Source: Paramacrobiotus metropolitanus | Taxonomy: Eukaryota; Tardigrada; Eutardigrada; Parachela; Macrobiotidae | Direction: 5' to 3' | Assembly (NCBI RefSeq): GCF_019649055.1 | Contig: NW_026570224.1 | Location: 2,976,001 to 3,040,000, forward strand | Length of the DNA: 64,000 nt | The notes under the pieces: generated by a model | The model's database searches: none | Told to the model about the DNA's origin: nothing | Seen by the model: the letters and a program-made list of their open reading frames with translations, nothing else | Program-made: the position numbers and the translations under genes | Shown here: positions 1 to 64,000 of the stretch, piece after piece | Numbering within the stretch: the stretch's first letter is position 1 | Layout: the number at the start of each line of letters is the position of its first letter

Positions 1-3000
1 AACAGTCCTTTAAGTATTTCAACTCGGTCTCGCCATGGGCGATCCATCAAAACCTAGTTAACCAGTAAAATAATATTGCAAAAAATACTAAATCGTGGAC
101 TCATAGCTGCCTGAAAGTACTCGAAACTGACAGTACTCTTAACACTTATACCGTGAACCAGACGTACAAGTATCGACTGCAGAAACAAATTACATTATTA
201 CGCAAAAGCCCACCAGCCCGACCAAGTTGAACAGTATTGAGGTTATCCTAACCTAAAAAGGTTACCTGGCCGTTTAAGTGTAGGATATCAAAAGCGACGA
301 AGCATAACTGGCATCCGGATGAACCCGTCAGTTTTTTCATCCAGTTAATATCTGCTTTAGACCCAAAACAACGTTTCTGTAACAAAAGAAGTACTTATCC
401 GAACATGTAGACTGCAGAGCAGTTTACATGCTTTAAAATGTTACGTAGTCGACTGTAATGTTTTCGCCAAAGTGAACGCCCATGATTACCTTTGTATAGT
501 ACGGGCACAGCTCACCATCTATTATGAAACTTTCCGCATGTGGTCGAAAACAGTGCGCAATATACTGCAGCAGCGTCCCTTCGGTAGCAGTTTCTCCCAA
601 AACCTAATGCCAAAATTTACAGTGTTTAACAATATTCTACAGAAGTGTATAAAAAAACGTCAGGCAGATCTACAAAAATTAGCGCATAAAAACTCACAGC
701 AGTGTAATCATTTCCGGGTCTAGAAAAAAACCGGAATCGCTTGCCATCTTTATGGATCTGAAAACGTTCACCGTCGTATTTAATTTCCGCTATCAACGGA
801 GTGATCCTGAGCGCAGCGTCGATTTTACTGAAGTCCCATAATTCTGCACGCATAGGCAGCAATGGCTCCATCAGCTGAACACCGTACTGCGGCTTTCGCA
901 CTTTGTTGTCACATAGTTTCTGACAAACCTGAAGCAACAATCACTGTTTTCTACTTAAACATGAAAGTAAGTAAAAGAATTAATTTTAATATACGTACAA
1001 CCGAAAGTTTGGCGTGGGCTGCAAACATGTCTTTGGCATCCTTGTGAAAAAGGTCCATAATCACTTCGAAACTTATTCCCAGTTTTAGATCTCTGAGCAG
1101 AATGCGAATTAGCCATTCCAGTTCTTGCTTGTCGATTCGCTGCAGCAAAAATGTGAAGGTGCTCTGGTATTTCTCTAAACAACAAAGTACAAAAGGCTAA
1201 CTAAAACTAATTTTCTGCTAACACAGAAGGAGTTACACTCGGAACAAAAAGTGCATAAATATTTGTCAAATCCAAAATCATTTGACATCATGCAACTAAC
1301 CAGGGCACATAGGGGTCCTCCCCCTTCAAAAAAATCTGATTTTTTGCAGAAAGGTAGTAAACATATTTAGAACATCTAAAAAAATATTTTCAGCTGCTGT
1401 GATCAAAGTAGGCGTGGTCAAACGTAATTTAAAATCGTTTAATTAGTCAGTACTGCACATATGATAGTACATTAGGTTTTATCACCAGGGCCATGTCACC
1501 GGCTCCCGCCTCAAAAAGTTTTATTTTTGCAAGAAGACAGAGTGATCCTTTGGTATAAAAATATTTTCTTACGGGTCTGACTTGAGAAAGGGTCAGACTA
1601 CTGATAACGAGCATTTGTGTCAACCTCTGACATTGCACGGTACAGATATGTACACCAATTATAATTATGGTATTCCCAAATCCCGATACGTAGTGCCGTA
1701 TGTGTGCCGCTGAAATTTTAGTTTGACCACGCTCACTCAACTATGGCCGAAAAAAATATTTTTCTATCAAAGGATCACTCTGTCTTCTTGCAAAAATGAA
1801 ATTTTTTGGAGGCGGCAGCCGGTGACATGGCCCTGGTGATAAAACCTAATGTACTTCATATGTGCAGTACCGACTAATTAAACGATTTTAAATTACGTTT
1901 GACCACGCCTACTTTGATCACAGCAGCTGAAAATATTTTTTTAAATGTCCTACATATTTTTACTACCTTTCTGCAAAAAATCAGATTTTTTTGAAGGGGG
2001 AGGACCCCTATGTGCCCTGGTAAGAGTAGTAAGTCAAGTGAGCAACTCGACGCTCGCGTTATAATAATATTTCTATGCAGATCCCAAATTTAGACCACCT
2101 GATATGTTTTTGCCGACCATGTACAACTAATTCATGCACATCAGTTTACACGATTAAAACCGTTAATGCAGCAGCAGCTTCAGTAATTTCCTGATGGTGC
2201 AATAAGCTCAATTGAAGCAAAAGCATAAATAAAATATTGACTTACCTTTGCGAGGAATTCCTATAAGGCTATTAGCCTCTGCAAGCGCATCCAGACAATT
2301 ATTGATCTCCTCCACAGACAAATCCTTCTTTTTCGGTTTCACTAAATGCCGATCCAGCGCGTTTGCCGCAACGGCGGCATAGTCGCCTACATTTTCCCGC
2401 TAGATATATGTTCAAATAAGTAGAGATGAGGATTGAGGAGCATGAATCAAATTAGAAGTATCTACACACTCATCATATTGTGTATCGCATTCATGAAACA
2501 CTCTCGTGCCAAAAATTCCAAGAAAGGTAAACATGAACACTGGCCTACAATATTTTTCTGCGATACCAAAATCTTACTCAAGATGCGGTAAATACTAAAT
2601 GCAATGGTTTGCCAGCTTGAAAAAGTACTGAAGTACTGTACGTAAAATGCCCCGAATTTTTATAACTTACTTTGGAAATATGCCGTCGCCAAGCAGTCAG
2701 TGTCTGCGAAGTAGTACAATCACTACTCAAATTAAAAACAATCCGGAACCATTTGCTCAGTGTGAATTCTTGCAAGGAAAATGTGGGGCGCTCATCGTGT
2801 TTCGGCAGTAACAAGCGCAAGAAAGGGAAAAATGTATCGGATCCGTTAGAACTCGGAGCAACTCCGTAGATACACTCATAATTCTTTCTCCAAGTTTCCA
2901 GATACGAGTCAAAAACAGCTTTCCGACGATTACGTTGCGATGTTCCAGTAATGGCTCTTAAGGAGTGCAATAAGCAAACCAGCGTCTTGAACGGTGTTTT

Positions 3001-3042
3001 CGCTGCGATGGTAATGGTAGGCCCAAATGCTGAGGAGTCCAT
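1..3042 (-). CDS. LIG4: DNA ligase IV (LIG4), N-terminal and catalytic part, C-terminus beyond left edge
   Basis: ATP-dependent ligase that seals double-strand breaks in non-homologous end joining, in the nucleus with XRCC4. Seven exons read in phase: 3042-2671, 2399-2246, 1174-999, 928-698, 603-490, 376-266 and 53 to the edge. The DNA-binding domain (RLLLPKHDERPT, then LEWLIRILLRDLKLGI) precedes the adenylation motif KYDGERFQIHKDG with the nucleophile Lys, then FFSRPGNDYT, TEGTLL, IIDGELCPYY and FVAFDILHLNG, all in LIG4 order. The KYDGER core also occurs in LIG3, but FSRPGNDYT and the flanks fit LIG4 better. An in-frame TAA lies five codons upstream of the chosen ATG. About 400 residues are visible; the BRCT domains must lie left of the window. 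The 1.07-kb intron between exons 2 and 3 holds a foldback element. Confidence 0.93.
1300..2020. mobile_element. Foldback MITE with about 270-bp terminal inverted repeats, in a LIG4 intron
   Basis: The left arm (1300 to about 1570) begins CCAGGGCACATAGGGGTCC and is the near-perfect reverse complement of the right arm (about 1745-2020), which ends GGACCCCTATGTGCCCTGG. A central spacer of roughly 170 bp separates them. The trinucleotide TAA flanks both ends (1297-1299 and 2021-2023), a likely 3-bp target duplication. No transposase is encoded. A TWA-type duplication is typical of PIF/Harbinger-derived MITEs; that assignment is inference. Confidence 0.85.
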
Positions 3043-3729
3043 CCAATTCTGTACTTATAACGGCAGCAAGCTGCAGCTGTCCAGCTTTCGACAATAGCAA
3101 TTATCACTGCACTTTTCTGTGTCCACAAGTTCTCCGAATTATTGATCTGAAATGAGAAATCAAACCTATCAGGCTTTCGTGCCTGTAGGCTTAAACCTTA
3201 CACTTCAGCGCCCATCAGCTGTAAAAGACAGTTCAAACGTAGAAACCAACTCACCATGGCCAGGGAATACAAAATCTTTGAGTTTTGTAACTTTTGTTTT
3301 TTATATTTGGTAACTTTGGTAAATTGTAGTTTCGCCAAAATTTTAGAGTCCGCGCTTCTGCACTTTTAAATTTTCGCCAAAGGTGGCGGTTACGTGCTTT
3401 GTACGGATCATCCCACAAAATTTATTTATTAAAAGTTAGAAATATCAAATAACTACAGTAAAAATTTCAAACACATTTTATTATTAACAGTTACTAGATT
3501 TTCTCGATACAGTATTTTTATTAACCTAAAAGCCTAAAGGTTAATTAAAAACTGATTGCTAAAACGTTGATGTGTTAGAGGTAAAGATCAGACTTAGAAG
3601 TATAATTTGTATCAAATTATCCCCGGAGTCTTTGATTGTGCTGGGCTTGAACTTCAGTCTTGAGGATCTTCGGGGCAGTAGCAAACTGCTGTCAGCTTTG
3701 TAGAGACAAACAGATACTGTGGATTTGAG
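3043..3729. other. Divergent intergenic region between LIG4 and RNF25-like gene
   Basis: The 5' ends of the minus-strand ligase gene and the plus-strand RING gene face each other across about 690 bp, so a shared bidirectional promoter is possible. I see no TATA box placed well for either start, and no open frame that looks coding. Confidence 0.5.
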
Positions 3730-4578
3730 ATGGACTCTTCGGCTGAGCATCGAATCTTGGAGGATGAATTGGTTCTCATGGAATCTGTGTATCCCGCTGA
3801 ATTTGAATTTTTGTGGTCTTCCAATGTGGACGATCCCGTCAGATTCCATGCATTTACCATGGACATACATCCAAGCACTGCTGGTGATACTTCGTTGCAA
3901 AACATATCTGTGACGCTTCGGCTACTTCTTCCTGCTCATTATCCAGTCGAGTGTCCTGAAATTAGCTTCCATCGCCCAAGAGGATTGTCCGAGCTTCAGC
4001 TCGTCGCATTATCGCAGCATCTTGAGGCAGAAGCCAGCAAAAGAATTGGTGCGCCTATGATCTATGACCTGGTGGACATCGTGAAGGATTACTTAACGCA
4101 GACCAATTTCCCGACTGTAGAATGTCCGTTCTGCTTGTGTGATATTACGGAAGACGATAAATTTTATAAAACTCCTTGTTTTCACTATTATCACACTTAT
4201 TGTTTAAACGGATACCTGAAATTTTTGCGGACAGAAAACAATATGGAATGTCTGAAAAATTGTATAGTTTGTCGAGAACCGCTGCCGAATGTTCTTGGTT
4301 GCGAGAGTAAGGAGAAGCCGTGCGTGCCCCGAAGCTTGCAAAACTCCCCGGAAAAATGTGCCTTGTCGGAGAAACTTATCAAAGACCGGTTGTGGCGTGA
4401 GGAGTTGTTTACAAAACAGCAAAATCAGAAGGGGATAATTGTTCCCGATAAGGATGCTGATTTTGTTATCACCTTGCAGCATACACCGGAAGTACTGCGG
4501 ATGATCCAGGAATCCAGTCAAGGCGAGCCTAGTGAAAGTTCCGGTAGTATTTTCAGTGATTTAAAAATTTCGATCTGA
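3730..4578 (+). CDS. RNF25: RWD and RING finger E3 ubiquitin ligase, RNF25-like
   Basis: Single-exon gene of 282 residues. An N-terminal RWD domain (LEDELVLMESVYPAEF, then LRLLLPAHYPVECPEISF) is followed from about residue 134 by a RING-type zinc finger: CPFCLCDI, then CFHYYHTYCLNGYL, then CIVCREPLP. That order is characteristic of RNF25 (AO7), an E3 ligase that uses UBE2D-class E2 enzymes. Human RNF25 is about 459 residues; this protein lacks most of the long C-terminal tail. A shorter overlapping frame at 3719 is not supported. The first ATG of the RWD frame is used. A polyadenylation signal AATAAA lies at 4918-4923. Confidence 0.88.
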   Translation: MDSSAEHRILEDELVLMESVYPAEFEFLWSSNVDDPVRFHAFTMDIHPSTAGDTSLQNISVTLRLLLPAHYPVECPEISFHRPRGLSELQLVALSQHLEAEASKRIGAPMIYDLVDIVKDYLTQTNFPTVECPFCLCDITEDDKFYKTPCFHYYHTYCLNGYLKFLRTENNMECLKNCIVCREPLPNVLGCESKEKPCVPRSLQNSPEKCALSEKLIKDRLWREELFTKQQNQKGIIVPDKDADFVITLQHTPEVLRMIQESSQGEPSESSGSIFSDLKISI

Positions 4579-4917
4579 ATTTATGTCTGGCAATTTTCTG
4601 AAGATCGGATTCAATTTACCAGATTACATGCTCTTCCGCGTCAGCGCGTGAACGTGCAAAAATTCTTTTATTGACAGACAAACTGCAGTACGTGTATGCT
4701 TTAGTTTGAATTAGTATAAATGGAAAGAATAGTGTGTCGCTGACTCGCTGCCTGCAGAATTTAAAAGGCATCTGATTTTCTTGAATGGTAAGAATTTTTA
4801 ATCGCCGAATTATTTTTCCACAGAGATAGAGATTATGCTTAATTATTTTTGTACAGAGACTTCTGCATTTGTGATTCAGAAGCAGACTAGCAGAGAAATG
4901 TAAAGTGTAAACCCGCC

Positions 4918-4923
4918 AATAAA
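4918..4923 (+). terminator. Polyadenylation signal, RNF25-like gene
   Basis: AATAAA about 340 bp after the stop codon of the RING gene and before the convergent DCPS gene. Confidence 0.5.
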
Positions 4924-5089
4924 ATGAATAGATCATAAAATTCGATCACGGATACTTTATGGGTAATTCTACTGATCGTGCCGTGAAGTGGCCAGTGTCA
5001 TAATTATAAAATTATAAATGGAAAGTACAGGGGTAGATTACTGTACTGTTACCGCGTTTTCGCGTAATTTCAGTGGATTAATTAACCAG

Positions 5090-5192
5090 AAAGTTTTTAC
5101 TCCTCTTTTTCTGCACTTTCTCCTTTCGTTTTTACTCCTCTTTTTCTGCACTTTCTCCTTTCGTTTTTACTCCTCTTTTTCCTCCTTTTTTT
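5090..5192. repeat. Tandem repeat of about 36 bp, polypyrimidine on the plus strand
   Basis: Nearly three copies of a unit containing TTTTTACTCCTCTTTTTC and GCACTTTCTCCTTTCG. The first copy in the sense of the DCPS gene carries that gene's stop codon (5167-5169), so the Lys/Glu-rich tail of DCPS is built from this repeat and the remaining copies lie in its 3' UTR. Confidence 0.8.
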
Positions 5193-6747
5193 CTGAGGCA
5201 TTCTTATCGGCATAAATCTTGAAAAGCATGTCATTTCCGCCCACGAGAAAAGGAATGGTAGCTCGCTTGTAATATTCAGAACAAATCTCCAAATTCGATA
5301 TCACGGTTGTCAGCATATGCGCTTTCTCCGCATTTTTTCCCGGCGCGTCATATTGAATATTGGTAAAATGGACATGTAGGTGGTAAAAGGTCGGTTGGTA
5401 GTGGAAAAATGCCCGTATACGGCTTGCTGGCAGTCCATACTTCTCACCTATCGCTTTCTATTTCGAAAAAAAAGACAACAATAAAATATCCTCACAAATT
5501 TGAAACATTTCTATACCACAAAAGCAGAACGAAAATTACCGTAGCTCCTGCATTTATATTCCGGAGCATCGGTAAATGCTCTCCTGTGAGTTCCCGAATA
5601 GAGTGGAGATCTCGCTTGTGCGGCAGAGCAATCAAATACAAAGTTTCAACGTTTTGTGCGTCCCATTTTAGATCTGGCAGCAAAATAAATCCATTCTCTT
5701 TATCAGGATCTTCGAAAACAATTCTTTCACTTTCCTTTTTGTGATCCAAAATATTGTCCACCCACTGCAAAAACGCAAAACAGTCTTTATCAAAACTAGT
5801 ACTCCATAACCAGAGTAGAAAAAACAATTCAAATAAAATAGTTAGGCTTATTATCCCTGTTACTTGTAAGTAATAAGTTATAACTCACCTTTAAAGAAAA
5901 CCTCTTCTCCTGAACTAACAGCGGCAGTGTAATGTTTCGGTAATCCTCTGCAGTTTCCTCAATGATGTGCATGTCATGTCTGGAGTACTTTTCAAGATGC
6001 TCTTCAGTTGCTGGATAAATCAGCGTAGTTTTTACCGCTAAAAAAAAGAGCAAAACATAACGATAATTCTTAACGCAAGCAAGCAAATGACGGCTTTTTG
6101 TTAGTGTATACTGTACACTGCTGATTCACTCCAAAATGGCAAAAAAACTGTTACCGTACTCGTTTACGGTTTACAATCCTAGAATAGCGTACACTGCACA
6201 TTAACAAAACGCCTATCTCAGACTTCTCAGTACATGGATACACCTAAAAATTTGAAAAAAACATTTACAAAATATTCGGGCATGCTGCGCTTACTGACTT
6301 ACAGTTAAACTCTCTCGAGAAGAACGTGCGATAATTGTGATAAATATCATTTTGAAAATCGAGAATTCCTTGCGGTGAACTCGCAAAAATTTCATCCAGG
6401 TTATCGAGACCGAACGCATCCTTCTCCAAGATTGCCACAGCATGTTTGTCATCCTCGAAAGTTCCATGGACGAAAATTACTTTGCGAGAAGCATCAGCTT
6501 TCAGCAACTTAACCACCTTGAAATTCTTGAAGATGTCTTGCTCCTTGGAATGTGATCCGTTCAGTACTTCCAACTTTTCTGTGGAACTGGACGTGTCAGG
6601 TAAGTTTTCGCTTCCATTCGGTGAGTCCGTACGAAGTTTCTTCCGTTTCGGAGAAGATTCGTCAGCGTCTTCGCTTTGGGTGCTAGTGTCTTGTTGGGAA
6701 TGGCTTAAATCAGAAGGACGACCATCACTAGCATGACTGGCGTCCAT
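5167..6747 (-). CDS. DCPS: Scavenger mRNA-decapping enzyme DCPS (m7GpppX diphosphatase)
   Basis: Hydrolyses the cap dinucleotide left after 3'-5' mRNA decay. Four exons: 6747-6303, 6037-5889, 5764-5540 and 5457-5167, giving 369 residues (human 337). The N-terminus is Ser/Asp-rich with a nuclear-localisation-like [11 protein letters not shown]. The swapped N-terminal domain includes [13 protein letters not shown] and [14 protein letters not shown]. The HIT hydrolase domain follows ([19 protein letters not shown]), with the catalytic histidine triad in [11 protein letters not shown]. The C-terminus ends in a Lys/Glu run encoded by the tandem repeat. An upstream in-frame extension to 6774 has no ATG, so the Met at 6747 is chosen. 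The gene is divergent from the SWIB gene. Confidence 0.95.
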
Positions 6748-7423
6748 AATAATTACGGATCTGCTGCCAGGCACCAGCAGTGGATTGTGGCGGTTTCCCG
6801 TTTCCCTTTCCGGTCCTGGCTGTTTGCATCAAATTTTAATTCGTTTTCAAAATAGAGATAGAGCGTATCTCAACATCAGAAAGTTAAAAACAGCTCTGCT
6901 AAAAGGAAAAGGTTTTCCCTCTGCGGCTTTTTCTCAAATTTTCTGTTTTGAATCGCGAACACAAAAAACACACTTCGAGTGCTTACTTAGTTTCCAAACC
7001 CGTTAACGGTTAAACCGCACGCCGAGTGGGGTTGGCGCTGTCAGAAAGGATGGTGACGATGGTCCACTTCCCGTCCAGCAAACGATAAGAATAAGATGAG
7101 ACGTGGAACAGGAAGAGCAGACTTTACTTACAAATGTTAAGGGTTACTTATTTTTCTTTTTCGGTGTTTATTTGCTCTTCGATACTTATTTGATTAACTG
7201 TTGAATATCCTCGAAAGGGTTTTCTTCGGACTCTTCTGTTCTTCTGAAGTTTTATGTTTTTCTTTCCTGTTGCAGCGTTGATCGTAAGTACAGTATTAAA
7301 CTTTCCTGTTTAATCGTAACTTATAATAAGTTTGCTCATTTACAGACCGTTTAGGTGCACGATTGCTTAATTCAGTTGCATTGCATTTCCGGCACTCAGG
7401 CACTGGACGAATACAGTCCCATC
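6748..7423. other. Divergent promoter region between DCPS and the SWIB gene
   Basis: About 680 bp separate the two opposed start codons. A weak 5' non-coding exon for the plus-strand gene could lie around 7340-7360. No coding frame is convincing here. Confidence 0.4.
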
Positions 7424-8534
7424 ATGCCAAAAGAGTCTAGCACTCATAATGTAGATATCAGCAGCGGACGGTCCGAGCCTTGCAGTACTTCTGCTAGCAA
7501 TTCGGAAAAAGTTGGAGGTGAAGAGAAACAGGCAAAAGTTCCCGGTGAGATAGAATGTCCAGCAATCTCTGAGCATTTCTAGTGCTTGTTTATAGTTAAT
7601 TTTGGCTGTTTACAATAATTTTGTTGGCGTTTAGTGCTGTTAATAGTTTAACACTGTCACTTTTAAAACGCGATTTACCTCTGTGTAGTCCAGTGTTTGC
7701 TGTGATTTGTAAGTGATAATGATACTCATTTACTACTAGTGAATGAGGATTTTTAAAGAAATGATGTGAGCAAAAGATCTGGTAAATTACTAGACCTAAT
7801 TTTGCTCACGTTATTTCTTCATTAAACTTATTTTTGTAGCACATGGTACGGATTACTTTCTGATTTGCCCACACAGTAAAATACTGTTCTGAAATGTGAG
7901 AAAATAAGATTCAAGTTTTTTCAGCTTTTGGGAAGGAATGCATACTTTCGCCTGAGTTGGCGGCCTTCTTGGGAAAAGAACGGGTATATTTCTTTTTAGA
8001 TCATATCTTGTTCAGTCTGCTGAATAACATTCGCTCGAATTTGTATTGCTTAATCATATTTGCAGATGAGTCGCTCTGAAGTGGTTTCGGCGATGTGGAA
8101 AACTATTCGCGAGCGTGGGCTTATTGTAAGATTTTTTACTGTGATTCCTTAAAGTACAGTGTTTACCCTTTACTGCATCTGCTTATCAAGTACACGTGAA
8201 TAAGGTTTTTGTTTCAAATTTTCTAGGATCCAAATCAAAAGCAGTACGCCGTATGCGATGAACAGTTGTTCAAGGTTATAGGTACGTACGGATTGTCACG
8301 TACGGGGATCTACCTATTTTTATATATCGCTAGGATTACGGATAATTTACCGAAAATTGTTACAATATTTGAGAACGATTACTCAACCGGACAACACTTG
8401 CAGCTTTTATTTATTTTTTTTTAAAGTCAGTTTAGCACGTTCGAGGTGTTTTTGTAGGTCGAAAACGTTTCAAAGTTTTTGGGATGATGAAGTTCTTGAA
8501 AGGACACATCCAAGATCCAAATAAGAAAAAATGA
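7424..8534 (+). CDS. Small stand-alone SWIB/MDM2-fold protein
   Basis: Five in-phase exons: 7424-7544, 7925-7983, 8066-8125, 8227-8281 and 8458-8534, giving 123 residues. After a Ser/Glu-rich N-terminus of about 45 residues the rest is one SWIB domain: LSPELAAFLGKERMSRSEVV, then MWKTIRERGLI, then DPNQKQYAVCDEQLFKVIG, and a basic end GMMKFLKGHIQDPNKKK. SWIB domains occur in SMARCD/BAF60 chromatin remodelling subunits and as small proteins in plants, fungi and chlamydiae; the fold resembles the p53-binding domain of MDM2. A nuclear chromatin or transcription role is inference. The ATG at 7424 is the first in the frame. No other domain is present, so this is not SMARCD itself. Confidence 0.85.
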
Positions 8535-10038
8535 AGCTGGTAAATGAAGAAATGCCTTAAAAAAATGAAGAAATGCCTGGAAGTTCGACTTTCTCTTTTG
8601 TTTCCGGGAAAGGACCTGTCATTTCTGTTGGGCGTTTGGTGGTTGAATGACGGAACTCCACTTGCTGTCGCACAATTGTTTTTAATTTGTTACCGTATTC
8701 TTGTGTTCTGATATCACAGAAATTCTTTTTATTGCTGCTATTGTGGCCCTGTTGAGAATGCATCTGCCGTTTACATATTACGGTTATTTCTGGTCCAAAA
8801 GCAGGTGGACACTGGGCAGCTTGAATATAATCAGTTTATTGCAAAGAATAATTTACAGCCTTTTGTTAGTTGCTTTTCGTTCTTGAACTTGTATCTAATT
8901 GTGAGTTTTAGAGCAGTTCTTTGTGAGGTTGTGAACTTGTGAGGCGACTCGTTAGTTAGTTAGTATGCATTGTATGCATTAGTATGTTAGTAGTGTTAAT
9001 TCGTTTTGTTATTAAATTTATTTCGTTTTTCTTCATTCAATTATTCCTCTCTAGCTCGACAATTTTGTACCAGCACACAACATAAAATGAAAACGGCACA
9101 GGAAATTCTAACAAGTTAGTTAAAGAGTGCAGAACAATTTCTAACTCATAGTACTAAATTTTCTGCTCACACTTCAGATTGTATAGTGCGCGTGTACCGT
9201 CATTAATTTTGAAGTCTGTCCACATGTACGAGTATACCATCGTCTTGACCATCGCTCGCACCGTACGTGCTGCACGCTTTCGTTTAGACTTATTAAACTC
9301 ATCATTTGCTTATGTGATTATCAAATATGCGGCGTTTCCGACGGAAATTTACCAGCACCCACCCGATCACCCTTGCTCTCCGACTATGACCACCAGAAAA
9401 GTAGAGGAGAGCAGGCGATCTTTTACCTTATTGCAGTTTTCGTTGCACAAGTTTTGTTAACTTTTTAAAAAAGAATAGGTTATGCGTGCCTTTTCCCCTA
9501 ATTTGTAACAGGGGTTTTTGCCGCATAACAGCAAACGGAACTCAATAAAGGTTGTTATATGTATAGATATTACACGTTTTTGTGCGACTAGTAGGAGAGA
9601 TCCAAAAATGTGGTTGTTGCTGATTGCAGTGAACCTAATATGAAACAGAGCAATGGAATAACTAAAAGCGAAAAGTCATAAATCAGGCTTGCTTTGGTAG
9701 CTTGGATTTGCGCAACTTAACATACGCATCTACGTCAGTTCTTGTGAAAATCTGAGCATCTTGTTGCACTCAGCTCCACGCATTACAAGCTCTACGTCGC
9801 ACTTTTCCACGCGGTCATTAAGACTTAACGAACTTTTGGTGCTAACCATTTCTCTAAGACCGCATCTACCATTGTTAGCTTCATCTAGCTTTTCGTCACG
9901 GTAGACAGGTTGGCGTGCGTTAACCGTGACCCTCAAGTAACCCGAACACGATTTCAGTGCCAATCTGCATGTACCGTAGAGCCATCTACTTTGTGTACGA
10001 TATAACAATCAGCGAGAAGAAATGGACATGTTAAGACA
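8535..10038. other. Intergenic region, no supported gene
   Basis: About 1.5 kb of AT-rich DNA. Short open frames at 8701-8886 and 9179-9460 (plus) show no domain or splice context. A minus-strand frame at 9730-10008 has six or seven Cys and fairly coding-like codons but no start, exon partner or recognisable family. Confidence 0.4.
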
Positions 10039-11937
10039 ATGTATCGTCCCCTCTCAAAGTATCGAGCATTATTGCGGAAGGAGATCTTTTTAGTCAAATC
10101 TGGAAAAACGACATTGAAAGTGGACAAAATTGTCGTTTTTATTTCGTGTGCCACAGTGCTCGTTTTCTTCGTGCGTTGGACATGGCTGCATACGAGTGAA
10201 CACGGAGTGTATCCACGAAATCGGTCAAGTAAAAGCGTTTTTTTTAAATCAATTATAGTTCGCATTTAATAGTCCTTGCATAATGTACACCCAGTATTAA
10301 TCATTTTTCTCATAGATTATACGGGTAAAATTTTGTGCTGGGTGTTAACACAACCGGACAACAAGGAGAAAGCGTACGCTGTGAAACGCACATGGGGAAA
10401 GCGGTGTGATACACTGATATTTGTCAGCTCGGTAAACGATACTGACCTGCCTGCAGTGGACAGCCAGGTGTTTGAAGATCGCCGGTACCTTTGGGACAAA
10501 ACGAAATTTGGATTTCGGTGAGATATATGTCCGAAATCACATGTTTTCTGGAAAAACTGGAAAAATAAGAAATATGGAGAACATCGTTATTTAGAAAAAG
10601 AGACTGTGCAGTGTGGTGCAGTCACAGTACGCCCGATCAATCCTTTAATAGCTAAACTTCTCGAGAAAGATGTCGCGAAGTAAAATGTGAAAGCAGTATG
10701 CGTCACTCTCTAGTGCTAATTGAACCACTGACAATTTTTTGTGAATCAGGTTCGCTTATAAAAATCATCTCAGCACGCACGATTGGTTTTTCAAGGCCGA
10801 CGATGACACGTACGTCGTGGTGGAAAATTTGCGGTATTTGCTGAAAGATTATTCTCCTGAACAGCCGGTGTTTTTCGGCAGCCATTTTAGGCGTGTTGTT
10901 AGCAATGGTACGTTCCCACCAATTCTGTACCTTAGCGGCACTGTTATAATGATTTGCACGGTTGACTCGCACTGAATTTCATTTGGGAACGAAATTGTGG
11001 AGTGGGAAGAATGTCAAAAGTTAACATTTAATTTACTAAACACATACCTGTATTTCTCGAAGCAGCGCTAAAATAAATTCTTTTGATCGTATGCAGTATG
11101 TTTATTGTGTAATTGTTCGTAGTGCTGATCTGACTGTGAAATATAGATATTACAAATATAGATATACGGTACAAGTGCTTTCTAAATGTACGAGGTACAG
11201 ACTACAGAGTACAATGAGTTGTATTATTTATAGGCTACATGTCCGGCGGAGCCGGCTACGCCTTAAGCAAAGAAGCTGTGCGCCGTTTCGTGGAGATTGG
11301 ATTAATGCAAAAAAAGTGCATTTCGAGGCATCCTGACATAGCGGAAGATGTCGAAATGGGCAAGTGCCTTCAAAAGCTTAGCGTTCTCCCTGGGGATAGT
11401 CGAGATGTGCTCAAAAGAGGAAGATTTTTCCCCTTTACGCCATCTAAGCATGTGAATACCGCCCATAGAAAAGAGGTTAGCCGACACCTAAGCGTTAACG
11501 TCTACGTTTTAAACTACAAAATACAAACCCAATTTGACCGGGAATTGTGGTTTTAACAAGGCAGCAAACCGTTCTGTCCTCTCAATGCTGCCTTGGTTGT
11601 GCATTATGCAAAGGAAATCAGTACCTTAATGCCAATACTGAGATTATCTGTCAAAAATATTGTTATTAATATAATAATTAAAAATAATAATATAATAATT
11701 AGTAATATTATTATTGTCAATTAAGTGAATTTCTGTTATCGCTCTTGTTTTCAAAACATGCGCATTTCGTTTTAGAAAAAGCTACAGTGGTATTGGAAGA
11801 GTCTGTTTCACCCGGAAAAGGAAGGCATTGAGTGCTGCTCCGATATGGCGATTTCTTTCCACTATATCAAGCCAGATCAGATGTACGAAATGGAATATCT
11901 GATTTATCATTTGCGACCGATACCGTCTACCGGCTGA
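10039..11937 (+). CDS. C1GALT1: Core 1 beta-1,3-galactosyltransferase-like enzyme (C1GALT1 family)
   Basis: Golgi type II membrane enzyme that adds galactose to Ser/Thr-linked GalNAc. Five exons: 10039-10228, 10316-10517, 10750-10907, 11234-11475 and 11776-11937, giving 317 residues. A signal anchor ([19 protein letters not shown]) is followed by [10 protein letters not shown], the donor and metal site [38 protein letters not shown] and PGDSRD. The C-terminal block is WYWKS, then [12 protein letters not shown], then [13 protein letters not shown], as in C1GALT1. All splice phases agree. Human C1GALT1 is 363 residues. Which of the several invertebrate paralogues this is cannot be decided here. 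A polyadenylation signal lies at 12092-12097. Confidence 0.93.
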
Positions 11938-12091
11938 AAGAAAATGACTTAATATACGACTACGTATTACCGTTATTTCTAGATAAACACAAGCAGCTGA
12001 CACTTGGAAGCTTCAGAAACCTTACGCTAAACCTCGCTAAACTGTTGCAAAGTGGATGTCTTGTACTGTAACGGATTTGCGAAATCTCACA

Positions 12092-12097
12092 AATAAA
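12092..12097 (+). terminator. Polyadenylation signal of the C1GALT1-like gene
   Basis: AATAAA about 155 bp after the stop. It sits 12 bp from the stop codon of the convergent Ly6-like gene at 12109, so the 3' ends almost certainly abut or overlap. Confidence 0.55.
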
Positions 12098-12108
12098 ATC
12101 TGATCGAA

Positions 12109-12753
12109 TTAAAGAAAGCATTTAGACTTTGTGCGACAATTATTCCTGTTGCAGCGTGGTGCATTGCAGTTGCATATTTGCTCAGTTTGACCGCTGCTTC
12201 TGTCCCTGGTCTTTTTGCAATCATCCACCGAAAGTCCTGGCGCTTCCATGGCTTTGCCGCAACCCCGCGAAACCACGATGCCTGTTAATGCGAAAATGCG
12301 TTAGATTTAGTCACAATTAACTTAATTTTATGAAATCATATTACTTATAAAGATAATAAATTACAGCCTATCGTACGTGTTAATTCATGATCCCGCCCAT
12401 GAAAACTTTTCCCGACAAATTCACACAATTGTGCGCAAGAAACGAGTGCATTATAGGTTCTGAGATAAATTAAGCTGTACGCACTTTTATCGAATTTTCT
12501 TTCATCGTCATCCAACAAACACCGGCTGGACAGGAAACCAGCTGGCTATCTTGTGGTTCGTTGCACTGATTAAGTCGTAACTCCGGAAAACACGAGTAGC
12601 ACTTGAAATCTTGAAAAACCAGAACTGAGAAAAACACGGCCAGTACTTGTATGGGGTTTTTTATCACTTACCGTTTGACGGGGCGCTTTTCGTCAGCTGA
12701 GACATACACACCAGCGCGGTTACACCAATCACCAAAAATGTGAACCGGGGCAT
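12109..12753 (-). CDS. Secreted Ly6/uPAR (three-finger) protein, quiver/sleepless-like
   Basis: Three exons: 12753-12672, 12624-12481 and 12281-12109, giving 132 residues. A signal peptide (FLVIGVTALVCMSQ) precedes a cysteine-rich domain: FKCYSCFPE, NQCNE, LVSCPAGVCWM, SRGCGK, then ICNCNAPRCNRNNC. The CYxC start, the RGCG element and the CxC...CN end are the hallmarks of invertebrate quiver/sleepless-type Ly6 domains, which act extracellularly and often modulate ion channels or receptors. No hydrophobic GPI-anchor tail follows, so this isoform looks secreted. The donor of exon 2 (C|GTACAG) is chosen by phase; GTGCGT just upstream would break the frame. The gene is convergent with the C1GALT1-like gene. 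Confidence 0.8.
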
Positions 12754-13930
12754 TTTATATAACTTTGAGTGTCTACCGAGAGTTAATAACTGAGGATTCT
12801 ACTACGTGTTTGGGACAGAAACGGCAAAGAACGCATGAAGATTCCGAAACCGTTTCCGTTACGTTTGAATTTCGGGCGCTGGAAAACTTAAGATTGCACC
12901 CACTAATACTGCAGACACCTGACTACACAGGCTCGCCCTAATGTTTGTATTTACTCAAACAACAAGTACGGTAGAAGTACAAATTTTAACTTGATCCGTA
13001 GATGCGCCATGAACCATGTACCACGGGGTCAATTTCCATGTCTGGCTCATAATGCTTGTAAATTGATCTTACCTACTAGAATTATTTCCGCGTTATTTAT
13101 AAGCTTTGATTACGTACGCACCATTCCAAGCCTGTGTCCGAAAAATCTCGTTGTCCTCGCTCTATTGGGAACGATAACTAATGGCGTTAATTAAATTGCT
13201 CAGTTCCTGTTGTCCCTTCCTGTTGTACGGTGCTTCTACTGTACAGTGTACCGTTTGCCTATCATGCAAAGTGTGTGGCAGAGCACGAATAATCAAATTA
13301 AATTAAAGACATCGGTTTATAATTTATGTTTTTAAGATAATTCGCCAGCTGCACGTTAAAATATTCCTAAGTTTATCGGTTTTAAAAAATTCCTTATTAT
13401 GTTATTGGAAAGAGTACTTAGTATACGAGTACCACTACAACTTGCAGAACATATGCATATGCAACAACATGTTCGACGCATCGATCGTTAGAGCTATCAA
13501 TAAATTCACGTCACTGTAACAACATTAACCGAGAATTTTATAAGCAAAGATTTATTACGATTTTTAATAATTCATCAAAGCTTTATAAGAAATTATTGTA
13601 GCCTTTTCTTTGCTAAACGATTTGTACGAAGTCAACTTGCACTAGCTATATTACAGAATTGTAGCGCTAATGACCACAACTCATAACTGCTCTTCAAAGA
13701 ATCACCTAAACAACTTGCCATTGCATGAAATGCAATCTGATCGCCACCTTTGTCGAGAAGGACTTGTTTTTGGGTCAAAAACGTGTTGGTGTTGATGGTA
13801 CTCGCGCGAAATTATCAAAACAATGCCGAAATGCACCCACGATGGATTATTTGTCCATGAGGAGCCGGCAACCACTTGAATTTAAAACTAAACAATTACG
13901 CGAAAAGCTGTTAGTTCTACGCACTTAGTC
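12754..13930. other. Intergenic region, no supported gene
   Basis: About 1.2 kb between the divergent Ly6-like and LRR genes. Two short plus-strand frames (12991-13194 and 13725-13928) show no features of real genes. The 3' end holds the LRR promoter. Confidence 0.4.
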
Positions 13931-13938
13931 TATATAAG
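13931..13938 (+). promoter_or_regulatory. TATA box of the LRR gene
   Basis: TATATAAG lies 72 bp upstream of the ATG at 14010, a spacing that leaves a 5' UTR of roughly 40-50 bp. Confidence 0.6.
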
Positions 13939-14009
13939 CCCATCAAACACAAACTCGTTGGGTTTTTCTCAGCTTTTTATCTGCATTTCGGAGCTTTTAA
14001 CCTACGGAA

Positions 14010-15755
14010 ATGACACTGAGTATCGGTTTACTGTATTTAACCTGGCTGACCTTTTCACCGGTCATGTCGCTATTCGATGCACTGGATTGTGTGGCGTTTA
14101 ATACACTGCACTGCAAAGCCGACTGTTCCAATATTCCAACAAAATTAGATTGCGAATCTGTTGTTGACGATGAATTGCATCAGTTGTTGACTCAATACAG
14201 CAACATCACAAGTACACCTTTGCGTCTTACAATAAGAAAGTCCGCAGATTTACATCTAAGTCAGAATTTATTTGCTCCGGTTGTCAATCAACTATGGGAT
14301 TTACGCATCGAATCCGACACGATCATCAATGAAATCCCTAGCGGATCCTTTAATGGCCTAAAAAATGTGCGATTCTTAGATTTGTCCGGTAATAAAATCG
14401 CGCATCTACATGCCGAAGACTTTGCCGGTCTTAATCAGATACGCGGTATAAAACTGGAGAGAAATCCGTTGATCCAGATTGCTGCTGGTGTTTTTGATGA
14501 CCTCAACAATTTAAGGTGTATCGACTTGGATGATAACGCACTAACCTGTGACTGCAGGACATTATGGCTGAAAAAATGGTCCATATCACATCCAAATTTC
14601 TGGGAGGACGATCAGGAATTGTATGAAAACGCCGGTCCAGACCAAGACTGCGATGGTTAGAACGCGCAAAGTAATTACTCTTACCATTACGCATAGCATG
14701 GCATACCATATTTATTTAAATATTAATTTTTACATGAAAAGTTGTGTACGAACTTTTATCAGAACTTAAAAAGAAGCGATTGCATAGTAAATACTGGTTT
14801 ACCTTAAGCCACACCCAGTTAATTTTAGGAGGTACAGTACTGTGCTGCTATTAACATGTTAACATGTTGTAGAAGATTTACAGATGTATGGGTGTATGAC
14901 AATTTTCCAGTATATGTATTTATATATTATATATTTTATCTCCATTCGGCTTGGACCAAATAAAGTTGACTATTGAAGAAAATGTAATAATACTCATTTA
15001 ATTAACTCAGCGGCATTGCAGGAGATATCCCAGATTGTGAATACCCTCCCATAATGCGTGACAGGAACGTCACCGAAATCCCTTCCGACATCTGCGACAC
15101 GGCCATAAGTGATATGGAATGCATGGAACTGCAAACTAGCCACTGCAAGACCTACTGCGACAACTGGACGCCGATGCAGATCCAGTGCACCAACGTCGGC
15201 TATGCGGAACTAAAGGGAATTCTGTCCCGTTACTCTCAACTAACCGATCGTCCTCTCCGTCTGGACATCGCCAGATCGGCTAATTTGGCGCTGAACACCA
15301 GTCTGTGGGAACCGGTAAAGGATCAGCTAATCCATCTACACTTGGACCATTCCGCTGTTTTGCTCCGTCCGAATAGCTTCGCCAATCTGCGCCGCCTGGT
15401 GTTTCTGGAACTGAGCGATGATGAACTGGCGGTGATTCCGCGTGGTACGTTCGAAGGATTAACGGCGCTGAAGGGACTGTCACTGGATGACAGCAGTGTG
15501 GAGCACATCGACGAAGGTGCCTTTGCCCCGCTGACCAGTCTGGCATGTTTGAAACTAGATGATCACGACGATCATGCGATTGGATTGTGTGACTGCGATA
15601 TGCAGTGGTTACGCGGATGGACCAGTAATCACACGCAGGTGTTCGACGAGAAGGTGCTGATGTATGATTATGGACTGAAGGTGTTCTGTGACGGGGATGA
15701 TTTAGATTGTCCAGGGAAGGAGCCCGGGACATCACAGCAGGACGATTGCTCATGA
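14010..15755 (+). CDS. Secreted leucine-rich-repeat protein with two tandem LRR domains (two-exon model)
   Basis: Exon 1 (14010-14655) encodes a signal peptide, a Cys motif LHCKADCSN, LRR units such as FLDLSGNKIAHLHAEDFAGL, and a CT cap with LTCDCRTLWLKKW. Exon 2 (15022-15755) repeats the plan: SHCKTYCDNW, FLELSDDELAVIPRGTFEGL, and a CT cap GLCDCDMQWLRGW. Donor G|GTTAGA at 14656 and acceptor GCAG at 15018-15021 join in phase (CDGDIPDCEYPPI) and give 459 residues. Without splicing, exon 1 stops at 14658-14660, and a polyadenylation signal at 14959-14964 could end a short 216-residue form. The second half could also be a separate gene starting at 15054, though it would lack a signal peptide. 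Partner and function are unknown; extracellular location is inferred. Confidence 0.7.
14959..14964 (+). terminator. Possible intronic polyadenylation signal in the LRR gene
   Basis: AATAAA between the two LRR exons. It would give a short transcript carrying one LRR domain. Confidence 0.4.
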
Positions 15756-16961
15756 ACGAAAGTGCTTATTAACTATCTTTAGCTGTAGACATACCGGTAT
15801 TTATTAGCGACGACTGAATTGCGGAAGTTAGCGGTATTGCACAAAACTGACTTTTGTTTATTGGTTTTACTGTTAATTATTTGAAATGCGATACAATCAT
15901 TTCTAGTTAAGCCTTCAACTGCTGTATCGTCCATTTGATCAATCGCTTGACTATGAACAACTCTATATAAAAACTGAATGAAATTGACACGGTATTCTTG
16001 GCGGATTAACCGCCCTTTCTGCACTGTTTTTAAAACAGTAAATACAGGATTTCGGAATTATTAATTTTTGACAGCAAATAACATTTGCGATGCTATTCTA
16101 TAGGTCGAGGTTATATTAAGCGGCGACTTGGCAAGTTGGCCTTAGCAAGTTGGCAACAGTTTCGTAAATTCTGAATGGCTCTAAATAGTTCGTAAATGTT
16201 TTGCAGCTAATTAAGAATAAGAACTACATCTTGCATTGTTTTTCTTACCTATAGCTTTTAAAATTAATTCAACTGCACCGCCGACTTGCGTATCCGTAAA
16301 TACAGTAAGCAGTGCATCGGTATGACGCTTGTCAACGCTGACAGAAAAAAACATTGTTCAGAATGTGCAAGCAATTTATTTCCTTGTTTGATGCTGGGAT
16401 CGAACTGATTAATAAAACGTTCATGCGGATTAAAATGAAGACAAGCAGGAAGTCTGGCGTTACATGCACAGCTAACGACTAACCACCACAATACAGCCTT
16501 TATTTCATTGTCAGTGCTGCACACTACAAAGGATAATTTAAACGGCACTATAAATAGGAGAGCGCAAATTATAATTAAGCATTTATCGGCATTATCTTGA
16601 TACCAGAAAAGTTGTTTTCTTTTGTCTTAAATCTGGTAAGTATTTTTATTTAAGACGCGCTATATACATGTACAATGGCTGACAATCTCAATGGCCTGCA
16701 GATCGGTCTGATATTTTTTTGACCTTTCGAAGTCCACTTGTGACTTGTCTATAATGCAAACCGAGTGACTAGCTAAGTTGAGTATGATTATACATACAAT
16801 TGCTTGTAAACCAGTCCTGTACATATCATTTCATAATTTCGATCAGCTGATGTGCAATTTCGTTCATCGCTAAATGCAAGTAATATTGAGGTGCACGCTT
16901 CATGAAAAGGGATATACATAAGCTAGATCCGACATTCGTTCAGTGCCAATCTGCCAGTATT
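15756..16961. other. Intergenic region, no supported gene
   Basis: About 1.2 kb. A minus-strand open stretch around 16264-16600 contains a hydrophobic run and several Cys, but has no in-frame ATG near the start and no clear splice partner, so it is not called. Confidence 0.35.
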
Positions 16962-17746
16962 ATGGAGAGCGAAAGCTGCCCACAGCTGAACTACGTGACA
17001 TTTTTTATCCTGAGTGTAGTTGTTTCAGGTACGAACCTTCAGTATCGATCGATAGCGTTTTGTACCAACAAAATTATATTTAAATCTTACAGTATAAAAT
17101 TTTGAATACTACAGAAAAAAGCAAATTAATTGTGCATAATGTGATTTTGTGTTGTGCAGTAGTACAATGTCAACCAAGTTCAGGTGGATCCTCAAGTAGC
17201 TCCGGTTCGATAATTAACGGAACAGTTTTCCTGAACAACGGCGCCACTTCAGGAGTAATCAACAATCAGTTTCAGTCCCAGGCGACATCCTTCAATTCTG
17301 CCTCGGGGATTTCTGCCGTGGTCATCGGATCAGCGTCCACTAATGGTGATTTTGCGCCATCCAACTTCGATATGAACAACGCAAACATTTACGCTAACAG
17401 TGGATCGAATTCCAACGGCAACGGACAGACCGGAAGTGTCTCCAATCTTGACCACAGTAACACCTCGAGTGCCAATGGTTTGGCAGTCATTGGTCAGTCA
17501 CAAATTGTCGGTACTGGTACTGGACTAAATCTCAATTCCAACGCAAACGCCAATAGCTACGCCGAAAGTAGTAACGTTGCCGACACTGGAAAAGGCATAT
17601 CTCCGTATACATCCAGAAGTTTACACACGAACAACATACGCCAGAAACCCGATGCATCGCTGGGTGCCAAAAGGACACGAAATACTAACTATCACAGTAC
17701 AAATGTTTTAAAATCTAGACAAAAGCCACGTTGTTTAGAATGCTGA
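16962..17746 (+). CDS. Secreted Asn/Ser/Gly-rich low-complexity protein
   Basis: Two exons, 16962-17028 and 17160-17746, joined in phase to give 217 residues. The start encodes a signal peptide (YVTFFILSVVV) that spans the splice junction. The mature protein is low-complexity, rich in Asn, Ser, Gly and Ala (NANIYANSGSNSNGNG, NLNSNANANSYAES), with a short basic C-terminus (KPDASLGAKRTR, then KSRQKPRCLEC) and few Cys. An upstream in-frame Met at 16902 would bury the signal peptide, so 16962 is preferred. A polyadenylation signal follows directly at 17755-17760. I do not recognise a family; the composition resembles extracellular matrix or cuticle-type proteins, which is only a guess. Confidence 0.75.
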
Positions 17747-17754
17747 TGTTATGA

Positions 17755-17760
17755 AATAAA
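17755..17760 (+). terminator. Polyadenylation signal of the Asn/Ser-rich protein gene
   Basis: AATAAA 8 bp after the stop codon, implying a very short 3' UTR. Confidence 0.65.
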
Positions 17761-18291
17761 AGTGTAAAAAATGCATTATCCGGACATAGCTGTGTACAGC
17801 CATGATAATGCAATGCATACGATCCGTCATTATACAGAAGTACCGCATCGTGCTGTCGGACAATTTGAAACACACTATTAAACTATTAATTAACTGTGAA
17901 GCCAGAAAAAGCAGTACAAATGGGTCTGTTATTAACAAGCACTTTTCTGGCGCTTCATTTATGCAATAAACTAATTGTTCGCTCGCATAAGCGATTTGAC
18001 TTTTATTTCACATTGAAACTGAACTTGAAATTATGGTCTCCAGCATCATTTATTAAACTGCTGTGCTTCTGGATACTACGACTGTTTAAAGGTACAGAAA
18101 ACTGATCAACTTTAACGATGGCTCAATTAAGTTGTACAAGTGTAATACTGCTACTGTCACAGTAATTTAGGGAGCACAAGACGCTCATTTATAAAGCAAA
18201 GTACAGGTTTTACAGATTTCTTCAGGGTAGTACAATAAGGCAATTAGTTGTAGCAGTTTTCCTGTTTCTCATATTGTCATCTACAAAAAGC

Positions 18292-18299
18292 TATAAAAG
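18292..18299 (+). promoter_or_regulatory. TATA box of the ammonium transporter gene
   Basis: TATAAAAG lies 92 bp upstream of the ATG at 18391. Confidence 0.55.
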
Positions 18300-18390
18300 C
18301 AGCATTCGTCACCGACGAAGAAGGTTGCACTGCAGTATTTAGTTTGGTAGCCCAAGTTAACCATCTGTGCTGTGCTAGAACACACCGAAT

Positions 18391-21313
18391 ATGGCTGCCA
18401 ACAATATTGCCACCGTCGTGACCAACGTGACGTCCAGCTTTGTCAGCAATGTCACCAAGCCGTCAGTGCCCACTTTGCCACAACCTGTGGACAGCGGAAC
18501 TCCTTCCGTGGGCTTCATTGTCTGGGGATCGGCCTTGGTGTTTATCATGACTCCGGGATTAGCACTGTTTTACTCAGGCACGCTTAAAAATAGTCTAAAT
18601 GATCCTGAAATAAAACTGCATATAGTAAAATTTATTACATTCTATCCTAGTTATTACTATTTAAGCAGTAATTAAACGGGAAGTATTAAGCTTTAAACGA
18701 GTATTAAGTTGTTATTAATGAAAAGAACGGTGACCCTTAAGTTAGACTGACTCTCACATTACAGGAATCGAAGTAATATTAGTGATAAGTGCGTATAAAT
18801 TACACATACCTACGAGCGTAGAATGCGTTCTCGATATTGAGGATTATCGCTGCATTTGATTTACCAATACTATATGGTTATTATTATTATTCACGATTAG
18901 GTTTATCCCGATACAACAATGCCTTATCCCTGATGATGTTGTGCATGCTAGCGGCAGCGGTTGTCACCGTGCAGTATTTCCTCTTCGGCTTCAGTTTGGC
19001 CTTCTCCGAAACCGGTGGCCCTTTTATTGGCGATTTCAATGCGGGAGCACTGAACACATTGGGCGCACATGCGTTTCCCAACACAGCACCCAATATTCCG
19101 TCGGTGTCCTTTATGTTATTCCAAATGCAGTTTGCCACCATCACAGCGGCATTGATTTTTGGCTCCTGTGCCAGAACGGACGCGCTTTGGTCCCGCAATG
19201 ATATTCGTCTTCTTCTGGACGACATTTGTTTATGATTTTGTTGCGTATTGGAGCTGGGCGGATCACGGATGGATCCGAAATTTTGCCTGCATTTCGCAGC
19301 TGTATAATACCACTGCCACGCCTTGCTTTGTGGGAGCCTACGACTTTGCTGGTGGTGGTCCCGTGCACATTGCGTCGGGTTTTGCTGGGTTGGCTTATTG
19401 TCTGATCTTGGGAAAGCGGAAGCGCATTCATGTGGAACATCACAGCTTGGTAAGGATGTGGACTAGTCCCAATAAAGCATAGTAAATTACTAAATTTTAT
19501 ATACTCATCCGCATATTACATACTTGTACTGTAGTAGTCATAAATTAAATGGATGTGTTAAACAATACTATTCTATAAACTGTATGACCGGGTCGGCAAC
19601 AGCACTAATCAAGCTTTGATAATGGTTTACTGATGCTACGTAACCCTGATACGACAGCAATGCAGCATAATCAGATTTGTAAACACTAAACTAGTCTTTC
19701 AACAAATTTACAGGTGAATGTAATGTTTGGCACGGGAATTCTCTGGTTTGGTTGGTTTGCCTTCAACGGGGGCTCAGCGGGAGCCGCAAACACAAGAGCC
19801 GCTATGGCTGCAACTGTAAGCCATCGACCGTATTTTAGAGGAAGATGTTTTGTAATTTTAACCTGCTTACTTATTCAAAAAATTCTCGAAGGTAATTATA
19901 ATGTTAAAATTACAAACGTTTGAATTAAATTAAGTTACTAACGTTTCTTATGTTTAACTACTAGTACTTAAACGTAAGATATTGTCCAATCTTGACAAAG
20001 CCTGTTGGAAATTCTTCAAAGGTGACTACCATTGCTGCCGCCATGGGTGGAATGACTTGGACTTGGATGGATTACATCTGGACAAGAAAAATGTCAGCAC
20101 TAAGCTTTTGCAGTGGGGTCGTAGCTGGGCTGGTATGCACGTGTCAATCAAATCAAAGCAAATTTCAAATACGAACTCGTATTTGAATGTACCAGATATC
20201 TGACTATTTTGTCTGAAAATGACAGGTGGCCATAACACCAGCAAGCGGTTTCGTAGCTCCATGGGCGGCCATTGTTATCGGATTTATAACCAGTGTCTGC
20301 TGCAATGGATGGTGTCGTGCCAAGCGAATGGTGGGTCTGGATGACTCGTTTGACGCGTGGTCGGTGCATGGCGTGGGCGGTTTTCTTGGCAACATCTTGG
20401 CGGGTATTTTCGCGCAAAAATGGGTTGCATTACTTGATGGCACGCCGATTGACGGTGGCTGGATGGAGCACAACTGGATTCAAGTCGGCTATCAGCTTGG
20501 TTCATCAGCCGCTATTGTATGCTTAATTACTTATAAGACTACACCCAAATCTCATACTATAGCTATTAAGGCGCCGGCATTACCACTTCCTATCAATTTT
20601 ATGGCTTCACTTAGTTGACCTTTACTATTGTACAGGCCGCCTGGTCATTCTGCGTCAGTTTTATTCTCCTCTTCATTATCAACAAGATTCCCGGTCTGCA
20701 TTTACGCCAAAGCGAACAAGAGGAACTAAATGGCGGAGATTTCACAGAAATGGGCGAGGTAATATGGGCGTCACGGTGCCCCTTCTTAATATGAAGCAAT
20801 TAAGTAATTTTTGCATGTGTGACGATTAGCGAAGAAGCACTGGCCAGCGATTAGCGAAGTCGCTTTCATTAAACCAACAGTTCACTTTATTATATATATT
20901 AAAGTTTATCTACTCATCTACAGGTAGCTTATATGCTTGTAATTTCGGAAGATGGTGCCGATGGAATTGACGACACAACACTGGGTGTTCTAAAAGATGG
21001 TCGTCGGGTGTCATGCGGACACGTGCTGAGTGATCCCGACCGGCGCGTCTCGACATTTTCCGCCGGCTCACATGAGAAAGCCGAAAAACGAAGAAAATCC
21101 CTGTATTCACAGGGGTCGAGTCACAATCACGGGGAAACCAAGCGGAAATTCTCCTTGGGTAAAAACAAAGATGACCGCACGGAGCGGCGGATACACTACG
21201 CCGTCGAAAACGAACAAACAACGCCACCACCGTCTTATGAAATGCAGCTCCAGTCACACCGACCGCAACGGGAATCTAGGCAAATGCTATATAATAATAG
21301 CGAAGCGATCTAA
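18391..21313 (+). CDS. AMT: Amt-type ammonium transporter with an apparent one-base frameshift
   Basis: Plasma-membrane ammonium channel of the Amt/Mep/Rh family. Exons: 18391-18577, 18901-19449, 19714-19815, 20022-20132, 20226-20516, 20636-20758 and 20924-21313; about 583 residues if the shift is discounted. Signatures: VWGSALVFIMTPGLALFYSG, FSLAFSETGGPFIGDF, the first pore His in GGGPVHIASG, GWFAFNGGSAGAANT, and the second pore His in DDSFDAWSVHGVGG. The last exon is a long hydrophilic cytoplasmic tail. Two oddities: exon 1 appears to end at a GC donor (CAG|GCACGC), because joining there gives the family's exact YSGLxRxxNALS spacing; and inside exon 2, near 19161-19168, the frame changes from ...AALIFGS to PERTRFGPAMIF by one extra base. 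All other splice phases agree only if that base is ignored. Confidence 0.88.
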
Positions 21314-22932
21314 TTTGATAAAGTTTTGATTGCGCTAATATTGTTTGCACTTGCAACATTCACTGTGCATTTCATATCAAATTAGTAAGCGACCATTGAG
21401 TTGCTAATCTACGTATTATGTACTTTGCGGTGTCACTTGATCACCTTAACTGTCTCCTTGAACAAATACCGCATTATTGTCTCTGAAGATCCGACGCTGT
21501 GAATTGGCAGTTTTCTTTGTATAAAGTCAGAAAAATGTCCGCTAATCGATAATGGCACCGTATATTCAATTAATAAACTTGTTGAGAGACCAAGTTATTT
21601 AGGATGAGGTAGTGAATTGGAAAGTATTTTCTGTACAAATGCTTTGTGTCATGCTAACAATGCCCGGAAGCACTTGTGCCAAGTAGAAGTAATTAACTAC
21701 TACTCATGATTTACTATTTGACCTGCAGGTAATTCTTTTGATTTCCAGTGAAAACGCATGCCAAAGCGTGGCCAGCCATGATATATTTTTGCTGTCGTTA
21801 TAGATAATCATAATGGAAGTGCAAACCTTTATCATCATCCTTCGCCTGCATGTATGTGCTTCACCTGCTTAATTGCGAGTCATGCATGGTCGCAAGCAGG
21901 TATGTAAAGCACACGCACATGCAGGTACTGCTTGAATTATTAAAACACTTTATTAGTTATATAATCAATGAAGAGATTTATTTCCAAGCGGCAGCATTGT
22001 GTTACACCATTTTTTGTGAATACAGACGGTACGAGTACGCATTTTTGTTTATATACATAATACAATACAAAAATCAGACGTTTAGCAAGCAATAAACGAA
22101 TAACTGAACAATAGAACCGATTGCAGTACTACATCGTTACAATACTCGTATAATCGAGGTTCAGAGAAACTTCAAGAAAGCTACTTCGTTCAGCTCGTTC
22201 GACCTTGAAACAATGAATCACATGTGCCACCTGTTGCTTTGGTAGTTACAATATCGGACAAAAAGCCAAAGCTTTACACGATTTATGTGAAAATAGTTCT
22301 ACAGCCGCTATGCCCAGAAGTACAGCAGATATTTATATAAATAATTACGAATCATACTGTAATGAACAACGTATCGCAGTTCAGTCAATTATCGAACAAC
22401 CTGGGTATGCGAACATGCATCAACTGGCTCGAGGGTAACACTGACGTACTGAAAAGAGGCTATTAATCACTGAACACAGGATGTCGGCAATCCTGTAAAT
22501 ACTAACCAATGCGCAAAATATTTGGAAAAATGCCCAACGAGACTATCGCGAGACTGTCCCTCATTTTTTTCCAAGTACCTACCATTTGCTGTACCTGCCA
22601 CCAGGTGCAAAGTCCGGTACACCCGGTTCCCTAGCTCTGAAGGTGGTGTAAGTATTTTACGCTGGTTGCTATACCGCCTCTACGTATAATATTCAATTTT
22701 TCTTAAAATTTCTTATTGTTGTTTTCAAGCTCCGAAAATGGTGAGTATAAAAACTGCCACAAAAACAAACAATAAAAAAATTCATTATAAAGAACAGAAA
22801 CCGAAGAATCCCAACGTCACAAATTTACAACAGCAATTACAGCAAGGACACACAAATTTAAAAAAATCACACAGTAGTAATTCAGAGCGAAACATTACAT
22901 CGCCCATGACCGCAAGTTTTTCTCGGAAAGTG
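21314..22932. other. Intergenic region, no supported gene
   Basis: About 1.6 kb of AT-rich DNA with the 3' flanks of two convergent genes. Short frames such as 21850-22095 show no supporting structure. Confidence 0.4.
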
Positions 22933-25346
<2,414 letters not shown>

Positions 25347-25684
25347 AAATCCAAATACTGCACGCGCACATTAAATCGTTATCACAGCTGATAAAAGATA
25401 CGTGGATTTCTGACTTACACGTGAGCAATCTGCAATGGAAGCGAAAATTCAAAACCACTGAAGCTTGCTGCAACCGTGAATTTCGGCTCCCGCAGAAGTG
25501 AGACTTAGAAAGTTGTAAGTATACTGTATACGGTGCTACTATAACATAAAAAGCTCTAAATAAAAACAGAATCTTTTTGAAATTTAAGTGCGTAAACCGG
25601 TGACAGTAAACGGTTATCCAGTCACTGTAAAATGGTAAACAAAACACAAACTTCCACAAACTCAAGATTAATCATAAATTCACA
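25347..25684. other. 5' flank of the iminopeptidase gene
   Basis: About 340 bp without a supported gene. A minus-strand frame at 25261-25665 overlaps the first exon in another frame and is not supported. Confidence 0.35.
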
Positions 25685-25925
25685 ATACACGTATGGAATT
25701 CCAAATCCGACAGCCTCATCGATTTGGAAATCTGGAACTGGAAAACATCGATTGCCGATTTTAAAAACATCGATTTCGATTTTGCCAACCCGGATGCTGG
25801 ACTTAGAATTTTTTTTAACTTTCTAAATTCCAATTCCACATTCCATTACACTTACTGTAATGGATTTTTCCATATAAATGACTGGACTTGGCCTTAATCT
25901 GGTGTGCACGCCATACTGAAGTCTG
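25685..25925 (+). repeat. Inverted repeat, left copy
   Basis: About 240 bp that reappears as its reverse complement at 28484-28720. Shared segments include GGAATTCCAAATCCGACAGC, TTTGCCAACCCGGATGCTGG and TTGGCCTTAA. Divergence is moderate, with small indels. Confidence 0.8.
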
Positions 25926-25995
25926 GATGTTGCCGTTGGCGTTGCAATTTACAGTACAATTACGATCAAAAGGTGTTTTTCCTTATTTTTTTAGT

Positions 25996-26208
25996 CGGTT
26001 TGAGTGGATTTATTCAGATTTGCGGATATGTACATTTCAGAGAAATCTGCAGTTCTAAGTATGGCAGATTTCGAACCCTTTGAAGTGTCATCTTGTGCTA
26101 TCTCGTGTCTCCTGGCTATGTCGTCCCGTTTTGTCGAATCCATCGTGTTCCTAATCTCCACTATGTTGTTTTCATTGATCTCCAGGACTTTCTGGAGATT
26201 CAGGGTCT
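25996..26208 (-). other. Open stretch of about 71 codons, unknown
   Basis: The minus strand is open between two stop codons and reads as a charged, helix-like segment (EINENNIVEIRNTMDSTKRD, then ARRHEIAQDD). It lies directly beside the eIF3b-like pseudogene exon on the opposite strand. It has no ATG near its start and no recognised family. It may be an exon fragment carried into this rearranged block. Confidence 0.2.
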
Positions 26209-26917
26209 ATGAAAACCCCGTCGCCATCAGTCGTTCTTCTGTGCATCCTACCCGATAAAGACAAGCCCCTGGAGGAGATCCGCATTATACAGCTGTTCGG
26301 CGTCAAGGACTGCGAGTTCTACTGGTCGAAAAACGGCGATTACATGGCCGTCAAAGTTGAGCGTTATAACCATATGAAGAAATGGGCGAAAGAGTTTGAC
26401 TGCGGTGGAATATTTTATCAACCTGGAGGTGTTCGCCCTAATTAAACGAACGGAAGTCCCGTAGAATCCATTAAAATACGAGGTGAGTACAGTAGAATGG
26501 GACCGGTTTGAGAAGTTATAACCTTATACGACGCAAGTTTTTTCGGTACTGAAATAAGAATTGACACGTGATTTGATATTTTAGACTACCAGTTTTCGTA
26601 GCAGGTTGCAGGTGTTAGAGAAATAGATTGATTGGGCCTATTTTACAAGATCAATTTCTTTTGTAGCCCCGTTGACGATCTTTTTGCCTCACCAGAGTAT
26701 CTTCCTTTGATTAGTAAAATTTTAAAAGTTAATTTATTTTGAAGTAATATGCGGTGATTTATCAGAAATACTTAGAATGAATTTTATTGGCGTTTGCAGA
26801 TTCCATCGTGGATCTATCCTGGGAACCAAATGGCAACAAATTAGTAGTGCTGACTGTTGCTGGTTCAGAAAATTGGCTAATTTCTATAGTTGACGACAAG
26901 GCATCGTTTTCGATTTA
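26209..26917 (+). pseudogene. eIF3 subunit b fragment, frameshifted
   Basis: Two pieces match the beta-propeller region of translation initiation factor eIF3b. Piece 1 (26209-26482) reads IIQLFGVKDCEFYWSKNGDY, then MAVKVERY. The frame then shifts near 26415 to read LEVFALIKRTEVP, and shifts back near 26460 to read VESIKI before a good donor at 26483. Piece 2 (26800-26917), after an acceptor, reads DSIVDLSWEPNGNKLVVL and stops soon after. The intron is retained, so this is a genomic fragment rather than a retrocopy. The RNA-recognition domain and the rest of the propeller are missing. Two frameshifts and truncation at both ends support a pseudogene. Confidence 0.75.
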
Positions 26918-27261
26918 GTCAGTAAGCGTCGTCCATGGAAAAGTTGCAGGTCTTTTGCAACTTACAGATCTTTGATTACAAGTATGTGCTTGTAGCATTT
27001 ATGTAATAAGCAGATGTTTGAGACAATTCAAGAGAGTTACATAAAGACTCGAAGTGCATTTTATTTCTTGCCATTGCTTTATGAAGTTATTCTGCGATGT
27101 AATTTAGTATTATTTATTTAGTAGATTAGTATGTGTTTATTTCGCCGAATTTTTCACACTTTTATGGTGCTAATTATGTTTGAATATGTTATAGAAAAAT
27201 TAGCGCTGCGGCACAAGGTGGAGAAAATCTCCAGGTCGCCTATGGGGCAGTTCGTCGTTCC

Positions 27262-27988
27262 TCACACGGCTTCTAGGAAAGGACATTCGTATTTCTGACA
27301 GTGTGTTGATTGACACTGTCTGTATGTTATGCAGCGGAAGCGTTGGGTATTAAATTTTTGTGGATACCGCCGATTTGTCAGTATTGGGGGATGCTTCACA
27401 CTTTTTGCTCTTTGACGTCCAATGGGATCCCACAGGACGCTACCGTTAAAATAGCTGCTAGCATTAAAATTTACCTTATGATTTAAATTGTATTTAAAAA
27501 GCCTGCGCTCGATCGTACGTGTCGTGATTACAAAAAACCGAGCAATTTCCCTAACTGTGAAGCCTTTGCATCGCATTTCACAGAGTTCGTTATCCGGAAT
27601 ATAAATTTTTCCGTATTTATTAGTGCCGCCATTCATTTCATAGAAATAATCCGACCCCTTTTCTTCTTCCCGCAGTAGCTGATGCAAGCCCTCTGAACAG
27701 TTTCGCAAAACGTCGAACAACTGCTCAGTGCTGAGCATCTCTCGTGACTTCGTTAGGTAAGTTTCCGCATATGTCCCGTGTGTAACTAAAAAACAGCAAA
27801 ATAAACGTGGCAGAATCAAATTAGGTTAACCGCTATTTTATCGGATTTTCACAGCTTACCCAGTTTAATATTCAATCTGCGCCAGTGCTCCTTCAATGCC
27901 GTCCTGATCCCCATCTGCAGTATCCAAGAGCCTAGTGGCCCGCCTGACGACAGAATCCGCAAACACAATAAAAGCTTCCATTGTATCT
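27262..27988 (-). CDS. Helix-turn-helix protein, possibly transposon-derived, structure uncertain
   Basis: An open frame (27804-27262 after an acceptor) contains a clear helix-turn-helix: NELCEMRCKGFTVREIARFF, then VITTRTIERRLFKYNL. That pattern is seen at the front of integrase-core proteins in animal transposons and host genes, but no integrase domain follows. The C-terminus has Cys clusters (CITYRQCQ, HCQKYECPF). A preceding exon ends at a good donor (27860) and joins in phase through ALKEHWRRLNIKLG. However, the same upstream exon reads more convincingly in another frame (FADSVVRRATRLLDTADGDQ, from an ATG near 27979), which stops just before the donor. A frameshift or decay is therefore possible. 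Function unknown. Confidence 0.35.
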
Positions 27989-28254
27989 GCACCAAACCGA
28001 AACCAATAGTAACAAATACTACATCAATGCCACGAAATTTACAAAAATTAGTTTGGGCTGTGACACAGCCGAACAATTCATTAATCATTGCAAAGCTGCT
28101 GTACAAAGTGTAACATAAGAAACGTACCGTATTCGGGAAATTTCGGATTTTGGGACGCATTCGACCGTTATGGATCCCACTGTACGTTACAGTGGCAGAA
28201 GTAGATTTTAGACTATTGTTAAACACATGGAACGGTAGCTTTGGGTTGCGGAAA

Positions 28255-28410
28255 GATACAGCTGTTACTCAACGGCAAGAACCCCAGAACGGGCCAGAAG
28301 ACGTAGACATCGAGGACTCCACCATTCAACGGCCCGATCATAAGCACTTGGAGGACTTAAGCCCTCAGCGGGCACAAGTACAAAAGATGCTGCAACTCGA
28401 AGAAATAAAC
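28255..28410 (+). other. Possible exon fragment, Gln/Glu-rich
   Basis: A plus-strand open segment with coding-like composition (RQEPQNGPEDVDIEDSTIQR, then QVQKMLQLEEINR) ends at AACAG|GTTTCG. It lies just inside the right inverted repeat. No family is recognised and no partner exon is evident. Confidence 0.2.
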
Positions 28411-28483
28411 AGGTTTCGTTCTTCAAATTCTAGTTTCTTCTTTCTACCAACGTCAACAACAACGCAAACTGCCAGATTTCCAC

Positions 28484-28720
28484 ATACAGTATGGCGAGCA
28501 CGCCAGGTTAAGGCCAATACCAGTAAATTATATGAAAAAGTCCATTACAGTGCGTGTAATGGAATGTGGAATTGGAAAATCAAAAGTTGAAAAAAAATTG
28601 GAAGTCCAGCATCCGGGTTGGCAAAATCGTAATCGATGTTTTTGAAATCGAGAAACGATGTTTTCCAATTCCAGATTTCCAAATCGATGAGGCTGTCGGA
28701 TTTGGAATTCCATATACACG
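28484..28720 (-). repeat. Inverted repeat, right copy
   Basis: Reverse complement of 25685-25925. The two copies enclose about 2.56 kb holding the eIF3b fragment and the helix-turn-helix frame. Several short open frames here are by-products of the repeat. Confidence 0.8.
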
Positions 28721-29024
28721 ACATTGGTGGCCGTATGGCGCATCTTATTTGGCAGGAATTAGTTCTGCGCCCAAGACAGTCTAAAAGCGCATCACTGCGC
28801 CCTCTGACGTCACTGCGAGCACTCATCCCTGTTCCTTAAGTTAACGTGGCAAGCAAATTAACATAAACAAACGCAAACCAACATTTTTGCGATCTTTTTA
28901 ACTTTTCAGTTTCCACGTCCGAATGGATAAACTATGCTGCTAAGCGGTTAAATTCGATCTGCGAATTCTGACACCTTTTACAGTTGGAAAGTTAAATGCA
29001 TTCGCGGTGCTTCTGCAGTGAAAA

Positions 29025-31339
29025 ATGTTAGATATCAAAGAACTGAAATCAGTCAGCGATTACGAAACTAGCATCGATCTGATACCCGATGTTGCGAGCA
29101 GTCAGAACGGTTCTGGATTCTCCGAAACCTACCACAGGCATACCACATCGCACGATGGAACTCTTCCGCATCGCGTTCCTTCACAGTCGCTATCTGGAGC
29201 GGATTCTCAGGATGCGCACAAGCAGCGCGAAGAAAACCGTATATGCTGCTTTGTGCGCATTGACCGTTTCCCACCGGCGGCCAAATTTTTTATTTGTTCC
29301 TTTGGAATCTTTTTTTGTTTTATGATTTATGGTTACGTTCAGGTAAGTGCGGCTGATTAGATTACTTGTTCAATTTGCTCATGAAAATTAATTGGGCTTA
29401 TTTCTGCAGGAGTTAATGTTTCGGATAGAAGGATTCAAAGACTTCGGATGGTATCTGACTCTGATGCAGTTTACTTTCTACACCGTATTCAGCTACTGCG
29501 AGCGCCGCTTAACGATGAAAGATATCCGAAGACGGTAAACGTTGTGCTAGACGTTACTGTTACAGTTTTTGTTTGCCGTTTGCTTGACCGGGTAAAATGC
29601 ACAGGTTTTTTGCTCTATCGCCGGCAGCAATCCGAGTAATAAGACCATTTCTGCAGGCCTCTACCCGTACACCTAAGACATGGAAAGGAGCTAACTAATT
29701 TGCATTAAAATTCTGTTTTAGGATACCGCTGCGATATTACGCCATAATAGGCTTTCTTGCCATGGCTACAATTGGGCTCAGCAATGTGTCTCTGGCATAT
29801 TTGAATTATCCAACGCAAGTAGTGTTTAAGTGCTGCAAATTGATTCCGGTTCTAATTGGAGGGATCTTGATACAAGGTGAAAAGAATTATGGCGTCGGTA
29901 AATTTGTCACCATTTACGCTAACTCGCTTTTAGGAAAAAGATACGGCATTTTGGACGGAATGGCCGCATGCTGCATGAGCATTGGTTTAATATTTTTTGT
30001 TCTGGCCGACAATAAAGTCCAACCGAATTTCGATGTAACAGGTAGGAAACACGTAGTTTATCAAGTACACGTATTTTGATTCGTATTTAGTTTTCAGAAA
30101 GCCCCTTTATGGGGTATTTTAAATTTTTAATGCACTGTTTTATGTTATTTATGAAAGCACTATTACCTGCAATTTTGTGCGATTTCTTCTTAGGTGTGAT
30201 ATTGGTATCTCTTGCACTTATTGCCGATGCTGCCATCGGAAATATTCAAGAAAAAGCCGTCCGCATATATCACGGTTCTACTCTGGAAGTTGTTTACTTC
30301 ACTCATTTGATTGGCGGCCTCTACATACTAGTGGGCTTGCTGTTATCGGGAGAATTATTCCAAGCTTTTTCGTATTGTTGGGAGGTGAGTATTTTGTGAC
30401 CAACGAGTTTTTTCCTCTTGAGTGCGTTTTCGTCGTAGTACGAACGCATCAGACTTTGCCGGTTATCTTTGTCGCAATGAGTTATTTGCATAGATTTTAG
30501 GCTTTTATTTATCACTGCTAGCGGCGTTGTGTACGAGTATAGTTTATTTACTAATAGTCGAGTAGTATAGCAAATATCGTAGATCGACCAGTGTGGAATT
30601 CCTGTTTTGTAATTAGACAGGGCCCAGGGGCATATGTTAACAATGTACATATGCTGATTTGTTTAAGTATTCTTGCTTTTTTCAGCATCCAAAATTTTAC
30701 GCCTACGCAACACTTTTCGGGATCACCGGTTATGTTGGAGTGCAAATGGTTTTAACCATGGTGATATCGTTTGGGGCATTTATTGCCATGAGTGGTAAGA
30801 CCGAAAGAGATAAGACATAATTAAATCACAACTCTGCTGACTAACTACTGTAGATGCAGATCTAATTTTATTGTTTGCATATGAAATCTCAGAACTTAAA
30901 TTACTTTGTTAACTGTTACACGGAAAATAGAGTTTTAAGATTCAAGATTCGCTAATTTTTCTCAGCACAGTCCTCATCTTTTATTTTTGTCTGGGTGAAT
31001 CCAGATGGGCCAGCTGATCGATAAAATAAGAAATTTCACTTGAGACCAACACGGTTGCAGGCTGACGCTTAATGAAATTTGTTTTCTTCTGTAGTTACGA
31101 CATTCCGGAAAGCCTTGTCGATTGTGGTGTCTTTCATTGCGTTCACGAAACCCTTTACACTACAGTATTTATGGGCGGGATTTATAATTTTGTTTGGTAT
31201 TTATCTAAACGTGTACAGCAGAAATCAGCAGGAGATGAAATCTTATTCTGCGAATATTATTAGCAGAATCCGGTATTTGTTCTGTTTTCTGGCGCCAAGG
31301 AGGCGCCATCCTACCCGTGAATATTCTCAAGTCGTATAG
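29025..31339 (+). CDS. SLC35B3: PAPS transporter, SLC35B3-like
   Basis: Multipass Golgi nucleotide-sugar-transporter-family protein that imports 3'-phosphoadenosine 5'-phosphosulfate for sulfation. Seven exons: 29025-29342, 29410-29534, 29722-29876, 29934-30041, 30194-30384, 30686-30794 and 31095-31339, giving 416 residues. A hydrophilic N-terminus of about 85 residues precedes the membrane core. Signatures match SLC35B3: GFKDFGWYLTLMQFTFY, GLSNVSLAYLNYPTQVVFKC, CKLIPVLIGG, GVILVSLALIADAAIGN, IQEKAVRIYHGS, TTFRKALSIVVSFI and GIYLNVYSRN. One intron is only 57 bp. A polyadenylation signal is at 31461-31466. Confidence 0.93.
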
Positions 31340-31460
31340 ATTTTTCATTTTTGTATGTGCTATAGTTTTTCGTTATAAATTGCTTTAATTTATTTGGATG
31401 ATCTGTATGGGCCCTAATAATTTTCTTTTCCGTTTTGTTAAGGTTAAGTTGCCTGGAAGA

Positions 31461-31466
31461 AATAAA
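31461..31466 (+). terminator. Polyadenylation signal of the SLC35B3-like gene
   Basis: AATAAA 122 bp after the stop codon. Confidence 0.55.
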
Positions 31467-32022
31467 ATACAATTACCGGTGAATATTTAACAGAATGGCC
31501 AATTAAATTCAGCCAAATCAACAGGCAGTGCTTTGTGTAGAGGAGCTAGCAGAAATCGCTTTACGCAATTTTGGTAATTTACAGTATGACACATTTGTGT
31601 GCTCACGGTACATATGAAACGAACGGGTCGAGACGTTGCTATGTACATCGACAGAGAACCGGGAAACCGTTGCCACTTGCCAGCCCCCTGAAAACATTAA
31701 GTACTCAGTTAGTTATTTCGAAAACGAGAATCTTCATTATTATTATTTTTGTTGTTCGTTTTCCGCAGTTTGCAAAGCATTCCTTGCGCAGGGCTTGCAT
31801 ATGTGCAGAAGTACTGTGCAGTACGTACTAATTTTACGCTTGACAGTCCATTGCGGCGACGGATGGTTTTGGATATGGTCCGTCAACCGTCAAGTCTTAC
31901 GGACATCGGCATTTGCCGAAATACATGCATTTAGGCTGGTATACTAGTTGGCTGCGCCACGCATTGAAAGTACGCACCGCCATTTTTTGTCCCCATGTAC
32001 GTTTCCGAAATCGAATTTTTGT
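31467..32022. other. Short intergenic region
   Basis: Tail-to-head spacing between SLC35B3 and the methyltransferase gene. Open frames at 31571-31947 overlap each other and are not supported. Confidence 0.35.
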
Positions 32023-34488
32023 ATGGGCTCAAAGATCTTTCCCAGGCGCTGCTGCCGGAATGTGGGCGTTCTATCCTATCGCGATTGTCTTCCCGGGAAT
32101 AAATCGCTGGTGGCGGGAATTATTGTCTGCCTCTTGATAGTCACTTTTCGAGTGATGATCTGCCCGTGTACCATATGTCACAGCCAGTGTCGCTGCAGCG
32201 GTGACGCAGTGTTATCGCGTGGTCCGGTTTGTCCATCGCGAGCGCACTGGTATGGCACATCAGCTTATCCCACCGTCGAAGGTCGGAACCAGTCATGGAG
32301 TTGGTTGATGACCTTTGTAGAGTCGGTGGCGAATGCTACAACGGACGATGTTTTGGATTGGGAGATATTTCTCGAACGGGTAACGGATGATAGCGCGATG
32401 ACCTTGGATTCGGTCAGGTAACTGTAATTATTGCTGTATCTGTAGGCGACCGCTCGCGGGAAATTGAGTTCTACGTATTAAAAATGAAGCATTCACTGAT
32501 TCCGAACTAACGGCTATAAATATTATTAAATTAGTGTCCAGCCAAAAAGTAGTAAATTTTCACGAAAATAAAACAGACCCAATTTAAAGAAGCTGAGGCA
32601 TAGGGAAAAAAAGCCACTTCGTATTAGTCAAGTTCTGCGTCGACGATACTGTCTACTGAAGTATGTGCAGTATATTTGCGTTGTACAATACAGTGCGCTT
32701 CAATGCATTTAGGATAATCAATCAGCTTTGTTTTGTTTTCGATAATTTATTTTGATAACTAGTAGCCGAGCGTTCAATTTTGTATTACAAAGTTTTGCTG
32801 AGATCTGAAGTTGTATCCCTGCTGTGCACTAATTATTGGAACGATTACAGGTTTAGCGGTGCATTACTGTCTGATCCCGAAAAAGATCTCGAAAGAACGC
32901 AGAACATGCGGAAATGGGCAATGGATCGGGTGGAGTGTTTTACTAAATTATGCGATGCGAAAACGGAAGCGAAAACATCTTTAAGAAACCATCCACCTGC
33001 TTTTACCGGGCATATCGTGTTTTTGAATTTTCGCGATGTCGATATTTATGATATAGAGAGAACATTAAAAGGGATCCTTCGGTCCCCGTACATCATCACT
33101 TCCTGTACAGCTGGTAACTGATTGATCACTTTCATGACAGTTGTACAAATTTATTTATCCTATTTTAACAACAATGTTAAATTGGTTCAACTCATTGTCA
33201 GTGTAACTGTTCAAAAATATTAATTCGTGTGTCATACTGTTTTGTAGTAAAAACGGCGTCGAAAACCGTTATCCTTAGCTTGGAATGAGCTTTTTTACAC
33301 ACTGATGCCGTCCTAATTTCAGACTTTCCAATTTCTCCCCACGAAGAGGACACCGGTTTAGCGTTATATGACCTGTTGAACAAAATGTTCTTTGAGCTGG
33401 ACTGGGTGCCGATTTTGTCCGACATTAGTCGGTGTGTGAGCGCTAAATCCGGTCCATGCCATTTTTGGATCATTTGGAAAGCTTGGAATTCTGGTGCGAA
33501 ACCCTCATATATTCCTCCGGCCGGAACTGGTAGTGCCGAATTCGAAATTCAACGTCTTTCTGCTTTAGTTACGCATCCTCAGTCAGGTAACAAACAGCAC
33601 TGGACTCCTTTAAAGTGGCACATGATTACTGATTTCCCATTTTCTTGTGTTAAATTGAGTACGATAATTGTTTAGTACAGCAATGTTTACATTGCAAATT
33701 ATACAGTTGCAAGAGCGAAGTGGAAAAGCGACTGCAACAATCATTAAAAAAATCTTTTTTAAGCTGAACGAAAAAAAACGATTACATGCAGCTGTCGGGA
33801 AACGGCATCGCATAAAGGGATGACCTTTGCAGATACATGCCGACGTAGACAGCGAATTGGTGGTACGTGGGAAGAGTTCGGCTTTATCGATGGCCAGTGG
33901 ACCGTCTGTTTGGACCCTCTAGAAAAATCCATGGCATCCGGGTCTTGCCTAGTCTACAGTTTTGGCGTGGGTAAGGACTGGTCATTCGATGACGCCATGC
34001 ACGCGCTGGGCTGCCGGGTGTACTCCTTCGACCCTTCCATTAAGACGGCCTCGTACCAGCGCAACCGTCACCACTACTTTTACGACTGGGGTTTAGTCAC
34101 CGGCGGAGCCCGTCATCCCCGGTGGATGCTGCTGTCCTACGACGACATCCGACGGCGCCTTAACCACGACGACCAGCGGGTGACGGTGCTGAAGATGGAT
34201 GTGGAGGGCGCGGAGTGGATGTTCCTGAATGCTACCAACATCAGCCATCGTTTGGCGGAGGTGGACCAACTGGTGCTAGAGATCCATACGCCACGCTATG
34301 CCGACTGGCGCAAGGGCGTCAAATGGCGCTCGCTGCTGCTGCACAATATTGAGAAAAATGGGTTTGTGCTGTTTAACTCCAGGATTAATCCCCTGGGTGG
34401 AGATTTGCGGGCGTACAGTCATAAAAAGTTTTTCCAGAATTCTAAACAGATTCTGGTGGAATTGTCATATATGCGCTGTGCCGGATAA
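32023..34488 (+). CDS. METTL24-like membrane-anchored methyltransferase
   Basis: Four in-phase exons: 32023-32417, 32851-33113, 33323-33586 and 33833-34488, giving 525 residues. An N-terminal signal anchor (SLVAGIIVCLLIVTFRVMI) implies a type II membrane protein. The luminal stem includes HFWIIWKAWNSG. The C-terminal S-adenosylmethionine-dependent fold shows CRRRQRIGGTW, YSFGVGKDWSFDDAMHALGC (binding loop), YSFDPS, and KMDVEGAEW, as in METTL24/FkbM-like proteins. Substrate is unknown for this family. The last exon is distinctly GC-richer than its neighbours. The ATG at 32023 is chosen because it precedes the membrane anchor; the frame is open further upstream without an ATG. Confidence 0.85.
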
Positions 34489-35093
34489 AGAATTCGCTAC
34501 CGGCATTGTTTGTTCCACAAGGATGTTTTGCTCGTTGACTGCTGCAGATGGTGTCTCAGAAACCGATAGCCAGTTCCGCATAGAGAACCAACCCACTGTT
34601 ATGTAGTATTGCAAAAACATGACCTTTTTTTGTAACCATTTTAATGCTGCTTATTTGCCAAGTTGCGCTCCCTATGATTGAAAATATAAATCATCATTTA
34701 AGCTTGTGTTAGTTCAGCATACTTCCATGCATAGATACAGGCTAACAGCAACCGGATATTTTTCTGTTCTTTATTTTAAATTTCAAAACCTTTAGATCTG
34801 GGCAGTCTGGTGGAGAAGAAATACCGTGCATACCTAAACACACAAAGTATCCCCTCTAATACATGGCGAGATTCATTAAACAGAGAAGACAGAAATACGA
34901 TAAGCCCATATACATATTTCAATTTAACATTTATAAAACAGGTACCGGAAGTAAGGAAGATAGATAAGTAAACACAGACGAGAGGACAGAAAATTTATTA
35001 TATGGTTATCTGGCATTTGTTATAGATGTCAGAGATATAAGAATGTTTCCATGAAGAGTCAGTCACGATCACGACATAGTGTTGTAAGAAACT
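34489..35093. other. Intergenic region, no supported gene
   Basis: About 600 bp holding the 3' ends of two convergent genes. Nothing coding is apparent. Confidence 0.4.
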
Positions 35094-35648
35094 TTAGCCT
35101 TGTGTTGGTGACTGCGCTAGCAGTGCCAAACCCAGTAGCAGGAACGGTAGCATTTGACTCATGTCATCTCCGCCGCCGGACGATCCTCCACTTCCACCGC
35201 CTCCACCACCACCGCCTCCATATCCACCGTATCCCCAGTCATCATCCCCACCAAAGCCATCATCATCGTCATCCAACAATAACAGCGCCGCAATCAGCGC
35301 TGAATTATCTCCATTCCCACCACCAAACTGCCGCCCGCTACGCACATCCCCGGTAACATTAGCCAGTTGGGCGGTGACATTGGCCAGATTAAATCCTTCC
35401 GGTAACTGCAGTGTACCGTTCTTCATTAAGAGCTTCAAGAGACGCTTCAGCGTCTGTCGGTATGCTGGTGGAAGCTTGAAACGGTGTTTGTGGTCCGAAT
35501 TATTCCGGGCTTGGTGATGATTGATAGTATTTTGAAGGGGATCGTTGCTGTCAGGGGCGAGTGACCTTCCAGCCACCGGCGACGTACAACACCAACACAA
35601 TAGTATCAGCAGACAGCATGCGATACTTCCGAAAACTGCGTAGCCCAT
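35094..35648 (-). CDS. Secreted Gly/Asp-rich protein, member A of a new three-member family
   Basis: Single exon, 184 residues. A signal peptide (FGSIACCLLILLCWCC) is followed by a polar region with N-glycosylation sites, a basic amphipathic segment (RQTLKRLLKLLMKNG), NVTAQLANVTG, then NSALIAALLLL immediately followed by DDDDDGFGGDDDWGYGG, a poly-Gly stretch, and a hydrophobic C-terminus LLLGLALLAQSPTQG. The same layout and terminal PTQG occur in the minus-strand gene at 37412 and, with an extension, in the plus-strand gene at 46348. No known domain is recognised. The Asp cluster could bind metal; that is inference. The proline-rich frame on the opposite strand (35161-35517) is only its shadow. 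Confidence 0.75.
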   Translation of the reverse strand: MGYAVFGSIACCLLILLCWCCTSPVAGRSLAPDSNDPLQNTINHHQARNNSDHKHRFKLPPAYRQTLKRLLKLLMKNGTLQLPEGFNLANVTAQLANVTGDVRSGRQFGGGNGDNSALIAALLLLDDDDDGFGGDDDWGYGGYGGGGGGGGGSGGSSGGGDDMSQMLPFLLLGLALLAQSPTQG

Positions 35649-37411
35649 TTTTGACTTTTGGCTAGCAGAAACCGAATATGCGCTTGGTTCTTCGTGCTAT
35701 CGACAGTGCAGATAACAAAAGGAAATGATTTCCGGTAAGCGCATTTTAAGCGCTTTGCAACTTTGTATGACTAAACTAACCTAATTTGGTGCGCGTTGAT
35801 TATGGCTTTTTCAACACATTTCCTAAAATCTCGACACACACGGTGCACTAAACTTGTTGATCTACATTTTTTAAATAAGATGTACTTGATGACGCAATAA
35901 TTATAAGTTATCCCGGCTACTTGATTACTTGGTGCTGCCAGTGTTAATTATGATTTGCAGCATTTAGCGACATAATTTGAATTTGTCAAAAGTATGTATG
36001 TAGCGCAGTGATCCCGCCCAGTATAAAGAGACTGGTTTCTTACCAAAGATGAAATTTATCAGCACTTTTTAAGAACAAAACTTTGAAATGAATATTATGT
36101 AATGCTGTATATAATCATGATACGAGTGCAAAAGTTGACATAAAATTCCTTTTTTTCATAGTAAAATTTGAAATGCATTAGGTCTTGAATCAATTTCTTT
36201 CTGCAGAATCACGATCCTGCATTAGCATTTCTTGTCTCTTGATGATGTTTGTATGCATCGTATGTGCTTGTATATATATACGAGTATATAGATATTATTA
36301 TGGTGCGGTTGTCCTATATACATATACTGCGAAGTACAAACAATGTCCCTGCTTTTAATATTACCGCAAAAAAAATTTGTTCTACTTAAGTACATTTATT
36401 ATTATTAACACTAGCTTGGAACCCCTACTCTTTGTATTAATTTTTCTGATTTTATTGACTGGTAAGTTAATCTTTCCGTAAGCCCCAATATCACTGGAAA
36501 TAGTATTCTGAAAATACTCGCATACACGCAACGGTAAAGCAAAAGAAAACTTACTACCACCCCCATGCTAATCCCGAAGCAGCATGGGGGGATTTCGTAA
36601 ATCGTTAAAATTGACATTAGTTCTACCACTCATGTTTGCCTAATTATTATGTTTTATTTACCTAACTTATTTTTGACAAATTTATTGACAACTGGAACTT
36701 GATGCCCAAAGCATTTAATGTGAATTAAAAACGGGTTGCCGCGATTTGGAATTATGCGTTTCTGTTGTTTTTTTTTAAATATCTGCGTGAAATGTGGGCG
36801 TGACTCACTATCAAGTGAGGTTTGGTTAACGGCATTGTTTTTTAGATTTAAAGCTGTTTAAATTAGAAATCCTAATCAAAAGTAATATGTACAATTAAAA
36901 TGGTGTGCAAGGGAGTTTTAGCAGCGGCTCTCTGTGCACATACAAATTAAAGAGGAATGCGATTTGAGTAATGGGTACAATTCCCGAACAGGATAGTACA
37001 AAGGAAGTGTTTCTGTTATAAAATCCAGTTTTACGTTGGTACTAAGTTTTTACTTGTATCGTGATACTTATTAAAGGTACCTCAGTAAATTCTTATACTT
37101 CGAAGAGCAGTCAGTGTGTACAGTTTTCTGTTCAACAATTTGCATATAGTAAGTCTGGAAAGAGACCATCACACTTCGCGAATGAGATGCCACAGTAAAC
37201 CAGAACCCTGCGACGAAGTTAAACGGCGAGTGGATATGGCATAAGACATAATGACAATTAGAAAGGTCACAGCTACAATGCCCAGAATACCAAACGTCTT
37301 TCTCTGCATAAGATCTGCAAGGTATCGTGCAAAAAGGTCACAACTCACAATCATGACAAAGTCATGTACACATAAGGCCATACAGTCAGATGGTGTTGCC
37401 GTTGACAAACT
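35649..37411. other. Intergenic region between the two minus-strand family members
   Basis: About 1.76 kb, AT-rich, with short TA-rich runs near 36270. A minus-strand frame at 37169-37408 encodes a membrane-like segment (VAVTFLIVIMSYAIS) directly after the stop of the next gene and is probably its 3' UTR. Another at 36411-36629 has no support. Confidence 0.4.
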
Positions 37412-37879
37412 TTAGCCTTGAGTGGGAAATCGGGAGATGAGCGCTATACCCAAAAGCGTCAATGTTGCTAATGAGGCGAAATCCGGCTGATTGTTCTGTT
37501 GCGGCATGGGACGCGGCCAGTCGTGATCACGATGGCGATCACGCAGTAACAACGCCAGCAGCAACGAATTCCCTCCACCGAAACCTCCACCAAAACCTCC
37601 AAATCCAAAACCGAATTGTTTGGCCTGGCGCAGTGCGGTGGAGTTATTGGAAAACGTCTCGTTGATCAGCGCTTTAATCTCCTCTGGTTTCATGGCCTCC
37701 ACACGTTTCATCATCTCCTTCAAACCGGCGCCTTGGCTGGAATTGAGAAACACTTCCAATCGCTTCTGGATGGATTTCTCATCGAGAAGGGCTTTGGCCT
37801 CCGGTAACGCCGGTATAAGGTTATCGGCATAAATTCCTATGCCACATAATACGAGAAAGCTAAGGATATACTTGAGCAT
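37412..37879 (-). CDS. Secreted Gly/His-rich protein, member B of the new family
   Basis: Single exon, 155 residues from the ATG at 37879, which opens a signal peptide (LKYILSFLVLCGIGIYA). A TATAAAA box at 37961-37955 rules out the longer open frame that starts at 38041. The mature protein has a helical region (KEMMKRVEAMKPEEIKALIN) with NNST and NETF glycosylation sites, a Phe/Gly run (QFGFGFGGFGGGFGGG), then NSLLLALLL followed by the charged block RDRHRDHDWPRP, a Gln/Asn spacer, and the hydrophobic end TLLGIALISRFPTQG. It shares architecture and end motif with the gene at 35094; here the Asp cluster is replaced by His, Arg and Asp. Confidence 0.77.
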   Translation of the reverse strand: MLKYILSFLVLCGIGIYADNLIPALPEAKALLDEKSIQKRLEVFLNSSQGAGLKEMMKRVEAMKPEEIKALINETFSNNSTALRQAKQFGFGFGGFGGGFGGGNSLLLALLLRDRHRDHDWPRPMPQQNNQPDFASLATLTLLGIALISRFPTQG

Positions 37880-37954
37880 TTTAGCGGACAGATACTGTAT
37901 CTCCAGCAGCATACACTTACGTAATGATCGATGGGATTGGTTTGTGACTTTGGA

Positions 37955-37961
37955 TTTTATA
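37955..37961 (-). promoter_or_regulatory. TATA box of secreted family member B
   Basis: TATAAAA on the minus strand, about 76 bp upstream of the ATG at 37879. It lies inside the longer open frame and so argues for the shorter protein. Confidence 0.55.
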
Positions 37962-38924
37962 TCCATGTGGTGAGAAACTACCGGTTTCTGCCAAAGGACA
38001 CGAATGCCAGACTGGTTTGATGACATTTTGCAAATCTCCAAAGAGATGGAGAGGCACGCTTTGTGATGGTATTACGCATTGTTGCAGTGATCTATTGCAG
38101 TAATTGCGGAGAAGTCTGTAGTAACGAAAGGAGCGGAATTGGGGTTAATTGGCGAGCTCGGAAACGAGCAAACTGGAAACAAGAATAAAAAAACTAGCTG
38201 GTCTGCAAGAACGAAAACGAAGCAGAGCCATCATAAAGTCGGGTACAGTATATTGTACTGCAGGTTAGCAGAATTAAGCCGTACTTTGAGAAGGTCGGTG
38301 TGCATAACTGCCATTCTGCCATAGCATCCTTGCCTCCAACAATTTTGCTTCGTGAATCACTATTTATACTAAAAATAAATACTGTATGCCTGACACGAAA
38401 AACGACTTTTAATAAATTTTATAAATAAATAAATGGCCGAGAAGATAGCTGTTGTGATCGTATATACTGCGGCTTTCACAAACGTTCTCTGTAATATTGT
38501 AAAATCCAAAAACTGTAAAGCATTTTTGATGTCAGTAAATAATGAAATAAAACGGTGTTATTCTTTATTGTAGCTAGTACATAGTAATTACGGTTTGAAC
38601 TATGTACATGTAAATACTCGTACTTCACAATTGACACTAATTAAGAAGCCATTATCCATGTTGAAAGGTAAAATACATGGACATATATGATCTATACTGC
38701 ACTGGTGATTTTGACCGGTGACAGTAGTAATACACTTGAGTACGCTGCTAAGGCTAATTTTAAATTTTAATGGTCATGCATTGGCGACCACATGTTTGCA
38801 GCCGAAAACCTTCTTCACGTGAAAAATATTTGGAGTTAATTCATTTGTGCATGTATTGATATCCAAATTTTTAGCAGAACAAAAGCAATCAATAACAATT
38901 TCGCGACTACAGAAAAATAATTAA
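37962..38924. other. Intergenic region
   Basis: About 960 bp between divergent genes. No coding frame with support. Confidence 0.4.
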
Positions 38925-40760
38925 ATGAGCAAAATTAATTTTTCATTTGCCAGAAAGCGTGATTGTAAAACTTCTAACAAGCGTCTGATTCTGACTGTTT
39001 TATGTTTTTGTTGCGTATATGGCACTTTCGTATTTATCCAACTGGTTTATAATAGCGTTACCACAAACGCTAATCTAGCGCTAAAATTGCACTACGTTTG
39101 GATAGAAAACCGCGTGAGCAAATTTCCCCGCGATCTCACCGCTTTGCAGTTTTTATCCATAATATCCGCTTTGACGCAGCTATCTCCAGTCAGCATCTAT
39201 CTGCATTCTAATACAAATTTTTCTGGACCATTGTGGGACAACGTTAAAACCCAAGTGCAAACAGTAGATATTCGCGTTCCGTACTTCTTGAACGGCAAGC
39301 CAATTCTGCATGTTCAACATCAAGCCGATTTTATTAAATTACAAGTGGCCTATGAAACGGGCGGGTTTTTTGCTGATTTCGATATATATTTCACCGGAAA
39401 TCGTGGTAAATTTATGCAGTTACTGCAGCAGTATGAATGCATATTTACCCCATTTAAAAGAGAAGGCCGGACGCTGCTAGCCATTGGAAATTTCGCTTGT
39501 AAACCAGGCAGCCGATTTATTCAACAAGTATTACTCGAGTATGAGGTGAATTTTCGTGGACATACGAAATGTTATTCAAACACCGATCCCGTGCCATATT
39601 TATACAATGGATGCTTATTTCCATACGTTATCTATTTGCAGAACAAAGCCTATCACAAGGCAATTCGGCTGGAAAGATCGTTGTTGCGGCTATTTAATAA
39701 AACCCGTCATTTTTTGCATGAAACTGGAAAGGTTAACTGGTCCGGTCAGTTGAATGTGCACAGTGGCTACGAGGGAAAAGACATGCAGATGCGCGATATC
39801 TGGCGATTGAATTCGTCGTTTGGAGAAGTTTTGCGTTGTACCTACACAAATTTCTTTCGAACTACTGCATCCCGTAGTTGCTCCAGTGATGCCAAGAATT
39901 CATATCGTCACTTGTGCTACTCTTTCGAGAATGTACAAAAGGATAATTTGCGTGATTTGTCTGTTGCTCAGTATTTGTCGGTCTTTTCGGCGGTACATAA
40001 TGCAAATGTAGACGCCATCGAGATCCAATTCGATGGCGGAACCGAGTTGTCCGGTCCGTATTGGACGAGTTTGAATCATCTTGCATCTCAAAGTGGTGTT
40101 GCAGTTTGTACACGGACGATATTCGCTGAGAAGGACAAGAGCCTATCTGACCATTGCATAACATCTAACCATTTTTTTCTCGGTAAAAATTTCGAGCAAA
40201 TAAGCAGCAAAAACAATTTTTCCAGCGGACTGGATTCTGAATTAGGTAAGCAGGCTGGATTTACGAATGCATAATAATGCTTATACAGTTCAAGTTTACT
40301 AGCTACGCATGCTCATTCAGTGCATAACGTGCGCTAACAGAGTTTTTAATCTATTAATTTGGTCTGTCAAAATATATGCATTGTTAAGAGAAATTTTTAA
40401 TTTAACAATTATTAACATGGTGTCGCTGTTTATCTATCAACGTTATAATGCGGGAATCGCAATAAGTTTAAATTTTTGAAATAGATACTTTGTATTCCAG
40501 AATGGATACCGCATCCCACCGACAACGGCAAGAAAACAGCGGCAAATGTTTCACAGATGGCAAATTATATGGGAAAAATAATGCTTGACACAAAGAAAGT
40601 CATAATTGATAAAAACATTTTTTCGCTAAACGAGAAACACATTACTCTTGACTGGATCCGGAAAAGCAAAAGTTCGTTGGGTCAACTGTTACGGCTGATT
40701 TACTTTAACGAATCAACTTCCATCAAAGACAATCTCTTGCACAAATATGCTTGCCCATAG
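38925..40760 (+). CDS. DXD-motif glycosyltransferase with a degenerate second half
   Basis: Two exons, 38925-40245 and 40501-40760, giving 526 residues. A type II signal anchor (LILTVLCFCCVYGTFVFIQL) precedes a Gly_transf_sug-type domain: a conserved His/Asp pair in HQADFIKLQVAYETGGFF, then the donor/metal site ADFDIYF (residues 151-153), as in Golgi sugar transferases of the alpha-1,4-GalT/GlcNAcT and Och1 type. The substrate cannot be assigned. Residues about 67-104 (DLTALQFLSIISAL, then NTNFSGPLWDNV) resemble residues about 342-380 (DLSVAQYLSVFSAV, then GTELSGPYWTSL), which suggests an internal duplication whose second copy lacks the DXD. The last exon, after a phase-1 intron, ends LHKYACP. 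Confidence 0.75.
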
Positions 40761-41042
40761 AGAACTTCAGATTTTGCGTTGAATTTTTTTCTTTTGCTAT
40801 GGGCGTTTTACTCTACAAAAAAATGTAATAACTGATTCTTCAGTACTGGCCATGGCTTATTAAATTATAAAGGAAACTTTTAACATTAGAAACTTCTCTT
40901 GTTAAAATGTGCAAACGTATTCAACAACTGCTGTGATATTCTATTATTAACGCAAACCTATTCGATGTCCCAGAAACCTCTGCTTTCGCACGTGTTAAAC
41001 ATAAGTACTGGTTTTGTAATCAAGTACACTCCGCTATACTGG

Positions 41043-41622
41043 ATGAATTTCGTATTATATCAGCGTTTCAGAACGGCGACAAAGAATCTTGCCAGACATT
41101 TATTTATCGTGACTGGTTTTATCTTCATAATGTGGCTGTTATCGGACAGTAGTTCATATAGTGCGTCCCCTCTGACGGAGCTTCAAGAGATCGAAAAGGT
41201 CAGTGCGGCTGACCCGCACCGCTTTTTGTTCATGGAATGGCAGCGCTCCTTTAAAAACAACGGCCTCGGCAATCACCTGTTCTGGCTCGCATCGCAAATT
41301 GGAATTACTAGTTATAATCATTTTACTCCTGTTGTGCCATCATATTCACCTTTGGTCATTAAAGGCTGAACCGAGGCATGCATCTGTAAATTCCAACAAC
41401 CTTACATTAACTTTATTGTCCGATGTTTTCGCGGCAAATACTTGCAATGATTTTAAACACGGCGAAAATGTCTTTTGTAACCACAACTGGATATTCCGCA
41501 TTAGGAAAGAGGGACAAACATCCATAATATCACAGGCGAACTGCAAGAACTGTTTTGCGAAGTCGATAAAATCCGACGATATATTCAATCTCAATCCATC
41601 TAAAGGAAGAAAATACTGCTGA
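41043..41622 (+). pseudogene. Fucosyltransferase-like (GT11) fragment with a frameshift
   Basis: The frame starting at 41043 (open upstream to 40899) encodes a signal anchor (LFIVTGFIFIMWLL) and a segment FKNNGLGNHLFWLASQIGIT, the family's GLGNQLF-like nucleotide-sugar motif. It stops at 41367-41369. From there another frame continues as AEPRHASVNSNNLTLTLLSD and on to KSDDIFNLNPSKGRKYC, ending at 41622. Dropping one G near 41363-41366 joins the two. Even then the C-terminal half, including the family's HxRRGD-type motif, is missing, and a polyadenylation-like AATAAA follows at about 41670. This is a truncated gene or relic, or a partly sequenced gene with a base error. Confidence 0.5.
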
Positions 41623-41887
41623 AATCATGAAAAAGTGTGAGCCGATTATGAAATATAGAACTAGACACTAATAAATAAATCCCACTTTATTTAAAAAATA
41701 ATTTATTATCTCCGCAAGCCGAACAAAGAACTAAATATTGCTTAGATTGCTTAGTAAAATAACAAACTTGTTGGTACTCGTAAGACACGAGCGATCAGGC
41801 CATGCAGGTTGCACCGAGGAGAAGAAGGAGACAGTTAGTAAATATCTGTAGCGGGTTCTCAAGTTCTCATGCCGAGCAAGTGCGCAG

Positions 41888-44728
41888 TTAAAACGTAACA
41901 CCACAATCAGATTTCACCCCACGTTCAGATTTACCATCCACCAGCAGTACAGAACTGGTTAGAAAATCCCTTTGACTACTGCTCCCTCTTCTGCCGCGGT
42001 GCCCCGTCAAAAAGGCAGTATTACGGAACAGCGCACCGACATAAGCCACAGCTAATCCCAGGCCCGATGATGCGAATCGGTCGAGGTAGTCTTTCAGTGC
42101 TTCTTTGCTGTCGAAAACTGTCGGCTGCATTTTAGCACCCTGAAATTTCAGTATCACATGTAGGAAACCACCGTTAATAAGAGTAATTTTTAGGCCTCCA
42201 GTAACTTAACATACGTAAATAGCAGATATTTCAAAACTGCTTATGTGCTTATGCATTCTACAACCCATTGCCGAATTTCTTAAATTTGAAATAATGCCAC
42301 TAAAGCAATGTTTTCACCTGCAGGGCAGTTGTCTGTAATTCAGCAAAGCGGTCCACTTGAAAGGCAATAAGCCGCACACAGTTGTCCTCCATGCACGAGT
42401 CCAGTAACGCCGTGATATCCATTCCAACCAAAGTAGCCTATACAAACGATAAGGCTCACATCAGACAAAAGCGGGATCGGGTGTGTCGCATACTTTCAAA
42501 TAACTGCTACAGCGAATTCTTTAACTATAATTTTCACTGGCTGAAACACATGATACATACCTGGTTGGAAGACTCCCGGATAATTTTTATGCATTCAGCA
42601 GCGACAGAAAGATTTGGGCTGTCAGTGAATAACAGATCTTCGTGCTGAGAAAGGAATGTAGTAAGATGGAACCGCACCCATCCAGTTAGAGCTGTACAAA
42701 ATCAATTTGGATTCAATTAAATGCTGCACACTAATTTGTAAATACAATCAAACTGCGAGACACTATTAATTTATGTCTGCATTTCAAATTTCTTGCACTG
42801 TGTGCTTACTTTAGCCAAGATGACCACGATGTGTTAAACCAAAACTTATTATTTGTCAGGGATGTTATAACGATGCGCAACCAAGATTTAAAGTGTCAAA
42901 TAAGCTGAATTAATTTTCACCTTTTACCTGATTTGCACTTCGGGCTCTGGAAGCCAAATTCTTCGTAGTCCAATACGGTTTTGGAAAGGTGCTTAAAAAA
43001 GGCCTCACTGCGTTTCTTCATATATACAGGTATACTTCCTTCCATTTTTATTCCCGAAACGGTCAGCTTCAACATTCTGGTATGGTTATCCAGAAAAGTA
43101 ATGCCAGCCTGTAACCGCAAATCAAAGTTAAAAAAAATTACTCGCAATTTTCGAAATCTTTGGATTTTTACTTCGTAGCTACGGTTGAGCAATTTCAGGT
43201 GCTCAGCAAACTGCTGGCACAGTTTGGTATCCACTCCGAATGGACACTCCATAGCACTTTTGAGTCCTTGCAACAGCCGCTCAATTAAGCCTTCCTCCAC
43301 TTCCAAAACCATCCCTACGAGAAAAAAGCATAGTTTTTTTAAGAATCGCAAAACCATAATAACCTCACGAAAGTGCATTACTCAACGTTTCAGCAAACTG
43401 TTCAACAAAGCAATCCAATTTTGTGAAAGGCGTGAATTTATCCGATGTACACAAATTTTGTATCCAATTTACGAACTCAATCACAAAAAAATTACGAACA
43501 ATTATGTTATTAGCGTACACAATTTAGAGGCGTTTAACAACTAAAATTTAGGGAGTTTCTGTAGGAAGTGTTGTAAAAAACCGCTTGAAATAATCATTGT
43601 AAAACGTTTATTTGAAGTTCGAACATACTATAGAAAGGTTCAGCCTGTGCAATAACTGTCTGGTCGTTCAGCGCCTGGTAAAACTCTCTGGCTTGGCCTA
43701 ACAGACGAACAGCCGCAACAAAATTACGCATCTCATAATGATCCTCCATGTCCGTAGCCGCATCTTTGAACCACAATGGCAACTGAGAGTCTTCGTGCGT
43801 TTCCGTTTCTTCGTCTGTCCGGAAACGTTTAACGATCCCATCCAGCGAGCTAGTCTGAATAATAGCGGCTCGTCGATTGCCAGCGCCTGAAAAAAATCAC
43901 CGTAAAATCTGGAAGAGGCTACAACCATGCACGAGCGAAATTTTTTAATTAACCAAATAAAAGGAAAAATACCTCTATAAAAATCAGACAACTGCGCCTA
44001 CGACGAACGGAAAAATATCCATCGATATGATGGTAAAAATCTGCGATCATCATCACAATCACATCACACCAACCTCGACGCGCAACTAGTGCTTCTTCCG
44101 AAGTTTCCACCGCATTGTCTAGAGCGGTTTTTTCATCAACCAGCGTTGCCTTCAAGTCCGCAAGATTTTTTTCCAACTCTATAAACATTCTGCTTATAAA
44201 GTGTTTGCAGATGCCTGGGAATAATAAAGACCGTACGCTGCATTTCCTTGGACGCGTTGATGATGACATTGTGGTATTTGAAGGCATTCTTTCGCAACTC
44301 CAAAACGGCATTTTCCTTGTGTTCAGCAAATCGTCTACGCGTGGCTTCAATCTGCGCTACACCGTTTCCCCGCGAAATTAGGTTCGTAATTTCTGTGGAA
44401 CAGGGATATGCTTAAACTTTAAAGGAACCATGATCATGTCTTCAAAAAAATGCGTTTACCAGAGTTCGGATCGAAATCCCGATTGTATAGGCGCTCACGA
44501 ATGTCCGTTCTTTGTGATCGTTCCATTCCCAAGGTCTTCAGTGGAAGCAAGAAATCAAATTCATTTAGCTGTCCGTTTTGTTCCTATGAACCGAAGGCTG
44601 GTCAAAAAATAAATAAATTCTAAAACATCTAAAAATTCAAATGTTCGAATGTAGAGCAAAACTGCAAATTAAGTTTTGCGGCGCATGTTTACCTGCTGGG
44701 GCGGCTGTTCCTCGGGGCGGTTGTCCAT
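41888..44728 (-). CDS. EXOC8: Exocyst complex component 8 (Exo84)
   Basis: Subunit of the exocyst, which tethers secretory vesicles to the plasma membrane. Nine exons: 44728-44693, 44583-44460, 44392-44237, 44178-44074, 43886-43629, 43314-42928, 42691-42561, 42437-42318 and 42139-41888, giving 522 residues (human 725). Alignable landmarks in order: RERLYNRDFDPNS; the N-terminal coiled coil IEATRRRFAEHKENAVLELR; NASKEMQQLEKNLADLKATL; ATDMEDHYEMRNFVAAVRLL; GITFLDNHTRMLKL; SGIKMEGSIPVYMKK; NLSVAAECIKIIRESSNQ; GMDITALLDSCMEDN. The pleckstrin-homology region of the human protein is not evident, and the C-terminus is shorter. Assignment rests on collinear weak similarity and consistent splice phases. 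Confidence 0.82.
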
Positions 44729-46347
44729 AGTTTTTTTTTTATTTACGACAGATAGCTCGAAGATGGCAGCTACCTAACTTAACTTTTAAAAAAAAATATT
44801 CCCATAAGAAAAAATAAAAAAATTTAAAAAAATTTTTCCCATTTGCTGTTAGCACCTTAACCTTTAAAGCGCTTTAATTTAAGACTGTAATCACTGGGAT
44901 GCAAATCAAAAAGAACATAGTTATGACTTCAGCATCTGCATGTGAACACTGCACCAGGGAGTCCACAAGCCAGAGAAAACTTCCGGCGGTGTTGAATGTT
45001 GATCCATAAATCCGTCATGGACGGGCTATAAAAGAATTCCATAATCAGGCGATTTCAGAATTAATGCGCGATATACCCTTCTCTACCTGGTAGGCATTAG
45101 CAGGTTAGCACCGCCACCGTGATGATGTACGCGTAACGCGGTACCTTTTATTGTAAAAGGCTGGCAATAATTTATTACTGATTGAGAGACACGCTCTTCG
45201 GTTTTGAATTTCATGGATGATGGATGACAATTTTTTTGTTTTGTACAGTCCGCTGACTGTATCCGTATTTCCAGTTCGGACAATAGGTTGTAAATATTTG
45301 ATTTCTGGAAGCCGGCGCGGAAGTGGAGGCTTCGGTACCGGTACTCATAACGGCGTAGCTACGACTACGAGTACTTCTATACCAGTATAATTATAGGTAT
45401 TGTAGCATATGGTTTGCATTTCGCTTGGTGTGATTATGTGGAATACTCAATATTTTATTGGAGATACAGCGCAGCAATAACTAATTCCTGCAATACAATA
45501 ACAAGGCCGCACCATGGCTTCTGAGTGTTTTAAGCTTAAAATATCATACTGGCAATATTAATAGAGGTTAAAAAATGCGCTATTTCTAAAGTGTTTTAGA
45601 TGGCGCTCAACCCGTAGAACTGTATTTAGGTATTCCATCACTAGTTAACATCGAAGGTGTATTACTGTTCGCAAACTATTTTGGCTGTGATTAACATTCC
45701 TACTTTTACTAATGCCTTTATTATAAGAGTTTATAAATATATATAAGTACAAAAACGCACTGATCTTGCTCCTGTTTCCCGGTTTTTGTTAATTAAGATC
45801 TTACAATCGATAATATTAATTCTGGATCAGCACATTGTATTTGAAATTTAGGCTTGAAACGACTGTAAGTTTGTATTTCGTCGGCACAAACCAATTCAAT
45901 TTATATTTTTATTTTCTTACGTACGTAGTCATAAAAAAGTGTACTACTTTATAGTACTTTATGTGCTTTATTAGAAGGTGCACGTAATGCGTCAATTAAC
46001 GTCTTCGCGAGTATTGTGTCACATGTTTGGGAATAAGTGCTGTAATCTCAATCCGGATTCCGATGGCTTCAAAATGCTTTCATGCTCTACTTACTGTCAG
46101 AAATTTCCAAAGATGCTAATTATCTAATCAAGTATACCAATTGTTTAATAATTAGAACACCGCTGGAGCTATCAAGCATAACATGTTTTGCTATTGTTAA
46201 TTGACTGTTTTTTGCTTTGTGCATCAGCATTTTGAAAGCCTTGCATGTGATAAACCGCACCGCAACCTACCACGTCCGGCAACAGTCGAGTCATGTTGAG
46301 GCGCAATCTGACAGTAAATATGAACAGAAAGGCCCTGCCGCTTCGGA
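44729..46347. other. Intergenic region, no supported gene
   Basis: About 1.6 kb, very A/T-rich near 44760-44850. The minus-strand frame at 45083-45283 has no support. Confidence 0.4.
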
Positions 46348-47205
46348 ATGAATACAGGATACCTAACTGGATTACGCATCTGTTCCTTATTAATTCTCTT
46401 CGATGGAATAGCATCAGTCATCGCTGCTCCTGTCACGTTAACTAGACAGACCAGCGCCGGCAATGACCTTTCCGTCTTACAGCAGCAAATTATGCTGTAC
46501 CGCATCAAGCATAAACTGCCAAAAATCATGGATTATATCAGCAAACATCCGCATGCGGTGGACTGGAATTTGTTTGCCACTGACAAAACTAACCGCACTT
46601 CGCGATTCGTGGATCCGGTATTGTTAGCGTTGCTGCTAGCGGACGATGATGATCTCCCGAGCTATCCACGTCCGGTTATCGCCCAGTCCAACGGCGGATT
46701 GTCCGAAGAGGGTCTGTTGAACTTGGCGTTTATTGAGATGGTGACCATACTTGGACTGGCCATAATATCCCGATCGCCGACACAATTAGCGCCAGTAATC
46801 CTACCGGCTGCGATCCACACTCACAGTGATACTGCTCAGCGCCCCATGCCGGAAAAAGACGAAGATAAGTTCCGCTCGCCCACGGACGTTACACTGGGCG
46901 GATTTCATCCTTTAGAAGGCCAGATCATCTTGCCAAACAAAACAAAAGTGACAACACCATGCCACTCCGGATGTGACCGTGACTGGGATTCACAATCTGT
47001 CCCGGATGTGCTGCATGTAGCAGTTAATTTCGACGGTGACCAGTTGAATAATGTCAGAATAATAAATGAGGGTATCATTGATAGAACCCTCGTTAACGTG
47101 GTCCAACAGACAGAGTACCAGTCCAAGATGAAACCCAGACGCCTGTCTTCCGGCGGTCGCCGGAGCAATTTTCGTAATGCTTTTGATCTCGATGATCAGC
47201 CTTAA
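46348..47205 (+). CDS. Secreted protein, member C of the new family, with a C-terminal extension
   Basis: Single exon, 285 residues. A signal peptide (ICSLLILFDGIASVIAA) precedes a basic helical region (LYRIKHKLPKIMDYISKH), the glycosylation site NRTS, then DPVLLALLLADDDDLPSYPRP, a short linker, and ILGLAIISRSPTQ. Unlike members A and B the protein does not end there: about 130 further residues follow, with CHSGC and a conserved-looking stretch LHVAVNFDGDQLNNVRI, ending in a basic tail. The core (LLALLL, acidic block, PRP, LGLAIISR, PTQ) is the clearest bridge between A (Asp cluster) and B (PRP, ALISR). Function unknown. Confidence 0.75.
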   Translation: MNTGYLTGLRICSLLILFDGIASVIAAPVTLTRQTSAGNDLSVLQQQIMLYRIKHKLPKIMDYISKHPHAVDWNLFATDKTNRTSRFVDPVLLALLLADDDDLPSYPRPVIAQSNGGLSEEGLLNLAFIEMVTILGLAIISRSPTQLAPVILPAAIHTHSDTAQRPMPEKDEDKFRSPTDVTLGGFHPLEGQIILPNKTKVTTPCHSGCDRDWDSQSVPDVLHVAVNFDGDQLNNVRIINEGIIDRTLVNVVQQTEYQSKMKPRRLSSGGRRSNFRNAFDLDDQP

Positions 47206-47881
47206 TTGTCTTTTAACTTTAAAAAAACTCATTCGTTTAGCTCTCTGGTTGTTTTTTAACTATGGGGTTATATTAATCGACCACGATCCATGAATATTTT
47301 TCTAAAAGTAAACAGATACGTCTGTGTGCAGCCTGGGTTATTAACTTGCAATAAATTATCAAAAAAAATTGGGAATATACAGAGTACTACAAAATAATTT
47401 GTACGTCCTGATCCGAATGGTAAAAACTTTAAGTCCATCATACAACTTATAATGATGTCGCACTCGGACCCTCAGCAGTTTATGTTCTGTTATCGACAGT
47501 CGGCAGTATACGACTTTCCAGAAAAACCACTTCAACCAAATTTACGAAGTACTCCACAGATTAGAAGCTGAAAAAACACTCATGTCAAACTGAATTCCGA
47601 CCAAACACGACGGACTTAAGCAGGGTAGCGCATCAAGAGAGGCAACAAATCCAGACGTATAAATTATCATAAAAATCCGAAAGAGAAAGAAACACAATGT
47701 GTCCACAGTGAACGCCGGATAAGCAATATTAGGATTTTTCGATGAACTATTAGCCCGCAATTGCACTGAGAAAGAAAAAACTGACTTCATTCTCGTTTGA
47801 TCTTCCTGCACCATGTGTTTCTTCCACAAAATTACCGAGGATAAAAAACAAAATCCGCGACGGTTCGCCTTTCTTGCAAGA
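47206..47881. other. Intergenic region, convergent 3' ends
   Basis: About 680 bp. A minus-strand frame at 47542-47937 overlaps the last CK2 exon in another frame and is not supported. Confidence 0.4.
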
Positions 47882-50983
<3,102 letters not shown>

Positions 50984-53156
50984 TTCTTCTCAGCCCCGAA
51001 CGCAGCCACGTCTCCGCTCGCTGCTGATAGGGGACAATATAAAATGACCAAACAGTTGTCCGGGAAAAAGCAACTCTGGCATGTATCTGTAACGCAATAA
51101 TTTCCAGTTGCTTTATGACAAAATCTCAGCTATCCAGTCGAGTGCGAGTATTGCAAAAGAGCCACATCCAATTCTTTGTTTCTACTCCAAAAGCCACTGG
51201 CCAGAATCGGTTTAAAATAGTTATCGAATTGCACTCTTTCTGAATGCTATAAAAATTAATTGTTGCCCAGAAACTATGACAGAAATAAGACAGGAAATCA
51301 TAAATAAAACTGCATCCATGAAATCGGACCACTTCCACTTTCTCGCTACCTAAAAGGCTCAAAACAATGTGTCTCAGAGCGAGAACCTGTATCTTTACGC
51401 TAAACGGCAACCGGTCTACGGAAATTTTCGCGGTACCGCTACAATAAAAACTGCACGTTCTGATTTCCCAAGTGGCAGCAAGTCGTACGCCATCTATTTT
51501 GAAAATTTCCAGCTTCTATGATAAATCAGATATTTCAGTATACTCAAAAAAAAACAGCGAAACATGGAACCAACTGTACTTTTTTATTGCAACAATTTGA
51601 TATTAACTAACGAAGAAGATTATCCGCTTACCACGCTCTACCAGTATCGTACTACAGCGGCAGAAATGGCTGCAACAGGCGGCCCAACTCTCATGCGTGG
51701 CGAATGAGCTCCTTCAGCGGGATCACAGATTATTCTGCGAGAACTCTGTCTTTGCATCAGAGCTCCAAATCTGCATTAAACTGCCAAAAGCTAAACGACT
51801 TAACAAATTTTAGCATCCAGTACATATAAAGCGGTATTAGAAGTAAAAGTTACGAAATTCAAACACCTTTTTTGAATTCCAAAGCTGCAAAGCAGGCTTG
51901 AATTCCCTTCCTACGTTTTATTGAACGACATCACGTCCGCTCCCGCGATGCGATGCGTGATCGGCTACGTCGACGTAAATACTACGGTCTATGGTAAAAG
52001 CGGTCAGCACACGTCGAGCCTCGAGGCTTTATCCGAAACGGGAACGTCGGGAAGCATTGAGCAATTCGATGCCGACTTTTGCATACGTACTAGATTAATT
52101 TGTTTTCAAATTTCTTGCTGATTAATAATTATTAAGGACGGCATTTTCAGCTAAACTGTGTTTAATGATTACGAATCAAAGGTATCTACTAGTAATTATA
52201 TCATATTTCATTTGTTTTGCAGCTTGCAGTTCACGTTGCAGGATCGCTGACTACCGCGAGAGCTGCTTTCAATTTATGCTGTTTTTTTAACGTTTAAATT
52301 TGTATCATTTTAAGTAGTATTACGCGAATGCACTTTTTGTAACAATGATGGCCTTTGCCCAATAAAACACTTTATTTATGCATAATCAGCATGGTACATA
52401 CACAGACGCGACGTTTTCCATCTTCCATTTTTCCGGGTTTCTGGTTGTGAGCATCTTATCCAATCCCCTTACACTCGAAAGCAAGGCACGGAAGGTAGTT
52501 TTTTCGGTTATGTTATTCAACTTATGTACAATTATTTACAAAGCAAGTTCATGTCGACTGAGAGTCGATAAATCGAAAATGACTGGAGAACGAATCTTAA
52601 AAAAGAAGTGCGGCGATGCCGGTTCGAGGTCAGCAACACAGCAAAAACTGACCTACTGTAGGTACGTATACGTATACAAATTAATTTTATTCGTATAATA
52701 CAAGCATTCTGTGCGCTTCTCGTTGAAATGGCTGTGCTCCGAAGAGAATGTTTTCAAGTTCGAATGCTTTTAAGATGTTCTTGCATAGGTATCTAAGGTA
52801 TGATCCAGTATCTGATCGACCACGTATATGTTAGACTTGAATTTCAAAACGCAGTTATTGTGCACTACAGAGGCTTTTCAGAAAAAAATTGAATTATTCA
52901 TTGCAAGTTGCTCGTGTGGTAATATTGTTGCAGAATTGATACTAACTGCTAAGTCTTACATGTTAAGGTCAATCCCAATGGGACTTCTCTGATCGAAAAA
53001 GGTAACAACAAAATAATTATCAACACAAACCGCAATTGACGTATTTACAAATCGTCCACCCATACTAACAAATCTCTCGCTCTCCTTATACGGCAAAGTA
53101 TTTAGTATGTACTGGTTCTAAAACCAGTGAAAAACTTCCTTAATTAATTTCTTGTC
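50984..53156. other. Intergenic region, no supported gene
   Basis: About 2.2 kb. A CpG-rich patch at 51940-52080 stands out and contains a 66-codon plus-strand frame (51921-52121) without recognisable features. Frames at 51126-51410 (minus) and 52378-52698 (plus) are likewise unsupported. Confidence 0.4.
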
Positions 53157-56100
53157 TCATCCTTCTGGTTTTTCGAGCCAGTAGGTAATACACTCGCCCT
53201 TTCCCTAAAATTAAAAATCGGATTGAATATACACAATGAATCACATGTGCTGTCACTTATAATCGCATCAAGGTACAGTTAGGACTGTATCTAGTTAACA
53301 CAAAATAAAATTAATTTGATCTTGTAACCGTCACGGTTAAAATTAGAATGTCGCGCTGATAAAGCTATGCGACGACGCGAGTATTGACATGCGTACCTTC
53401 ACAAAAATAATCCCCCGTTGTACTAGAACCACCGTGCTCTCTGTGAGCATCAATCCAGCGGTACCAGCGCTGACATGGATTTTTGATGGTAATCCGTGAC
53501 TCTCCATGCGTGATGCCGTATTTACGGTATCACCAAATCTGCAAATTAAAATTAGTACTGGTTAATTGTACATTAATAGTTTATCGGTATAACGTACATG
53601 CAGAATCTTGGACATTTGAATCCAACGATACCAGCTGCACATGGCCCTGTGAACAACCACTACAGTTTAACCATGGCATAGTTTGCCATGGTTTAACCAT
53701 CTACGTAATGAAATGTACTGCATTTGAAAAATGTACTGCATGTGAATGAAAATGAATATCCTCCTAGATAAATGTACTGCATTTGCACATACTATAAATA
53801 ACGTTAATATAACGTTCGTTTTCACAATGAGTTTTAAAAAATTATAATAAATAAATTTTTGTAAATGTAGAAGATTAATTTGCATCATTCATTGGCCTTG
53901 ATTAAATTACATTTGGGCCGGTTTCTACAGCGTATTTCCATAATATGGTAGCATTTCGAAAGAAGTCAGTGCAAGTTGAGCCGTGCGATATGCAATTCTA
54001 TCGACCCAATTTTAATTAGCTGGCCCTGTTATTGACAGAAATACCTGAATTAATGCCACTCCTTAATTGCAGGCCGTATTTGTCAGTAAAGACTTGAAAT
54101 GTTTCCCGGAAGCGCAGAGCTAAATTGCATATCTCCTTTGCATGCCTGTTTTCATTACGCTCAGGAATCCCACTTACAACCTTCAAACGTCAAATTTATT
54201 TTAGGCACGCCAAACATTTATTCTGGTTTTCGGCCGTAAACGCTCTGATTTTATAATTTTGATTTGTACATGTAAAGCTGTCGGTTCCGTGTCCTATGCT
54301 AGCGCTATTATTAGATGATAGCTGCAATGATTTGCGTGCAGAGTTGTTATTCAGGCTAGTACTAACCAAATAGCTATCCGCAATAGTTTCCATTTTGAAC
54401 ACAGAAAACCCTGGAAGAATAAGATCAAGTGCGGTGTAGACGCTGTTCAGGAGCTGAGCAATTTCGATCGGCGAATGCTGCTGAATGAACACTTGGAAGC
54501 CAAATAGAGACCCGAAGTAAAGTGTTGCCGATTCGTACAACTCGGCTTTGACAGGTGCGCCTTTCCGCAATTTCTCCACCAGAGATCTAAATAAAGTCCA
54601 GAGGTTTTACTTTTGATGTTCGTGATATGAGCAAACGATGCTAACCCATTATATCTATATTTATTAATGATTAATGAATCTCACGTTACTGTTTTTATTT
54701 ATGATTACATCAGTGTCTTACGTGGGAAGAAGTTCTCTGAGAAGCTTGTCACAGTTTTCCTGCTCGGCCAGCAAAACTTTAGTCCGGTCCAGTACAAGAT
54801 TTTCCAACCGATTTGCATATTTGTCTAACATATTTTGCATTCGTGTCATTAGGTTTGTATTGCGCTCGCCCAGTTTGTTTCGTAATTCTTTAATGATGTC
54901 GTTAGCGCAAAGGTCACGGTGATGGATTACATCTTTGCATGTCTTGAAGATCAGCAGGTACTGATCAATTTGCGGCGCCGGCATTGCTGCCGCATCTGCT
55001 GCTTGGACGGAGGCTTCTGTAAACAAATGTCGTAATTAATTTTAAGAAAAAAATCCTTCAGGCTTTGAAAGTAGGAGGGCATCACCTAATCCGTTTTCGT
55101 CTAATCCATTTTTATTGTCATTACCGTAAGAATCAAATAGAAACGTTCCGATTCTACCAAAGCTTGCAAGATCTCTTCTTTGGGAAGTGTGCCAATTGGG
55201 CAGCTTTTTTTCCGACGACTTATTAGCAATGTTGACCAGTTCTGTCACACTTGTCACAGAGAATAGTTCTGATACATTGTCGGCAGGTGACCATTTTGTT
55301 ATGTTTCGCATTAGCCGCTCGAACCCCAAATAGCCGATCTTTAGTGTAAACCTTGCGTCGATCAAGCAGGCTTCCGGTACAAGGAATCCGTGATACTTTA
55401 GGGGAGAGGCATGTATTTCTTTTAATCCCTGCGAAATAAAGCTTCTTGTCAATACAAAAATTTTTAATTTTATGTACAGTTTACAGGTGCACTACACTTT
55501 GAGACACGCTATAAATGTCGGTATTCAATTGCCGCATTGAGATGACCATTACTGTACCATGATCAGATCATGCAGAAACGAGCATTTGAAGTCCACATCC
55601 AGTTCAAACCCACAAGCGTGCAGAATGTCGTTTAATGATCCTTTGGCACAGTATTCACTTAGCAGCCAAAACTTTTGCGAATCGACGGTAATCCCAATTA
55701 GGCGGACGATGTTTAAATGGATTAATCCTTTTAACTTCACGGAACGGGATGACAAAATCAGACAATTTTAATATCGGAAATGTGTTACAAATGGGCTCTT
55801 ACATCCCATAGCAGCTTCCGGGCATCGGAATGTGGAAATTTGCCTGCCTCGTTTAGGTTCGTTACAGTGCTTTGAGTTGTCCATACGGGAATGCCTTTGT
55901 AAAGGGCATAAGATCCGCGAAGAAATCGAGTTCGCAAGCTTCCATGAAAGATCTGCTCTTCGATTCATTCATTAATTTGACAAACGGACATACTGATATT
56001 GCTGGAAGTTTAACATTTAAGTGGTTTACGTGCTGAATTTAGAGCAAGTACGAGTAACATATATATACATATGTATCTTTATTTATACGCCAAATCTATA

Positions 56101-59100
56101 GATCTGTTGGTTATAAATTAAGAAGTACATGTACCTGAGATTTTGTTCCTATCGTCACAAGATCAGTGAAATTCTTGGAAAATGATAATCCTGTTCGATG
56201 CATAAATTCCAACAGCTTGACGTCAACCCTCCACCAATCGTCCCAAAAGGCGGCTGTCTCTCTTTTAATTCGTCTGTAAAACCACCTCGAATTAGTTTAA
56301 TTTGCTGAGAAAACTGCTACTTATTTTTAAGCATATATGTAATGGCCAACACCTTTGAATAATAGTAGCATAGCACTCGTGATAGCAGTGCTCAAGAAAA
56401 AGGTCAGTTTAGTCGCGAACTGATACTTACCGGTTGCAGCATATAAACGATCCAATTAAAATTATAAAGAGCATCACGATTGTCAGTCCCGCCACCAGAT
56501 AAATTAAGGTATTGCCACCTAAAAATACAGAACGTTTCAATAAATTAATAAGTCCTATGGGGGAAATAGTTCTGTTGGCGTGTTCGACCATTCTTCCAAG
56601 CAGCGACTCACTTAGCAGACAAATTACGTCGTTATCCAAATAGCCACATCTGGGTCTATTTTTTGGCGGCACGCTGTCGGCGTTGCCCCAGTCTACCTGG
56701 GCAACCATCTGCTTAATGAGTCGTCGGCGAGCATCATAGTAAAACGCTGGCTATTGGATTGCAACCGTTTATTAATAATAACCGGCTAACATTGCAGTGC
56801 CAATATCTGGCATAAGTTGAGGTAACAATAAATTAAAAGGCACTTGCCTCAAGAAGTTTTGTGGAGATGTTCATGGCGCTTATGCAGTAATTACTTCTCC
56901 TTTCTCCTACATCGTCAATAAATGCATCCTCATACTCCAGAGTGAAGGTTCTGTTAAGAAACTGTGACGCTAGGTATTGTCCGTCCCATATTAAGTCCGG
57001 ATTCTCGTTCAGAGTGTGATTTAAAATCTGTGACATTGCAAATGTTACCAAACGAAAGCTTTTTCTATCTGTTTCGTTTCAGCACGTTTGTGCAATTATT
57101 CATAAATACAGTATTTTGCGTAGAAAACGACGAACGAAAAATAAGTGCTACGTACCATTCCCAGCATTTCTGTTGATTCATGTGCAGCAATTACGAATGC
57201 GTTTGGCTGCAAATTAAAAGGAAATCATTTATACGTCAGTAAGGTCACTAGAGTACACTGCAAAAATACTGTTTTCGCAGTATAATGTGCAGACAGACCG
57301 GCTCAGATTTGGGGTACGTAAAATTGAAATCTTGCCGAGACCGCTGGATGAGCTGGTCGAATAACGTTGGATCATTGTTCAGTCGTTCGTTGTAGCACGG
57401 AGCCAGTTGTTTCAGGCTTCGAAAAGCTTCCATTCCAATCTAAAAACATCTTACGTGCAAGTCGAACCAAACAGCAATTCGTGGCATGCACACCGTATAT
57501 TTTATACCAGGTCATCCGAATCATAGTACTGCCAAGTTAAATTCCCAAAATATCTGTTATTCCTCAGTGGTTCAACAGCAAAATACACCTAAATGCAACG
57601 ACGTACAAATAACAATAAGCAAAACGGGGCGTAGCGCAGAGATTGACAAGTACTTACGTATTCACCATTTGTCATTCCCATTTTTGCAGCTTGTATCTGT
57701 TGCAAAATTAGTACGTATATATCTATATATAGTTCTATAATCGCAATATAGGTAGATAGAATTAGTGACTACTATGACTGAATTTGGTGCTTTAATTCGT
57801 AATATTTACTGTTATTGCCCATTGGGACTCGTCAACTAAACGATGCACCGATTTTGCTTACCATAAATTTTCGAACGATTTTTGGCGTGCTTGAAAGAAT
57901 AACCACTGCAATTATGAAACATATGTATTAAAGATTTCTAATTAAGGCTTTTTTATCATGTACGAATATTTAGTCCAAAGCGTAAGACGAACGGGTTTTA
58001 TGGCGAATTTTATTATGTTTTGGAATAGCACAATATTTTATTGCATAAGTTCTGAAATTAATAAAAATTATGCAATTAACAGTTTGATACATACCCCGGC
58101 TAACTTTTTTAACCTCGATCAAAAGATCAGAGTACGCTACCGATTTGCTTGAATCGAATTCAAAGCGATATAGAGTGATGTTACTGTTTTCCTTTTGGGT
58201 CACAATATTAAGAAGTCCAGTCGGCCACAACTTGAAAAACGGTGCCATTGCCCCGGTATCCAATAAAACACCAATAGAGGTCCAAGAAAAATAACTGAAG
58301 ATATTAACAAACACCTCGGCAAACATAGCCAGTTGCATGGGGCCATTATTAATCGTCGTAGGATAATTTCTTCTGTTTCGCAACTGTTCATACGACAGCC
58401 CGCTAAAAATACAACTTCTTACAAAAAATAAACAGTGTCCTCTATTCATATATTCATAATATTTCATATTCTCGAGAGTTTTGCTTATAAGCATACCTGG
58501 TAAGCATAAGTACATTCCATTCTGTAAATAAAAAAATTTAGCCGTAAAACAAAATTTGGCGAAACATAGTCAACTACTTGCATCGATTTCGCCCAGTTGT
58601 TTATACATACCTTACTTAAATTATTTAAATGGTTTAACTTGACAATGCATTCATCGCAGATCGTGTGAAATCTTTTTCTTACCATTGAAATCAGAAATTA
58701 GTTCACACCTGGACACATTATTATATCCTTACCCTACACATACCTCTTGCCAATTTGCCCAGTGGAATCAAATCATCACATCCTTTAACAAAAAATCGAT
58801 CATAAAGATGCTCTTGTGCTTTTTTTACAGCCAGCTGGAGGGGTGTAGATTTATATAAAAATAACTAAGGGTCTTTTAAGTAACTTAGACCCTTAGGTGC
58901 CTGCAAAATAAAACAGTCGAATACTGTACCTGGGGGAATAAGAATAAATGGATTCGTGGGATTACGCTTTGTGTAGTAAAATTCTGACACCACGTCCACA
59001 TAATCCGCAAGATCAGAACAAGTAACTGCCTTTTTCGGACTCAAATATAAATGATCAACATTGTAACCGTATGTTCTGTTTAATTTCTCCAGACCTCGAT

Positions 59101-61196
59101 GCCTGTTCCAACCAAGGATTGACGATAAAATTGGCGTTTGTGCAATGCAAATTAAAATCATTTATACGTCAGTAAGGTCACTAGAGTACACTGCAAAAAT
59201 ACTGTTTTCGCAGTATAATGTGCAGACACAGACCGGCTCAGATTTGGGGTACGTAAAATTGAAATCTTGCCGAGACCGCTGGATGAGCTGGTCGAATAAC
59301 GTTGGATCATTGTTCAGTCGTTCGTTGTAGCACGGAGCCAGTTGTTTCAGGCTTCGAAAAGCTTCCATTCCAATCTAAAAACATCTTACTGAAGTTGAAC
59401 CAAACAGCAATTCGTGGCATGCACACCGTATATATTATACCAGGTCATCCGAATCATAGTACTGCCAAGTTAAATTCCCAAAATATCTGTTATTCCTCAG
59501 TGGTTCAACAGCAAAATACACCTAAATGCAACGATGTACAAATAACAATAAGCAAAACGGGGCGTAGCGCACAGATTGACAAGTACTTACGTATTCACCA
59601 TTTGTCATTCCCATTTTTGCAGCTTGTATCTGTTACAAAATTAGTACGTATATATCTATATATAGTTCTATAATCGCAATATAGACAGATAGAATTAGTG
59701 ACTACTATGACTGAATTTGGTGCTTTAATTCGTAATATTTACTATTATTGCCCATTGGTACTCGTCAACTAAACGATGCACCGATTTTGCTTACCATAAA
59801 TTTTCGAACGATTTTTGGCGTGCTTGAAAGAATAACCACTGCAATTATGAAACATATGTATTAAAGATTTCTAATTAAGGCTTTTTTATCATGTACGAAT
59901 ATTTAGTCCAAAGCGTAAGACGAACGGGTTTTATGGCGAATTTTATTATGTTTTGGAATAGCACAATATTTTATTGCATAAGTTCTGAAATTAATAAAAA
60001 TTATGCAATTAACAGTTTGATACATACCCCGGCTAACTTTTTTAACCTCGATCAAAAGATCAGAGTACGCTACCGATTTGCTTGAATCGAATTCAAAGCG
60101 ATATAGAGTGATGTTACTGTTTTTCTTTTGGGTCACAATATTAAGAAGTCCAGTCGGCCACAACTTGAAAAACGGTGCCATTGCCCCGGTATCCAATAAA
60201 ACACCAATAGAGGTCCAAGAAAAATAACTGAAGATATTAACAAACACCTCGGCAAACATAGCCAGTTGCATGGGGCCATTATTAATCGTCGTAGGATAAT
60301 TTCTCCTGTTTCGCAACTGTTCATACGATAGCCCGCTAAAAATAAAACTTCTTACAAAAAATAAACAGTGTCCTGTATTCATATATTCATAATATTTCAT
60401 ATTTTCGAGAGTTTTGCTTATAAAATTACCTGGTAAGCATAAGTACATTCCATTCTGTAAATCAAAAAATTTAGCCGTAAAACAAAATTTGGCGAAACAT
60501 AGTCAACTACTTGCATCGATTTCGCCCAGTTGTTTATACATACCTTATTTAAATTATTTAAATGGTTTAACTTGACAATGCATTCATCGCAGATCGTGTC
60601 AAATCTTTTTTTACCATTGAAATCAGAAATTAGTTCACACCTGGACACAATATTATATCCTTGCCCTACACATACCTCTTGCCAATTTGCCCAGTGGCAT
60701 CAAATCATCACATCCTTTAACAAAAAATTGATCGTAAAGATGTTCTTGTGCTTTTTTACAGCCAGCTGGAGGAGTGTAGATTTATAAAGAAAATAACTAA
60801 GGGTCTTTTAAGCAATTTAGACCCATAGGTGCTTGCAAAATAAAACAGTCGAATACCTGGGGGAATAAGAATAAATGGATTCGTGGGATTACGCTTTGTG
60901 TAGTAAAATTCTGACACCACATCCACATAATCCGCAAGATCAGAACAAGTAACTGCCTTTTTCGGACTCAAATATAAATGATCAACATTGTAACCGTATG
61001 TTCTGTTTAATTTCTCCAGACCTATGTCGAAACCAGGTCCAACCAAGGGGATTGACGATAAAATTGTTGGAGGCGTTAATCCATAACTGACCATGGTGAG
61101 GTTAAGTGTCGCATTGTGCATATCAACGAGCATTATCTGACATACGTTCACCAAAAATAATGCGGATGCAGTTAACGATACTGACCTTAACGTCAT
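53157..61196 (-). CDS. Receptor guanylyl cyclase (natriuretic-peptide-receptor type) with duplicated ligand-binding exons
   Basis: Single-pass receptor making cGMP. The model uses the upstream ligand-binding copy: 61196-60857, 60714-60676, 60454-60430, 60335-60028, 59838-59795, 59629-59591, 59374-59234; then 57206-57156, 57027-56848, 56750-56612, 56518-56431, 56273-56135, 55955-55803, 55734-55558, 55428-55086, 55016-54722, 54586-54367, 54180-54045, 53646-53598, 53538-53397, 53204-53157. All phases agree; 1031 residues, normal for the family. Order: signal peptide; ANF-receptor domain ([30 protein letters not shown]); RPRCGY; membrane segment ([17 protein letters not shown]); kinase-homology domain with the catalytic HRD and DFG lost ([20 protein letters not shown]); coiled coil; cyclase ([46 protein letters not shown]). 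The intron after 56848 has a GC donor (GAG|GCAAGT). The exon 55955-55803 acceptor is weak. One metal-binding Asp is missing (GSLFGF where SDIVGF is usual). Confidence 0.88.
57208..59134 (-). repeat. Tandem duplication, downstream copy of the ligand-binding exons
   Basis: About 1.93 kb almost identical to 59147-61066; the offset is 1934-1935 bp and differences are scattered single bases and 1-4-bp indels. It contains intact counterparts of the first seven receptor exons with the same phases, but its first exon has lost the signal-peptide part: the sequence before [13 protein letters not shown] is unrelated ([12 protein letters not shown]). It lies inside the intron between exon 7 of the upstream copy and the exon at 57206. 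Confidence 0.95.
59147..61066 (-). repeat. Tandem duplication, upstream copy of the ligand-binding exons
   Basis: Counterpart of 57208-59134, separated from it by a 12-bp filler (59135-59146). This copy is joined to the signal-peptide coding sequence (61067-61196). Confidence 0.95.
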
Positions 61197-62939
61197 CGGT
61201 AGTTGCGGTAATATAATATCTCGGGGCTAGCTGAGTATTGCATAGAAATCACAAAGAAACCAGTATCAGCGAATCATTACAGCAATAATCTGCTTACTGC
61301 AGAACCCGTAAACAGATATCTCCGTAAAGGTCACAAAATATAGTGTCATAACTTATTTGCGAAGAGCGTAAGTGTGATGTTAGCGCAATTGTGTACGTCC
61401 AGCTTGCATCGAATTGAAAATGAGTAAATGAAACAAAGCATTCGAAAAACCTTTCATGTATCGCGCCGGAAACGTTTTAGACTAGAAACAACAAAGCGGA
61501 AAATAAGTAACAAGTTTCGCGAATCCGATCTTTGCCGGTAGAAACGGGAATGCCACGCCTGCTTTGCATTCTTCTCAGTCATTCGCCCTTTACAAACACC
61601 AATGCAGTTGCTGTAGCGGTAGATATAATTATGCCATTACACAGCCTTAATTAATCACGGTTTTCGTTTGGGAATTCATTCATCATCTCAAGAGACCGCA
61701 GTACTACCGTCAACAATCGTATTCCGGATGGCAGCGGGGGTTATTTCCATGGAAGCTGTGTGCCACGTTATGCCGTGGAATTCTTTACAGCTGACTGTAA
61801 AGAAGAATGATCTGTCGACCTTTGGAGGGTATCTACAGCATTTCCACTAGGGAACAACCGAGATGATAGTAAGGAGTCTAAGGACATCCACCGCCTTCGC
61901 TCCTGGGTTCTGTGCACTTCTTTCGTTTTAGTGCATTATACCCTTTCGGTTATTCCCGATGTAACAGGAAGTGTAATCTAAAGCACAAGAAACGGCTACT
62001 GAATCTACTGGACAACGCTTATCGCCTATGAAAATATAAGTTTAGGCTGTTACTGTTTAAATGCCTCTGCAAGAAACGGGATAAAATTTCACGCTTTGCT
62101 ACTGGAAGTAATCCCATGAATTATTTGCCCAGAATTGCTTTTACCATTTACCGTGCTCCCGTTACACTCATGGCATGACACCGGTCCTAGACTTGGTTAA
62201 AAACGATATAATATAAGTATATTTACATCCGTAATTGGCTCCTGTACTGTATCAATTTTATTTGACTGAGGAACAATACCATATCAGAATATCATAATAT
62301 TTAAGTTTCTGAAATTCAACAGAACAGCGGCACTCTCATAATGAGTTAAAAATCTTCAGTACAATTACTCAGTTAATACAAATTGTACAACTTAATTACA
62401 AAGTATCTCGGTTTTTAATTTCCCCCTTTTTTGTAAGTATGTTAATTTTAAGTATTCGTACTAATTAATAAATAAATTTTTATTCACAATATTTACATCA
62501 GCGAGCACAACTCAGTAAACACAATCAAATAAAGAACTTGTCCCAATTAGTTAATTGCATTTGTCATCGAAAACTAAGTAACCAAGAAGCGGAGTAAATT
62601 AGCAAGAAGCCATTTTGACTAACTGTAACAGTCTGCGGTTACTAGTAAGGATCAGCGGAATAATTACGGAACCTTAAAGATCGCAATACCTTGTATCAAG
62701 GGCACTGCGTCATATCCACAGTAGATATACAAGTATGTCATTAGATTGATTTAAATATCCATCTGGTATGCATAGCTGAATGATTGCAAATTTCGGCATG
62801 AGTGCAAAGTGGCAAAAATTGTTTTTAATTATTTCGCCGATTACAGTTTGCGCGTATCACAGAATAATATGTCGCGGACACCTGCCTCAGGCACCTGTCA
62901 GTCAACCATCACTAGCCTTGAAGATGGATATTACAGTCT
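61197..62939. other. Intergenic region, no supported gene
   Basis: About 1.7 kb upstream of the receptor gene. The only open frames (for example 61668-61850) are short and unsupported. Confidence 0.4.
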
Positions 62940-62941
62940 CC

Positions 62942-62943
62942 TT

Positions 62944-62974
<31 letters not shown>
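62942..62974. repeat. TA microsatellite
   Basis: A run of TA dinucleotides interrupted once by TG. Confidence 0.8.
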
Positions 62975-63010
62975 CTCCACTACTATATGTAACCACTACT
63001 ACTATCAGTA

Positions 63011-63060
63011 CTATGTAATACCCTTCTTGAATAAAGACCATAATACCCTTCTTGAATGAA
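63011..63060. repeat. Short direct repeat
   Basis: AATACCCTTCTTGAAT occurs twice, 25-26 bp apart, at the 3' edge of the Kir-like fragment. Confidence 0.7.
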
Positions 63061-63069
63061 GACCCATTT

Positions 63070-63380
63070 TCCATAAGTTCCACCCATATTGACAACTGTG
63101 GAACTCTCCAGTATCTCTCATCAAATACGCCTTGAGTGTCACATGCAGCAGCAGATTGGTGCGGACGTTTCCCATACGGAAGAGAAGGCACATTTGATCG
63201 TTGCGGGTGCAGATAGTCGCACACTGGCTGAATAGGAGGGTTTGTGTGCGCTTTTGCGGGACATGCGTTTTGGCCAGAAGCAGCCCCACCAGGACGCTCT
63301 CCAAGAGGCAACTGACAATTAATCCAAAGCAAAGGAAAACAATGTCGCTGCGCATTCATCCGTTGGATAGCGCGGTGTAC
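63070..63380 (-). pseudogene. Inward-rectifier potassium channel (Kir) fragment, frameshifted
   Basis: After an acceptor (CCAG at 63381-63384) the sequence reads PRYPTDEC, the segment that follows the Kir selectivity filter, then after loss of one base near 63353 continues as SDIVFLCFGLIVSCLLESVL (second membrane helix), VGLLLAKTHVPQKRTQTLLF, FSQCATICTRNDQMCLLFRM and GNVRTNLLLHVTLKAYLMR, all in Kir order and spacing. Similarity ends at about GEFHS, where the direct repeat begins; the rest of the cytoplasmic domain is absent. No exons for the first helix or pore are seen up to 64000; they could lie beyond the edge. The frameshift and loss of the C-terminal domain suggest a pseudogene or a single-base error in a partial gene. 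Confidence 0.65.
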
Positions 63381-63410
63381 CTGGAAATGGCTGGAATATT
63401 ACTTTTGTAA

Positions 63411-63795
63411 CAAAATGTGTACAAGTAAAATCTTGCATTTTTATGTAGTAAAATCTCATACTTTACGTTTTTATTTTGCATCTGTGCATCAAGATGCTCT
63501 GCTGACCAATCAGCAAAACTCGGACGCGTATGACTTGTAACTATGCAGTATGCACTATGCCGCAGTAAAACAGGTAGCTGAAAACTGACCAGTGCACTGT
63601 AGTGCAACATTAGTTCGCTAACAGTACTAACTTTTTTTCAGATTATGATTTTCATAGGGGCCACAGTCTCGTCAACAGTTCGTTCCTTGTTAAGTTGTAC
63701 ATTTACCCTTGGTCCAAGCCAGTTGCTCTAGACAACCGCCATCTAGAGCGGGTTGTCGATCAAAATGACATTTTGATCCAATTATCTCATCCCAG
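63411..63795. other. Non-coding stretch
   Basis: No supported gene. It contains a short imperfect palindrome (GCCATCTAGAGCGGGTTG, near 63738) and leads into the tandem array. Confidence 0.3.
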
Positions 63796-64000
63796 GCATA
63801 ATTAGATTTTTTCTACAATTTTTTTTGCCACAAGAAAACATTACACTACAAGCATAATTAGATTTTTTCTGTGGCGGCCACAAGAAAACATTACACTACA
63901 AGCATAATTAGAGTTTTTTTGTGGCGGCCACAAGAAAACATTACACTACAATCATAATTAGATTCTTTTGTGGCGGCCACAAGAAAACATTACACTACAG
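63796..64000. repeat. Tandem array of about 50 bp, four copies, continuing beyond the window
   Basis: Each unit contains CATAATTAGATTTTTTCTG, then GTGGCGGCCACAAG (with the palindrome GGCGGCC/GGCCGCC-like core), then AAAACATTACACTACA. The first unit is degenerate. The array is cut by the right edge. Confidence 0.85.

Follow-up and report, generated by a model that had tools for sequence, protein, structure and literature searches.

A shared C-terminal tail joins three genes of the window to two others

Three single open frames, A, B and C, encode proteins with a common tail, a hydrophobic stretch (box 2) followed by PTQ or PTQG, and this tail supports placing them in one family with two further genes of the same genome, C125 and C18, which lie on other contigs. 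The frames lie in a window of 64,000 nt from Paramacrobiotus metropolitanus (GCF_019649055.1, contig NW_026570224.1, 2,976,001-3,040,000 of the forward strand), the whole stretch of DNA that was analyzed. As judged from sequence, this PTQG family appears to consist of undescribed secreted proteins. A sequence-only reading of the window had grouped A, B and C; we uphold that grouping via the tail and extend it to five genes, and both the RxxR/K site described below and the intron-bearing relatives C125 and C18 are new beyond that reading. The three frames have the coordinates claimed for them, and all boxes and charged blocks quoted earlier were found:

35094-35648, minus strand: gene A, 184 aa, single open frame
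A residues 4-23, minus strand: signal-like hydrophobic N-terminus (hydropathy only)
35331-35342, minus strand: A RSGR, furin-type RxxR site, then QFGGG (motif scan and sequence coordinates)
35274-35300, minus strand: A hydrophobic box 1, ALIAALLLL (hydropathy)
35235-35273, minus strand: A acidic block DDDDDGFGGDDDW (sequence)
35097-35138, minus strand: A box 2 and tail LLGLALLAQSPTQG, stop directly after (profile and shuffles)
37412-37879, minus strand: gene B, 155 aa, single open frame
B residues 2-18, minus strand: signal-like N-terminus (hydropathy only)
37619-37630, minus strand: B RQAK, RxxK site, then QFGFGFGG (motif scan)
37544-37567, minus strand: B hydrophobic box 1, SLLLALLL (hydropathy)
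37508-37543, minus strand: B charged block RDRHRDHDWPRP (sequence)
37415-37465, minus strand: B box 2 and tail TLTLLGIALISRFPTQG, stop directly after (profile)
46348-47205, plus strand: gene C, 285 aa, single open frame
C residues 8-25, plus strand: signal-like N-terminus (hydropathy only)
46591-46605, plus strand: C NRTSR, sequon overlapping RxxR site (motif scan)
46618-46641, plus strand: C hydrophobic box 1, VLLALLLA (hydropathy)
46642-46674, plus strand: C charged block DDDDLPSYPRP (sequence)
46744-46785, plus strand: C box 2 and tail TILGLAIISRSPTQ (profile and shuffles)
46786-47202, plus strand: C extension, 139 residues (coding-like composition)

The family relationship was assayed with a profile built from B, C125 and C18 only, leaving out A and C, against which 1649 window frames were ranked. 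Directly behind B came C (E 7.7e-5) and A (E 0.011), with the next frame at 0.6, and none of 2000 shuffles of either A or C reached the real score. The tail alone was significant (0 of 1000 shuffles each for A and C); upon its removal, shuffles scored as well in 154 of 1000 cases for A and in 22 of 1000 for C. Box 2 followed by PTQ(G) is present in all five members and passes the 9-residue hydropathy cut in each. Box 1 and the charged block before the tail are visible by eye in all five but are not significant alone in A and C; box 1 passes the cut in A, B and C (mean hydropathy 3.21, 2.97 and 3.35) and fails in C125 (2.14) and C18 (1.69).

The N-terminal halves are less uniform. A profile of the C125 and C18 N-domains did not pick out A, B or C, with 91, 574 and 1009 of 2000 shuffles, respectively, scoring as well, so the helical region that the earlier reading assigned to all three stands as a shared plan and not as demonstrated homology. 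The N-domains of C125 and C18 match each other weakly (E 0.053, or 8.5e-5 with the glycine tract included). Sequon numbers exceed those of shuffles in A, B, C125 and C18; C, with 2 sites (p 0.55), shows no such excess and also has no glycine tract. Predicted structures of B and C place helices at both boxes, with block-mean pLDDT below 50 there, and the models as a whole (mean pLDDT 39 and 36) are too poor for a fold. A signal-like hydrophobic N-terminus is also seen in C125, by hydropathy only; for C18, no signal peptide was found within the exon read, and the single hydrophobic ATG frame that turned up within the preceding 3 kb (1077866) is weak and not convincing as a signal exon. In C125 and C18, a phase-0 intron is inferred 1-3 residues ahead of box 1; A, B and C are open at this point.

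A stop directly after PTQG, claimed earlier for A and B, is found in these two and in C125 and C18. C, which does not have the terminal Gly, runs on for 139 residues past PTQ, not the 130 first given, and this extension has no counterpart in the four other members. Its GC1/2/3 is 0.58/0.40/0.50 and its codon score is 0.190 in frame, with none of the five other frames above 0.119; in the same test, the C core reached 0.155 in frame and was exceeded by one reverse frame at 0.159. Since the extension looks coding, the idea that it is a former 3´ UTR was dropped.

A, B and C span about 12 kb, with C on the strand opposite to that of A and B. Local duplication had been proposed for them, and the clustering agrees with it, but the sequence closest to the B core is that of C125, on a different contig (61.5% over 52 aa; E 5e-10 with five sequences compared). 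At the DNA level, comparison of the three gene regions gives as its best match a stretch of 20 bases where A and B encode the PTQG tail (E 0.033), and the remaining matches are at E 0.12 or worse; with matches so slight, any duplication among the three would be old.

Searches for further relatives

The claim that the family is undescribed withstood database searches, which gave nothing above cut-off in Pfam and NCBIfam and, for B, C and the core profile, no convincing match in PDB sequences. No relative of the core alignment was found in viral contigs, and none of the B core in GTDB genomes, where 0 of 588 pattern matches were confirmed. In the literature, no description of the family was found in titles and abstract openings among the matches listed, a scope that leaves out most subscription papers and bioRxiv preprints.

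Genome searches with whole A, B and C, spliced C125, the cores of C18, C and A, a consensus core, a consensus tail and the C18 N-domain yielded no convincing sixth member; only the best candidates are scored, so diverged members may escape. The PTQG-stop pattern occurs at 19 places in the genome and its backward control at 26. A and B account for two of the 19; the other 17, judged by reading, include two members, C125 and C18. A five-core profile found no other member in about 9 kb of DNA flanking the window, C125 and C18, with a 25-residue frame cut that exceeds the length of some PTQG-stop frames. A weak N-domain match, C144 (E 0.83), was rejected after sequence inspection, and weak matches to A, C68 (E 0.22) and C37 (E 0.028), were judged unrelated low-complexity frames. 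We also noted weak genome matches at C216 and C2 in one of the whole-protein searches and at C68:596176 with the spliced C125 query.

A predicted processing site precedes the conserved part

All five members carry a furin-type RxxR/K motif just after an N-glycosylation sequon and before the glycine-rich or hydrophobic part; before the glycine tracts it reads NRTAR in C125 and NRSAR in C18. The motif was picked after looking at the sequences, and RxxR/K by itself is not a rare one. The sequon-RxxR/K arrangement occurs in 5 of 81 window frames of at least 100 aa, three being A, B and C, and NR[ST][AS]R in 5 of 3721 frames, three being C, C125 and C18. For a shuffled member, the chance of at least one RxxR/K between residue 26 and box 1 is 0.30-0.59, and the product over the five is 0.013. 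Arguing against a cut, the B site is RxxK, weaker than RxxR. The predicted mature part is 68-82 residues long in four members and 199 in C, with a glycine share of 18-33% in A, B, C125 and C18 and 6% in C. The charged turn is acidic in A and C and His/Arg-rich in B, C125 and C18, and the predicted mature charge at pH 7 is -11.2 for A, -8.8 for C, +0.9 for B, +0.1 for C125 and +2.1 for C18.

Possible function and alternative explanations

We tentatively favor, at somewhat below even probability, a reading in which the five genes, A, B and C among them, form one family encoding secreted proproteins that are cut to give self-associating matrix components. A PTQG protein would enter the secretory pathway and be glycosylated in its N-terminal half, and a furin-type convertase would cut after RxxR/K, releasing the mature piece, which would start with QFG, DYG, GWG or FVD. 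This piece may self-associate through its glycine/aromatic tract and through the two short hydrophobic stretches with the charged, often Pro-rich turn between them, the fixed PTQG end possibly serving as a contact or processing signal, and might then be built into extracellular matrix, for example that of the cuticle or the eggshell. There is precedent in the pharyngeal cuticle of C. elegans, much of which is formed by secreted disordered proteins (PMC9629831). A bolder version, which we regard as very unlikely, is a two-sided co-assembly in which released paralogues with a shared hydrophobic tail and opposite charge build an extracellular gel or coat that responds to pH or water; acidic A and C would mix by charge with the His/Arg-rich B, C125 and C18, and the tail would lock them.

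The pro-site in all five members, the mature length of 68-82 residues in four and the stop directly after Gly in four would also suit glycine-rich antimicrobial peptide precursors with a signal, a propeptide cut at RxxR/K and a terminal Gly converted to give PTQ-amide. Typical antimicrobial peptides are cationic, however, and the strongly acidic mature A and C, together with the missing terminal Gly of C, make this rather unlikely. It is also unlikely that these are membrane-associated or membrane-anchored surface proteins with box 2 inserted into the bilayer and possibly forming a hairpin with box 1. Box 2 is hydrophobic enough to pass the cut throughout, and the best 19-residue mean of C outside the signal, 2.16, is in the membrane-span range, for which the usual cut is about 1.6, but A (1.29), B (1.55), C125 (1.25) and C18 (1.53) fall below it and C125 and C18 have only a weak box 1. 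A GPI signal calls for an uninterrupted hydrophobic C-terminus; by eye, the polar PTQG end of four members, with Arg or Gln in front, appears unlike one, and C runs on.

The Asp-rich or His-rich block beside box 1 could point to metal-binding, as the earlier reading hinted, or desiccation-protective secreted proteins, yet no conserved ligand pattern was seen by eye in the block, which is not significant without the tail, and A, B and C lack the CD-CD motif of the Mn-dependent peroxidases of tardigrades, C having just CHSGCD; we consider this quite improbable. Equally doubtful is that the resemblance of A, and perhaps C, is convergent low complexity, which would leave B, C125 and C18 as the true family, with C in doubt. 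The placement of A relies on about 15 tail residues (E 0.011), the A core query finds only A, the consensus query misses A, and the C core matches B at E 0.09 in the whole genome. Against convergence stand the 2000 shuffles that never reached the A or C score, the stop after PTQG that A shares with B, C125 and C18, the RxxR/K motif in every member and the location of three genes within about 12 kb.

If the matrix-component reading is right, the PTQG family is a testable orphan secreted proprotein family, with clear predicted cut points for peptide work, and its short conserved tail might act as a module for assembly. The novelty, though genuine, is modest, and stress tolerance is not explained by the family alone.

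Comparison with known systems

Glycine-rich antimicrobial peptide precursors have a pre-pro-mature plan and a Gly-rich mature part; the PTQG family differs in that two of the five mature parts are strongly acidic and no Pfam family matches at cut-off. The tardigrade Mn-dependent peroxidase family (g12777) is likewise lineage-specific, secretory, present in several copies and endowed with acidic residues, and it carries a CD-CD motif (PMC9145152) that A, B and C lack by sequence and Cys positions; B, C and the core profile had no match of note in the PDB sequences searched, a set that may or may not include the g12777 structure. C. elegans cuticle collagens, which the convertase BLI-4 cleaves (PMC10538796), are secreted and lose an N-terminal part at a furin-type site, as is predicted for the PTQG proteins; no collagen repeats were seen in the PTQG proteins, and their predicted mature piece is short. 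Compared by description, the IDPA, IDPB, IDPC and APPG proteins of the C. elegans pharyngeal cuticle, which exemplify ecdysozoan low-complexity cuticle proteins, have no PTQG tail or charged turn in the accessible part of their account (PMC9629831) and are, as the PTQG proteins appear to be, secreted members of paralogue families with a disordered low-complexity body.

Three frames in the window and two further genes

The sequence-only reading had proposed that three open frames in the window encode a family of secreted proteins, and the hydrophobic boxes, charged blocks and PTQ that it quoted are present in all three:

A: 35094-35648, minus strand, open frame of 184 residues
B: 37412-37879, minus strand, open frame of 155 residues
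C: 46348-47205, plus strand, open frame of 285 residues

C does continue beyond PTQ, as had been noted, though by 139 residues and not 130. With a coding test trained on unannotated long frames of the window, this extension scored 0.190 in frame versus at most 0.119 in the five other frames; the C core (hydrophobic box 1, charged block, linker, hydrophobic box 2 and PTQ) scored 0.155 in frame versus 0.159 in one reverse frame.

Searching the 169.8 Mb assembly (533 contigs) with B returned, besides B itself, a match on one contig, C125 (E 6.9e-9), and one on another, C18 (E 0.0026), with C at E 0.7; a consensus query missed A. The C125 and C18 frames end LLGLALISRFPTQG and LLGLALIARLPTQG, respectively. 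In each, the core has its own exon after a GT-AG intron predicted from sequence (396 bases in C125, 433 bases in C18), which we read as phase 0 and which lies 1-3 residues ahead of box 1; the exons upstream contain sequons (N-glycosylation sequences), a stretch that looks helical, and a glycine/aromatic tract. These genome protein searches, in which the best candidates were scored exon by exon and diverged members may escape, and a five-member profile run on 3721 frames (the window plus 25 fetched stretches) give a family of at least five genes. Near-identical translated sequence was also seen around a chance PTQG-stop match on two other contigs (L010 on C85 and L013 on C99), suggesting a repeat or duplicated assembly piece.

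The tail is common to the family

As an independent test, a profile built from B, C125 and C18 only was run on 1649 window frames and ranked B, C (7.7e-5) and A (0.011) ahead of the next frame (0.6). None of 2000 shuffles reached the score of A, nor of C, counting as lower the shuffles that HMMER left unreported (638 for A, 849 for C). The alignment behind both scores covers only the tail, box 2 plus PTQ(G). With the tail removed, 154/1000 shuffles scored as well for A and 22/1000 for C, whereas with the tail by itself none of 1000 did for either, and thus the tail is shared beyond chance. The proposed family stands on this common tail; box 1 and the charged block are judged alike by eye alone. 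Mean box 1 hydropathy is 2.14 in C125 and 1.69 in C18, which fail a 9-residue hydropathy cut, versus 2.97-3.35 in A, B and C. Partial convergence is a rival reading.

The helical N-terminal region is not shown to be homologous across the family: against a profile of the C125 and C18 N-terminal halves, 91, 574 and 1009 of 2000 shuffles were as good as A, B and C. Even the C125 and C18 halves match each other only weakly (E 0.053; 8.5e-5 once the glycine tract is included).

Local duplication had been suggested, and the three genes are clustered, but DNA comparison of their regions gave little beyond a 20-base match at the A/B tail (E 0.033; others E 0.12 or worse). Given this near-absent likeness, the cluster is old if born of duplication.

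Other features lie nearby; no Rfam family reached the gathering score across the whole window.

33763-34485, plus strand: methyltransferase frame converging with A (Pfam Methyltransf_22 9.2e-17, FkbM 1.7e-7)
36550-36610, minus strand: strong hairpin in the A-B interval, its inner stem 11 bp long; energy -23.1 kcal/mol with z -2.9 (1/200 shuffles as good)
38925-40274, plus strand: 449-aa open frame, hydrophobic N-terminal stretch, match to a DXD glycosyltransferase family below threshold (Gly_transf_sug, E 0.0069)
40890-41369, plus strand: frame without Pfam match, membrane-anchor-like stretch and GLGNHLF, which we take to recall alpha-1,2-fucosyltransferases
42920-43381, minus strand: frame resembling the C-terminal part of exocyst Exo84 (sub-threshold, E 3.8e-5)

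A basic site at a constant place

All five members carry an RxxR or RxxK site (RSGR, RQAK, RTSR, RTAR, RSAR). It directly precedes the glycine/aromatic or hydrophobic part and follows, by 1-6 residues, the start of the final sequon ahead of box 1. Sequon and site overlap as NR[ST][AS]R in C, C125 and C18, which are three of the five frames with this pattern among 3721. Within the window, a sequon with RxxR/K starting no more than 6 residues away occurs in 5 of 81 frames of at least 100 residues, three being A, B and C. The motif was picked post hoc, after inspecting the members, and in a shuffled member an RxxR/K turns up anywhere from residue 26 to box 1 with a chance of 0.30-0.59, or 0.013 across all five together; what counts is the constant place.

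Comparison with described families

The claim that no described family has this signature was borne out in the sources searched. Nothing reached the cut-off in Pfam for the five proteins (best sub-threshold: 'Glycine rich protein family' for C18, E 0.019; DUF2610 for C125, 0.027; DUF6272 for B, 0.17) or in NCBIfam for A, B and C (B sub-threshold, PA2779_fam, E 0.034). Among PDB sequences, B and C drew only weak matches (best E 0.092 and 0.29, respectively) and the core profile drew none. No relative was found in GTDB genomes with the B core or in viral contigs with the core alignment, and titles and abstract openings in the literature yielded no description of a PTQG-tail family. New here thus means new relative to these sources.

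A putative secreted matrix proprotein

We propose that the members are secreted proproteins with a glycosylated N-terminal half. A convertase would cut this half off, leaving a mature piece 78 residues long in A, 68 in B, 69 in C125, 82 in C18 and 199 in C. This piece would comprise a glycine/aromatic tract (none in C), a charged turn flanked by two short hydrophobic stretches, and a fixed end; we interpret this makeup as that of a sticky component of an extracellular matrix. Signal peptides were called by hydropathy alone, and none was found in C18. Structure prediction (mean pLDDT 39 for B, run with 3 sequences, and 36 for C, run alone) suggests helices at both boxes of B and C, and no more.

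The members might instead be antimicrobial precursors, but mature A (-11.2) and C (-8.8) are strongly acidic, which argues against a plain cationic peptide. Membrane association is favoured for C by its 19-residue hydropathy of 2.16, but the other four members reach only 1.25-1.55. As for metal or desiccation proteins, the CD-CD motif of the tardigrade Mn peroxidase family (PMC9145152) is missing from A, B and C, which argues against that family.

Lineage-restricted secreted low-complexity proteins are a familiar kind; the tail signature and convertase border are, as far as could be tested, undescribed. For the secreted matrix proprotein that we propose, the literature offers two precedents: nematode cuticle collagens, whose N-terminal part is removed by a furin-type cut (PMC10538796), for the cleavage, and the C. 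elegans pharyngeal cuticle, much of which consists of disordered secreted proteins (PMC9629831), for the matrix role.
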